Position numbers and translations under genes: made by a program. From Gautieria morchelliformis (taxonomy: Eukaryota > Basidiomycota > Agaricomycetes > Gomphales > Gomphaceae), in contig WHVA01000153.1 in the NCBI GenBank assembly GCA_015179125.1, forward strand, positions 158,511 through 222,510: DNA of 64,000 bases, written 5' to 3'. The notes beneath the pieces are model-generated. The model was not told the DNA's origin. It searched no databases and was given only the letters and a program-made list of their open reading frames with translations. Of this stretch, positions 1-64,000 are shown piece after piece (within the stretch, counting starts at the first letter, position 1; the number at the start of each line of letters is the position of its first letter).

Positions 1-1201
1 TCTGAAGAGCATAGGAAGCATAAACCTGCATGGCATTTGCTTGGGTCACCATTACTGTAAAGGTGCACGGTAAACCGTACGTACCTTGCCCCGGTTTCCT
101 GCACCAACGATGGCAAGGGTGACAGGCCTAGAGTCTGACATCGACAACTCCAAGAGCTCTTGACTGAAGCACTAGGCACGTACTAGATTACAACACGCCG
201 CACCTTAACAATGGGCCAGAAGCAGTCGGCCCGGTCGGTGTTCCATGTCACGGGTTCTATGCCGTACAGTATCCATGATGTTCTTCTCGACCTCAGATGG
301 CTTTACTGTACAAGTGTTACCAATTGATCAACCCCCATGAGTCGACGAAGGGACGAAACTGGTGTCATGTTTCAGAGTATGTGGCCAGCACTAGTGGCAG
401 CACACGAGTAGGGCTGAGCACTAAGCGCTGGACCTGCATATACGAGAGCTTACATAGAGGCAGTGAAGTAGCAGCCTAGTGGCAACGACAGCTGGCCCAC
501 TGCCTCTTTCCTTTGCCCAAGTTCTGGCGGATTCCAGAAGAGGTGTGGAGAACAAGACGACTGCTCCTCAGTATACTTGTCGGAGCGATGACTAACCTGA
601 GTACTGATAAACATGAAGTTTGAAGGCGATACTCAGACTCTTGGGAAAACATTGCAGGAAGCGCGGGACCTGACAGTACGCAGAGAGATGGACGGCTCGT
701 GTTACCCGTACTGACTTTACAGAGCGTCGACGTCACTTGACGCGCTTTTTTTACACATAAGTACTGTACAGTTCTGGAGGCACTGTAATTTAGGTATTCA
801 GAACTGGAAAAATGCGCATTTCATTTCGATAATTCAGTAGCAACTGGATGCCGGATATCATCATAATCAGAGTCCTTCAAGTGCCATACCTAATACCGAT
901 GCGGGTGCGAGTTCGTTGACGAGAGCCGAGAGTGCACGATGCAAAATCCGGTGTGATTCGAGGAGAGTCAAGTGTGTGCAAGAACGATTGCGCAATGTGA
1001 AAGCCAGTGAGAGTCGAGAAGAGCTGAGATTGCGTGAGAACGAGTGCAGATGCGAGTGGAGAGCCTAATAAGTGTATTGCGAGAGCGAGAAGCCAGCCAT
1101 ATATCTGTCGTGTGAGGGGCGAGGCTGTGATTCGAGTATGCGGGAGCGGGGCAAACGAATGCGGAGAAAGGTCGGAGTGCCGTGCCAGACATACATAGTG
1201 G

Positions 1202-1680
1202 TCATTTCTTCTTGGACTTGGAGCCAGAAGGCGTATTCTCGTTCATCTGGTGGGTGTGATAATAAGCACCAAGAAAACTTGATAGAGAATCAAGCTCGAG
1301 CGAACATGGGCAAACGCACCTCAAGAACCTTCTTGGAAGGTTTGGAGGTTCTGTTGCTCTGCAGTGCAATATCAAGGTGTGTATTAGAGTAGCAAATATT
1401 TACTTGCCTGTTTCCTAGGCGGCCCCGGCGTGGTAACTGGTATCGGTGCGTTATACTATGCATGCGTCGCTGGATCTGATTGATGAGCCTGACCGCCCGC
1501 TGCGCTGGAGGGACTGGTGCACCCTTGAAGCGCACAGGGTTGCGGAACCAACGCGAAGGGCCCGGCAGGTTGAAATATGGACGTGAGATTGACGATGAGC
1601 CTCTGCTCCACGCCCACCGACCGCCCGGCAATGTGAAGCTGAAGGCTATGACATAAAATTGTGATCGTGGCGACCGGCAT
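1202..1680 (-). CDS. Candidate small intron-containing gene, unknown product
   Basis: I do not recognise this protein. Three minus-strand exons can be joined with GT-AG introns: 1680-1457, 1356-1320 and 1246-1202. This gives about 101 residues, ending in a Lys/Ser-rich tail (GSKSKKK) just before the stop. The first exon is moderately hydrophobic at its start (MPVATITILCHSLQ) and then rich in Ala, Gln and Pro. Codon phase is kept at both junctions, which is the main reason to believe it; nothing in the product matches a family I know. The true start could lie in an exon further upstream. It may also be noise, because the exons are short. Confidence 0.3.
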
Positions 1681-1699
1681 GGCTGTTGTCGATACATAT

Positions 1700-2790
1700 A
1701 AAGTTGGCGCGTGGGGTTGGCGGCGGCGGGTACTAGTGGCGGGGGATTAGACGCGCCTGGGCACTACGCACTGGGGACGTGCGGTGTGCGGTGAGGACCG
1801 CTGCGTGCGGGTGGCAGAGCCTGCTGAGGCGGGCGCGGTGCAGCGTGGCGTGTTCAGTTTGCGGGTGCGTGTATCCACGATGACACGCCGCGCTGCGTGG
1901 GGCTCACTCACGGGGACGTCGGGAACGCCGGTAGTGGTGGCGTGGGCTCGGGGCTCGACGGACCGTGATGTTGCACAGAAAGCCAGAAGATAAGCGGACG
2001 AATTTCAGTACCGGCTGCTCACCATGGACCGTGGAGCAAGGCCGGTTCCGGCGGCGCCATCGTAGAGTACAGGATAGGCACCATATACTATACGGAGCTG
2101 TCCAGCTTAGCGGCTTAGGCTGTTGAGACTTAAGTTTGCCATATGATGAGGTGGCTTCCAAGCGAAGGACGAATTCGTTGAGGTTGATAGGTCCGCTGAT
2201 GGAGCGGAGAAGCGTAGGCGTGCTTTCCATTGCGAAGCTAGTAGCTACGCCTCGCCGAGTCAGGAATATTGCATTGAAAAACATGGTCGCCGCCAGCCAC
2301 GCCAAGTATGGTAATTGACAGGGCCTTCCCACGCGATTACTTGGGCGTGCACAGCCTGACAGCCTTGAGGATTGCCGACGAATTCTAACGCGCACGGCGG
2401 CAACCGGGTTGGGAATTAATTACGTCAACCCGGCGACTTCCAATTTGTGCAAATCAGTCAGCAGCAGCTCGTTCGAATATCCAAGTCCCGGGAACATCGC
2501 TTCGGCAGTCGATGTCCGCGGAGTATGAACAGAATCGCGTAATCGGTGTCAACTCTAATCGCCATCAATAATACATTAGCACCGTTCCATGGCAAACGTT
2601 AAAACCAGAATGGTAAACGTTAAAACCAATGTCATATTACAAATATTGCGCTTAACTAATCCGGTCAAAGTGGAAAGTCCGGCGAAGTTTCAACATGTCC
2701 AAATACAGACATAAACACAGACACTACAAATAAGTTATCGGTCGAATGGGTCGATTAGCACCTCGCTTCGCACTTTCCTCTTCCCCCCCA
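1700..2790. other. No recognised gene
   Basis: Several open frames of 60-163 codons cross on both strands, but none shows a recognisable domain or a convincing intron structure. The last 400 bases are AT-richer and hold the presumed promoter of the F-box gene that starts at 2796. Confidence 0.4.
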
Positions 2791-2795
2791 CAACC

Positions 2796-4976
2796 ATGTC
2801 CTCCCCACCCATCAACAGACTGGCCGAAGAGACTATTTCTACAATACTTTCCCTCGCACTGGATATACCAGCGACCATGTTTCGATCCCTATCAACAGAT
2901 ATCTGGGGAGAAAACGATCATGTATCGACATCGGAGGTCCTCCTCGTATCTAAACAGTGGCTTCGAATCGGGACGCGTTTTTTTTACGAGACCGTAGTTA
3001 TACGTTCGCCTGGACAGGCCCATGCCCTGGCGGACGTACTACAATCGCATCCAGAGTTCGGCCTCTATATCAAACAAGTCAGGCTAGAGGGAGCGTATGG
3101 CTCCCTTTATCCGGTTTTCGAGTGTTGCAAAAACCTTGAAACTTTGTTCTGGAGTATCTGGGACATCGCGTCCACGGATAATATTGATGGCCTGTGTCGG
3201 TCGTTAAAGGTTATCAACCCAACGACAGTTCTTCTTGACGATGTGACGGATCGTTGGAGGCCCAACGCCAACTCTGCCAGACTGCTTCGCACTCTCTGCG
3301 AGGCGATCCCCGAGTGGACGAGGCTTGTGGGTGTTCCAATTATTTCTTAATCTGCTGCCTACTGAGACCCTGCTGCGTCAGGTGGAAATGGGATACGCTT
3401 ACATTGAAACAATGGCCTCCCCTTTTTTGCAACTAAGGCAAGCTGACCTCCTGGAGGCAATGAGCTCCTCGCTGTCGCTGCAATATATATATATCTATTC
3501 TCTTTGGCCGCACCAACATTGGACTTCGCTCTCTTCGAACGGCCGTACACACGTCTTTTTCTATCCACTACTGTTGGTCCCGGGACCTTCATCACAGGCC
3601 GACTCTCCCAAACACACAGGCTCCCCAACGCCATGTCCCTTGAAAATCACCCGGATGGCAAACGTGCCTGAGTCCACATGGCGGAAGATCTTCTCATTTG
3701 TGTTATTTGGATGTAGAGACCCCCCTGGGGCTGAGGGTTTCGAGGCTAGTAGCGCCCATCTCGCACTCTGGACAAAGAAGAAACGGATTGAGAATGTGTG
3801 TCGCTCCTGGAGAGTGAGTCCTACCTAGCTCTGATCTTCCCTACCTGACATATATGACAGCGCATCGTCCAAATCTTAACCATCAAGACACCGATAATCC
3901 TGCTCGACAGCGATCTGGTTGCTCTTTCCGCGTTCATTTCCGCCGACGAACAGAGGGGGTCAGAAGTTGAGCTGTTTTCGTTGAAGCATATGCCAAATAG
4001 CCGCCTCAATAAAGGCGGACACCCCGATGTTGGACTTATATGCAGCCTGATTCCGCATCTCAAACAGCTTCGTTACTTCGAAGGATGCCCTTCCATTTCA
4101 TTGCCTGTTTCCGCAGTGAAACGAATTTTGTGTTCCACCGGAAAAACTCTCATTTCTTTTGGAAACATGAGATTGTCATGGGATGACGCTTCTGGACAGT
4201 TTTCACGACGGCGCGACTTTCCTTTTTTGAAAAAACATGCGTGAGTGAAATTTAATGACTTATATATTTTCTCAGCTCAACGTCGTTCCACAGCTTGCCC
4301 AGTTTGCAAACGGTCATATTCTTACAAGTCTCTTATCTTGAACTTAAATTTTTGGATAAATATGGGAGCAAGATAACTCATTTGGATTTGTCAATAGACA
4401 TAACTTCCGACGGTTATCGCGACGAGCAGGTTGACCTTCTCAGAAATTGTTCTGCTTTAAAGACTTTGACCCTTAGGAAGGACGTGGTGAGCCATAATCT
4501 TTCCAGATCTTATCGCACGATCCAACCTCTTGACAATCTACTACGACGCAGGGTACTGTAGGGTACCCCCAATTTCTCAAAGCTACGGGTGGAAACAAAA
4601 GCCTGGAGAAGATCGAAATCTTGGGAGACAATGGGTGCGTTCCAACAGTACAGATTCTGTGACCTCCGGCGCTTACACACACCTTCTGGCAGCCGATGGA
4701 GATGGAAAAAGCCAAGCGATTTTGTTCAAGACCTCCGTCTAGAGCTTTTTCCGAAACTCAGGGAGATTCGTTTTTCGTCCTTCAAATGGCCGAATACGTA
4801 GTACGTTCATCTCTACAGGTGCTTAGACTGCGAGCTAACCGTTGTCTAGTCATGAGATAGAGCGCCATCACTTGGTCAAGTTATCAAGAAAGTTGAAGCT
4901 CGATACCGGGGGGCGCATAGGTGTCACGGACGAGAGTGGAAAGCCGTTTAGGGAACGTGTGCAACCGCGTACTTAA
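2796..4976 (+). CDS. F-box-like protein with two modules
   Basis: This is a probable F-box-like substrate receptor of the SCF ubiquitin ligase type. Seven exons join in phase: 2796-3326, 3382-3813, 3861-4240, 4276-4486, 4552-4634, 4693-4797 and 4850-4976, giving about 622 residues. The N-terminus reads INRLAEETISTILSLALDIP, followed by LLVSKQWLRIGTRFFYETVV, the F-box-like pattern of Agaricomycete proteins. A second, similar module begins near position 3660 (NVPESTWRKIFSFVLFGC, then VCRSWR). Leucine-rich segments follow, ending near GVTDESGKPFRERVQ. Intron boundaries are all GT-AG. The stretch from about 3480 to 3650 is low-complexity around an (AT)n tract and another frame there also looks protein-like, so a small indel or a wrong splice choice is possible. 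The substrate is unknown. Confidence 0.72.
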
Positions 4977-5690
4977 CGACAGTAGCACCGCCATGTCTAC
5001 ATCCTCCAATGAAGAAATGCACTTGCTGTTTCCTACGTATCATGCCTCTTACTGAGTATGGCCTATGAGAAAGCTCATGAGGTCATAAGTGCTCGGACAA
5101 GTTTATCGGTCGGCAAGCCCGTGCACGACAGCTAAGATTCGAGTGATTGTACTAAGAATCGCTTCAGTTCAGGATATGGAAAGCAAAAGCTGGGTGTATC
5201 AAGCCCTCTGCGGAAAGTCATGTATGAATATAAACCAACGAGGAGATAAAAGCGACAATGCCATTACATTCATTGAGACCATCATGTGTCCCCGCGCACC
5301 CGTGTCGCACCTTGATTTGACTCAACGACCAGCTTCCTTCCGCCATATATGCTGTTAACGATCGACGCCCTTCGTAGCACATCCAGCTCGTTTATATTGT
5401 CAACATAGAACTGTGACAAACGCTCCGGAGAGCCGTTCGTATCGGTCTGGCGATCGCATGAGCCAATCTGACTGTGCAAGGGAACAGACGCCTACCTGAA
5501 ACTCTCTCCATATCCTCTTTGTCCGACGGACGAAGTATGTCCGGAAATTGTAGGAGCTGAAAGCGCGCGATGTGCGCAATAGGGAACCATACAAGTGCAG
5601 TAATGACGTCCTGGAAGGGGTCGACATTGCAGGCCAAAGAAGCTGACCAATACACGACCACAAACGCCCTCAAAGATCCTGCCTGCCGTC
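4977..5690. other. Intergenic region between the F-box gene and CSN5
   Basis: No gene is recognised. Open frames on the minus strand overlap each other and the CSN5 start and look like chance frames. The region should contain the F-box 3' UTR and the CSN5 promoter; no clear TATA box is visible. Confidence 0.4.
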
Positions 5691-7261
5691 ATGGCGTCCA
5701 GTTCGTCGAAGACTGCCCTCAAGACATTCTCACTTGCCAATGATATCCTCGAGGTCTCTCAGAAAGATGAGATGTTCGAGTTTGATGCGGCTGCAAATCG
5801 CGCGGTTTACAACGCGGCGCCGTGGGGTAAAGAGTGAGCTCTCCGACCTAAGTCCGGTAGCTGTTCACTTACGTCTGTCACAGCCCGCACTACTTCAAGA
5901 CATGCCGAATATCAGCAGTGGCACTCATCAAGATGGTCTGTCGCCATCTTCTGTCAACCCCCGGCATTTCCCTCAGGAGCTCTAACTAGGTTATTCATGC
6001 ACGTTCTGGTGTTCCATATGAGATTATGGGACTCATGCAAGGCAAGATCATAGGAACTAGCCTTGTTGTGATGGACTCCTTTGCGCTTCCTGTGCAGGGC
6101 ACCGAGACTCGAGTGAATACGCTAGAGTCGGCGAACGAGTATATGGTGGAGTATACTACTGTGGGGGAGAAGGTAATGTCTCCTCTGTAAGACATGTACG
6201 CTTCTCATTGCGTCAAGGTTGGAGAACTAGGGAATATCCTTGGATGGTATCACTCGCATCCTGGCTATGGCTGCTGGCTGTCTGGTATAGACGTCACAAC
6301 CCAATCGACACACCAGAAGTTCCAAGATCCTTTCGTGGCCGTTGTGGTAAGAAAGCGTTCTGTAACAGTTTGTTCCAACATTGAGCGTATGAATTCGACT
6401 GTAGATTGACCCAAACCGTACGGTTTCTGCCGGTAAAGTAGACATTGGTGCTTTCCGCACATTTCCGGAGGGCTACACACCCATGTCGAGCAGCGGGGGT
6501 TCAGAATATCAATCTATACCTCTTGCCAAGATTGAGGATTTCGGTGTTCATGCCAATCAGTATTACTCCTTGGACGTGGAGATCTTCAAGAGCGAGCTCG
6601 ACGAAGAATTACTAGCAAAACTCTGGAACAAGTACTGGGTCAACACTCTCAGTTCGAGCCCATTGATCTCGGTGCGGATCAAAATTTCGGTGTCCCACCC
6701 GGCTGCTGATGGCTGCACCTTCTCTTTGTTCTGAAGAACCGTGCATACGCAGTCTCTCAGCTTACTGATTTGCACAGCAAGCTTAGCAATGCACAGAAGT
6801 CAATTGCTTCTACCCGTCCAACTCTGCCATCATATAGCAAAACTGCCGGGTCAGAATCACAGTCCTCGGGGCTAATAACCCCAGGCACGAAAGGCAAGGT
6901 ATATCGCTGAATGTGTCCACATGTCTTATCCTTCTATTGACTACCTCGAAAAAGGAGAAGGAGATTGAGAAGAAGGAGGAAAAGAAAGAAGATGGGCAGC
7001 TGCTCAAAAGTGTCAAAGACGCGTAAGAGAGCTTTCTATCTGCCGTGGCCTTTGGCGACTTACCACTGGTACACTCGTCTGTGCAGAATGAAGATCGCCG
7101 CAGAGGCCCAACATGGCCTTATCGCGCAGGTTCTGAAGGACACCATATTTTCAGTACGTCTTAGGCAGGGAAGTGCATCAATGGGAGAGCCTGGTCCGCT
7201 CACGCCAGATCCGAAGGGGATGGAGGGCATCGTCGAGACTGCGACTGTTACCACGGCTTAG
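5691..7261 (+). CDS. CSN5: COP9 signalosome subunit 5 (JAMM deneddylase)
   Basis: Catalytic subunit of the COP9 signalosome, a zinc isopeptidase that removes Nedd8 from cullins. Exon 1 starts at ATG 5691 and encodes the typical N-terminus ([17 protein letters not shown]). It joins at 5833/5884 to give PWGKDPHYFK. The MPN domain follows, with the catalytic Glu in [10 protein letters not shown] and the JAMM motif [14 protein letters not shown] near 6250-6290. Further exons encode the helical C-terminal half ([18 protein letters not shown], then [17 protein letters not shown] near 7090-7140). The stop is TAG at 7261. At least seven introns, mostly 45-75 bases, are visible by GT-AG and phase. All metal-binding residues are present, so it should be active. 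The exact boundaries of the Lys/Glu-rich exon near 6950-7020 are less certain. Confidence 0.93.
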
Positions 7262-7529
7262 AATTTTCACAAATTCCAACACAGGCTTTGTCTTTACTCA
7301 AGAATTCTTCTTGAAACTATTCCAGAAGACCACTAGGTTCAATTCGGAGTACCGGACCTTAGGTATCAAATGAGCTATATAGACAAGGGGTATTCGTATG
7401 TGACAGGTTAGAAAATGTCGAGACTGTTGATGTGCCATATAAGAAGTGGGTAGTAGCGTGTGCCATTACCACAGTGACCATCTTTGAGAGCAATGCCCGC
7501 TTTCATCTGCCATCAGACAAGCCAGAATC

Positions 7530-8730
7530 TCAAGACGAGGAGAGTTCGAACAGGCATTGCACGCAGGTGCCATGCCCCCCGTTCCTTCCAACAGGTCTTG
7601 GACTGTCAACCGCGATAACATCAACGACGGCACGAAATACGAATAGGAAAGCGGAACACACCAGGAGCGGCAGGTGGCCTGTTCCCGGAGGTGTCTCCTC
7701 TGGTCTTGGGAACGTGAAAAGCCTGCTCCACTGAACCGGAAATTAGTAGCCAGGAAACAATGGCGAGGATGGCACAGCCGGCTCACCATTTGCACTCGTA
7801 ACGCCTCCTGCCTCGGTGGGACAAAACATGTGCCAGACGCTCTTGTCCCCGAACAACCTTGGAGCATTCAGGTATCTGGCAGATCCACTTTGTAGGCTGG
7901 GTAGCTCTTGCACGAGCCGGAAACAATAGCTCCAAGTCCCTTTGGGAGACGGATTTGTCCTCCGTGATTTGGTGGCGCACCGCTCCGATCTGTTCAATAT
8001 TTACGTCCGGGAGGGATATCGAAGGCACAGACGATGAAGTGCGAGAGCTGGACGAATCTGGCCAAGGATATTGGGCCGAAGCTACTGATGGAATCACTCA
8101 GTATCCGCTTGAATAGATAGGAAGCTACGTACGAGGCAGGCGAGAGCCTTGGGCATGAGACTCCAGCGGTGAGTATGAGGCCGATTGCGGCCACCAGGCG
8201 ACACCTGAAGAGCTTCCAGGGATGGGAGGAACACTCTCGCAACGTCCCAGACTCGTCGGTATAGCTATGCCAACATACAAGCCAGGTTGTGGAAGGCTTT
8301 GACCTTGCCAAGTCGAGGTGGACTCCGTGCCGTAATAATACTGCGCTGTATAGGATGGTGTCGGGTGCTCAACGTCATGCTGCAGAGATGGCATGAATGG
8401 GTGTGCGGGAGACATATTAAATGGTCCAGGGCCAGAGTCATGGGCTACTGACGGGACATAACTGTAGGGAGGAGCAGTCGACCGGACATAATCGCCGAAC
8501 TGTTGATGAGCTTCATGCTGAGTGCACAGGGTGTGTCCCTCTTGAGGGCCAAGTGAGCCTTGGCCGGAATGGGACCAAGTACTGTCCTGCCACGACGTTA
8601 GGTCCGCACTGTACGGTGATTGACCAGCCCATGTGTCACTGGCAGGATACTCGGGGAGGTGTCCAGCGAGACAGTAGGGAGAGGTCGGTGGCCACGTCGA
8701 CCCGGGGGGCGGTAAGCAATGGGATCAGTC
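7530..8730 (-). CDS. C2H2-type zinc-finger protein, probable transcription factor
   Basis: Minus-strand gene with exons at about 8730-8133, 8084-7787, 7730-7662 and 7602-7530, all joined in phase by GT-AG introns. The long N-terminal part is rich in Ser, Pro, Tyr and Gln (for example PSYTAQYYYG), as in activation regions. The second exon encodes a C2H2 finger, CQIPECSKVVRGQERLAHVL-SH. After the splice at 7787/7730 a second finger-like motif follows, YECKCGAGFSRSQDQRRHLR, with its last ligand a Cys instead of His. The C-terminus has CVQC. The start is not resolved: the ATG at about 8728 lies in another frame, so an upstream exon or an unrecognised intron is needed. DNA binding is inferred from the fingers only. 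Confidence 0.6.
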
Positions 8731-8734
8731 ATAG

Positions 8735-10670
8735 AATTTAGGCTGTTTGCGGGGTTCACTGTGTGCTGTGCTAGACGGACTGCACGAGGGGGGGAGGTAG
8801 GCAAGAATGTTGAAGGTGAATGGCGATAGTCTGTAGATTAAATCATGTGGCGGGAGGGCTCAGTTGCGTTTATCAGATGACCAAACAAAAGAGATGCATG
8901 GTGCAATTGTGGTCCTGGCGGCGCCACTAGACTGGCGACTGAGAGAAGAAAAGCGGCCAGTAGCAGCGGCCCAGTGCTGCCTCGTGGTACCAGAACAATG
9001 CATAAAGACGGAAGCCATGCGCGTAGACGCGCTTCTGAGAAGCGCCCCGTTGCAAGTGATATTCATATCCGCATGCGATCGCTGGGAAAGGAGAGGGAGA
9101 TGTCGCCATTGGAGGGGGGGCTGATAGTGCAAGAACGTTGGAATTTCGCCCTCCGCTAGGGTACAAACTTGTGCCCTGAGATATGACATAGATACATATA
9201 TGGCACTTGCATTGCGTACAACAGTGCTAGTGACAGCTTGAAAGAAGGTGTCCACCTGCACCCATGCAACCGTCAGACCTGAATTAGTCCGCGGGCTTGT
9301 CCACGGGCTTGGCTCAGAACACACCGGAGAACTATCTCGGAATAACGCACCTGTCCGCTTATTGTCTCAAGAGGCCGGTTGCCACCCTTTGACGGGTGTG
9401 GGTATTCCCCTGCCGCGGACATCTCCAGCGACATCGGCAGTCGGGATATTGAGATTGGGAAGGTTCTGGCATTGGACTACAAGGGGCATCACAGTTTACA
9501 CGCCACCGCGGTTCTCTGGACTAACAACTTCTCCAGGCCAGTGCGTAGCTCCGGGGACATAGAAGCAGGTCTTCTGCTTTTGCTGTCCACGAAGACGTGT
9601 GTGAAGGTTCCAACTGCAGCGGGACCCCCGGAATCATCTGCTCCGAAAACCCCAACTTCATATGTCACCGAACTCCGCCCCAACACGTTGACCGCCAAGC
9701 CCAGATAAAGCTGCCGCGGGAAAGAGAGCGGCTGGAAATACTGGCAGGAGGTGGCCACTGCCAAGCCAATGGTTCGCGATGTCAGGGGCTCCAGGCCACA
9801 GAACTGGATCAAATACGCGTTTATGACCGTGTCGAAATAGTGTTGATAGATGGAATTATTTAGGTGACCGTATTGGTCATTGTCTGACCTATGAGGGAAT
9901 CGTCAGAAGAACAAAGCGGGGCTTCGTGACATTGATTGCTCCGATGGGCAATCGGATAGAGTGGGGCTCACCATCGTGTCTGATGCAACATAAAGTGTGG
10001 GTATGAAGCACGCGTTCTTGCTTTGAGTTCATCGGCAGACATGTCGAGTAAACCGAAACTGCTCGTCGATTAGCCGGATAAGGTTCCTGTCTCCGACTTA
10101 CGTAAGTCCATGATGTGACTCGAAATCGATCACGGATCCAAATATCGCACTAGCTTGTACAACTGCCCGTCGCCTCATCCTCCTAGTGTAAGCACTACGA
10201 TGCGGTCTAATCGCAGCGCTTGACACTTGCCACCGCGCGCCCATTCGCTTCGTGGCCAGCATCAACGTTTCATTTTCTCCATACCTCCATTCTTAACCTT
10301 CTTTAAGTATTGCCATCTGCGGTCGTCCGCTGCCTCGTGGTGACTAGTATACAGATCCGCGTCCTAGAATAGCCTAGAGACCAGCTGATCAAAAGACGCT
10401 TCCGGCGAAAATATTTAAGAATTGAGATTAAATAATCTATATTTTATTATTTATCTAATTATTTATTACCGGGTGGGACCGCTGCGCAGTAGGCTCCACT
10501 CTCACGGCGTTTCCGGGAGAGCGTCGCCGTGATTCTTTCGTACCAAACTCATTTTATTATTTATCTATTTATTTATTGCATGCAAGCTTTATTGAGGCCG
10601 GTCGCGTGACAGGTCACGCGACGCGCGTCGTAAACCGTTTTCCACTCCACACTTCTTGCTTGTTGTACGA
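8735..10670. other. No recognised gene; AT-rich repeats near the end
   Basis: Open frames of up to 154 codons lie on both strands at 8860-9860, without recognisable domains. Positions 10442-10468 and 10551-10577 are two near-identical AT-rich copies built on TTTATTATTTATCTA, separated by about 80 bases of GC-rich DNA, upstream of the proteasome gene. I see no coding function. Confidence 0.45.
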
Positions 10671-10672
10671 AA

Positions 10673-11384
10673 ATGGAGTGTCAATTTGCCCTGACAGGTA
10701 AAGGCTATGTCATCGTCGCCTCCGACACCACGGCGGCCCGCTCTATTGTGAAAATGAAGGACGATGAGGACAAGATCAAGACTTTGGGTCCTCATATGCT
10801 CATGTCGTACTCAGGCGAGCCAGGTGATTCATTTACACCCATCATGCTCGCGAGCCTCTATCTTTTTACTTGTGGCTCACACCATACCTCCACAGGCGAC
10901 ACAGTGCAATTCGCCGAGTATATAGAGCGTAATCTTCGTCTCCACCAAATTCGCTATCATCACCCTCTCCGTCCGTCGTCGGCCGCGTCCTGGATTCGCC
11001 GCCAGCTCGCAGACTCACTTCGTTCGCGTTCGCCATATGCCGTGAACCTACTTGTCGGTGGTTATGACATCGCAACGTCTGAACCACATCTATACTGGAT
11101 AGATTACCTCGGAACGATGGCACACATTCCATTTGCTGCTCAAGGTTACGGGAGCTACTTCGCTTTGAGCTTGTTAGATCGGTACGCCATTATCTTTTGG
11201 ATATTTAGTTTTGTGTCGTTTATGTCTGTGTGGTAGGTATCATAACCCCGAAGCGTCGTTGGAGGAAGGATTGGAAACCTTGAGACGATGTATCTCAGAG
11301 GTAGAGAAAAGGCTAATTGTTGGCCTGGGTAAATTCAAAGTGAAAGTCGTGGATAGGAATGGCACAAGAGAGATCGAGTTGTAG
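10673..11384 (+). CDS. PRE1: 20S proteasome subunit beta-4 (PRE1/PSMB2 type)
   Basis: Non-catalytic beta subunit of the 20S proteasome core. Three exons (10673-10823, 10896-11181, 11237-11384) give 194 residues, the usual length for this subunit. The product begins directly with MECQFALTGKGYVIVASDTT, with no propeptide and no catalytic Thr1, as expected for beta-4. Other recognisable stretches are SPYAVNLLVGGYD, LYWIDYLGTM and the end KFKVKVVDRNG. Intron phases are consistent (CCA-G/GC and GAT-CG/G). The neighbour downstream on the same strand is the exportin gene, about 400 bases away. Confidence 0.94.
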
Positions 11385-11778
11385 AGAATCAGATATTTTC
11401 ATCAGTCAACGAGTGACTTCCCTGTTCTTCTACCGTACATGTTATGGTAATTGGTCAAGTCACCCGCTGGTCATTCGATGCTTAGTAGTATATAAGCGGA
11501 TTATAATTGCGGTTATTATATCTTCGTCGAGACTAGACAAAATTTGACGAGGTAGAGGAAGAAGGGTTGTTTTGGCATAGGTGGTAGTTACAGTAACGAC
11601 GACGCAAAACAGTGGCCCACGGAGCAAGAGTGCCACGACTTCAACTTGGGGGCTGTCGATTCCTTCGCATTTATAGCTGATGTTGTGTTTTGGCCGTTGG
11701 CATCGATATCGGCGCCTAATTGTCCTCAGTGAGACAACCCGCGCCTACGCGTCTCGTGTTTTCCAGCCAATCGTTACC
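11385..11778. other. Intergenic region upstream of CSE1
   Basis: Contains the presumed terminator region of the proteasome gene and the promoter of CSE1. No further gene is seen. Confidence 0.5.
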
Positions 11779-14700
11779 ATGTCTGATCTTCCTTCACTTT
11801 TGGGCTCGTCCTTGTCCCCAGCAGCACGAAAAGAGGCGGAGCAGAGCCTAGTTGACTTCAGCCTGGAGCCCTCGTTTCTGCTACATCTACTTGGCCTAGT
11901 ACTCAATGCGTCGCAGAATAAAGGCGTCCGGTTGGCAGGGAGTGTCTTTTTCAAAAACGTGATTAAAAAGAGGTGGAGCGAGGTAAGCGTGCTAGTCGTT
12001 GACGCGTGCTTGCCGCGTCGTTGCGTGGTGTAGTGAGCAGCGGCTTATGCTCCAAGCCACAGGATGCAGAGGAGGCTCCCATATCTCAAGATGACAAAAA
12101 TACCATTCGGAATCAGCTTGTACCAGCAATGATAGCCTTATCTTCGCCGGCAGACAAGGCATTGCGTGCACAGATCGCCGAGTCCGTATCTGTTGTGGCT
12201 GAGCATGATTTTCCTCAGAAATGGCCTGAGCTCATCGACGTGCGTTTGCTTGCTAAAGTCATTCCTGTACTCACACACAGAACGTATCCAGCAACTGGTC
12301 GCATCTCTCTCGACTAATGATTATGCAGTATCCTTGGGTGTCCTGGAGACAGCGCACTCTATTTTCAATCGATGGCGGTCCGCCATTCGCACTGACGAGC
12401 TATATACAGTGATCAACTATGTCTTGGGTCGCTTTGTCGACCCATTCGTTGCTTTCTTTCGACAGACCGCAGCGATCTTGCTGTCAGACCCAGATTCAAC
12501 CAACACGATTGCTATTGCACAGTCTCAGGCGGTCCTCATGTCGATATTCTATGATCTGACATGTCAGGACCTGCCCCCAACTCTGGAGGACAACCATGTT
12601 GAATTTTTTGGCTCGTCCGATGGCACGGCGCCCGGCTGGTTCCTTCGTTTCTTGGCCTGGGATCCTCCAGCCCTCCAGGGCGACGTGAGCACTTCCTTGT
12701 TCGACAAGCATTATTCAGACATGGCTAACCCTGTCATTCATTCAGCCAGAGGACACCACACCTTCCGTGCCATCGCAGGTAAAAACTGTCATCATGGAGA
12801 TCGCGGAAGTAAGGAAGCCCCCTGATGCACAGTCCGATAACTAACCCCCTCTAGCTCTACACAAATCGCTTCCCTGAGCTATTCACTACGGCGTCTTCGA
12901 TCGGCCCCTTTGTCCAGGCCGTGTGGGCACTTGTCGGCGATGGCAAGCGTCCCGCTGTCGCAGACGACACGGTGCGTCGAACTCCCTCGCAAGTAAGCGC
13001 TGAAATATATAATGATTTCGGTTTTGGAAGCTTGTCGCTCAGGCGTTAAGGTTCCTCTCGACAGCTATCCGGTCAGGTCTATTCCGCGATCTCTTCGGCA
13101 GCCCGGAGACAATCAAGACCCTTGTGAATGGCGTCGTTGTACCCAATGTGGAATTGCGAGGTATGGACTACACGCGCTGCTATAGCGAGCCTATGCTCAA
13201 CCAGGTCAGATCACGAGACGGAGCAGTTCGAGGACGACCCGCTCGAGTACATCCGCGTTGATCTCGCGATCCCGTCGGCCTCGACCGGTGGCAGCAGCGA
13301 AGGAACAACGCGCCGCCACGCCGCCGCGGATGTCCTGCGCGCCCTTGTCGGAGCCGGATCGGAGGCGGAGGCAACGGAGTCCGTATCCACGTGGGTGTCC
13401 GAGGACCTGCAAGCGTTCAAAGCGGATCCGAGCGCGAACTGGAAGCGCAAAGACCGTGCAATATACCTCCTTACGGCGATAGCGGCAAGGGGCTCTACGA
13501 GTCATGTACGTCTTTCCGCAAATTTTTTTATTACTTCGGTTCGGCCGTGGGTTGAACGTGTGTCTGCACATGTGTATGTAGCAAGGTGTGACGTCGACGA
13601 ATGCGCTGGTGAAGGTCGTGGACTGGTTCGCCGAAAATGTTCTGGGCGATCTGGAGGCCGCACCAGGGAGCGTGCATCCCATCCTGCAGGTTGACGCTAT
13701 ACGGTACCTGTATACGTTCCGGAATCAGGTTTGTGACGGTGCAGTTTCTTCTTGTCGGGTGTCTACTTAACACAGACTCTGTCTGGCGCATGGTAGCTCA
13801 CGAAGGACCAACTTAACCAAGTCATCCCACTGCTCGTGGGACATTTGCGCGCGGACAACTACGTGTGTTACTCGTACGCGGCCATCACCATCGAACGGAT
13901 CCTTTTCATTAAGCAGGGCTCGCGCATGTTGTGCGTGTTCCGTATTATCGTCGCTGCCCTGTCTAATTCTAATTCATCTCCCATAATCTTATTTCTGCTC
14001 CTTAATTTCGATTTATCCTCCCTTAAAACTTTTTTCCTCTTACACGTCTTTGCCACCAAGGTTCGCCCAAGCCGATATCCACGACGTCGCTTACGACATC
14101 CTTACCGCCCTCTTCGACAAGATCGAGAGTGGCCCTACACCCGAAAAAGTGTCAGAGAATGACTACCTCATGAAATGTCCGCCATTTTGCCTTGCCCCCT
14201 TGTCTTTCCTCCTTACCACTGGGCTGTAAGCTGATTGATGTGTCCTCGCAGGCGCGATGCGCGTGATCATTACAGCGCGGCAGAGCTTCACTCCGATGTA
14301 CCAGGCGGTACTTGCCCGCCTGGTGCGAATTCTGGAGGTGGTCAGCCGGAACCCGAGTAACCCTAACTTCGATCAATATTTATTTGAGGGTATCTCGGCA
14401 CTGATTAGGTGTGCGGTCCCCAAAGTTGCACTTGCTATATGCTGTGGGCACTCACAGATGGCTGCGTTTGTTGTTGTATCGTGTTGTCGCCAGGTTCGTG
14501 GTCGCGGGTAACCCGGAAACATTGCCCCATTTCGAAGGGGTGCTGCATGGTGTCTGTACAGTGATATTACAACAAGACATCGAGCGTGCGTCTCGGTTCC
14601 AAACACGGCCCATCAACTGCTCACGCGGCTGCACTTGCCCTCACCAGAATTCGTTCCTTACACCTTCCAGCTGCTTTCCCAGCTCCTTGAGCTACACCCC

Positions 14701-15876
14701 CCATCTACTCCCGGCCTTGTTACCGCAACTCCCCTGCCCGCCGGCTACCGCGCCCTCCTCCCCCTCCTCCTCACGCCCGCGCCATGGTCGCAGAAGGGGA
14801 GCATCCCCGGGCTCGTACGCTTCATCCGCGCGTCCCTCGCACGTGATGCTGCAGAGATTGTGACAGCGGGGCAGATAGGCGCGGTGCTGGCGGTGGCCCA
14901 GCAGCGGTTGATTCCGTCTCGAATTAATGATGGGTGGGGCTTTGAGCTGTTGGAGGGTGTTGTGCAGAATATCCCATAGTGCGAATCATCTTTTCATCCT
15001 CTATTTCACGTTTGGAACCTTTTTTTTTTTTTTGGGTTGGTAGCGCACAATTATCCCCGTACTTCCCGGCGGTGGTGATGTCGCTCTTGACCCGGCTGCA
15101 GGCGAACAAAACGGACAAGTTCGCGAATCTGTTCGTATGCTTTTTGCTTTACACGCTCGCGATACGTGTGGATGGCGTGACGCCGGATTATGTCGTAGGC
15201 GTCGTGGAAGCAGCACAGGCGGGGTGAGTGGATGCATTTTGGGCCGAGTGCGATACAATAGAGTTGGGATGGCTGACGAGTTCATGGTTTTATTTATTAT
15301 TATTATTTTTTACCAGTTTATGGGCGAACTTATTTGGAAACATCCTCCTGCCGGAGGTCGCGAAGATACGGTCGAAGGATCGGAAAATGGCGGTGGTAGG
15401 CTTGACACGATTATTAACGCAGAGTGCCCTGATGCGGCAGGCATCTAATGTGCAGCTGTGGTCAGTCGTCTTCATCCCTTCCATTCTCATATTCCATATT
15501 TACTGCGTCCTATACCAGGCCCACAACGTTCACCGCGCTGGTCAAGCTCTTCCGCGACCCCCAGGCCCTGCGCCAGTCCTCCTCGACCGAGACGGACACG
15601 GACGCCGCCTTCACGGCCATCGACCTGGAGGAACAAAATGCCGGATATCAAGCCGCGTACTCGCGGCTCGCCGCATCCGAAGTCGCCTCGCCGGACCAGG
15701 ACCCGGTGCGGGACATCGCGGACGCGCAAGGATACGTGGGGCAGGAGCTGGTAAGGGTAGCGCAAGAGGAGGGGGACCGAGGAGCCGAAGGTGTGAAGGC
15801 ACTGATCGAGAGGTGTGAGGGGGAGGTCGTAGGCCCGTTTCTGAGGGGGCTTGCGGAGGGCGGGTACATGCTTTGA
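11779..15876 (+). CDS. CSE1: Exportin-2 / Cse1, importin-alpha re-exporter
   Basis: Karyopherin of the Cse1/CAS family, which with Ran-GTP returns importin-alpha to the cytoplasm. The ATG at 11779 opens MSDLPSLLGSSLSPAARKEA, the N-terminal HEAT region. After the intron starting at 11983, the exons encode NQLVPAMIALSSPADKALRA, then AEHDFPQKWPELI, and VLETAHSIFNRWR, a very characteristic Cse1 stretch. Later exons include IYLLTAIAARG, VDWFAENVLGDL, YAAITIERILFIKQG, FLLYTLAIRVDGVTPDYVVG and LRRLAEGGYML-like residues before the TGA at 15876. There are more than a dozen short introns; several internal exon edges, such as those near 12240-12290 and 13500-13590, are approximate. The gene appears intact. 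Confidence 0.9.
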
Positions 15877-17075
15877 GTGTGGGCGCGCGGGGTCAGCTGG
15901 AGTGGCGGTGGCCGAGATGAGATAAGATACGAGTGAGGTTGTAATGTAGAATGTTGGATGAGCATGAGCAATGCACAGTGGCTGAGTGGCTGCGTGATTC
16001 AGAAGTCACGTGGTGCATAGATGATAGACTCAATCCAGCTAGGCCTACACGATTACACCATTCGAAGATTACTTATGTGGTTCTAATGCGTACGACTACA
16101 TAACGAATCATATGAGTCTGGACATTTCAATCTCACGCCGACGACCTCCTGAATTTGAGCCATCGATCTTCCATCGACACGGTATGTCTAAGTTAATCCC
16201 CATTTGTTAATTGACCGTATAATATATCATTTCCGAGCCATCATGCAGACGCTGTCTCCCAGGTCCGCAAATGGCGGCGGAAGCATGCCATCCACGTTTT
16301 GGCCCTGGCGACAACGAGGCGGTCTGTTCCTTGTGAGAAGGGATCAGCACATATATTTTCCCCGCCAATGGTTTGTGTGGTTGCGGTTTCACCAAATACG
16401 TTGTTGTTGCGGACGACAGGTGGAGCTCGTAGCCGGCGGCTGGTCCCAAAGGTACGCGTTGCTCGTGAAGAAATATATATGTATATATCTACCAGGAGAT
16501 GTAGCCAGGGGCGTATTGCTTCCTTGTTTACATTGCGGCGGATCCCCAGACAGATGACAAGGTTCAGGAGAGAAAGTGGCCTGTAATTTCGTCCTGGGAG
16601 CGGACAGGCCAGAGCGGACCGTCCGACAGCCGTGTTCAATCCAGGGCGTCGTGCTAAATCGTGAGATGCTGGGATGCCCCTGGCAGAGAACCAGGTTACT
16701 GTAAGCACTGCGAGCCCCAATGGAGTACTGATCGAAATCTCGCTAGCAGCTCCAAAATCATCAACTCGTGTGGATGGTTTATCAGGGGGCCATCCAGGAG
16801 TCGTGCGATGGAACGAACCAGGGGACCTAAACGGTGGCGAAAAACTGCCCCAAAAGACCGGTTGAAACATGCCTCTTGAGCCGTTTCTGCTTTGGGCGCC
16901 GTCGGTAAGGCCGTTGAAACGGGCACATTGTGCCCATCTGGCTGCCGCCAACGCTTGTCAGCCGTCTTTGCGACCAATCTGCGTACTGGTAATACTTGTA
17001 ATTCACGCCGGCTCCGGGGCAACCCCATGGCACTAGTTAGAGGCAAGCGACAGATGCACTAATATTGGGCCGCCC
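15877..17075. other. No recognised gene
   Basis: A minus-strand frame at 16241-16951 and plus-strand frames at 16299-16586 and 16674-16865 are open but show no domain. The region lies between CSE1 and the first repeat block. Confidence 0.4.
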
Positions 17076-19268
17076 AGCACGTGAGGGATGCGCGTTCGAC
17101 GTACATGCCGTGCAGGTTTATTGGCAGACACTGGTCACGGTCCCAGACGCACGTAAGGTCCCGAACGCCATTTACAGACAGACACAGAAGGTGTGGGCGT
17201 TTTTGGACACGGACACCTCCATGCCGCTGCGTATCACGCGCAGGGAAAGAAGGCCGTGCGTCGCAGGCTGAGGGCCTGTCGGCTGTCGAGAGTAGGTTTA
17301 TATATGCGTGGCGCCTCTGTGGATGAAGCGGCGAGGCAGGCGGATGGACAGTGGAGGCGAGTGAACTTGAAGGTTGATTTAATGTCGGGGTGGAGTCGTT
17401 AATTTTAGACTTTTAGAGTTTGAGTTGGAGGCTTGGGAACTGAGATGGAGATGGAGATGGAGATGGGGATTGTGTTTTGGGTTGGAGATGGATTTGTGTT
17501 GAAGGTGCAGGTGCAGTTGGGTTGGAGGTGCAGTGTACTCTGGAGGGAAGGCTTGAGGGACCACCCGAGGGATACGAAGCACGGGACACGGATCGGGAAG
17601 AAACCAAGCAGTGGGTCTTCATACACGACACAGGACACGCTGCCCCAACGCAGTCCTATAACCCCCAAAGCAGGTCGGAAGTCCGGAGCACGCTGCACGC
17701 TGGCATCGTCCAGGAAATTCTAGTGCCCGATGAATGGCTTCTCCTGTCCCGAGGGCGTACTGCCCAGACCCAGAACCCAGATCGTAAACGCGACTGTACG
17801 CCCCCGGCTCCTTCGAATTACGAGTCGCGTTCGGCCTGGTGTATTGCGTGACCCGAAGGGAAGGAGGCGCACGAGTAAACACGCTGTCCGCGCCTCCTCG
17901 TGCGGTGCGTAATATGTTCGACCCATGCACGATAGCCCGTCGAAGCCAGTCTGTCTGCGCTTCGGCCTGCGGACCAGGCTTGTTCTGCACGGGGCCGCAC
18001 AGGCATGCTCCAAACTCCAAAGACGAGTGTGTCTACAGCCCATCGCCACTTCTAGTGGAGCAGACGTCGGTGGCCGCCGCCCATTCCCGTTCCTAGCGGA
18101 GCCCGGAGATTAATACCGTCGAGCATGGCATTCGTCCGCATGTCAGGTCTCATAAGAGCAAGTGACTTGTCCGCATATAATTTGGGGTCCGAACACAGGG
18201 CGGTGCATGCTATGTAGGCTTGACACAGGAGACTTCATCCGCGTTTCAAGCGCATCGCGAGCAGAAGCTGCAGTGCAATGCTGACGGAAAAATGTTAAAT
18301 GAACTCCCGGCCTCCCGGATCGACGCTCTTTAATAACCCGCATTGACTGCCGGCGACAAACATGAATCGAGGGACACTGGCAGCGTATGAGTTCACACAA
18401 CACAAGCCAGATTAATGAAGGTTACCTATCACATCGGAGACGCTTTGACGAGAGTCGAGACCGCACATGGCACATGGATGCTTGTGTGTGCGCTATCGTG
18501 GTTCGCATTTAGACAGCGTACCTCCGTGGTCTTTGGGACGAGCATGGGCGTGGATCTGGACGATGACCCATGGGCACGAGGTGGGTGCGCACGGGCACGG
18601 CGGTAGGCGTCGATGTATGAGCGGACTTGCACGCGTGACGCGCGAAGCTCGACCGTCCTCGGGCTTGTGCTGTGATAATAAGCAGAGCAGCCGACAAAAA
18701 TGAGAGGCAGCGTCGGATGGGCGGACACATGCATATGCACGGTGTTGCAATAGACGCAGCGGAGTGGAGGTCGATATCTAGATGGTGCTACCCGTTCCTC
18801 GTGGAGCCCGAGATCAATCCCGTCGAGCATGCATTCGTCCGCATGTCAGGCCTCATAAAATCAAGTGTCTTGTCCGCATATGCGCGACACTTGTCATGAC
18901 GTGCGCGGGTGGTGTTGATTTACGAGCGTGATTCCCAGGCTTGAGCGTCCTCGGGCGTGCTGTGATAATAAGCAGAGCAGTCGACAAAACATGGGAGGCA
19001 GCGTCGAATGGGCGAACACGTGTGCATGCATGGCGTTGCAATAGACGCAGCGGAGTAGAGGTCGATATCTAGATGGTGCTACCCGTTCCTCGTGGAGCCC
19101 GAGATCAATCCCGTCAAGCATGCATCCGTCCGCATGCCAGGCCTCACAAGAGCAAGTGAACTGTTCGCCTATAATCTGGGGACCGACACAGGGCGCTGCA
19201 TGTACCGCTGGCTACGTAGGCTTGAAACACAGGAGCGCTCGTCCACGTTTCATGCGCATCGTGAACAG

Positions 19269-19434
19269 AAACTGCAGTGACATCAGCGTGAGGACGCAGA
19301 GAGCCGGGAGACCCAGGGAGAGAGGGGAAAGGCCCGTGCTCACCATAGGTAGAAACCGTGTAACGACCACCATAGGCACGCAGCCTGCGATCGAATAAAA
19401 TGACGAAAAAAAAAAAAAAAAAAAACTGCAGTGA
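19269..19434 (+). mobile_element. Short retroposed insert with poly(A) tail and 12-bp target duplication
   Basis: The 12-mer AAACTGCAGTGA occurs at 19269-19280 and again at 19423-19434. Between them lies about 142 bp found only in this copy of the repeat family; the related copy near 20260-20275 reads straight through the target. The insert ends in a run of about 20 A, preceded by AATAAA at 19394-19399. A poly(A) tail, a polyadenylation signal and a 12-bp target duplication are the signature of target-primed reverse transcription, so this is a LINE-mobilised RNA copy (a SINE, a truncated LINE or a retrocopy). Its source RNA is not identified. Confidence 0.75.
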
Positions 19435-22400
19435 TGCATGCACCGCTGATGGAAATGTGTTAAATAAACTCCCGGCCTCCGAGGTGGACGCCCTTTTAAC
19501 ACCAGCATTAACTGTCTTGAATTGGGGGGCACTGGCAGTGTATTATGAGTTTGTACAACAGAAGGGAGATTACAGTAATGAAGGTTACCTACCACATCGG
19601 AGACGCTTTGATGAGAGTCGAGACCCGGTGCAGTCGTTGAGCTGCACATGGCACATACAGTGCCATTTTTGATAGCGTACCCCCGTTGTCTTCGGCGCGA
19701 GCATGGGCGGGGATCTGGGCCATGTATGGCCCATGGGGTACGGAACGGGTGCGTTAAGATGCGCGAGCTTGGACGCCGCGGCCCGCGGATGGGACGGTCT
19801 TGCACGGTAGGCGTCGATGCGGAGCTAGTCGTACGCCGCCTGGAGCGTCTGGCTGCGCTGCAGGCCTGCACGCCGCACGCCTACGGGGGGTCCGAGTCCC
19901 CAACCCCAGAGGCGAGTGTGTGTGCATGGCGCATGATGAGGGCAGGGGTGTCCTCGTCCACGCAGCGGCAGCGCGGGGCACGTACGTATGATATCGAGCT
20001 TGCTGCGTACGCGCACGGTCCATGGATAAGTATGAGTATGCCTTGGGATGGGGCGGGTGGTGCGCGACGCTCAGGCTTGGCATGGCGGTGGTGGGCAAAT
20101 TTGCAGGCGTGACTCAGGCTGGGTCGTCCTCGTCCGCGGGGTTGCTGAGTAGTCGATGAATATGAGAGGCAGCATGCACATGCACGCCGTTGCAATAGAC
20201 GCAGCGCCGCGGCGCAGAGGCCGATATCTAGACGCGTTTCATGCGCATCTCGCGCAGAAGCTGCAGTGATGCATGCAAGGCTGATGGAAACGTTTAAGTG
20301 AACTCGTCGGCGCCCGGGAACGACACGCTATAAACAACCGGCATTACAATGACTGGCAGGGATAAACGTGAATTGAGGCCCTGGCAGAGTATTATGAGTT
20401 CGTGCAACAGAAACGGGGTTACAGCAACGAAGGTTACTTACCACATCGGAGAATTTTTGAGGAGAGTCGAGGCCCAGTGCAGGTGCGTGGATTTGAGCTG
20501 CACATGGCAAATGGGTGCATGTGTGCGCGGTGACGGGCTGACGGGGACGGTGGTTCCATTTTAGGTAGCGCACCCCGTAGTCCTTGGCACGAACACGGGC
20601 GGGTCTGGGCCATGGGCCATGGCGCACAGGGCACGGGGTGGGTGCGTGATCTGTTGCCAGAGCTGTGAAGACTTCCACACTATGGGAGGGTAGAGCATGG
20701 CGTGGATGGGGGAGGACATCCGCAAGCTTGGACGCCGGTGCCAGGAAATGCGACGGTCTTGTACGCTGGCGTCGGTGCGGAGCTAGGCATACACCGCCCG
20801 GAGCGTCTGGCTGCGCCGCACGCCTACGTGGGGTCCGAGTCCCCAACCCCAGAGGCGAGTGTGTGTGCATGGCACATCATGAGCGCAGGGTGTCCTGGTC
20901 CACGTAGCGGCAGCGCCGGGCACGTATTGTTGCGTCCGCGCACGGTCCACAAATAAGTATGAGTATGCCTCGGGATGGGGCGGGTGGTGCGCGACGCTCA
21001 GGCTTGGGGGTGGTGGGCAAATTTTCAGGCGTGACTCAGGCTGTGCGGGTGGTGCGTGAAGCTCAGGCTTGGCACGGCGGTGGTGGGCAAATTTCCAGGC
21101 GCAATTCAGGCTGGGTCGTCCTTGTCCGTGGGCTTGCTGAGTAGTCGATGAATATGAGAGACAGCGTGCAGGTGCACGGCGTTGCAATAGACGCCACGGA
21201 GTAGGTCGATATCCTCGTGGGGTCGGAGATTGTTCCCGTCGAGCATGCATTCGTCCGCATGCCAGGCCTCGGAAAAGCAAGTGAACTGTCCGCCTATAAT
21301 TTGGGGACCGAACACAGGGCGCTGCATGCACAGCTGGCTACGTAGACTTGAAACACAGGATCACTCGTCCGCGTTTCATGCGCATCGCGCGCAGACTCCA
21401 GTGATGCATGCAACGCTGATGGAGCCATTTAAATGAAGTCGTTGGTGTCCGGGAACGGCACGCTATAAAAAACCAGCATTACAATGACTGGCAGGGATAA
21501 ACGTGAATTGAGGCACTGGCAGAGTATTATGAGTTCGTGCAACAGAAGGGGATTACAGGAATGAAGGTTACTTACCCGAAGAATATTTGACGAGAGTCGA
21601 GATCCGGTGCAGGAGCGGCGGATTTGAGCTGCACATGGATGCATGCGTGTGCGGTGAAGGACTGACGACGACGGTGGTTCACGTTTAGGTAGCGCACCCC
21701 GTAGTCCTTGGCACGAGCACGGGCGGGTCTGGGCCATGGGCCATGGCGCACGGGGCATGGGGTGGGTGCGTGATCTGTTGCCAGAGCTGTGAAGACTTCC
21801 ACACTGTGGGAGGGTAGAGCATGGGGAAGACATCCACGAGCTAGGACGACGCGGCCCGCGGGTGCGACGGTCTTGTAGTCTTGTACCGTGGGTCGGTGCG
21901 GACTTGTACACCACCCGGAGTGTATGGCTGCGCTGGCAGAGTATTATGAGTTCGTGCAACAGAAGCGAGGCGATTTCAGTAATGAAGATTACTTACCACA
22001 TGGGAGAACTTTTGATGAGAGTCGAGGCCTGGTGCAGGTGCAGATGCGGTGGATTGGAGCTGCACATGGCACATGGATGCATGTGTGTGCGGTGACGGGC
22101 TGACGTCCTTGGCACGAGCATGGGCGTGTCTGGGCCACGGGCTATGGCGCACGGGGCACGGGGTGGGTGCGTGATCTGTTGCCAGAGCTGTGAAGACTTC
22201 CACACTATGAGAGGGTAGACCATGGCGTGGGTGGGGGAGGACATCTGCGAGCTTTGACGACGCGGCCCGCGGGTGCTGTATGGTGGGGTCGGTGCGGAGT
22301 CGTACACCGCCCGGAGCGTATGGCTGCGCCGCACGCCTACGGGGGGCCCGAGTCCAAACCACAGAGACGAGTGTGTGTGCATGGCGCATGATGAGGGCAG

Positions 22401-23177
22401 GGTGTCCTCGTCCACGCAGCGGCAGCGCCAGGCACGTATTGCTGCGTCCGCGCACGGTCCATGAATAAGTATGAGTGTGCCTTGGGATGCGGCGGGTGGT
22501 GCGCGACTCTCAGGTTTTGCATGGCGGTGGTGGGCAAATTTGCAGGCGCGACTCAGGCTGGAGTGTCCTTGTCCACGGGCTTGCTGAGTAGTCGATGAAT
22601 ATGAGAGGCAGCGTGCATATGCACGGCGTCGCGATAGACACGGCGCCGCGGCGCAGAGGCCGATATCTCGATGGTGCTCCCCGTTCTTCGTGGAGCCGGA
22701 GATTATAGTAAACAGTAAACTCGTCGTGCGCGTGGTAGGTAGACCCCGATCGCGCTTCACGTGCTCGCGAGCAGCGTGATCGAGGATTAATTGTCGTGAA
22801 TTGAGGGGCACCGGGGGTGATGAAAATGACCTCCCGGCCTCTGGGATCGTCTGTACTGTAGAACGCAGCCAGCGATAGCCATGGAGGGAGGCCCTCGCCG
22901 CGCACGAGGACAGGTTTGGGGCATGAGGCGAGAGTAATGAACGTAGCCAGCTTCTACATTCTGTTTGATGACTGTGTGGATTCGAACTCCGCATGGATTT
23001 GCGGCTATCGATGTTGTGTGCGACGAGGACTGGGTTTAGCTGTGGAAACCGAGCCCCCGTGCGCGTGAGCATGTCGTGGTGTCGCAGGCTGGGCGGAGAT
23101 CTGATCTGGGAGGGCACGGGGTGCATCCGCCGCGGGACCGACGTCCAATGCCGGGGAGAATACACTGGAGGCATGAA

Positions 23178-23348
23178 ACTGTTCAAAAAATTGTAAAGAT
23201 ATTCCGAATTATTTTAGTGTTTTTAATGTAAAAAAAGCATTTAACAAAATTTTGTGTTTTTGTTAGAATTTGTTGAGCAAGACATTTTTATTATAGTTTT
23301 TTTTTACATAAAAAACACTAAAAATATCTTTACAGTTTTTTCAACAGT
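23178..23348. mobile_element. AT-rich foldback MITE
   Basis: The left end reads ACTGTTCAAAAAATTGTAAA and the reverse complement of the right end ACTGTTGAAAAAACTGTAAA; the inverted similarity extends about 50 bases inward with one small indel. The 171-bp unit is far AT-richer than its surroundings. No open frame is present. A target duplication is not clear, so the superfamily is open. Confidence 0.65.
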
Positions 23349-23479
23349 ATGCAGTGTGTGCGAGCTGCGGTCGTCTCGCATCTGGGTGGCAGAAAACGGA
23401 TTCCAGGAACGTGCTCCGGTGCTCGTTCCGCGCTGCGTTCTTCCCGCGCCAACGCATCATGCCCGGGGGCTGCCGGACC

Positions 23480-24375
23480 GCTATTGTATTGGGTTTCATT
23501 TCATATTCTTGTCGTGCATCAGGCGACCCGTTTTGAGCAACGTCTCCTCACGCCCCTCATTGGTCAACCCGCACGGACAGTTCAATCCCGGCATTCTCCT
23601 AGCGACTTGTTACTTACAACGCCTATTCCCCTTTCAGATTCCTGCTCAAATCACGCTCGCCTCGGAGTTCCCATCACGGGGGCGGCGTCACCTGCACTGG
23701 CAGATGGTCACGCACGAGCGGGGGCCCATGGCTTCAGCAGACGGGAGTCTGCGCCTGCGCCTGGAGGGCGGGCAGGAGACCCAGGACGTCCGCGCAAAGT
23801 CACAGTGGACAGGTGGCATGCAGGAAAATGCCGGGTAGCCATTTGATTGGCCACAAACGAGACAGGATACTCAACGGCCGCCACCCATGCAAATTCCCCG
23901 GTGGTCCGGCTTGGCCGGGGAATGTTGAAGCTTCAAGTCAGAGAATGGAGAAATGACGTGTCGTCTGAAAAGGGGCATGCGGTTCTCACGATGCGGTTGT
24001 TGAGTCGCCTGCATCGCAGAGGTAATTCTTATGGGCACAGCATCGCTTGAACCCAGATGTGATTCTTCTTCGGCATCCGCCTCGTGGGGCACGAGAAGCG
24101 AAGGTCCAACTTTACGCCAGCTTTGGTAGCGCAGAGACAAAGGGCGATCCCCATCGCACGCGTTTCTGGACGCCGACTCACTATCTGCTGGACGAGAATG
24201 TACTAGGCCGGGCACCTGCACTCGTTTGGGGGCCATCCGCTGTCGGCGGAGCGCGGCGCCCACCTTGTAGATCTGGATTCGAGTCCCGCTTTCGCGCCCG
24301 GGAGCGTGGCCGGGACGAACTTGGCTCGAAGACTCGGTTACGGACATGTACGTACTGTGTTACACCCTCCCCTGC
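23480..24375. other. Upstream region of the first paralogous unknown gene
   Basis: No gene is recognised. The part from about 23955 to 24380 resembles 31045-31350 upstream of the second paralogue, for example GACGTGTCGTCTGAAAAGGG against GACGTGTCGCCTGAAGAGGG. The two genes were therefore duplicated together with their promoters. Confidence 0.5.
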
Positions 24376-24382
24376 TATTTAA
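24376..24382 (+). promoter_or_regulatory. TATA-like box of the first paralogous gene
   Basis: TATTTAA lies in CTGCTATTTAATCCCCCATG, a context kept almost unchanged at 31348-31354 upstream of the second paralogue while flanking DNA has diverged. This suggests a core promoter. Confidence 0.5.
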
Positions 24383-24388
24383 TCCCCC

Positions 24389-25837
24389 ATGTCCACCCTC
24401 CCATCCACCGCTCTTTTCCTCATGTCCTCCCCACCCCCCATCCCTCGGACTCCGTCGCCGAAACTGTTTGGGTGCACTATACGCCTCAGGGTGCGTCCAT
24501 CTTTGCAAAATCCCCTTCCTTCCGTGTGGCGTGCTGATTCTGTCCCCAGTGCATCCCTCGCCGCCGCCGCCGCCCCCCGGGTCTGGCGGCATAGACCTAT
24601 TTTCAACCACCGGGGTCCAGCCGGGCCTGTCGAGTCTCCTCCACGCCACCCCGCCTTCCCCGGACGCGCACACTGGCATCTCCTCTGCACAACCCGACAC
24701 CGTGCAGGGTGACAACGACGAACACAAGATGGACTCGCTATGCGCGCACATCAAGTCGATGGTGAAGTACTCTGCGCCACCCCGCAACGTGCAGGGTGAC
24801 AACGGCGAATACATCCTTGACCGGCTATTGGCGCAGCTCACGGCGTCGGTGAAGTACCTGAAAGAATTGAAGGCTCAGCGGAAAAAACATCTGGCTCCGC
24901 GGAAAAAACGTCAGGCTGAGCGGAGCAAACGGGGTCAGTGTGAACGACGGGATGACCACGAACACCCCGGTCCAGCGGTAGGTCCTGCCTGGGGGAGCAC
25001 CGGCCATCCGGCAGATGGCGCTCCTGCCACTCCTGTGGCATACGGTACGTGTCCTTTCTCATTCCCATCCCCTGCTTCGCATCTCTCCAACGCTGGAGGC
25101 TGCCACGACTCCCGCCATCGTTTCTCCCTCATTTTTTCTGCTTTTCGCCTTTCTTCTTGTGCACCAGCCGCTTCCGTCTTTTCACCCTAACTAACGCTGG
25201 CCCTTCTCCACCCCCAGACCCCGCCCGCGCCCACGGCTACGAAAACACGCACCTGCCTGCGCGCATACAGCCAGCCCCCATCCAAATGTCGACGCTCATA
25301 CCCAACCTTAGCCAGGTGCCCGTCACCAGGCGCCAGGACGCCTTACCGTATCACTGGCGCCCAGGCCCGGGCGCCGAGGCTGCGTTCGAGCCCGCATCGG
25401 CCATCGCGTCTGGGTCGGCCCCTGCGCCGGATTCTGACCACTGGAAGAGCCTCGAGTTTGCCGCGGCGCTGAACTGCAACGGCAATGCGGACTGCGGCTG
25501 CGGCATCTGCCGCAATCCCGCGCCCCTGCCCCGGACCACAGTCCCCCAGGCGACCCCCAACGCGTCCTTTCTGCAGGTAGTGCGCGTGGACGCCGGCGCG
25601 CAGTATGGGGTTATTGACATGCGCGGGGCGTGGTGGTCGAGCGGGCGCGTCGAGAGTGGGGTTAGTAGCGGCGCCGGGCATGTGCCGGCCGGGCCGAGCG
25701 GAGACGGGAACAGCCTTGCCTTGTGGAGTGTTGGGGGAGGCGGCGCCGGTGGAGCAGGTGCTGGAGCTGAGGATGGGGCTGGAGGGGCCTATGCTGGAGC
25801 AGACGCTGTGGGTGCCCGGAGTGCAATGCGGAGGTGA
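24389..25837 (+). CDS. Unknown protein, paralogue of the 31.4-kb gene; start codon uncertain
   Basis: Not a family I recognise. Exon 2 (24550-25044) and exon 3 (25218-25837) join in phase. Exon 2 encodes a Pro run, an acidic/Gln segment and a helical, possibly coiled-coil stretch (LDRLLAQLTASVKYLKELKA) followed by a Lys/Arg-rich part. Exon 3 has a Cys cluster, CNGNADCGCGICRN, and a Gly/Ala-rich C-terminus. Intron positions match the paralogue. Exon 1 should end at about 24489 in the frame reading VWVHYTPQ, but that frame has no ATG between the TATA box and the donor; the nearest in-frame ATG is at 24346, before the TATA box. The gene may therefore have lost its start, or the first exon is mis-modelled. 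Confidence 0.45.
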
Positions 25838-28710
25838 GAAAGCATGAGCGGGAGCGACATCATAACATGCATTATGCATATGAGGTACGTGTGTGCCTGC
25901 TGGGCTGCGACTGCGTGCTTTTTTTTTGTTGCGTTTTTTGGGGGGGAGCTGTGGAGGGTGCTCGGTCCCGACCGTGTGCGCATGGAGCAGCGGCGCGGCG
26001 TTTGAGGCGGTTTCGCGGAGCGTGCGCGGTGTCCGTTCGCAGCTGTGGTGTTTCGGCGTTTCAGGCGCCTCTTGCTTCTTTCTCTTTATGTGACATCCTG
26101 TGCTTTGTGCTGACGTCCCTTGTTCTGCTCTTATGACATCCGCCAACCATCTACTACCACCGCCTACCAGTGGAAAAGCCAATGACGCCGACGAGGACCA
26201 AGATCTTTGAGAATTCCCCTGAACACATTCTCCTCTCGCCGTCCTATGCATCCCGTATCCTTTTTTTTTTCTTGACGATATCGAATACGTATATATGGAA
26301 GTATGTACAGCGTTTTAGGGGTTGGTAGTCGTGGTAGGAAGTCGCACAAGTAGGTGAGGTTATAGGGGGTGCTCGGCCTGAGATCAGTCGGGGTATTCAG
26401 ACCGTGAGCCAGTACACTTGCCCGTGCGTTCATTTTGGATAGCTTCGTACATGTTAGTCCTCGTTTGTAGGTCCAAAAAAAAATAGGCATTCTAACATCA
26501 TAAAATGTGGATTCATCACAGCCTGACAAGATTCCATTAACTTGGGCAAATAACTATGCCCATGCATATCGTGTATTTGCGATGCCGTTCCTTGCATCCA
26601 TGTTAGAGCCTCGGTAGTAGCCATAACCTGATTGTACTTGAGCCCCTCGAACCCCCTAGAGGCAGAGCGGTGAAGATGAATGCAATTCCATTACTGTATT
26701 ACTTAGGTGGCAGCTCAATGCGAGAGAGAGAGATAATTGTGAGGAAACGAGCGTCGAGTGGCTCGGCAGGGCTCGGCGCTGGACAAGTCGGCGTCGCGCC
26801 CACACCCACCCACATTGTCAGCGAAGGAAATTTCAAGTGCGGGTTACAGCGCGTTCGGGCTCGATTCAATATTTATCACACGCAGTAAAGATCAAGTCTA
26901 CGAGTGAGTTGCAAATTTTATGATTTCTTCAGAGCAGATTTTCATGGTCCGGTTACCGAACGCGCCCTTAACGTACGTCCTAATGTCGGTAACAAGCGCG
27001 TTTTTCAGCTACAACAACTTGATTACAGAAGCCGGGTGTCATGTGAGCATTCGATGACGTCGCCTGCTAGAGATAGAAGATCGTCGGGCGATTAGCTTAT
27101 GGGCGAAATAGGCTTTATGAAGGGGAGAGTCGGGTTGCTTTCAGTGTTCTGCGGCGCGCTGACTCGCCGATCGTTACATGACTTTATTCTGCCCTTAGAA
27201 GTGTGCGATGGCACTCCCATATGGGAGGGTCCTCGTACACTTCCGCTCGATGCTTCCCAATGATCACACTCACTCTCGGCCCTCAGTAATTTCAAAACAA
27301 GTTTCCGGTTACTTTATTCATGTTTTTGGTTTCCGTGGCTCCATTGAGCACTATGTTGTATGCCGGCGTCCACCTACCATCTGTACACGGATGAACCAAT
27401 TGGAGACTGAAGTAAACTCAGGACAGGGCCCTGAGCATGATTTGTCTGGTACGTGTCCGTGACAGCTGGGCGTACTCATCGAAACGCAGGGTTTTCTGAT
27501 GCCCCAAGGCCATGGCCATGGCTCAGGGTAGTGCCGTAAGCGGTAATTATACGCGGAGGGGCGGTAACAAGGAAGTTGCTAAGGGCTTTATATTCAAGCA
27601 TAAATAAAACAATTAATGCAAACTACACTACTGCCGCCACCCTCAAGCGGCCGGTGATTCTAGTATGCCGAGAATGACAAAGGGGACGAACGGGAACTCC
27701 CCAGATGTGACTAGGTAAGAGCAGAGATTCTAAACAACGTTAGCGGGCGGATACTAGCTGTACATGGCAAAAAAAGAACTCACCTAGCTGTACTTTGCAA
27801 ACCAGTTACTAATACTATAGTCTAAAGTCCACGACAACGGGGACTCCGCCGAGGGCCGAGTTGCCCACTTCTCGAGTCTGAAGCTCCGTTCCCCTGAGGC
27901 GAGGCTCTCCGTGTATGAGTCTATCAGCACGGCAGCATCGGCGCCGGCAGCTCTCCCTCACTCACGCCAGGCCTTAGTACACGAACTCCCACACTCGCTT
28001 ACCGCTCCCACCAGCACCTACCATAGTCCCTAGTAGCCCACCATCCCTGCCTCCATTCCCCCTCCCGTGCCTCAAGCCTGACCCAGGGGGATGCATGAAC
28101 CTATCCTAGCCCTCGCCCATGCCACCTCTCCCCGTCCTTTCCGAGTCTATACTAGCTCCGGCTCCATGTTAAACCTCACTCACTTCAACACTGGAAGCAC
28201 ACGCCGACGCACACCCCGCCAAACGTTTCCCCTGGCACGTTTCTGTACACGGATCCGTCCGGTGGGTATCTCTTTGTTTGTTGGAATTGCGCATGCTACG
28301 GCTATTTCGTTTTATTATTATTTTTTACCCCGCTGTGCTGTTTCTGATCCCTTGCTGTTGATCTCATTATCGCCTTTTTCATTCGCCATCTGTCTCCTCA
28401 TTGTTGTCTATCGGGTTTATGCCTACCTTCCATGACATCTGAGAGTTATGTTGTTGTTTTTTTGCGTAAACATGATTCCTTCGTATCCCATCGCTATGCG
28501 TCTCGTGCCCTTCCTTTCGTCCCAGACCCTCGTTCTAATCTTCGTTTGTCTTCCAGTCAACCACACGTGCCCTCAAGTCCTCGTGCCCGGCAGGAGCAGC
28601 TGCAGCCCACAGCACAACCACGTCTGGATAGCGTAGCCACAGACAGCGATACACGTGGGCCTTGGAGCTACACTACCTTTCGACCCATGATCGTGCTCGT
28701 ACTTGCACTC

Positions 28711-29345
28711 TCCCAATCCACCCAACGTCCACCCCGCCACCCCCCGTCCGTCTCCCGAACACTCACGACGTACACATATGGCTGTGCCGTGGCTGCTCTT
28801 GACCGGACGGCCTAACCCGTGGCCTGCTCCTCGACCCTGGCCTGCACACGCGCTTATACTCCGCCGCCTTCCGTCTGCGGCCAATCTGGGCCGGTAACGC
28901 GCCCACCCTCCCATGCTCGATGCTCGTCAGAAATGGGGTGAATTCGTGCCTATTCGTGCACCCTGTGCGGGCACAGAGCAAGCTGAATGTGCAGGGCATG
29001 TAGAGTGTGCCGGAGACGCATGACCACACTGCCAAGCAGCGTCCATGGGATGCAAGAGCGCAATGTGTTCAGAATTCGCCCACGGTCTACGTGTCACATA
29101 CCCTGCCTTTGGATCTGCCGCCAAAACTCCACCATTCCACTCAACGTCCACCCCGCCCACGCCCTAGTCCGTCTCCCAAACCCTCACGCGCGGTGTACAT
29201 GGAGTTGAGCCGTAGCCGCTCTTGACAGCGGGGCCCTGACCTGCTCCTCGACCCTGACCTACACACCCATACTCCGTCGCTTTCCGTCTACGGCCGGTAG
29301 CGCTCTCACCCTCCCATGCTCGTCAGAGCTGGTTGAATTCGTACA
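28711..29345 (+). repeat. Diverged tandem duplication, unit about 420 bp
   Basis: The stretch starting CAACGTCCACCCCGCC near 28723 recurs near 29149, and CCACCCTCCCATGCTCG near 28903 recurs near 29309 with similar flanks (TCCGTCGCTTTCCGTCTACG). The two units are in the same orientation and share roughly three quarters of positions by eye. No coding function is evident. Confidence 0.55.
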
Positions 29346-30813
29346 CCATCACTTTTGGCGAGACGTGCTGCTTGCACAGGTAGACGCCCTAGACATGCCA
29401 CCACCAGGTACCTGCGCATGGTACCCTCGTCTCCTTTCCACGCCTCGTGGGTGCGGATTTCAGGATTTTCGCCGCGAGACAGCTGAATTATTCAACACGT
29501 CTCGACTCGGAGACTTGGACTGTGCAGTGGGTCACTGCTGTTATATGCTGTCGCATGTTGTGCCACAATGTCAACACCTTTCAAGCCGAAGGGGTAAAAG
29601 GACTACGAGCCAGTGTCGTGAAAGGCCTGGGTTCGCAGGAATCACCCGTGATTGTGTCGTTGATGGCTCCGGGGAAGCTCACTCATCTTGTATCTTCGGG
29701 TTACATTTAGATATCGACGTAAGCTGTCAGAATCAATGATAAAGTATGCGGCCATCGATAAGCAGATGAACACAGTGAAACTAATGAGCTTACCACATCG
29801 AAGATGTTTTTGATGGAAGAGCTTGTATTATTCAAGCTCCGAGCTCCGCTTACTAGCGTGAGAACAAAAACTTCAGGATCCCTATTCTTGTGGCCACGAG
29901 TTGCTATTCAGATCTACAGAGGTACCCATTAGGAGCTGTGTGCTTAGAAGCCGGAACCGAATGTGGGACCGTAAGTATGCACTCCTAGAACGGCACTTGT
30001 CCTACTAACGCTAAGTGCTTAACTCGTAACACCCACGCTCACGCTCTGCAGGTGCATGGGCTTTTCCCCTTCCATATGATAGGGCCTTCAGAACCATTAC
30101 AGTCTCTCCGGCAATGACTTGGGCAGCTGCACCACAGCGCTTCGGATACTTACCCACCCCCGGCTATTACTTACTGGAACTCACTGGTTACCTGTTACTA
30201 CAGGCAGAATATTCTAGCGCATGCGACTGCGGTGCCGATTCGTATCTCCTTCTCCCACTGTAACACCGCGCGCGTCTTTGTCTTTGCCATCCGTCCGCTG
30301 TCTGAAGTCTGCTGAAGTGTGCTTGGCTGTGGCATTCTTTCGTCCTCTTTGGGATTCTGGGTGGTGACATTAATAGCAAGCGTGATGGCGTACCTTCACT
30401 GAGAGACTGGAGCGCCGAAGAAGTTGTGTTTTTTGCATTCTTTACGTCCACGATCAAGCAGAGTCTTGGCCAATCACGCCGCCGCTTAACAACCCTCGAC
30501 TACGTGAGCCGGCAAATCTGGATCTCGGTTATCACAGCCTAATTCAAGGTTCGTGGTGGCGGTGGGCCTTGGGTGTGGCGCAGCATACGTCCCTGGAGTT
30601 TAGAAGGTCATGTAATATAGTGCATACAGCAGCCGAGAACAACTTGTGTGAGCAACTCGAGGCAAGGCCGATTAAGTGACCCGCGAATTATTAGGATGTT
30701 ACTGACCGTGGCGTAGACGTTGGACTAGTTAGTGGGGCATCAAGGAAGACGTGGGGAGGGAATTCCCTTATGTGCCACTTCGGGAAAGGCTTCGTACCCG
30801 GTCTATTCTCCGC

Positions 30814-30848
30814 CACACACACACCAAAGTGGCTTTGGTGTGTGTGTG
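30814..30848. repeat. Perfect 16-bp-arm hairpin of CA/TG repeats
   Basis: The arms CACACACACACCAAAG and CTTTGGTGTGTGTGTG are exact reverse complements around a 3-base loop (TGG). Confidence 0.9.
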
Positions 30849-31347
30849 TTCTAGACTTGCTTCTGAAGATCGTGATACGCCTTTGATCATCACCGCAAAG
30901 ATTTCATTACTCCGACTTGAATGTGGAGATCTGCCCGATTGCATCCACAATTCTAGCCCACGTGAAATGGTGCGTCACTACCCCCGATTTTTTTATCCGT
31001 CACCTGCGCCATGCAAACAATAGTTTGGGGTGCATCAGTTGTCGAGAGAATGACAGGACGTGTCGCCTGAAGAGGGACGCGGTTGTCGAGTCGTCTGAAA
31101 TGTGGTGCAGCATCTCCCGATGCCAGAAGCGTCGGCAGAGGGCCCAGGTGGCGCTCTTGCTACCGATAGATATTGGAACTGAATGGTGTGCCTAATATTT
31201 TCAATTGGAGAAGAAAGGGCTCGCCCGCCGATTCGCGTACCAGTCCCGCGCCTTGCACCGTGATACGTCAGAGATAAACTTAGCTCGAAGACGTCGGAGT
31301 GCGACCCGGTTACCCACATGTACATACTGTATTACACCCTCCACTGC

Positions 31348-31354
31348 TATTTAA
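31348..31354 (+). promoter_or_regulatory. TATA-like box of the second paralogous gene
   Basis: TATTTAA lies in CTGCTATTTAAGCCCCCCATG, 63 bases before the ATG at 31417. The context is conserved with 24376-24382. Confidence 0.5.
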
Positions 31355-31416
31355 GCCCCCCATGTCCACCATCTCATCCCCCACTCTTTTCCTCCATCTC
31401 CTAGACTCAAAACAAC

Positions 31417-32395
31417 ATGTCCTACAGTTATACCAACAGCAATGCGGCCGGTACGTCCCTTTCCACTGGAAAACCCCCTTCCGCTGATTCTGTCCCCAGC
31501 GCCCACTGAGCCGCCGCCGCCGCCGCCGCCCGGGTACGCTGTCCCTTCTCATGTCGCCGCGGACCCTCCCCAACACCCGCGCATGGCCGCCGACCCCGTG
31601 TCGGACGATGATGACGACCACATGCGAGAGTTCCTCGATATACCAGTGACGAAGATCATTTTCACGCTCAATTCCATGCTGGAGTGGATGCATGTGTTGC
31701 AGGCACAGCAGCAGAAATGCGCCAGGTACCGGGGCCAGGCGCAGCCGGGCGACGACGGGGCTAGTGTCCATATCGCAGGTGGAATTCGTCCCAATGCCAT
31801 GTACAGTACGTGTCTTTTCTCATTCCCGTGTCCTGCTTTCACCCTAGCTAACGCGTGCCCTACGGTAGCTACCCAAGACCCTACCGTGGCCCACGGTCCG
31901 TATCCCCAGCCCATGGCTGCTGGGTTCGCCCCTGTGACGGTTGCCGGGCATAGTTATGCGCCTGGGTCCGTGCCTACGTCGGCGACGAACGTCGGGTCGT
32001 ACGGCGCGAGCCACTATTTGGGGGCGACCGCGGGCACGATGAGTGCCGCGTTGGGACCGTCCGCGTCCGCGGCCGGGACATACACGTTTGGGAACGGGTA
32101 TCCCCAGGAACCCGCACAGCAGCCCTCTGGGTATAATCCCCCATACACTCACTCTGCCGTCCTATCCCCGCCGCCGCAACCAATACCCGCAAGCGCAAGC
32201 GCAACAGCAGCCCGCCCGTGGCCCCTGCGCCGGGGCTGCCCTACTATTTACCGACAGTGCCCGGGGCCACGGGCATGGGCGTCGGCGCGGACCGTGAATA
32301 TGCAGACGTGCGCTCGGCGAGGACGAAGCTGCGCGGCAACGGGCGTGGGTCGGGCGGGCGGGGAGGGAACAGGACCATGTGAAAGGTGGTGGTAG
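31417..32395 (+). CDS. Unknown protein, intact paralogue of the 24.4-kb gene
   Basis: Not recognised. Exon 1 (31417-31450) encodes MSYSYTNSNAA. Exon 2 (31500-31805) has a Pro run, an acidic DDDDD segment and a helical stretch (TKIIFTLNSMLEWMHVLQAQ). Exon 3 starts at 31869 and is rich in Gly, Ala, Ser and Tyr. Both introns are GT-AG and keep phase, at the same positions as in the paralogue. The C-terminus is uncertain: the frame used runs to 32395, but another frame that ends at about 32381 (RTKLRGNGRGSGGRGGNRTM) looks more natural and would need one more intron near 32140-32200. Composition suggests a largely disordered protein; no function is proposed. Confidence 0.5.
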
Positions 32396-33270
32396 AGCGG
32401 GAGGAGGGCGTGGAGCGGAGCGGAGTGTTTGGGTTTTTCCAGGTGGCTTTACCTTTTTCTTTTCTTTTTTTTTTGGATGTGGAGCGGACAGCGTTTAGCG
32501 ATGCTCACAGACCGACAAGCCGGCCTCGATCTTTATATACACGCACGTCGGTGAATCAGTGCTCATCGTTCCGGAGGAGAGGAAGCTCGATTCGCACAGC
32601 CGGCTTGGATATAGTAGCCACGCAGTAGTAAGATTGTATACTTCTGACTGCAGTGCTCAATGTAAAAAATTTTTTTTTTCGAAGACATAGCATTCGTGCG
32701 TGTCCGTGGAAAATTGTTAATTGGTAAAAAGTGTCCCAGCATGCTGAGGGGCGATATATACTATTATATATTTTTTCATCGTGGACGTCAGATGATGAGA
32801 AGAATCAAGAAGGAGGTCGTGTGGATAGGCCAGAAGGGTAGAGCACTGTTCGAGAATGATAGATGTCCAAGAAGGGCGGCGACGACGATGACGGGACAAC
32901 GCGCACCGCTCGTGTCTGGGGGGGGGGGGGGGAGAGAGCGACGGGCATCGTGTCGAGCGTGCGTCACGCCAAGCCGAGGAGAAGAGTGCCGACAACAGCC
33001 AGCTGGACCAGCAGCCACGGGGTCCCGCCCTCGAGAGCACCGCGGATGGAGAATGCGCCGTTTCCCTTGCCCGTCCCCGTTGCCTGTGCGCCGTTGCACA
33101 GACTAGAGCCCGCCAGTGCCGATGCTGGGAGAATGATCTGCGCGAGACCGCAATGAGTATCATATCACGGGCCCCAAAAAGGAAAAAGGAAAAAGACATG
33201 GAAAAGGAAACGGACTGCGTACCATAGGCTGCCCGGTGCCCGTATTCGCATTACCCCCTCCCTGCCGTCT
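32396..33270. other. No recognised gene
   Basis: Contains a 16-base G run near 32920 and overlapping open frames on both strands without domains. Leads into repeat block 2. Confidence 0.4.
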
Positions 33271-36200
33271 GCCTGCATCTTAGTACGCGCCATTTACAGA
33301 CAGACACCGAAGGTATGCTTGCTGCGTATCACGCACAGGGAAAGAACGCCGTGCGACGCAGGCTGAGGGCGTGTCGGCTGTCGAGAGTAGGTTTATATAT
33401 GCTTGACGCTTCCGTGGATGAACTTCATGAAGCGGCGAGGCGGGCGGATGGACAGTGGAGGCGAGTGAACCGTGGCATTGTACCGACTTGGAGTCCAAGT
33501 CCTGGACCAGGCGGTAGCGATTGTGCTTGTGTAGTGTGGAATCGGTGTCGGGCGTAACGTTCCGCGCGGGTTGCACGCATGAATAAGTATGCCTTGGGGA
33601 TGCCTCTGGAATGCGGCCGGTGCATGCGCGTCACTTGTCATGACGTGCACGGTGGTGGTGTCGATTTACGAGCGGGATTTCCAGGCTTGAGCGTCCTCGG
33701 GCGTGCTGTGACCATAAGCAGAGCGGTCGACAAGCATGGAAGGCAGCGTCGAATGGGCGGACACATGCACATGCACGGCGTTGCTATAGAAGCAGCAGAG
33801 TAGAGATCGATATCTCGATGGTGGTTCCCGTTCCTCGTGGAGCCCGGAGATTAATCCCGTCGAACATGTCCTTGGTCCCCCATGTCAGGCCTCATAAGAG
33901 CAAGTGACTTGTCCGCATATAATTTGGGGTCCAAACACAGGAGCCCTCGTTCGCGTTTAAAGCGCATCGCGAGCAGAAGCTGCAGTGTGCAACGGTGATG
34001 GAAAGATGTTAAATGAACTCCCGGCATCCGGGATCGACGCTCTTTAATTACCAGCATTGACTGCCGGCGACAAACGTGAATTGAGGAGCACTGGCAGAGT
34101 ATTATAAGATCTTGGAACAGAAGCGGGATTACAGTAATGAAGGTTACTTACCACATCGGAGATGCCGGTGCAGGTGCAGGTGCGGTGGATTTGAGCTGCA
34201 CATGGCACATGGATGCATGTGTGTGCGGTGACGGACTGACGGGGACGGTGGTTCCATTTTAGGTAGCACCCCGTGGTCATTGGCATGAGTATGGGCAGGT
34301 CAGGGCCATGGGCCATGGCGTACCGGGCACGGGCTGGGTGCGTCCAGATATCATCCGCGAGCTTGGACGCCACGGCCAGCGGATGTGACGGTCTTGTAGT
34401 CTTGTACAGCGGCGTCGGTGCGGACTTGTATACGGCCCGGAGTATCTGGCTGCGCTGGCAAAGTATTATGAGTTAGTGCAACAGAAGCGGGATTACAGTA
34501 ATGAAGATTGCTTACCACATCGGAGAATTTTTGACCAGAGTCGAGGCCTGGTGCAGGTGCGGTGGATTTGAGCTGCACATGGCACATGGATGCATGTGTG
34601 TGTGGTGACGGACTGACGGGGATGGCGGTTCACATTTTAGGTAGCGCACTCCGTGGTCTTCGGCACGAATCTGGGCGATGGGCCATGGCGCACGGGCACG
34701 GGGTGGGTGCGTGATCTGTTGCCAGAGCTGTGAGGAATTCCACACAATGGGAGGGTAGAGCATGGCGTTGGGGGAGGACGTCCGCGAGCTTGGACGCTGC
34801 GGCCCGCGGATGCGACGGCCTTGTAGTCTTGTACGCTGGCGTCGGTGCGGAGTTAGTCGTACACCGCCGGGAGCGTCTGGCTGTGCTGCAGGCCTGTACG
34901 CCTGCACGCCGCACGCTACGGGCGGTCCGAGTCCTAAACCACAGAGGCGAGTGTGTGTGTGCATGGCGCATCATGAGCGCAGGGAGTCCTCGCGCACGCA
35001 GCGGCAGCGCGGTGCACGTATTGGTGCGTCTGCGCACGATCCACGGATAAGTTTGAGTATGCCTCGGGATGCGGCGGGTGGTGCGCGACGCTCAGGGTTG
35101 GCATGGCGGTGGTGGGCAAATTTTCAGGCGTGACTCAGGCTGGGGTGTCCGCAGGCTTGTTGTGATAATAGGCAGAGTAGTGGATGGCAGCGCGCAGCGT
35201 CGAATGGGCGGACACATGGACATACACGCCGTCGAGGCCGATATCTGGATGGTGCTCCCCGTTCCTCGTGGTAAACAGTAATCTCGTCGCGCGCGTGGTA
35301 GGTATACCCCGATCGCGTATCACGAGCGCCGCGAGGAGCGTGATTGAGGGTTAATTGTGGTGAATGGAGGGGCACCGATAGTGATGGGCATGGCCTGGCC
35401 CAGGCCGTGAGCCGAGCCAGGCCGAGCCGCCAATAGGCCGGGCCAAGCCAGGCCAAAGCCGTTGGCGCATCCGGCTCCATGGCCCGGCTCAGGTTTTTCC
35501 AGGCCAAAGCCGAGCCAGGAAGCCGTGGCCTGGCGAGCGCCTAAATACAGGACCTTCGGTCACCAAAAAGGGTATGTTTGCTCTGATACTGGTGGGTATA
35601 TAACATTTTTCAATGATATGTAGTGTAGTTACAGTCGCCTTACATTATTTTTGGTTTAAAACATTAATTTTTCTGTCATAGTGGACTTGTAAAACGCTTC
35701 CCTTAGTACTCGGCTCAATGTTCCGCGACGTTTAGAATGTGGAATTTAGGAATTTAGCTCTACGGAAAGTCACCCAATGATGTATCTACACTTGCAGGCA
35801 TATGCAAGCGTTTCACAAGGTAATAGTATATATATCACAGTTATTAACCTTACTAATCTATCCCACCAACAGGCCACGGCCCAAGGCAAGGCCAAGCCCG
35901 AGCTGAGCCAGGCCAAGTGCTAATGGCCTGGCTCAGGTTTTTAGCAAGCCAAAGCCAGGGCGAGCCAAGCCAGGCTGTGCCCATCACTAGGCACCAAGTG
36001 TGTGAGGGGCTGATGAAAATGTCCTCCGGGATGGTCTGTACTGTAGAACATGCAGCACAATCTGCGAGAGATTGTGGAGCGAGCCCTGGAGGACAAGTTT
36101 GGGTCATGGAGCGAGATTAATCCTTCCACTTCCTGTTTGATGGAAGAGTGTGATTTGAGCTCCGCCGGTATGTGCAGCTATCGATATCGTGCCCGACGAT

Positions 36201-36460
36201 GGCGGGGACGGGATTTAGAATGTGGAAAACTAGTCCCCGTGCGCATGAGCATGTCGTGGTGTCACAGGCTGGGTGACGATCTGATCTGGGTGGCATGGTG
36301 GGTATCCGCCGCAGGACGACGTCGGACGGCGGGGGGAAGGGATACCAATACAATGTGGCTGCTGAGCTCGCGTAGTATCTGAGCTGAAACACTGGCTAAC
36401 ACATGCTTCTCTCTAACACAAACTGGTCCCGGGGGCTTCCGGACAGTGATTGTTGTTTTC
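33270..36460. repeat. Block 2 of the degenerate GC-rich repeat family
   Basis: Direct-orientation relative of block 1. The start (33283-33470) matches 17165-17365 over about 190 bases, including CATTTACAGACAGACAC and GTAGGTTTATATATGC. The middle carries the GTATTATGAGTT anchor near 34100 and 34465. The end (36230-36440) matches the end of block 1. It is shorter than block 1 because it has fewer internal units, and it contains a hAT-type insertion that block 1 lacks. Confidence 0.72.
35379..35989. mobile_element. hAT-type MITE, 611 bp
   Basis: The ends are inverted: TAGTGATGGGCATGGCCTGGC on the left and, read on the other strand, TAGTGATGGGCACAGCCTGGC on the right. Flanking 8-mers GGCACCGA (35371-35378) and GGCACCAA (35990-35997) match at seven of eight positions, the target duplication length of hAT elements. 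The paralogous site in block 1 (about 22806-22830) reads GGGGCACCGGGGGTGATGAA without the insert, so it serves as an empty site. Subterminal regions are dense in AGGCC/GGCCT motifs, likely transposase-binding repeats. No transposase is encoded. Confidence 0.8.
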
Positions 36461-36501
36461 CATCCATGCTGCCACAATTCTCGTATGCAGCACGCTGCCT
36501 T

Positions 36502-36537
<36 letters not shown>

Positions 36538-37836
36538 CAGGGAGGGGAAATCTGCTAACAGATCCCTGTCGGGAGACAGTGTGGGGCTTTTACCTAAAAC
36601 ACACCCCCCCCCCCTCCTTGTTGGTCAGGCTCCCTTGTTGCTGGCCTGGCTTTCGAGGTTCGCCCCCCAGCACTTGCAGCCTGTAGGGGCTGCAGTCAGG
36701 TTTGACATGGATATGATCCCACGCGGCTCTTGGCTATTAGTATCAATAATTGTGATCATTTTAAAGTAATATTTTTATGTTTTCTGTTTTCACCTGTCTC
36801 CCGTTTCTCCACCCAGGAGCTCCTTGTCCCATCTTTTGATGGCCAAGTTACCTTTGTGTAGCACTACTGCTAAGTTTGTGTCTGCCCATTTTTCCTTGAA
36901 GCGCTTTATATCCTGGCTTTTCTTTTGCTTTTCCTTTCTTATCAGGGCCATTGAGTGGTCCCTTTGTATCAGGTGGTTTATTTCTGCCACCCATCTTGCC
37001 TTCACTTCTTTCTTTGTGAAGGTTTTTTCACTGATTGTTGATTCGTTTCTTAGGAGCCACACTGTCTCTAGGACCAGGTCCTTGTATTTCTGCAGCGTTT
37101 GTGTTGAGGAGAAGCATTCTGCTTTTTTTACAGCTTCTAGTCCTTTTAGCAGGTTTTCATTTAGGGAGGATGTTTATAAATGTCATATATATGTATATAG
37201 CTTAGCTCATCTATATTTCATAAAATATATCAAAATTGAGGCAGTTGCCAGCACCTGTAAGGCATGCTTAATCCTAGCCCCAAAGTTCTTTCTCACAGTC
37301 TGCTGCTCCCCCAGGAAAGGGTGTACACCCCATTGTCTAAACATCAATAGTTACACATCTTTGTACTATACATGCATATTATTTTAAACATACCTTCTAA
37401 TCAGATCTCTCAACCATATATAATAATATAGTACAGGTATGGTCCATACTTGCTTCTATATTCTGTGATTGTACATCTAACATGTTTCATGTATACTTTT
37501 AATATATAGTCATCCACATCCTCTCTGAAATTGCTCTGTTATATCAATACACACCATGCTTTAGCACATACAACCATATTTTTAAAATATCAGAACATTC
37601 AAAAAAATTTAGGATGTCCACAATACACAAGTTGCTCAAAATGATGGATTATGAATTTGGTTAGGGTTGATATTTTAAAAGATATCTAATATATCCTAGA
37701 AGAATATACATTGTTGTCAATGTGAACATCCTCCTAGGTGTATCCATTTGTTCACCCCTTCTTTTATCTCTGTTGTCTTGTTCCAGAGCGCTTCTGCTGC
37801 TTCCTGTCAAGATTGGTTTTCAGGCGTTAATCTCGT
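36502..37836 (-). mobile_element. LINE (non-LTR retrotransposon) 3' fragment
   Basis: A minus-strand element ends in a poly(A) tail seen as a run of more than 30 T at about 36502-36535. Upstream of the tail, the frame ending at 36790 encodes a C-terminal region with LVLETVWLLRNEST and KEVKARWVAEI, the W-RN...RW pattern found after the reverse transcriptase in fungal LINEs. The frame runs back to 37164, is interrupted by a MITE (37165-37734), and continues in the same frame from 37738 (ALWNKTTEIKEG). It is cut off near 37836 by an LTR-like repeat. The reverse transcriptase itself is absent. Confidence 0.6.
37165..37734. mobile_element. PIF/Harbinger-type MITE, 570 bp
   Basis: Ends are GGAGGATGTTTATAAATG and, on the other strand, GGAGGATGTTCACATTG. 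It is flanked by TAG on both sides (37162-37164 and 37735-37737), a 3-bp duplication as made by PIF/Harbinger transposases. Deleting it with one TAG leaves the interrupted LINE frame open. It is AT-rich and non-coding. The terminal GGAGGRTGTT is shared with the large element at 44481-53238, so the same transposase could have moved both. Confidence 0.78.
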
Positions 37837-38838
37837 GTATTAGTGAACACAGTGAATGCCCGAATAACTTGTGCGAACAAGTATGCCGTTCGGCGAATAG
37901 GTGAACCAATGAATGTTCACAAGGTAAGAGGGCTTGCCTAAACGGGGCTCACCCTATCTACAGTCGTAGCGAAATGGCCCGTGACTCTTGACGATGTAAC
38001 ATGCAAGGTCTCACGGAAGGGCTGTCTAAGTCTCGACAATCCCTTCGCTGGCGAAGGTGCTCTTTCGGAGCCCTTCGCCAACAGCACAGAAAATGGTTCG
38101 AAGGCTAAGGTAACGAAGATGAAATATGAGAACTCACCAGTGATGCCTAAGCCCTCTACTAGTCGAAGATGGAAATCTCCAAGAGAAGGCTTAAGACGAT
38201 GACCACGGTGAGGTCAAAGCTGCACAAGATGAACGACGTATGATAATTGAACTGGGGAATATACATGCGAATGTAAACTACTTATATCGAATGCTCGTAA
38301 GGTATCAGCGAATAGGAAAGAGGCTGTCACAAGTCAGGGTTGGATAGGGGTGCGCAGTCATGATACAACATAGATGAAATAAACATACAATAGAATGTGA
38401 GAAGAGGGAGAACATGAAACGACGGAGAGTAAAGGTGGCGAAGGCACTTATGGACAAAACCATGTCTTGGGACCCGCATACATGCTACCCTGCACCGACT
38501 CTTGGTCTACTGGGTTGATTCCGCACGACCTATGGAAGGGATGTCCTGCGAACATACTTTGACCATACGAACACCCAATGGGGTTGGATTTAAGAAGACG
38601 ATGGGGTTAATGATGAACCATCATGCTGGGTGAATGGTATCGATCGTATTTGATGGTGTGCCTGCTGGCGAATGATGCGAGCAGTGAATAGCCATTCGGT
38701 GAAATGCAAGGAAGGGCGAACAGAAGTGACATAGGGGAGGAAAGGTCGAGGTGGAGGGCGAAGCTGAGCGAACACTGAGGAGGAGTAGCGAAAGGGAAAA
38801 TGGGGATACCAAGGTGCAGGAAATACACAGGTCATGAC
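37837..38838 (+). repeat. LTR-like repeat, probably a solo LTR
   Basis: Starts TGTATTAGTGAACACAG and ends GGTCATGACA, so it has TG...CA ends over about 1.0 kb. Its first 350 bp recur at 39186-39510 and its last 500 bp recur inverted at about 40482-40990. It is dense in TTCGC/GCGAA motifs. A matching 5-bp target duplication was not found. Confidence 0.5.
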
Positions 38839-38899
38839 AACCCAACTATCAGAACACCATCGGAAGAGGGTCGAGCAGAGAAGGTGGTAGGCCCAGTGA

Positions 38900-39080
38900 T
38901 GACTGCCGAGTCAGTCCCAAGACGTCGATCGTGCGTTTGACGGCGTGGCTATGGTAGTTGGCGCGAACAGCGAGAATTGGTTGCCGAACATGACAATGGT
39001 GATCAGAACGAACACGAAGGTGGGGTGAGAAAATAGGAAAACTGAGCTTCTGAGTATGGGAAATAAACAGGTCATGACAC
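38900..39080 (+). repeat. Partial third copy of the LTR-like 3' part
   Basis: Ends in GGGAAATAAACAGGTCATGACA like the repeat at 37837-38838 and shares scattered similarity over the preceding 150 bases. Confidence 0.45.
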
Positions 39081-39185
39081 TTCCCAGACCTCTGACCGGC
39101 CCAAGGTTTGGCACTTGAACCAGATGTGGTTCATTGTTTCCAGGCCTCCGCATTGTTTACAGCTGGCCCTCTCTTCGTAGCCGTG

Positions 39186-39512
39186 TCGTGTATTAGTGAA
39201 CACAGCGAATGCTCGAATAACTTGTGCGAATAAGTGTGCCATTCAGCGAATAAGGTGAACCAATAAATGTTCAGAAGATAAGAGGGCTGCCTGAATGGAG
39301 CTCGCCCTATCTACAGTCGTAGTGAAATAGCCCGTGATACTTGACAATGTAATGTGCAAGGTGCCACGGAAAGGTTGTTTAAGTAGCAACAATCCTTTCG
39401 CTGGTGAAGGCGCTCCTTCGGAGCCCTTCGCCGACAGCGCAGGTGATAGTACAAAGACTAAGGTAACAAAGGTAAAGTATGAAAACCCACCAGTGGTGCT
39501 TAAGTCCTCCTC
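39186..39512 (+). repeat. 5' part of the LTR-like repeat
   Basis: Begins TGTATTAGTGAACACAGCG and follows 37837-38160 closely, including GGAGCCCTTCGCC. It abuts the RNase H fragment at about 39513, which suggests it truncated that element. Confidence 0.55.
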
Positions 39513-40425
39513 TGACGAAGAGCACACAGTTTATGAGGCCGAGATTGTAGGACTAATACTGGCTGCCACCATGCTATGAGAGTACGACTTCCTGGACGGG
39601 GTATCCATTGCCATCGATAACCAGGCGGCAATCAAAGCGCTCAACAGCAGCAAGGGCGGCCCCGGCCAACACCTCCTTGACCACTTCCTCCATCAAATGC
39701 AACAGACCGTGGAGCGGCATCAAGGAATCCCATTCGAAGTACGATGGGTACCCGGGCACAAAGGTATCGTAGGGAACGAGACAGCCGATGAGCTGGCTAA
39801 AGAGGCAGCGGGAGGACACAGCAGCTCACCCCACGGCCTCCCCAGAAAACTATGCTTGCACTTACTGAGCAGCAAGTCAGCTCTCAAGGCAACCCACAAA
39901 AAGCAGCTCAAAACAACAGTAACGCGCATGTTCGCTGAATCGCCCAGATACCAAAGGTTCCACACGATCGACCCAGGTGCCCCATCAGACGGTTTCCGCA
40001 AAATCGCAAATGGACTCCCACAACGCCAATCCAGCATCCTTATGCAGCTCAGAACGGGACACACCCAGCTTAACCGGCATCTGCACAAGATAGGGGCCAG
40101 CAACACCCCGATGTGCCCCACCTGCAACCAGTGTGAAGAAACGGTCCGGCACTTTCTGCTCTCCTGCGTAGCGCACACCCGCCATCGACAGCCTGTGGTA
40201 AACACACTACGACAGGATGCACTCAACCTCACCAAGCTCCTATCAGATCCTGACTGCATAGAGTACATGCTTGACTACGTCAATGTCACCAAATGGTTCC
40301 ACCCCCCCCTCCCCCACCCGCACAATCCCCAACCCCATGCCCCTCCCTTGCACATAACGATTAGACACTCACATGTTAAGCAAAATGCTGACCTCCCCTG
40401 CTCTTTCACAGACTCCCCACCCTGA
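39513..40425 (+). mobile_element. LINE fragment: RNase H domain and C-terminal region
   Basis: The frame starts with HTVYEAEIVGLILAATML, continues after a TGA at 39577-39579 with EYDFLDGVSIAIDNQAAIKA, and then has the RNase H signature WVPGHKGIVGNETADELAKE. A Cys-rich tail, CPTCNQCEETVRHFLLSC, follows. This is the RNase H and terminal zinc motif of Tad/I-type fungal LINEs. Endonuclease and reverse transcriptase are missing, and the TGA sits where CGA (Arg) would fit. Confidence 0.75.
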
Positions 40426-40481
40426 CTCGCTCGCCACAGCTGTGCACATTCAAACCCCGCTGGACGTTCCTCTGATCAGAC

Positions 40482-40990
40482 GACATGACTCATTTATTTC
40501 CTGTACCCAGTTACCCCCATTATCCCTTCCCGCAGTCCTCCTCTATGTTCGCACGACTTCGCCCTTCCTCTGGGCTGCACCTCTTCTATGATCGTTCTAT
40601 TTGCCCTTCGTCGCATTCGCCGAACGACCATTCGCTGCTTGCATCATTCGCCAGCAGGCACGCCATCAACACGATCGACATCCCTTACCCGGCTTGATGT
40701 TTCATCACTGGCCCCATCATTTTCTCAATCCAACCCCTTTAGGTGTTCATATGGCTGGAATGCATTTGCGGGGTGTTCTACCTGTAGGTCATGTGGGATC
40801 AACCCAGTAAATGAAGAGTCCATGCAGGGTAGTGTATATGCAGGTTCCAAGACGTGTGTTCATACATAAGTGCCTTCGCCCTCTTTCCTCTCCATCATTT
40901 CATGTTCGCACTCCTCTTTCACTCTATTGTATGTTTATTTAACTAGTTGTATCGTGACTGCGTACCCCTACCCAACCCTGACTCATGACT
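40482..40990 (-). repeat. Inverted partial copy of the LTR-like repeat
   Basis: Read on the minus strand it matches the last 500 bp of the repeat at 37837-38838, for example around CATTCGCCAGCAGGCACGCC (40644-40663). With the forward copies it makes a large imperfect inverted repeat around the RNase H fragment. Confidence 0.6.
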
Positions 40991-42004
40991 TTTGGATTAA
41001 GATGTCAAGTAGTGCCTTTAACAAATAAACTCTATTGCTTAGCGGTTGATACCACTATATTTGTCCTTTCTCTGTGTGCTGACTAAGCCCCTCGAGACGC
41101 GTCCGGCACTGATGGATGAAAGTCACATGACCATGTCGACAGGAAAATGGTGTCGATCTAAGGGATAACCAAGTCAAAAGCGTTCGCTTTTGAGGTAGTA
41201 TAGAGTAAACAGTAATAGTGAACCCTCAACGAAGAATTGGAGTAAACTATCAAGATTTAAGTCCTGTAGCTATCAAACAAGACTACAGTGGTTTTAGGGG
41301 GTAAAACAATTGATTCTGGATGATTTCGTTCATACATTTGTAGTAGCTATTTATACTATATTAGTGGTAACTACTGGTGTTCGAGATAGTGAGCAGATGG
41401 GTTCGAAAAACTACTTGTGACTAAAGGGGTGACTAATTATAGTCATAAAATCATGGGGTGATGGAGATAGTATCAAGGTTATTTAAACTTTGGAATAGAG
41501 ATCTGTACCTAGCATACAAAGCCCCTGTCCACATGGTGTTAGGATAATAATCAGCTGGTCGTGTCATGGAGTTTAATAGAGAATAGAAATCAAATCTACC
41601 CTGCCTAGCATAAATGCTAGGCTTGGTGATGGGGCCGCTGTCTCTGTGCCTTTTCTGTGGGGCAGCTAATTGAGTACATGTATTGTGGATGACATTCTCA
41701 AGTCACTCCACAATACCCGGTGCTCCTGCACAGTCTACATCTCTCTGCGGCGTTTGGTGCCCACACCTCCTTGGTGCCTGTGGCCTGGCGCCTGTCGACA
41801 TCATGGCCGATGCCATCACTCAATAGGCGTGCTGTCTCTGATCGGCCGCACGTGGTCGACGCCCATATCCCTGTATCTTATCTAATCTGTAGATAAGATA
41901 GCCATTCATGATGTTGTGTGTCTGTCATCTATGTCGACGTCCGTCGTAAGTGTTGTTTCTGTCTCTTTTGATCTTTTTCTTTGTTTTCTTTTATTAGTTT
42001 CTCT
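40991..42004. other. No recognised gene
   Basis: AT-rich to mixed composition and short frames only. The last part leads into a gypsy fragment. Confidence 0.4.
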
Positions 42005-42400
42005 ATGGCCAAGACTGAGTCAACTCTGAGCTCAGAAGCCCCTTGGGAGGCTCTCCTGAATGCAGCAGCATTTTACCATGCCTGCAAACTAGAGGGTTCC
42101 CGATATTTCCAGCTAACTCTGGTGCAACCCGAATCCGAGGCTTCGGCCTGTTTGCCCTCTGTGCAATCCGAACTGGTGGATCTCAAGGATGTCCCGATGG
42201 AGTACCATGACTTTGCAGATGTCTTTAGCAAGTCCAAAGGTGACACCTTGGCTCCCCACCGACCCTATGATCTCAAGATCGTGCTCAAGGATGGTGCTAC
42301 TCCTCCTTGACCTCCATTATATTCGCTCTCTACCTTGGAGCTTGCCATGCTCCGAGTGTTCATTGATGAGCACTTAAATCTGGGCCCACTGACTCTGGCA
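42005..42400 (+). pseudogene. Ty3/gypsy pol fragment
   Basis: Encodes VPMEYHDFADVFSKSKGDTL and HRPYDLKIVLKDGATPP, the linker before the gypsy reverse transcriptase. It is stopped by TGA at about 42308 and then continues in frame with PPLYSLSTLEL before similarity is lost near 42390. It is a short, dead remnant. Confidence 0.7.
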
Positions 42401-43336
42401 GGATGGGCTGAGTGAGGGCGCATTAATGACGTCCGGACGTGATGCATCCCACTTGGCGTAGAGGGGGCAGGCATGCTGGAAGTCGCAGCAGTAAACGCAG
42501 GTGTTGCTGTTCGTGGGTAGGGGAGGGAAGGATGTTGAAGATCTACTCTACTGAAGCCGGCGAGAGCGGTGCTACAGTTGCGGACACTCAAAGCCCGCCT
42601 ATTTTGGTCGACCATTTTTTAGGATGGCCACAATGGCCCAGACGGTTTCTAAACACTCAAATACAATAGTCTAGATCATTATGAGAATATTTGCATGAGC
42701 CAATTATCAAAAATTGACAAAATAAGTTTTAACCCCTTAAAATTTTGGCCGTACCCCCTTTTTAGCGCCGTAAATCACGAAAAAATCACGATTCAATAGC
42801 ATTTGATGTACTGTGTTCGTGCATGTTGAAAAAAGGTTAGTAAATACAACTGGGACTGTGGAATCAAAGTCTCACCTTGCACCCATGGCCTGAGGTTGAC
42901 CAACAACACCTCTGGCCTGAAAAATCAATCCCAACACCCCACTGATTCTTTGAGTCAACCCCTCAGCCCATTCCACCCTGATATCAAGCACCAATACCTG
43001 ATAGGGATGACCTAGAGGAGGATGATGAGGATATGGCTTGTTTAATTCAATTTGATTGTATGAAAACAAACTTTGCACATAACGAGACTTGTCAAGATGA
43101 TGGAGAGGAGCTGGAGGATGCAATTTTGCAGAGGCTAAAGCACGTGCACTGGAAGTTCTTGCCCTGCAGACGTCATTTGGAGAATTATTAATTGGTCATG
43201 GAGATTCATAGATGCTTACCGAAAAGGCTTGAAAGGGGAGGCTGCAGCATGGGTTGTGTGCAGGCAGAGAAGTCATAGATCAGCGTTGGAGAGTGCAATG
43301 AAGGCACTCAAAGCACAGGCAAAGGGTAAATCAATG
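42401..43336. other. Unclassified DNA left of the pogo element
   Basis: No intact gene. A plus-strand frame at about 43010-43190 is acidic and broken by stops; it resembles decayed transposon DNA but I cannot assign it. Confidence 0.35.
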
Positions 43337-43558
43337 TACAGTCGGACCCCCAATAATGCATAGCCTTGGTGGATGACCTCGCTATGCATTATTGGGGGTA
43401 ATGCATTATCACAGAGAGGGTGTCAAAACATGTTGAATTATCCCAAAAAAAATTATGAAAATTGTCTAAAATATTCTCTAGACTGTTCTAAACCACACGA
43501 GTGATAAATGAATCTAAGGTTGATTGCTAAGCGCCTCCTCTCGCTGTTGGCGCAGAAC

Positions 43559-44477
43559 TCACGTCAGTTTGGGAAGCAGCTGGGCTGCATCATCCCATTC
43601 TGGACCGCTGTGAGCTAGGGCATAGCGCTGCAGTTCCCTTACAGCCTGCAAGGCTTGCGCTGGTGCCATGAGAGGTGGGTGCTCTTCATCATCGCTGACT
43701 TCCATAGCTTCTTCAGGAGAAACATCAGCGATCACTTGCTCCACAATGTCCTCATCGCTCCACTCCTTTTCTGTCAACATTTCTCCCTCCATAGCAACCA
43801 TCTCTTCTGCTTTCAATTTGTTGCATTCTCCTATCTTGCGCTTAGCTAAGTCATCGATGGCCTGTTGCAGCAAATCAATTGACATTTGGACCGAAACGAC
43901 AACGATTGTGGTATGGGGCAGCGAGGGGGAGTTGGTGTGGAGCGGACTGCCATCCAAAGCTCGAGGGTTCACTATTTTGGTATGTTTCCAGCAGGCTGAA
44001 ATTGTTTCAGCGGTTATCACTCCCCAGGCTTCGTCTGCCATCCTCATCGCCATCAGCTGGTCAATCCTCCATATGTCCTGCTCACCCATCTCCTCTCTTT
44101 CGATCACATGCCTAATGTAGAACCTACGATAGTGGGATTTGAATGCCGCTATGATTCCAGCATCACACGGCTGAATCCGGGACATCATATTCAGGTCCAG
44201 GAATTCCACTCGAACATGGGTAAGCGTCGTAGAGTCCCAGATGTGTGAAGGTGCGTTATCAATCAACAACAGGATCTTGCGTTGCTGACATCGCATATCC
44301 TCATTTAAGCCTGACAGCCAACTAGAAATCCAGTGAGCTACATTTTTTTTCTTCCTTGTAAACACCATTGCTGAAATATACTCCCAACCATCCAGGCCTT
44401 TTTGTTCCAGTAGTAATTGAAGCCAAGTTGAGCACCGGTCTTTTTTTGGAAGCACCAAGGCCGTTGTGCATGCCGTA
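43559..44477 (-). pseudogene. pogo transposase, C-terminal part
   Basis: Continuation of the transposase after the insertion. It carries the second catalytic Asp in ILLLIDNAPSHIW and the third in IQPCDAGIIAAFKSHYRR, then a long C-terminal tail with acidic stretches (SDEDIVEQVIADVSPEEA). Directly next to the insertion the frame encodes WCFQKKTG and NYYWNKKAWM, typical of pogo/Tigger enzymes. About 40 codons later, at a run of T on the plus strand near 44342-44350, the frame shifts by one base into the long open frame. The gene is disrupted by both the insertion and this indel. Confidence 0.8.
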
Positions 44478-44480
44478 TAA
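44478..44480. other. Target-site duplication TAA, left copy
   Basis: TAA precedes GGAGGGTGTT. The matching copy is at 53239-53241. Removing the element with one copy restores an uninterrupted pogo reading frame. Confidence 0.85.
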
Positions 44481-45155
44481 GGAGGGTGTTTGGAATTACT
44501 ATAATATCAGATGTTTACTAATAAAAGTGACATTCCCATAAAATTCCATCTTTAAATAGTGATATCTTTTCTGAAACTATTCTATTATTAAAAAGCAATT
44601 CTGGGAAATAGTTCTCCATGTTACATGCTAAACAATTAAAGGTCATTTAATAGAATCCACTGTATATGATTTCCTTCTGTTTCTAGATATCTGTTAATAC
44701 TTTTGTTGGTACTCCATTTTTTAAAAACTAAACTGCAGTTCTTTCCATATAAAATATGTAAGATATTATTGGAGATTTTTCATGCTACAACCTTCCTAAT
44801 TAAGCAAACCCACCCAGGTATTCTTAGTATGTTGAATCAAATAGAAATATCTTCTAGTTAACTCACCCATTCCGAGGTAACACATATGTATTTAAAGGTG
44901 TCAATGGTATACACATGTATGAAATGTACTATCTAAGGGAGTATACCTTTTAAAATTCTTAAAGTTCTAACTCACCACAGTGTTTGATAATCTATTCAGC
45001 TCTTAAAAGATGCTTTGTTTCACGGTGTACAAATAAGTTTTAAAAATCCCAAAAGTTTTAAAATCTAAATTATGTTTAAAATAGATTTCAAGTATTTAAA
45101 TGATCTTAAGGAGATATTAGAGTTTGATACTTCTTATAGTTTCTGAACAACCTCC
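44481..45155. repeat. 675-bp terminal direct repeat, left copy
   Basis: Almost identical to 52564-53238; one difference seen by eye is TTCTGAAC against TTCCGAAC near the right end. The unit itself begins GGAGGGTGTTTGG and ends GAACAACCTCC, so each copy looks like a complete MITE. The left flank is TAA; the right flank is TTC, not TAA. No coding potential is seen. Confidence 0.9.
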
Positions 45156-45203
45156 TTCTTAAAATTTATCAGACTTCATCTTCCTTCTGTTTCCAATATT
45201 CAT

Positions 45204-45494
45204 CTATACACTCCGTTGTATCAAAGGCTTAACACCTTGCCAAGTTGCTTCTTCATATCCCTTCCATTTCACAAGATATTCTCTTAACTTCCCTTTGCCT
45301 CTATGGTCTATTATTTCCTCAATCTCATATGCATCCTCCTCCATCTCTTCATCATCACCCAATGTTATACTCAGGAACTCTCTTTGCAATTTGAGTAACT
45401 CCTGAGCATTACATCTGCTATCCTTCAATGATGGAAGATTTTCATATGTCTCTATATTTTCCTCTTTCCAGTAGTCAAACTCTGGGACAACCAT
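45204..45494 (-). CDS. Chromodomain segment in a frame overlapping the transposase end
   Basis: Encodes YEIEEIIDHRGKGKLREYLV followed by KWKGYEEATW, a clear chromodomain with the aromatic-cage type pattern (Y...W...). It overlaps the last 43 bases of the transposase in a different frame, and both frames read sensibly over the overlap (HSSWLSQSL against VVPEFDYWKEEN). I infer that it was the C-terminal domain of one transposase polypeptide and has been separated by a one-base shift; programmed frameshifting is a less likely alternative. Chromodomains bind methylated histone H3 and target gypsy integrases to heterochromatin, so here it may direct insertion into repeat-rich chromatin. Confidence 0.75.
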   Translation of the reverse strand: MVVPEFDYWKEENIETYENLPSLKDSRCNAQELLKLQREFLSITLGDDEEMEEDAYEIEEIIDHRGKGKLREYLVKWKGYEEATWQGVKPLIQRSV

Positions 45495-46513
45495 GAAGAG
45501 TGATAAGGCTGAGGTTGAATGTTACCCAAATTAACAAACTTTTTCACATTTAACAAGAGACATGCAAGCCTAAATTGGATTGTGAATACCTCAGCATCAG
45601 AAATTCTTATACCTCCTTCATTGCTGAGTTTCTTAAATGTGGTAACTAGTTCTCCAAAGACAGCTTCAATCTTAGACCTAAAGCTTCCAAAAGTTTTGTT
45701 GAAGGTTTTTTCTTCATTTGACAGGTCTATCCCTTTTGATTTACGTATAGGTACACAGAAATTAAGCATATCTAATTCAGTAGTACTTGTTATCTTGTTA
45801 AGATACTGGGTATATCCTCCATCTAATGCTATACAATCAAGCTTATTAATATGCTTTTCTAACTTCATCTTTCCAAACATAACTCCATCTGTATTATCTT
45901 TACATGGTACAGATTTAGATGTGAATAAAACCATTCCACCTGGATCGATACAAGCCTGTATACGAAGTCCAGAATTTTTGAATTTATATGAAAACATTCG
46001 TTCACTCTTCTCACCAATAAGAGTTACTCTAGTATCGTGTCCATCTATCATTAATGTTACATGTCTAAATAATGGAGGATTCTTCTGTGCAGAATGAATA
46101 CATATATCAATTGTTGAAAACATAGAACTTAGCATAGCTGTGATCCTTTTATCAATATCATTGGCTTGATTTATATAGAATTTTCTAAAAATATCATAAT
46201 AAATACTTTTGGGTATAAAGGCTGACATATCATTTAAGGAATAGCCTTGTAGTAGTTGATATAATATTAAAAGTCCTTTCTCCACATTTCTGTAAGGCCC
46301 AGGATAGTCTTGGGTAGGAAAGATTACAACAAGGAAGAAAAAGACAGGAATAATACCAAGTCTCTGAAGAACAATATCTTTAACATGGCTTATTCTATTG
46401 ACAGGTTTAGTATCAGACCTGTGGTACTTTGATGGTTTGATTTGAGGCCATTCTCTATAAAGGAACTTCCATTGTTGATCCATCAGCTTATTAAATTCTT
46501 CGAGAAGAGACAT
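45452..46513 (-). CDS. PIF/Harbinger-like DDE transposase (DDE_Tnp_4 type)
   Basis: 353 residues from ATG at 46513. Residues 79-112 look like the helix-turn-helix that precedes the catalytic core (LLILYQLLQGYSLNDMSAFI). Catalytic candidates are D157 in TLMIDGHDTRV, D231 in DCIALDGGYTQY and E283 in SKIEAVFGELVTTFKKL, with the spacing and local context of the DDE_Tnp_4 family. The 3-bp TAA target duplication agrees with the class. The usual Myb/SANT partner of Harbinger elements is not recognised in the element. The frame is intact up to its C-terminus, where the chromodomain frame begins. It is encoded on the same strand as the Rep-like gene, with 118 bases between them. Confidence 0.82.
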   Translation of the reverse strand: MSLLEEFNKLMDQQWKFLYREWPQIKPSKYHRSDTKPVNRISHVKDIVLQRLGIIPVFFFLVVIFPTQDYPGPYRNVEKGLLILYQLLQGYSLNDMSAFIPKSIYYDIFRKFYINQANDIDKRITAMLSSMFSTIDICIHSAQKNPPLFRHVTLMIDGHDTRVTLIGEKSERMFSYKFKNSGLRIQACIDPGGMVLFTSKSVPCKDNTDGVMFGKMKLEKHINKLDCIALDGGYTQYLNKITSTTELDMLNFCVPIRKSKGIDLSNEEKTFNKTFGSFRSKIEAVFGELVTTFKKLSNEGGIRISDAEVFTIQFRLACLLLNVKKFVNLGNIQPQPYHSSWLSQSLTTGKRKI

Positions 46514-46631
46514 GATAAATGCTATAAACTATGGTTAGATGGATGAATATTCAATTTAATAGATCTGATTGTGGTCTATTGGATTTTTAAATATTATTCT
46601 CTATTCTTAGTCTTCGTACTTTGTCAATTAT

Positions 46632-47387
46632 TCATTCTTCATCTGATGTTTCTCTGCTATCAGATTGATCACTAAGGTTACTTAGAGATTCTCTACATAG
46701 TTCCACATTAATGTCTCTACCTCCAGGTATTAAGTTCTGAGTTATGAAATAGGTCTTCTTGGTTTTATCAATCATTAACTTACAAAGTTGTTCTCCACAT
46801 CTGATTTTCAGCAATGAACTGTCATTACAATCTATTACATTGAGGAATAAATATTCTCTTCCTCTCCATTCAGACATTCCTTTTGCTATAGCCTGATATC
46901 TTGAATATGGTTCCAATATGCTATATGCCGCTTGGTAACCATTGAAGCGTGTTATATCTTCTAAATCTTCTGCCTCAGATACTTCTATTATCTGTGCTAG
47001 AGGATTATCACTTGGTCTAATCCTAAAATCGGGCCAGCCTATATTAATCCCTTGGTATTCTACTAGTCCTACATCTTCTGGATATAGCTGAGCCCTACTT
47101 TGTGGATATAATCCCCTCTGAGGACCTGGGATAAGAGTAATTGCATTAGTTACCCTCCTATATTCTTTACAGGTTTCTCCATCAATATCTACAATGATAA
47201 GTTTTGTAGTCATTTCATTGAAGCTGTAGTTTGCTATTAATGTTTTCAAGTCGTCATTTTGTGATATTGTATTATAACACCCTTGCATTTTCTTTGTTAT
47301 GGAGTTCCACCAGTGACAATATGCAAACATATTATCACTCTTTAGGTACACCATTATTACTTGGTCCTTATGTATTTTGTCTATCAA
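46632..47387 (-). CDS. C-terminal part of the Rep-like gene, or an overlapping second gene
   Basis: About 250 codons open in the frame next to the Rep-like frame. The first in-frame start-like codon is TTG, not ATG, and the frame stays open upstream into the end of the Rep-like frame (TYKVANFTKPHLIDKIHKD). I therefore infer one longer gene with a one-base indel near 47400-47430. The product is mixed alpha/beta (TTKLIIVDIDGETCKEYRR, REYLFLNVIDCNDSS) and ends in an acidic Ser-rich tail (SDQSDSRETSDEE). No family is recognised; it is too short on motifs to call a polymerase or nuclease. Confidence 0.5.
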   Translation of the reverse strand: MIDKIHKDQVIMVYLKSDNMFAYCHWWNSITKKMQGCYNTISQNDDLKTLIANYSFNEMTTKLIIVDIDGETCKEYRRVTNAITLIPGPQRGLYPQSRAQLYPEDVGLVEYQGINIGWPDFRIRPSDNPLAQIIEVSEAEDLEDITRFNGYQAAYSILEPYSRYQAIAKGMSEWRGREYLFLNVIDCNDSSLLKIRCGEQLCKLMIDKTKKTYFITQNLIPGGRDINVELCRESLSNLSDQSDSRETSDEE

Positions 47388-48240
47388 ATGAGGCTTTGTA
47401 AAATTTGCAACCTTGTAAGTACTTTCTTTTGGTTCTGGTGAATTTCTTAATATAATAATCTAAGTTGCGAATTTCTTGACCATAGAACTTCATTTCTATC
47501 CTTGTAAGTCCAACTTTTCTTGTTCTTTCAAATGTTCTCTCCATAGAATCTGTAGGATCTACAAACATATTATGTATTCTAGATCCTAGAGTGGTTCTAA
47601 CACTAGAGCTCTCTAGCATCTGGATGAACTTGTTATACACTTTAATCCTAAGAAGAGTTCTTCCAGTATCTTCTGAAGGATCTCTATTATAGAAAGATAT
47701 ACAATTCTTCCCTACCTTATATAGATCACTGACAATGAGTCTTCTCTCTATTCCTCTCTCTAGAATATGTTCTTCTACTATCTCCCTATTTGTTATATAT
47801 GGAACATCTTGAGTAATGTCAATGTCGTGGAGAATCACATTGTTAGATTTTATATTTTCAAGGAAATAGAGAACTTTCTCAATACTAACCTCTGATAGTG
47901 AAATCTTGAGAGAGAAGTATTGAGTCCCTTTTGGAGCAATGTCATCCTTTATCAATTCTGAAATTCCTTTATGGGCAGCAAGAAGATCTATCTTGAAAGA
48001 ATTGTCAAAGTGATCTTTGCATTGATGACGTATCTCATCTATTCTGTTCTTACCAATGGACCAGAGAATAACACTGTCACAAAAGATTGGAACACCATAG
48101 TCAAGGGAGGGTATTAATACTTTGAAATCAGTTGTATAATCTGCCTCTGCTATATCTGGAGGATTATGCTCCCTAATAATAGAGACAATTGTACGTATTA
48201 TCCTATTCCTTGTCTCTCTAGTACTATTAATAGTATTCAT
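47368..48240 (-). CDS. Rep_trans/RstA-like replication initiator (putative)
   Basis: 290 residues from ATG at 48240. Three stretches occur in the order and with the character found in the Rep_trans family of rolling-circle initiators: HDIDITQD (138-145), RIKVYNK (198-204) and LTRIEMKFYG (245-254). In that family the first is the acidic strand, the second contains a Tyr-x-Lys signature and the third an R-x-E strand. The match is by eye and motif-based, so it needs a profile search. If correct, Y202 is a candidate nicking residue. The gene lies 93 bases from the divergent small Cys-protein gene at 48334 and probably shares a promoter with it. Confidence 0.45.
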   Translation of the reverse strand: MNTINSTRETRNRIIRTIVSIIREHNPPDIAEADYTTDFKVLIPSLDYGVPIFCDSVILWSIGKNRIDEIRHQCKDHFDNSFKIDLLAAHKGISELIKDDIAPKGTQYFSLKISLSEVSIEKVLYFLENIKSNNVILHDIDITQDVPYITNREIVEEHILERGIERRLIVSDLYKVGKNCISFYNRDPSEDTGRTLLRIKVYNKFIQMLESSSVRTTLGSRIHNMFVDPTDSMERTFERTRKVGLTRIEMKFYGQEIRNLDYYIKKFTRTKRKYLQGCKFYKASFDRQNT

Positions 48241-48333
48241 TTCCTATCACTAGTATATCAGTTCATAATAATTCAATTTAGGAAAGTAAAATGATTGATG
48301 AACAGTATAAACTAATCTTTTAACTAAGACAGA
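48241..48333. promoter_or_regulatory. Short divergent intergenic region
   Basis: A 93-bp AT-rich gap separates two genes that start outward (48240 minus, 48334 plus), so it must hold both promoters. No specific motif is claimed. Confidence 0.4.
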
Positions 48334-48717
48334 ATGTCAGGTAAGAAACCAGATCTAAACAAAAAACTAGGTGACTTCTTAAAGGACAATGATTTAGAAG
48401 ACTACATCATAAAACCAATTACTAAGAATGACAAGAGGAAAACATTAGGAGAGTATATGAAAGAAAATGGAATAGATGATATAGGTGTCTTTAGTATAAA
48501 AGATGAAGATGAAAGAGATGTAGTTAAAGAAGTTCGTATTTGCTTTAAGTGTAAAAAATCTGATGTTGAATTTTATGAGTCTAGTGCTACTAGGTATTGT
48601 AAAGGGTGTTGGAGGGACTACATGAAGGCATACAATAAAAAGAAACGGAAAGAAGTTAAAGATACACTAGAAAACTTAAAAGATGGGATTAAAAAATTAT
48701 CAATTGATAGAGTTTAG
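48334..48717 (+). CDS. Small paired-cysteine zinc-binding-like protein 1
   Basis: 127 residues. The N-terminal half is charged (KKLGDFLKDNDLEDYI and a partial repeat, KTLGEYMKENGIDD). The C-terminal half has CFKCKKSDVEFYESSATRYC followed by KGCWRDYMKAYNKKKR: CxxC...FY...CxxC, then a basic stretch. Similar short motifs are common in phage and large-DNA-virus proteins next to HNH nucleases; here no nuclease follows. A second gene in the same element (50126) has the same layout, so the two are probably paralogues. A DNA-binding or regulatory role is plausible but not shown. Confidence 0.6.
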   Translation: MSGKKPDLNKKLGDFLKDNDLEDYIIKPITKNDKRKTLGEYMKENGIDDIGVFSIKDEDERDVVKEVRICFKCKKSDVEFYESSATRYCKGCWRDYMKAYNKKKRKEVKDTLENLKDGIKKLSIDRV

Positions 48718-48765
48718 TTTATATTAAACTAAGAGTTTAGTTAGGTGAGTATATAAATTTTAAAA

Positions 48766-48895
48766 CAGCATAATCTCAAATAACATTCCTATTTATCATC
48801 ACTAGACTGGTTGATTTCTTGAAAGGAGCTTCAGCATAATCTCAATTCCTACTTATCATCACTAAACCTGGTTGATTTCTTAAAAGGAGACTTAT
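48766..48895. repeat. Tandem duplication of about 65 bp
   Basis: CAGCATAATCTCAA begins at 48766 and again at 48832; both are followed by TTATCATCACTA and CTGGTTGATTTCTT. The stop codon of the broken minus-strand gene lies in the second copy, so the gene end was duplicated. Confidence 0.8.
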
Positions 48896-49941
48896 TCCCA
48901 TTCGCCTTGATGAATAATGTATTCTTCTTAGGAGCTGCTACATCCTTTATCTCATCATCTGGCTCAACCTTGTTAACCCATTTCTTAATTTTACTATCCT
49001 CATCATCCTCCTTACTAGATGCAGATGGGATATCATCAATAATGCTGGCATTATCTGAGCCTTGGGCACCCCCACCTAGGAATCTAGTACCTGCATATGT
49101 TACAGGTTTGGATAGTTCTTCAATGGGTTTTGGACTGGTCTACTATATCATTATCTCTATGCATGATTTTCAATGAATCTAAATCTTTCTGATCAACCAA
49201 TGTATTGACCTGGGATCTGTCTTGAGATCCTCAAAGGCTGTGTAAGCCATGTATAATATTCCTACAGTATCCTTCACAGGAACCTGTTTAGGATATACCA
49301 AATGTTGGATATCAATCTTTACTTTTATCACACCCCATTCCTCTCCTTGCTCTATATCTGTTCCCCTGCAACTGATAACAAATTTTATTTTTTTCCAAAC
49401 TCTTGGTAGGAAAGCAATAATCCAAACCACCCATTATTTTCTCCCTAATATTAGAATTTCCAATGTAACTCCTTACTTCTTTATCATGGACCTTTCTTCC
49501 ATCAATCAATGAGATTCTTATCTCAGAAAATGAATCCAAGAATGATGAGAGTGGAACAAAGTCAACATATATACTATCAATCAAAATGTATTTCTTAAGG
49601 CCCTTTGTATTTAGTGCAGCTGAGAAGACAAATTCTTCTTTCTCTTTAACAAGATCAATTGGAGGTATATCATCTAAGTCAATCCGTCCTATCTTCTCTC
49701 TACTGTAAGGTTTAAATTCCCTGAGAGCTTGTAACATAGCATTTCTGGATACCTTAGGTGCCTTCCTTCTAGTTACATAATCAAATTTGTTTCCCTTCAT
49801 ATGAGCTGTTATATGATCAGTGAGACCACTTTTTAGATCTGGATACTTAAATCTGTGTCTGGTATCAGATACAGGAGTACCATCATCTTTACTATCTTTA
49901 TCAGACTGACGGGAGCTTACAATATTTGAGAGTACATTCAT
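48849..49941 (-). pseudogene. Broken beta-rich gene of unknown, possibly viral, origin
   Basis: Starts at ATG 49941. The first frame is open to about 49312. Similarity of composition and overlap shows that coding continues in other frames to 49179, again near 49190-49137, and finally from about 49135 to the stop at 48849, so at least three frame changes are present. The N-terminus is charged and likely disordered. The middle is rich in alternating hydrophobic residues (KKYILIDSIYVDFVPL, SEIRISLIDGRKV), suggesting a beta-sandwich. The layout of a hydrophobic strand, Pro, then a strand ending in D-x-R loosely resembles the 30K superfamily of viral movement proteins or single-jelly-roll proteins; this is a weak visual impression only. 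The C-terminal part is acidic and Lys-rich. Confidence 0.45.
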
Positions 49942-50125
49942 GATGCCTATTACACACAATGACCTACTATTGTCCTACTACATATATTCAATCTGGAACT
50001 AATTCAATTTTTGAATCTGCTCACCACATTACTAAATAATACATTTCTATAGTAACTATATAGCACTACTAATATATAACCCTAAAAATGAATATTGTTG
50101 ACTATCACATACTCTTATAACAACA
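49942..50125. promoter_or_regulatory. Divergent intergenic region
   Basis: 184 AT-rich bases between the starts of the minus-strand broken gene and the plus-strand small Cys-protein gene. It should hold both promoters; no defined motif is claimed. Confidence 0.35.
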
Positions 50126-50482
50126 ATGAAGTTCTGCATAGGATGCGAGGAAAAGAGAATGGATGTATTCTTTTATAGAGAACGAGATTCACGTTGTAAA
50201 GACTGTATAAACAAATATCAGAGGGATCGAAGAAGAAAAATAAAAGAGGAAAAACAGTCAGAGGATATAGTTGATAAGTTGTTTGATAAGTTATTTGAAG
50301 AAAGAGGCTCTGCATCCAATGCAGATGTTTTCCATAAGTTGGAGGAAATAAATGATAAGTTGTTTAAAGAGAGATGCTCTACACTTCATGAAGATATTCT
50401 TGAGAAGTTGGAGGAAATCAATGATAAACTCGATAATTTAATAATAAATAAGGATAGATCTGGGAAAGCCTGTAAGAGGTAA
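50126..50482 (+). CDS. Small paired-cysteine zinc-binding-like protein 2
   Basis: 118 residues. The N-terminus is CIGCEEKRMDVFFYRERDSR followed by CKDCINKYQRDRRRK, the same CxxC...FY...CxxC-Y...R layout as the protein at 48334. The rest is a predicted coiled coil with an internal repeat, KLEEINDKLFKER and KLEEINDKLDNL, which suggests oligomerisation. Its 3' end converges on the helicase gene with only 39 bases between stops. Confidence 0.6.
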   Translation: MKFCIGCEEKRMDVFFYRERDSRCKDCINKYQRDRRRKIKEEKQSEDIVDKLFDKLFEERGSASNADVFHKLEEINDKLFKERCSTLHEDILEKLEEINDKLDNLIINKDRSGKACKR

Positions 50483-50521
50483 ACACTGTTCTGAAATTTT
50501 AAAAACCAACTATATCTTATA

Positions 50522-51928
50522 TTATTCACAATCGATAAAAACACATGTTACATTCTTCACAAGTCCATAAATCTCCTCATATCCTTCATTCCTTAACTCT
50601 GTTAAGAAAGATGTGAATAATGGGATATTTCTTCCAGGACATGATTGCCGGAACCAGTCTTTGAAGTTATCATACAAATCCAAAGCCTGTAAGTTTTTAC
50701 CAGGACTGGAGAGTCCAGTTCTTATATACTTCAAAACATAATTATTAAGTGTTATATACTCTGAAGTCTTATCCTTAATATACTGAGGAATATTCAGGCC
50801 CTCCTTAACAAATCTTGAATATTCATCTAGAATCATAGCCATAAATATTTTTCTATACTTGAAAATCTTTTCCTCCATCTCTACATCTTCAGAAAAAACA
50901 TATTCACCACCATCCATAGAATCAGTAAAGGTACTTTCAAATGGTATTACAACTATCCTCCTTCTGAAGGGTACGTCCATACCTGGCACTTCAAGTGCAT
51001 TGTTGGCCACAACAACTATCTTAGCTCTAAACTCCATACTTTCACTAGAGTTGAATAATCCTCTTGAGTATATTTTATCATTACCTGTCAACTCCTTAAT
51101 TCTACCTACTTGTATTTTTTCCTCAGGATTGGGTTCTTGTAAGAAAACAGCCAACTTATTCTTTGCATATTGTATATCTGGAGTAGCATCAGAAGAGTTA
51201 GCTCTTTTACCAGTAATCAAGGATGTGGAAAGACAAGCTGCATAATCACCAAGAATAGATGAAATAAATCTTTGCATTAATGTCTTAGCATTATTTCCTT
51301 TCCCCCACCATACATAGAATACCTTATATTTGTTATAGCCCTCAAGCATAGAAGCACATGTTCGTATGAAAAAATCTAATACATCATTTCTTGGGAAAAT
51401 TTGTTTTAGTATCTTCATGAATTCAACTAAATCCTCATCTCTATATTTCTTTTTATATTTAACCCCGCATGTCATTGAAATATAGTCAGAAGATAAGGTC
51501 TTTCTAAAAGATTTGGAGTTAATATCATAGGTCCCGTTCTTCATTCCCAAAAGACCTACATTAGAGTTAAGTTTGCCTACAAATTTAGGATCTCCCAGCT
51601 TATAAGATACGGCCTTCATCAACCTCATGGTAGTAATAGAAGAACCAAGATATCTGATAATGTCCTTAACAGGAATGTCATCCTTGGGTATATCATCACG
51701 GAGAAAAGATACAAATGTTTCCGATATGATATTCCACAAGTATTCACCCCCATCCTTCTGCCAAGTTCCATCTTCAAAATACCACCATTCTTTATCGGAG
51801 TGAACTAATTCTCCAACAAGAAGTTCATACAGAACACCAACAAGGATATTATCACAATGGCTACCTATCCGTTCTATGCAAGATAGCTCTTGTAACTTAG
51901 ATAAAGCCTTCTCATATCTGCCAGTCAT
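50522..51928 (-). CDS. D5-type superfamily 3 helicase (primase-helicase C-terminal family)
   Basis: 468 residues, uninterrupted, from ATG at 51928. The N-terminal part has W48-Y50...W56 (EWWYFEDGTWQKDG), the D5_N pattern. The ATPase core has a Walker A at 209-216 (GKGNNAKT), a Walker B at 258-267 (KLAVFLQEPN), motif C at 303-310 (KIVVVANN) and an arginine-rich strand (FRRRIVVIPF, 321-330). These are the marks of the D5/P4-type SF3 helicases of large DNA viruses, phages and plasmids. The canonical Gly before Lys in Walker A is Ala (A214), a possible loss or tuning of activity. No primase domain precedes it. Its 5' end lies 92 bases from the palindrome, a layout expected for an origin next to its helicase. 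Confidence 0.85.
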   Translation of the reverse strand: MTGRYEKALSKLQELSCIERIGSHCDNILVGVLYELLVGELVHSDKEWWYFEDGTWQKDGGEYLWNIISETFVSFLRDDIPKDDIPVKDIIRYLGSSITTMRLMKAVSYKLGDPKFVGKLNSNVGLLGMKNGTYDINSKSFRKTLSSDYISMTCGVKYKKKYRDEDLVEFMKILKQIFPRNDVLDFFIRTCASMLEGYNKYKVFYVWWGKGNNAKTLMQRFISSILGDYAACLSTSLITGKRANSSDATPDIQYAKNKLAVFLQEPNPEEKIQVGRIKELTGNDKIYSRGLFNSSESMEFRAKIVVVANNALEVPGMDVPFRRRIVVIPFESTFTDSMDGGEYVFSEDVEMEEKIFKYRKIFMAMILDEYSRFVKEGLNIPQYIKDKTSEYITLNNYVLKYIRTGLSSPGKNLQALDLYDNFKDWFRQSCPGRNIPLFTSFLTELRNEGYEEIYGLVKNVTCVFIDCE

Positions 51929-52020
51929 ATTCTATCATATACTATTACAGACCATAAAAAATCAATTTCTAAATATATATCTAACAACAATAAGATTATT
52001 AATAATTTGCTAAAAAGAAG

Positions 52021-52555
52021 ATCACAGAATACAAATTGCATAATTTTACCACAGCAAAATAATATGATATATAGGGAAGGGGTGGGAGGTCACCGGCCTT
52101 GGGTCTGGATGCCAAACAGTAACATGGCTAACCGCTTAGGGGGGTCCCGCATGGTAAAACTCCCCACTTCAGCATCACATTTTTACCACTATCATTGATA
52201 ACATATAGATCAACATATCTTCTCATTAATTATATATAAATGTTACAATATCACTGTTTTGACCCTGTATTATTAACAAACCCTGTGTATGAACTGGGAA
52301 CAGTATAAATATGTCAAAACAGTGATATTGTAACATTTATATATAATTAATGAGAAGATATGTTGATCTATATGTTATCAATGATAGTGGTAAAAATGTG
52401 ATGCTGAAGTGGGGAGTTTTACCACGCGGGACCCCCCTAAGCGGTTAGCCATGTTACTGTTTGGCATCCAGACCCAAGGCCGGTGACCTCCCACCCCTTC
52501 CCTATATATCATATTATTTTGCTGTGGTAAAATTATGCAATTTGTATTCTGTGAT
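52021..52555. repeat. Near-perfect palindrome, 243-bp arms and 49-bp spacer
   Basis: The left arm is 52021-52263 and the right arm 52313-52555. They pair along their whole length with one mismatch noticed (CCCGCATGG against CCCGCGTGG). A GC-rich block of about 90 bp (GGGTGGGAGGTCACCGGCC and onward) sits inside otherwise AT-rich arms. The right arm ends 5 bases before the TAA of the second 675-bp repeat. It could be a hairpin replication origin, a fused hairpin telomere or a foldback insertion. It has no coding potential. Confidence 0.92.
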
Positions 52556-52563
52556 ATTCATAA

Positions 52564-53238
52564 GGAGGGTGTTTGGAATTACTATAATATCAGATGTTTA
52601 CTAATAAAAGTGACATTCCCATAAAATTCCATCTTTAAATAGTGATATCTTTTCTGAAACTATTCTATTATTAAAAAGCAATTCTGGGAAATAGTTCTCC
52701 ATGTTACATGCTAAACAATTAAAGGTCATTTAATAGAATCCACTGTATATGATTTCCTTCTGTTTCTAGATATCTGTTAATACTTTTGTTGGTACTCCAT
52801 TTTTTAAAAACTAAACTGCAGTTCTTTCCATATAAAATATGTAAGATATTATTGGAGATTTTTCATGCTACAACCTTCCTAATTAAGCAAACCCACCCAG
52901 GTATTCTTAGTATGTTGAATCAAATAGAAATATCTTCTAGTTAACTCACCCATTCCGAGGTAACACATATGTATTTAAAGGTGTCAATGGTATACACATG
53001 TATGAAATGTACTATCTAAGGGAGTATACCTTTTAAAATTCTTAAAGTTCTAACTCACCACAGTGTTTGATAATCTATTCAGCTCTTAAAAGATGCTTTG
53101 TTTCACGGTGTACAAATAAGTTTTAAAAATCCCAAAAGTTTTAAAATCTAAATTATGTTTAAAATAGATTTCAAGTATTTAAATGATCTTAAGGAGATAT
53201 TAGAGTTTGATACTTCTTATAGTTTCCGAACAACCTCC
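52564..53238. repeat. 675-bp terminal direct repeat, right copy
   Basis: Same length and nearly the same sequence as 44481-45155, in the same orientation. This copy has TAA on both sides (52561-52563 and 53239-53241). Confidence 0.9.
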
Positions 53239-53241
53239 TAA
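53239..53241. other. Target-site duplication TAA, right copy
   Basis: Matches 44478-44480. It lies inside the codon series encoding KLAPLV of the pogo transposase. Confidence 0.85.
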
Positions 53242-54272
53242 CTAGAGGCGCCAACTTTGTACTGCCATCTGCACTCGCTCCAAAGAGGTAAGTGATCCGA
53301 GTCTTGTCTCCTTTAATGCCTGACATCTGTTCTAATGCCAGTCCACGGTCTGGTGGCATACGAAAAAAAAAGCCCTGTTTCATCTGCATTAAATATGTCC
53401 TTGAGTGCGTATCCATCTGTTATTTTGCATATCCGTGCGATTGCAGCTGCTACATTTGTCTCTTTTACTGATCCTGCCTCGCCGTGTGACTTGAATTGTT
53501 TTAAATTGATCCGTTGCTTGAAAGAATCAAGCCAACCACTAGAGAATGACAGCCTCTTGGTAACTGGCATGCCGAGAAGTTCTTGAAAGGCATATGCCTT
53601 TGTCCGTACGAGATCGCCTGTCAACTTTGACCCTCTCCCTAGTGCCTGCAGTGCCCATTTCTTCAATGCATCATCAAGCTCAGGGTGCTCCACCTGACGT
53701 TTACGGGTAAACACCATGTCACTTGGATTCTTTGCCGCATGTTTAAGGAGCTGGGCACGCTCGTTCCAGATCCTTGAGATGGTGTGCTGTTTTATACCAG
53801 GGAATTTTGAGTGAAAATGTTTGACGACGGCCTTTTGGGTAATCTGTGGATAGTGTCTGTCAACCATGAACTGAATAATGTCAATCTTGTCCTTAAGAGT
53901 AAGATTTGACCGAGACCTCATTTTGGCTGTTACAAAAGCTGAGGATACTGTCCTTCTATGATGCACTGGCTTCTGTTGGATCATCTTTACATTCCCAGTA
54001 AGATCGTGCTCTTGCGATTTGGATTCTGTAACAACCGGTGGCATGAGCTCCGATGGGTCGGCTGCACAAGCAGGCATGGCTGGTCCATCATCTGGTTCAT
54101 CCCATTCCATCTCAGAAGCATCAAGAAGTTCTCCGTTAGAGCCACATGCCCATCTGGCTGGTTTGCTGAGGTCCATATGCGAAGAGTTTGTCCCAGTTTG
54201 GGCTTCTGAAGCGCTGAAACCACACCTGCGATAATGCATATTATAATTAAATTTGCCAAATATGTTATGCAT
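53239..54272 (-). pseudogene. pogo transposase, N-terminal part
   Basis: Holds the CENP-B-like N-terminal helix-turn-helix (SNLTLKDKIDIIQFMVDRHY), the Tc5-type second DNA-binding domain (HPELDDALKKWALQALGRG and SSGWLDSFKQRINLKQ) and the first catalytic Asp in IFNADETGLFF. After that, a run of nine A on the plus strand (53363-53371) shifts the frame by one base; the downstream frame continues with MPPDRGLALEQMSGIKGDKT and SADGSTKLAPLV up to the insertion at 53239. It ends mid-codon there and resumes at 44477. Confidence 0.82.
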
Positions 54273-54380
54273 TATGCATTATGCAAGGCTCTAAGTAATT
54301 TTCTAACTACCACGCTGGTGGACAACTTTTCTATGCATTATCAGGGGTTATGCATTATTGGTAGTATGCATTATTGGTGG

Positions 54381-54607
54381 TGTTAGTAATCGGGACGATG
54401 ATACGACCGAGGCAGAGCCGGCACGCACTTAGCCGGAAGTTCAAGATCACTCTCGACTCCGGGATGCTGGTGCACCGGCACGGCATCGGCACAGCATCAG
54501 CTCGAAGGATTAGTAATATAGGAACATCATATTTAGTATATAAGGACAGACGATCTTGTACGGATCGTAGAATATATAACAGTTTATTATAACTCCTTCG
54601 TTCCACA
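54381..54607 (+). repeat. 5' LTR of a Ty1/copia element, 227 bp
   Basis: Starts TGTTAGTAATCGGG and ends TTCCACA, with a TATA-like stretch (TTTAGTATATAAGG) near 54530. It is followed at once by GGTTATGGGCCCCACGC, in the place of the primer-binding site. It interrupts the right terminal repeat of the pogo element. The 3' LTR is not in the window. Confidence 0.75.
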
Positions 54608-54696
54608 GGTTATGGGCCCCACGCATAACTAAACTACTACAAATCTAACTTACTCCAACTACACTCTATACTCCACCAACTCAATACCGATCAACG

Positions 54697-55284
54697 ATGT
54701 CAAGTAGCAATAACATGTACAAGATCGACCGCTTGAACGGGGATAATTACGCGGTGTGGCGCCGGCGGCTCGAGTGGATACTTGATGATTTATATCTGTG
54801 GGACGTGGCTATCGGCAGGGAGATGGAACCGAGACCGGCAGATGCCGACAACGTCACTGCGACCGAGCAGCAGGAAATCAACGATTGGAGAAGGAAGGAC
54901 AAGAAAGCCAGAAAAGAGATTTGCCTCAGAGTCGCTGATGAACAACTAGTTTACATCAATCAGACGATGTCTGCATTTGCTGTATGGGCTAGTTTACAAG
55001 CAATATTTGAATCTAAGGGAGCCGTGGGGATTGTAAATCTCCGAAGAGATTTCTTCCGAACGCTTGCCGAGGACGGCGCGAACATGGAGGAGCACGTACG
55101 CAAGCTCCGCGGCATTCAACAGGAACTCAATGCACGAGGACATTACATCAGTGACACTGAGTTCTCGAACACGTTGCTGACGTCATTACCAGACTCTTGG
55201 TCGGCGTTTATTACGGCAGTAAACGCCAGTGGAGCCAGGACGACAGCTGATATATTAATAGCTCGAGTCCTCGATGAGGATTGA
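54697..55284 (+). CDS. copia Gag, stopped by TGA
   Basis: 195 residues starting MSSSNNMYKIDRLNGDNYAV, the UBN2/retrotransposon Gag type (NYAVWRRRLEWIL, then LLTSLPDSWSAFITAV). It ends at a TGA (55282-55284) where a longer Gag would be expected before the zinc knuckle, so the element is probably dead. Confidence 0.85.
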   Translation: MSSSNNMYKIDRLNGDNYAVWRRRLEWILDDLYLWDVAIGREMEPRPADADNVTATEQQEINDWRRKDKKARKEICLRVADEQLVYINQTMSAFAVWASLQAIFESKGAVGIVNLRRDFFRTLAEDGANMEEHVRKLRGIQQELNARGHYISDTEFSNTLLTSLPDSWSAFITAVNASGARTTADILIARVLDED

Positions 55285-55367
55285 GCACGGAAAGCTGGAT
55301 CGGCACGGCAGACGGTGCTTAAGGCGTAACAACGTCACAGGCCCAGGAAAGATGACTCAGGAGCAAC

Positions 55368-55814
55368 AAAGGGAAAGTGCCGAAATTGCGGCAAGAAGGG
55401 TCATTACGTGAAGGACTGCTGGGCGAAAGGTGGCGGCAAGGAAGGCCAAGCACCAAAGTGGTTCAAATCAGGGAACAAAGAGACAGTTAAACAAGCAGAA
55501 GAAAAGGACTTCGCATTTGTATCTAAGGAGGTAGCATACAGTGCTATATCGGCATCTGACTGGCTAGCCGATTCAGCGGCAACAATACACATAGCCCGAA
55601 GCTGAAATGATTTCGCTAGCTATGCCGAGGACCCATCAGAGATTGAAGGAATTTCACCTGATGCGGTACTACATACACAAGGCCGAGGCACTATATACAT
55701 GGAATTCAAGGTTGGCGCCAAGACGAACATGATCGAACTACATGACGTCAAGCATGCACTGGATGCGCCGAACAACCTTATCAGTGTAGGGTGTCTAACT
55801 GATAAGGGCAACAT
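55368..55814 (+). pseudogene. copia zinc knuckle and protease start
   Basis: CRNCGKKGHYVKDC is a CCHC knuckle. It is followed by WLADSAATIHIARS, the protease active-site region with Ala in place of the usual Gly of D-S-G-A, then a TGA at 55603-55605. Coding continues in frame with IEGISPDAVLHTQGRGTIYM to the gypsy insertion. Confidence 0.75.
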
Positions 55815-56299
55815 TGTCAGGGGACACCCTGTTTTCCATTTCCAGTTCCGACACCACACCCAGTTCCGACTCCATTTCCGACTCCACTTCCGGTTCCGAT
55901 TCCATCTCCGCCTCCGCTTTTGGAAATGATTCCGCTTCTGGGAGAACTTCCACCAGTTCTGTTCACCTTGCCAGTTCCGCTCCAATTTCCGACTTCCACT
56001 CTCTGAACAGTGTCGTAAATCAAGCGACTCGCGTAATGGGTGGCATCAAGGGTCGATCAAGGGTCAGGGAGATGCAGGGTTGATGGCGGGTGCCAAGTGT
56101 TGTCCCTGGCTGCGCAGCGTAGTATAATACAGGCTCGCTGACATTGGGGGTCCTTAGACTTTTCTCTTTGGATTTCCCCTTGTCAGGTGAGAATCCCCTC
56201 TCTTGTATACTCTGTTCATTTATACATACTTTGGATTTCCCCTTGTCAGTCAGTTGTGTGGTAGTGTAATCTCCACAACCAGCCAGGGTTGCCCTTACA
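55815..56299 (+). repeat. 5' LTR of a Ty3/gypsy element, about 485 bp
   Basis: Begins TGTCAGGGGACACCC inside the copia protease and ends GGTTGCCCTTACA. It holds an imperfect array of TTCCGATTCC-type hexamers (55845-55925) and two copies of TTTGGATTTCCCCTTGTCAG near 56167 and 56232. A partner 3' LTR is not in the window. Confidence 0.65.
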
Positions 56300-56483
56300 G
56301 CAGAAAAGTCTACCCCCCAGAGGACCGGCGGTCGTACTGCGCATTGCATTCGCCATAGGTGCGTTCGGAATCGGAGACAGCGACTCGGAGATCGCAACCT
56401 CTTCCGCACACACAGCATATGACAGCCCCTCTTACGTCGAGCTCCCAACCCCGGAAATCCCGTCCCATATTTCTCCTTCCGAC

Positions 56484-57615
56484 ATGGATCCGGACGATTG
56501 TCTTCGGAATATGGAGGAGGAATTGATGCGGAACCGGATGAAGACCGACGCGATTGAAACAGCCTTACAAGCGATTTTGGCTAAGTTAGATATTCCACAA
56601 AGTGGTGGAAATAAAATGCTGGACGATCCGGATTTTGGAAAAGCGGAAGTAGCAGAAGAGAGGGTCTCCGCGAAGTTAGCAAAGGTCAAACCCGCAACTC
56701 CGGCGGACTTTTACAGAGATCGGGAGAAGGGACACGCTCTTTCCGAACGACCAGGCTCGGATTCACTGGGCATTGTCCTTTTTCAAGTCGGACCGCGCAG
56801 CCCGTTTTGCAAACAAGGTGATCCGACATGAAGCAAAGGGCAAGGGGAACTACTTCCGGGACTGGGATGCCTTCGAGAAAACATTTTCCGACCAGTTCTG
56901 CCCGAAAAACGAGCAGCTCACAGCCCTTACAAAGCTCGAGGGGACCAGCTGGTACCAGGCCAAGGATCCGGTCGATGACTACATCGATCGCTTCCAGGAG
57001 CTCATCGACCTTGCGGAGTATGACGACAACAAGACGATCGTCATCAAATTCCGACGAGGACTTGATCCGACACTCCAGAACCAAGTCGCGCTGCTTGGGG
57101 ACGGAGCTCCGGATTTTGATGACCCGGAAGGGTGGTACCAAGCTGCGCAGAGGGTGTCCCGGAACAGGGAAGGAAATGAGGCCTTCGTGGAGACAAGCTG
57201 GAACATGACACGCAGTTCCACTCGTCCTACTCCACCTGTGCCAAAACCCGGAAGCGCATTCATTCCCACACAGAAAATATTTCCGACGCTTGCTCCGCCT
57301 GCTCCTATTAGGCACCATAGCCCTCCTCCCTCGAAGAGTGGCCCTGCCCCGATGGATGTTGACCGCATGCGTGGAAAAGGCCACGGAACTATCACCTGCT
57401 TCCGATGTCGACAACCAGGCCACTATGCTCATGAGTGCCCCCAAGCCTTTGATATCCGGCTTATGACCACAGAGGAGAAACTCGAGCTCCTTCCAGAGTT
57501 CCTCGCACTTGCGGACATAAGCGGAGTGCCCACTGTGGAAGAGGTTTCCAAAAATGCGGAACATGGTCCACCGGAAGCGGAGGATGCGTCGGATTTTGTG
57601 ACACGCAGCGGGTGA
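56484..57615 (+). pseudogene. gypsy Gag with an internal break
   Basis: The first frame (MDPDDCLRNMEEELMRNRMK) breaks near 56740, where a frame change and an apparent loss of part of the central region join it to SFFKSDRAARFANKVIRHE. From there to 57615 it is normal: WDAFEKTFSDQFCPKNEQL, GTSWYQAKDPVDDYIDRFQE and a CCHC knuckle, CFRCRQPGHYAHEC. It ends in TGA at 57613-57615, overlapping the pol frame in the -1 frame. Confidence 0.8.
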
Positions 57616-60600
57616 GATGTGTGCCCCTGCTGCCTGTACATAACCGGTTTGCCTGTCTTGAAGTAGAGAATGAAAAGCCCCCACTCCCCTCACTTCGTAC
57701 AGACCCACCGGATAAAGTCACACAAAAACCAAATCCGACACCCCGTCCATCCTGTATCCACCCTTGGGAGAGACGCCTCCCGAAGCACTATGTTGTTGCT
57801 GCCACCCCTGGCCCCAAGTCCCTAGTCATTAAGGTGGAGATCCAGACGACAGATACGGCGGAAGTCAAATCCGGACCCGCCCTTGTCGATTGCGGGGCCA
57901 CTGGTCAGTTTATAGACCGGGACTATGTGGAACGGAACCGACTGACCACGTGGAAGTTGCAACATGCAATCCCGGTGTTCAATGTGGATGGAAGCCCCAA
58001 TGAGGCAGGGTCCATCACGGAGATAGTAGACACAATTCTCTGCTATGATGGGCACTCAGAACGCACTTCCTTTGCAGTCACCAGCCTGGGGAAGCAAGAC
58101 ATCATCCTCGGGTTTACCTGGCTTCAGGAGCACAACCCGGAGATCAATTGGCAGACTCGGAAGGTACTGATGAGTCGATGTCCAGCCAAGTGTCACATGT
58201 GCCGGTCGGAAGTGCGGAAGGAACACCAGGAGCAGCGGAAGACCGAACGGCTCATACAGACATGTAGTTCTGGCCCCCATCCACTGCTTGCAGAAGAAGA
58301 CTCGGAAGCGGAATTTGAACCGGATCCCACTTCCAATTCCGATTCCGATTCCGATTCCGACTCCGACATCATCCAACTCGGTCCAGAAGATGCTCTGGCG
58401 GAGGGGGAGCGCCTGCTGTACATAAACCTTCCACTGGAAGCGGAACACATCCGTGCCACCGGAAATATTTCGCAACACCTTGCTGAAGCCTCCAAGAGGC
58501 ATGATAGAGTGGAGGCGGGAATTACGGAGTACCTGCGGGAGTTCGAGGACGTCTTTTCCAAGGAGTCGTTTGATGCCCTGCCTCCACGGAAGCTGTGGGA
58601 CCACACCATTGAGTTGGAGCCTGGGTCAAAGCCCACCAACTGCAAAATCTACCCGCTGTCACCCAAGGAGCAGGTAGAGCTTGATGCATTCCTTGTGGAA
58701 AACCTCCGTACAGGGAGGATCCGCCCCTCCAAGTCACCCATGGCATCTCCGGTGTTCTTCATCAAGAAGAAGGATGGCTCACTCAGACTTGTGCAGGATT
58801 ACCGGGCCTTGAATGCGATCATGATCAAGAACCGGTACCCCATTCCACTCATTTCTGAACTGATCACACAACTCCGCGGGGCAAGGTACTTCACTAAGCT
58901 GGATGTCCGCTGGGGCTTCAATAATGTCCGGATCCGGGAGGGAGACGAGTGGAAGGCCGCATTCCGCACCAACCGAGGACTCTTTGAGCCACAGGTCATG
59001 TTCTTCGGCCTCACCAACAGTCCTGCCACATTCCAGACGATGATGAATGACATTTTCCGTGACATGATAGCAGAAGGGGTTGTCTGCGTCTACCTCGATG
59101 ACATCCTCATCTTCACAAAAACAATGTCCGAACATTGGGAAGTCGTGTGGAGAGTGCTGGAATGGCTCCAGGAGTACCACCTGTGTCTCAAGCCGGAAAA
59201 GTGCGAATTTGAGCGGACGCGGATAGAGTATCTTGGGGTGATTGTGTCGGAAGGAAAGGTAGAGATGGACCCAGTCAAAGTTTCCGGTGTGTCGGATTGG
59301 CCCGTGCCGCGGAACAAGAAGGAGGTCCAGTCCTTCATTGGGTTTGTCAATTTCTACCGGCAGTTCATCAAGGACTTCTCCTGCCATGCCTGTGCCCTCT
59401 TCGACCTCACCAAGAAGGAGGTTGGATGGCGGTGGGGAGAGCCGGAACAGGCCTCCTTTGACAAACTCAAAGAGCTGATCACTTCTGCCCCGGTCCTGAT
59501 CTTTCCCGACGACTCTCGCCCTTATCAAGTTGAGGCGGATTCTTCCGACACAGCTACCGGAGCGGTCTTGTCACAACAGTCATCGGAAGATGGTGGGGGG
59601 TGGCATCCGATTGCCTTCTCTAAGAGCCTTAGTCCGGTCGAGCGGAACTATGAGATCCATGACAAGGAGATGCTGGCAATCATCCGAGCGCTGGAGGAGT
59701 GGCGACACTTCCTCGAGGGTGCTCTATGCCCATTTGAGATCTGGACAGACCACAAGAACCTCGAGTATTTCCGCACATCTAAGAAGTTGAACCGACGACA
59801 AGCACGGTGGTCCCTACACCTGTCCCGGTTCGACTTCATGCTCCACCACCACCGGCCCGGCCACACCATGGGCAAGCCCGATGCCCTATCCCGCCATGCG
59901 GATCATGGAAGCGGAAGTGGAGACAATGTGGATATGACACTGCTCCGCCCAAGTCTCTTTGCAATCTGCGCCCTAGAAGGAGTGACTGCAGTTGGGGCGG
60001 AAGCGGAAATGCTCCGGGATATCCGGAGGCAGTACCGGAGTGGAGAGAAGGAGGAGTCGGTGGTGAAGGCAGTGGAGGAGCTTCGGAAAGGGCACTCACG
60101 GTCTGTATGGGCAGCGGAGTGGTCGGAACGTGATGGACTGCTCCACTTCAGAGGCAAGGTCTACGTTCCAGGTGGGGCAGACCTCCGCCGCCGCATCGTG
60201 TCCCAGCACCACAACACACGGGTCGCTGGGCATGCTGGCAGGTGGAAGATGCTGGAGTTAGTGGCTCGGAATTACTGGTGGCCTCAGATGTCCCACTACA
60301 TTGGACAGTATGTGAAGACATGTGACCTTTGTCTCCGAACCAAAGCACAACGACATCCGCCCGTCGGAGAACTTGTTCCACTCCCGATTCCCGAATCCCA
60401 CTGGGACACCATCAGTGTCAACTTCATCGTTGAACTCCCAGAGTCTCATGGCTACGACGCGATCATGAACATTGTGGATTCGGTAAGCAAGGTGTCCCAC
60501 TTCATTCCGACGCACATGACGATCACAGCACTCGGAGCGGCCCGCCTGTTCCTTGTGCATGTCTGGAAGTTGCATGGGCTCCCGAAACAAGTTGTTTCCG

Positions 60601-61262
60601 ACTGAGGTCCGCAATTTGTCGCGGAACTGACTCGGGAGCTCTACTGCCTGCTCGGCATAAGGCTGGCTACCACCACAGCATACCATCCGCAGGGTGACGG
60701 ACAGACGGAACGGGTCAATCAGGAGTTGGAGCAATATCTCCGCCTCTTTGTCAATGAGAGGCAGGATGACTGGGATGAGTTACTTCCACTGGCGGAATTC
60801 CAATACAACAACCATGTACATTCCGCCACACAACAGACTCCCTTCATGCTTGACTCCGGACAACACCCGCGGATGGGCTTCGAACCATGCCAGGCTGAGT
60901 CCCGACTCGAGACGGTCAATGAGTTCCGGGACCGCATGGACTCCACACTTTCGGAAGCCAAGTCGGCCCTTGCGAAGGCCAAGGATGACATGGCAAGGTA
61001 CTACAACCAACGCCAGGTTCCTGCCCCAGAGTACCAAGTTGGAGATAAGGTGTATCTAGATGCAAGTGACATCCGCACCACACGCCCTTCGCAGAAGCTT
61101 GCCCACCGCTACCTTGGGCCCTTCACAGTGATGCGGAGGGTTGGACGGAATGCATACTGCCTCCGACTTCCAATGTCCATGTCCCGCCTCCACCCCGTCT
61201 TCAACATGGTGAAGTTACTCCTTATGCTTGAGGACCCAATTCCAGGTCAGAAGGCTCGTCCG
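57612..61262 (+). pseudogene. gypsy Pol polyprotein (PR-RT-RH-IN) with one in-frame TGA
   Basis: Lies in the -1 frame relative to Gag, with no ATG at the junction, so expression by -1 frameshifting is likely. The protease motif LVDCGATGQFI is at about residues 91-101. The reverse transcriptase has YLDDILIF (about residue 495), then the RNase H (EADSSDTATGAVLSQ). The integrase zinc region is HHNTRVAGHAGRWKMLELVA followed by CDLC, about residues 865-905. At 60603-60605 a TGA replaces an expected CGA between VVSD and GPQFVAEL; the same frame then continues (TTTAYHPQGDGQTERVNQEL) to the second LTR at 61263. The integrase C-terminus is cut there. Confidence 0.9.
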
Positions 61263-61822
61263 TGTTACGATACGATCCGTCGTAAGGTTGACCGAGGTCG
61301 GGGACGAAACCCGAGTCAAGGTCCGAGGTTACGGGGCGAGGTTTGGATGGGGAAGTCGGAGAGGGACTTGGCTTCAGCTTATGTGCTGCGCCGACCCTAC
61401 GCACGAGTCCCAATTTCGGAGGTAAACGAATAAGAGGCGAGGTTCTGGCTTAAGAGGCGAGGCGTAGAAACTAGCTAGGGATCGAAGGGACACGATAGTT
61501 GATTTTCAGACTGAGGAGTAGGAATGCATACAAGGGGGTTATATACGGACGAGGTGCAAGTCAGGGGCGAACGGATTAGTGGAGGTCAGGGCGGGGTCAG
61601 GAGACCGAGGTCAGGGCGAGGTAATATACGAATGATGCGTGATGGAGCGGAATCAGTAACTAAGGGGATACGGGCATGGGATCAAGGTCGGATATGAGTT
61701 CAAGCTCGGGATCGGGCTCGGGCACGGATAAGTATCATATGTACTCGGCATGAATATCACAAGGCTCGGGCTCGGAAGAAGGTTCTACCGGTAAGTAGCC
61801 GGCCAAAGGCCGGGTCCTTACA
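61263..61822 (-). repeat. 3' LTR of the second Ty3/gypsy element, 560 bp
   Basis: Read on the minus strand it begins TGTAAGGACCCGGCC at 61822 and ends GTAACA at 61263, with TG...CA ends. The base composition has many GGCTCGGG motifs. It cuts the pol of the first gypsy element. Confidence 0.75.
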
Positions 61823-61837
61823 GTATTCCCCCCTCAT
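61823..61837 (-). other. Polypurine tract of the second gypsy element
   Basis: On the minus strand GAGGGGGGAATAC lies directly upstream of the LTR start TGTAAGG, the position and composition of a plus-strand primer. It fixes the element's orientation as minus. Confidence 0.75.
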
Positions 61838-61946
61838 GGCCGAGACCCTCGAGGCCGTAATGTGAACAGGGTTCGCCTATCCTTGAATCTAGATCTCGGT
61901 CCGATGTTAAGTAGCCGGAAAGGCGAAGCTTAAATCGTAGCCGAGG

Positions 61947-63120
61947 TTGGATAAAAGGGTGGGTAGGAGGCAGCGAACCCCATTGCCAACTAATATGGTG
62001 CGCCCTCAAGCCCTCTTCAGCTCAGCCGTCGACGAGAACAGCGTGAACAACGCGTTCGACCAGACTTTGTTGTCTGAGGAGAACGGAGCCTCGGGCGAGG
62101 TTATGCCCGAGGATCGACCCAAGGTTGGCGTCCTGCAAATCGATGACACTGGTGCCATCGACATGCGGCAGCCGTGGCAGGAAGGGCCGAGTGGAAAGAA
62201 GGTGAGTACCCTTGTTGTCTAGTCATGGACGCTGCTGATTCGTCTAGTATAAGCGCATGTTATTCTCCTACCACCCGACCGACTTGTCCCTATACGGGTA
62301 CAAGCTCGCCGACGGGGGACCTCGCGAGTGGCAGCTCGCGACCAAGGCCGAGGCGAGGTGCGCGCGCTGCGAAGAGCGCGACTATACGTGCCTTCGGGCC
62401 GTTAGTCTCGACTTCGGCCTCGCCGACCAGGGTGCCTGCGTGTGGTGCAGGACCCGTTCCTTGGGTTGTAGTATCGCCCAAGGTCGCCGCAGCAAGGCAA
62501 CCCCAGGCAAGGGTCAGGCGGGTACCGCGAGCAAGAAGCGAGCGAGGAGCGAGGAGGCCGAGGATGGACCGAGGCCGAGGAAAGAGGCCAAGGTTCAGGA
62601 CGAAGTTGCAGAGGACGACGACTCGAGTGATTGGGTCGAGAGGAACCTCGAGATGAGGGTAGAGCGGATGGAAGCGAGGTTGAGCGAGGAGAAGGGTAAG
62701 GAGACTGGGGAAGTGAGGCAGCGTGAGGAGACAGAGGTCGGGGAAGCGAGGCAGACTGAGGGGGAGGAAACCGAGGTTGGAGGTCGGAGGGCGAAAAAGG
62801 ACAAGAAGACGAAAAGATCGGAGCGAAGTGCGGAGATGAGGGAGTTGATAGCGGCGGTGAGGGATGTGGGACAGAAGGTTGGCGAGGTTGGGGAGAGGGT
62901 GTGCGAGTTGCTAGGGGAGTTTAGGGCTGCGAATGACAGGATGAACAGGGCGGATGTGGAGTTCATGAGGATAAGGAGGAGGCGGAATTATTTGAAGCGG
63001 ATGCAGGGGGCGAGAGACTTGGCGGATTATGGGGGACATGGGGTCTGGTGGAGCGAAGTAGTAGCAGTAATGAGGAGGAGTCAGGCGAGGGGAGCGAGGA
63101 GAGCGAGGGAGAGGATATGA
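61947..63120 (+). CDS. Antisense gene inside the second gypsy element, Cys-motif protein
   Basis: Read opposite to pol, between pol and the 3' LTR. Two exons, 61947-62201 and 62248-63120, are joined by a 46-bp GT-AG intron in phase (SGKK/YKRMLFSYHP), giving about 375 residues; ATG 61995 is an alternative start. It has two linked Cys clusters, CARCEERDYTC and CVWCRTRSLGC, separated by about 20 residues, reminiscent of fungal zinc-cluster proteins. A long charged segment and a predicted coiled coil follow (VRDVGQKVGEVGERVCELLG). No protein of known function is recognised. The frame is intact although the neighbouring pol is frameshifted. Confidence 0.7.
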
Positions 63121-63239
63121 GGATGGTGGAATAACTAGTAAATGGAATAATAGACTTTTCTTGGATTTTATCGATTTTGTTTTGAAGGGTTTTTTGTCAT
63201 CTAACTACCGGGGTCATGGGGATTAACAGGGGAAAACGA

Positions 63240-64000
63240 TCATAGAGCAGTCAAGGGGCCGGGCTTGCCCGGGTAAGAGTCATGGAAATCCGTGACCAGC
63301 TCCGAGGCATGATCAAGCTCGGAAGCGAGGATCCACGAGGTTTCTTCGTCGGTACCTTCGTAACCAGTCCACCTAACAAGGTAGAGTAATTTGCAGCTCT
63401 TGCGTCTATTATTGATCTTCGAGTCGAGGATTTCGGAAACCTCGAACTCGGGTTCGCCGTCGATAACGACTGGGGGGGAGGCGGCTGAAATCGGTTTGGT
63501 ATGGTGTTGGGCGAGGCTGGTTCGAGCATAGATACGTGGAAGACCGGATGGACTGAATGCATGTGTTCTGGAAGTCGAAGGGTGAAGGAGTGAGTACCCG
63601 CTCGGGAAATGATTCAAAAGGACCCAAGAACTTCTCGGCGAGCTTCTTGGTAGGCCGAGTTGTTCGAAAGTACTGTGCCTTCACAAAGGCGAGGGATCCT
63701 ACTTGGAAATCAGGAGCGGGCTTGCGACGAACATCGGCCGAGGCTTGGTAAGTTTTCTGAGCCTCGAGGATGGCGTGGCGAAGTTCTTGGTGAAGCTCAT
63801 CCAGGTCAACCACGAAGTCTCGGGCTCGTGCCGAGGCGAGGTCGCGCTCGGGGTGAACTGCGAGGTTCGGATGGTAGCCTTTATTGGCAAAGAATGGGGA
63901 GACGCCGGTGGTTGCGCTAGGCGCGTTGTTGTAAGCGAACTCGGCTAGGGGAAGGAGCGAAGCCCAATTGGACTGCTGATAGTTGCAATAGATCCTGAGG
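63240..64000 (-). pseudogene. gypsy integrase C-terminus with chromodomain, frameshifted
   Basis: From the window end downward the frame encodes NNAPSATTGVSPFFANKGYH, then ELHQELRHAILEAQ and RTTRPTKKLAEKFLGPFE. After about 63620 the coding moves between frames: HPVFHVSMLEPASPN lies in one and EFEVSEILDSKINNR plus YLVRWTGYEGTDEETSW, a chromodomain, in another. Stop at 63240. At least two indels are needed, so this copy is inactive. Confidence 0.8.

Follow-up and report, generated by a model that had tools for sequence, protein, structure and literature searches.

The genome of the truffle-like basidiomycete Gautieria morchelliformis harbours a mobile element that we read, with a probability of roughly 0.58, as a PHIS-type transposon with a KolobokP-like layout, i.e., long direct repeats around a transposase-bearing core, which carries a rolling-circle-type replication module and would pass through an extrachromosomal step. 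The repeat-core-repeat unit inserts with 3-bp target duplications, and a diverged family (family B) follows this plan minus the helicase. The window analysed here is the whole stretch of 64,000 nucleotides of contig WHVA01000153.1; its copy of the element is labelled C175, and other copies are named by locus (C451, C179, C180, C41, C695). A preliminary description of this DNA had observed a hybrid unit and this observation is confirmed, its interpretation in part: the combination of a PHIS/Harbinger transposase, a D5/SF3 helicase, a Rep_trans-like protein and a 3-bp duplication is supported, but the layout is not the one described.

Positions 44481-53238 of the window constitute a single inserted unit of ~8.8 kb, whose junctions read TAA (44478-44480), GGAGGG from 44481, CCTCC up to 53238, and TAA again (53239-53241). 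The insertion site splits a transposase gene, which we take to be pogo-like, into two halves found by profile scan on the minus strand, one with HTH_Tnp_Tc5 and CENP-B_N (53316-54272) and one with DDE_1 (43562-44458). The joined flanks gave 8 matching rows, and 4 loci besides the window span the junction uninterrupted; the two of them that were checked base by base, the paralogous empty sites C653 and C134, have one TAA each. The junction bases and these single-TAA empty sites bear out the claim of one unit with exact ends and TAA duplications. GC content is 33-37% in 2-kb windows across the unit versus 44-63% in the remaining ones.

The GGAGG inverted ends reported earlier are present, but they are not simple ends of the unit: each belongs to a 675-bp direct terminal repeat (44481-45155 and 52564-53238, both on the plus strand), and each repeat is bounded by GGAGG inverted ends of its own (GGAGGGTGTTTGGAA...TTCTGAACAACCTCC). 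A simple inverted-repeat Harbinger element is ruled out by these long direct repeats, which are the main feature overlooked in the earlier sequence-only reading. The genome holds at least 40 copies of the 675-bp repeat, 33 of them outside named elements. Both ends were read for 13 of these 33 copies and 3-bp duplications were found at 6 of the 8 distinct sites read; one solo-repeat group fits TTA plus one extra T, and at another solo site the left end is truncated. TAA is the commonest target duplication, with TTT, ATA, TAT and CAA also found when a TWA preference was tested. PIF/Harbinger elements sensu stricto prefer TWA targets.

Family A, to which the window copy belongs, comprises three collinear repeat-core-repeat insertions, two of them with full gene content. 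It was expected that further full-length copies would show the same gene order between TAA or TTA flanks, and this held in part: C451 has the complete gene order within a repeat-core-repeat structure and a TAT duplication, and C179, also repeat-core-repeat, has suffered an internal deletion. The duplications of C179 had appeared mismatched and on re-reading fit TTA with one extra T. The possibility that the transposase and the replication genes occur separately with independent ends does not hold in family A, given its three insertions. Between C451 and C175, dS is 0.05 for the transposase and 0.27 for the helicase, a difference in divergence which means that modules recombine. The C41 copy has two extra ORFs; an insertion into this copy was considered, but the same two ORFs are present upstream of the C701 transposase and may be ancestral. 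Family B proteins are ~50% identical to those of family A and the family is without the helicase; its layout was fully read at one locus, C695 (49337-55768), where direct repeats of ~559 bp (98.6% identical) and a CAA duplication enclose a DDE-chromodomain transposase, a Rep-like protein and a palindrome whose 232-bp arms are separated by a 50-nt loop. In a multicopy third family (C), by contrast, the transposase is accompanied by no detectable Rep or helicase.

One alternative, which we consider unlikely, is that an episomal plasmid- or virus-like replicon acquired a MITE-like 675-bp unit and enters the genome through homologous recombination into solo units, while the transposase moves the unit only. 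In its support, the 675-bp unit possesses inverted ends of its own, is present many times beyond the full elements and shows the duplications described above. Recombination between a circle and a solo unit gives an identical repeat-core-repeat structure and keeps the duplication, and this route is also drawn by the KolobokP authors (PMC9587614). The C179 repeat pair, which differs at 11/675 positions, speaks for the same route, some pairs from different loci being closer (8/676). However, the C175 repeats differ from each other at 1 of 676 aligned columns, against 12-32 of 676 when compared with ten other copies, which is a better fit to one event or conversion than to the joining of two old repeats, and the transposase lies within the core in both families A and B. 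Under our preferred reading, in which the transposase inserts the whole repeat-core-repeat unit, copying through one repeat would explain the near-identity of the C175 pair. The C451 pair, with 7/676 differences between its repeats and 11-32 versus other copies, also speaks for this reading.

The transposase is encoded on the minus strand (45452-46513) and, as claimed earlier, is of the DDE_Tnp_4, PHIS/Harbinger type (PF13359, 1.2e-9, above cut-off). A chromodomain (45204-45494, minus strand; PF00385, 1.4e-7) is separated from it by frame in the window copy; the two ORFs are one protein in other copies, sharing one frame in C279, C695 and the third family. The blocks DGHDT, DGGYT and FGE, whose acids presumably form the DDE triad, are conserved in the transposases of families A, B and C. 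The DDE_Tnp_4 domain with three acidic blocks, the inverted ends and the 3-bp duplications are features of PHIS membership. The Myb-like protein that the preliminary description named as usual for PIF/Harbinger has no counterpart here, since no Myb/SANT-like match was found among the eight element ORFs scanned, and on this sequence evidence the element would not be filed as PIF/Harbinger sensu stricto. Close copy comparisons gave transposase dN/dS values of 0.22-0.65, with no clear selection.

The Rep-like protein has its putative catalytic domain at 47368-48240 (minus strand), and its C-terminal part (46632-47387, minus strand), split off in the window copy, is joined to it in other copies, where the protein measures ~556 aa (a 558-aa open frame in C179; 556 aa in P0121 and P0122). 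Rep and the neighbouring ORF251 (46635-47387) as separate genes are thereby ruled out; the window copy is partly broken, with its Rep reading frame interrupted as is its transposase frame. A Foldseek search with the predicted Rep structure returned solved pT181-type (Rep_trans) initiators as top matches. The PDB matches include rows for TBP and ribosomal protein S6, whose alignments span the curved sheet or half of it; TBP is named by Carr et al. as a topological look-alike (PMC4797284). In the Rep alignment Tyr202 and Lys204 are invariant (32/32 rows), Gln207 is present in 31/32 and the candidate acids in 28/29 to 31/32, these residues having been matched by motif, without superposition; the first basic residue of the motif is Lys, with Arg in Rep_trans. 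No Pfam profile calls the protein: PF02486 (Rep_trans) exceeds its curated cut-off in 0/31 family members, and a search of the Gautieria genome with this profile gave no match, 1 of 14 control genomes (Bacillus subtilis) being matched. The claim of a Rep_trans-like protein is supported by the predicted structure and the active-site residues and not by profile matches. Against a viral structure library the predicted structure of the whole Rep gave one row with E <0.001, an unnamed 301-aa protein (2.0e-5), with inovirus G2P lower (3.0e-3); the sequence had no match in phage records. A Helitron or HUH Rep was rejected, no such domain appearing in profile scans of the element ORFs and Rep members. 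The Rep represents an unnamed family with a candidate active site.

The helicase announced in the preliminary description is an open 468-aa frame (50522-51928, minus strand) of the D5-type SF3 class (PF08706, 3.5e-9, above cut-off; phrog_1156, 3.7e-48). Its profile matches include primase C962R, presumably the African swine fever virus protein, poxvirus D5/E5, phage DNA primase families and phrog_2478, a phage 'DNA polymerase/primase' family (3.9e-17); with TIGR01613 it scores 108.5 bits, just below the 108.7 cut-off. Among the nearest relatives listed outside its own genome, identities are 75-85%, then 58% and less, with one Ramaria rubella entry at 58% and one eukprot entry at 43%; the best phage and plasmid matches listed are 21-26% identical. 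The dN/dS ratio is 0.71-0.90 in close comparisons with C179 and C180, with no clear selection, and 0.08-0.25 between C175 and the C451 and C41 versions, which shows purifying selection across longer divergence. Both paired-cysteine ORFs noted earlier are present on the plus strand, one of 127 aa (48334-48717; weak phage HNH match, 0.0053) and one of 118 aa (50126-50482; weak endonuclease VII match, 1.9e-4). A 215-aa ORF (49312-49959, minus strand), open in C451 too, has no family match.

Among the element ORFs that were scanned, no capsid or DNA polymerase family rose above cut-off, a minor capsid domain appearing below it (0.058), and IMG/VR scans with the helicase and Rep returned no close relative, one helicase locus being at 25%. 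Virus identity was rejected on these grounds, and capture from a virus is not borne out, given the lack of a close IMG/VR relative. No comparable element was found in the open-access library searched, which presumably lacks Repbase Reports.

The long palindrome of the earlier account is likewise real. Its 247-bp arms (52017-52263 and 52313-52559) are 99% complementary, differing at 2/242 compared columns, and enclose a 49-nt loop (52264-52312). In families A and B it adjoins one terminal repeat. The arms have 1-4 differing columns in 5 of 6 copies and 10/275 in C180; when arms of C175 or C41 are compared with those of the other A copies, there are 6-17 mismatches plus gaps per 240, whereas the C179 and C451 palindromes have 1-2 mismatches between the two copies, the same as within a copy. 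Two of 5 A copies carry the loop in inverted orientation. This homogeneity of the arms and the loop inversion argue against a second improbable alternative, that of an ordinary composite-like transposon whose Rep, helicase and palindrome either ride along as passengers or only help transposition (for example in DNA binding or gap repair), without extrachromosomal replication. In its favour are family B, which keeps the plan without the helicase, and Rep in close copies, where dN/dS is 0.78 on four changes and shows no clear selection. Against it stand the Rep motif, nearly invariant among members down to 26% identity, and the purifying selection on the helicase.

Although nested repeats abound in this genome and core fragments have been captured within another repeat family, chance nesting of unrelated mobile elements is very improbable and is rejected because of the collinear family A copies and the family B plan, and it also sits poorly with Rep-helicase and Rep-transposase pairs elsewhere, whose linkage is inferred from contigs of equal size (54,482 bp for helicase P0009 with Rep P0131 and P0137; 5,721 bp for Rep P0121 with transposase P0155). 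Size matches at 3,087 bp (P0002/P0125), 3,579 bp (P0145/P0217) and 7,228 bp (P0018/P0190, from different sources) are weak; by our own estimate ~1 chance match of short contigs is expected in lists this large.

In the preferred reading of a transposon with a replication module, Rep would use Tyr202 to nick a putative origin that probably lies in the palindrome or close to it, and the SF3 helicase would unwind from the nick. Replication would yield circular or concatemeric extrachromosomal (repeat-core)n in which every core is flanked by repeats on both sides; the transposase could then cut at outer GGAGG ends and insert repeat-core-repeat into A/T-rich 3-bp targets. Solo repeats would be left by repeat-repeat recombination or by transposition of a lone repeat. 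No multimer of the element was found, and family B counts against the scheme in that the helicase is dispensable for its plan. So do the unequal divergence of the C451 modules, the C179 repeat pair, the C179 and C451 palindromes, which are no more alike within than between the two copies, and the close copy comparisons, which reveal no clear selection. The broader proposal, that a fungal DDE transposon lineage is also a rolling-circle replicon whose Rep_trans-type initiator, in a eukaryotic nuclear element, SF3 helicase and conserved hairpin origin amplify it extrachromosomally and feed the transposase, is tentative, and we place it somewhat short of even odds. If true, Rep would constitute a new family, akin to the initiators of bacterial plasmids and phages and represented also by a protein of Actinomortierella, and the element would join cut-and-paste DDE insertion with self-encoded replication of the plasmid or phage kind, normally separate in eukaryotes. 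It would then also follow that a second DDE superfamily has evolved composite, LTR-like layouts, for which the kind of excision proposed for Teratorn, out of replicated concatemers, would be a testable reason.

With the PHIS superfamily (PIF/Harbinger, ISL2EU, Spy, Pangu and Nuwa; PMC4482050, PMC12730594) the Gautieria element shares a DDE_Tnp_4-type catalytic domain, inverted ends starting with GG, as in many Pangu, and 3-bp duplications; unlike them, it has a transposase-fused chromodomain, long direct repeats and replication genes, with no Myb/SANT protein found. The main text of PMC4482050 contains none of the terms 'direct repeat', 'helicase' and 'chromo'. Rep resembles Rep_trans (PF02486) and MOBT relaxases in its predicted N-terminal fold, in the motif [R/K]-x-Y-x-K-xx-[E/Q] and in acidic residues elsewhere (PMC4797284, PMC6499999); those proteins are bacterial and phage-encoded, whereas the Gautieria Rep falls below sequence thresholds, has Lys for Arg and carries an extra conserved C-terminal half. 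The helicase, with D5_N and an SF3 core, is like the D5/P4-type primase-helicases that phages, plasmids and large DNA viruses encode. KolobokP elements of animals have an internal region between long terminal direct repeats of ~450 or 660 bp, each bounded by short inverted ends; they also leave solo repeats flanked by target duplications, and encode a DDD/E Kolobok transposase in the internal region and a His-Me nuclease (PMC9587614). The Gautieria element shares the long direct repeats with inverted ends, the solo repeats with duplications and a transposase in the core. Unlike KolobokP, it has a DDE_Tnp_4-chromodomain transposase and no Kolobok-type one, a Rep_trans-like protein, an SF3 helicase and a palindrome, and for a His-Me finger nuclease there is just the weak endonuclease VII match of the 118-aa ORF. 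Teratorn, a ~180-kb fusion of piggyBac with a whole herpesvirus in fish (PMC10175614), differs from the 8.8-kb Gautieria element, in which no capsid or DNA polymerase family exceeds the cut-off, but both combine a cut-and-paste transposase with replication genes, and the origin proposed for Teratorn, in which a stretch with one transposon copy at either end is excised from concatemeric DNA, would likewise account for the direct terminal repeats of the Gautieria element.

The element forms an inserted unit of 8,758 bp (window 44481-53238, contig C175 of a 122-Mb genome) with TAA at either side, and it splits what we take to be a pogo-like transposase gene (domains assigned by Pfam scan), the halves of which lie at window 43562-44458 and 53316-54272. 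A genome search with the joined flanks gave eight rows, two of them the window itself; the query was matched over its full length, with 93% identity, at two loci, and two further loci span the junction in pieces. Both full-length matches (contigs C653 and C134) were fetched and are paralogous uninterrupted stretches with a single TAA at the empty site, and therefore the insertion is real and precise. The flanking TAA and these two sites confirm the preliminary description of one unit inserted with a TAA duplication. The GGAGG ends from the same description are present, but they are not simple element ends: they belong to two 675-bp direct repeats, each of which has imperfect inverted ends of its own (GGAGGGTGTTTGGAATTACTATAAT, and GGAGGTTGTTCGGAAACTATAAG when read from the opposite side).

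The two repeats differ at one of 676 aligned columns, compared with 12-32 differences from ten other copies. The genome search for the repeat, in which 40 of 92 candidates were scored, returned 41 rows representing 40 copies, so there are at least 40. Of these rows, six are the repeat pairs of the C175, C179 and C451 elements and a seventh is the right end of the truncated C180 element. There are 33 other copies; both ends were read for 13 of these, which represent eight distinct sites. Such solo repeats have exact 3-bp duplications at six sites (TAA at three, ATA at two, TTT at one); the seventh, represented by five copies that share their flanks, fits TTA plus one additional T, and at the eighth the left end is truncated.

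The plan of the element is conserved. The C451 copy (63973-72783, with repeats and TAT at either side) has the same order as that on C175, namely repeats, palindrome, helicase, 215-aa ORF, 127-aa protein, Rep and transposase, with stops interrupting its helicase, Rep and transposase. The C179 copy (114321-120719) keeps both repeats and lacks approximately window 48637-51054. The C180 copy has the right repeat, the palindrome, and an open helicase and Rep, the latter missing residues 51-105; it breaks off within Rep's C-terminal part, and sequence of a third family takes over from there. On C41, a partial repeat lies where the contig begins, and the copy further comprises the palindrome and a partial helicase. 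A second family, for which both repeats were read at a single locus (C695 49337-55768), is represented by a 6.4-kb unit with CAA at either side and direct repeats of ~559 bp that are 98.6% identical. It encodes a DDE-chromodomain transposase, the N-terminal part of which is in another frame, and a Rep whose C-terminal part lies in the same frame as the rest; the palindrome of the unit (232-bp arms, 50-nt loop) directly adjoins one repeat. The proteins are 48-49% identical to those of the first family, and the module order differs from that of the first family. Chance nesting is untenable because direct repeats, palindrome, transposase and Rep recur together in this second family. The helicase is absent from it, since the helicase query of the genome matches only the first family and its fragments. 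The third family, which is multicopy, encodes a DDE-chromodomain transposase, and genome searches detected no Rep in it; window 37188-37729 matches its right end.

The helicase combines D5_N with an SF3 core, and a profile of 18 relatives matches primase C962R (3.7e-22) and poxvirus D5. Relatives beyond its own genome, at 35-85% identity, include unnamed proteins, one of Ramaria rubella and one eukprot protein. Judging from dN/dS, which is 0.08-0.25 between the C175 version and those of C451 and C41 (0.26-0.90 in close pairs, on few changes), the helicase has evolved under constraint. The motif residues of Rep are conserved. Between C451 and C175, dS is 0.05 for the transposase and 0.27 for the helicase; since the C451 transposase is so much closer to its C175 counterpart than the C451 helicase is, comparison of the coding sequences indicates that the modules have recombined. 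In other genomes, an identical contig size of 54,482 bp is found for a helicase (P0009) and two Reps (P0131, P0137), and one of 5,721 bp for a Rep (P0121, 86%) and a transposase (P0155, 88%), which suggests physical linkage of Rep with helicase and with transposase; three shorter size coincidences are weak.

Within a copy, the palindrome arms differ at 2/242 positions on C175, 1/248 on C179, 3/250 on C451, 10/275 on C180, 1/286 on C41 and 4/226 on C695, and between the five first-family copies they show 1-17 mismatches and 4-90 gap columns per 240; differing outer ends account for some of these gaps. The arms of C175 and C41 are far closer within a copy than between copies; those of C179, set against C451, are not. 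The loops of C175, C179 and C451 are oriented alike and those of C180 and C41 oppositely. Such likeness and orientations are what inversion between the arms, or hairpin copying, would give.

Parts of the element also occur elsewhere. Stretches L015-L018, L023-L026 and L028 (C154, C222, C648, C293, C311, C399) and L027 (C449) hold pieces inside another repeat family, in which window 46822-47145 or 46997-47145 is fused, at an identical junction, to sequence from 51488 on; this is a captured chimeric fragment that spread along with its carrier. In L029-L035 and L037-L040 (C1, C915, C237, C203, C54), a different repeat, at least ~3 kb long and present many times on a few contigs, contains a 78-bp helicase-gene piece (window 50769-50846, 90-95% identical). 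Second-family elements and the C41 copy contain a tRNA-like gene in which no anticodon is clear (L071 1398-1468, equal to L019 647-717; L070 2931-3001; L065 2868-2938; L067 2611-2681). A conserved ORF of ~200-243 aa without a Pfam match (L071 709-1440, L070 3014-3610, L090 627-1280), common to the second and third families and the C41 copy, may be a further element gene. A 70-aa ORF (L071 309-518), with a below-cut-off match to a tail-sheath domain (2.8e-4), adjoins the repeat of the C41 copy and also lies upstream of the C701 transposase. A 125-aa ORF (L090 3066-3440) without a Pfam match has a PDFT...LIVELK stretch, which in our view resembles a PD-(D/E)XK nuclease.

The best-supported reading, to which we give a probability of a little under six in ten, is a composite-like transposon carrying its own replication module. 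Rep would nick the element DNA, the palindrome would serve as origin, extrachromosomal circles or concatemers would form, and the repeat-core-repeat unit would be excised out of them. Two points hold this probability down: the structural match of Rep, whose TM-scores are low and whose Z is tied, and one palindrome pair that has no excess arm likeness. The rival readings are that an episome recombined into resident repeats, or that the replication genes are passengers.

The element layout combined with Rep and an SF3 helicase was not found in the open-access literature searched. For Teratorn, a comparable route through concatemers has been proposed (PMC10175614), and a circular route is among those drawn for KolobokP, the layout of which is called unlike any other DNA transposon by its authors (PMC9587614). 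The layout is common to KolobokP and the element described here, whereas the transposase is of a different type.
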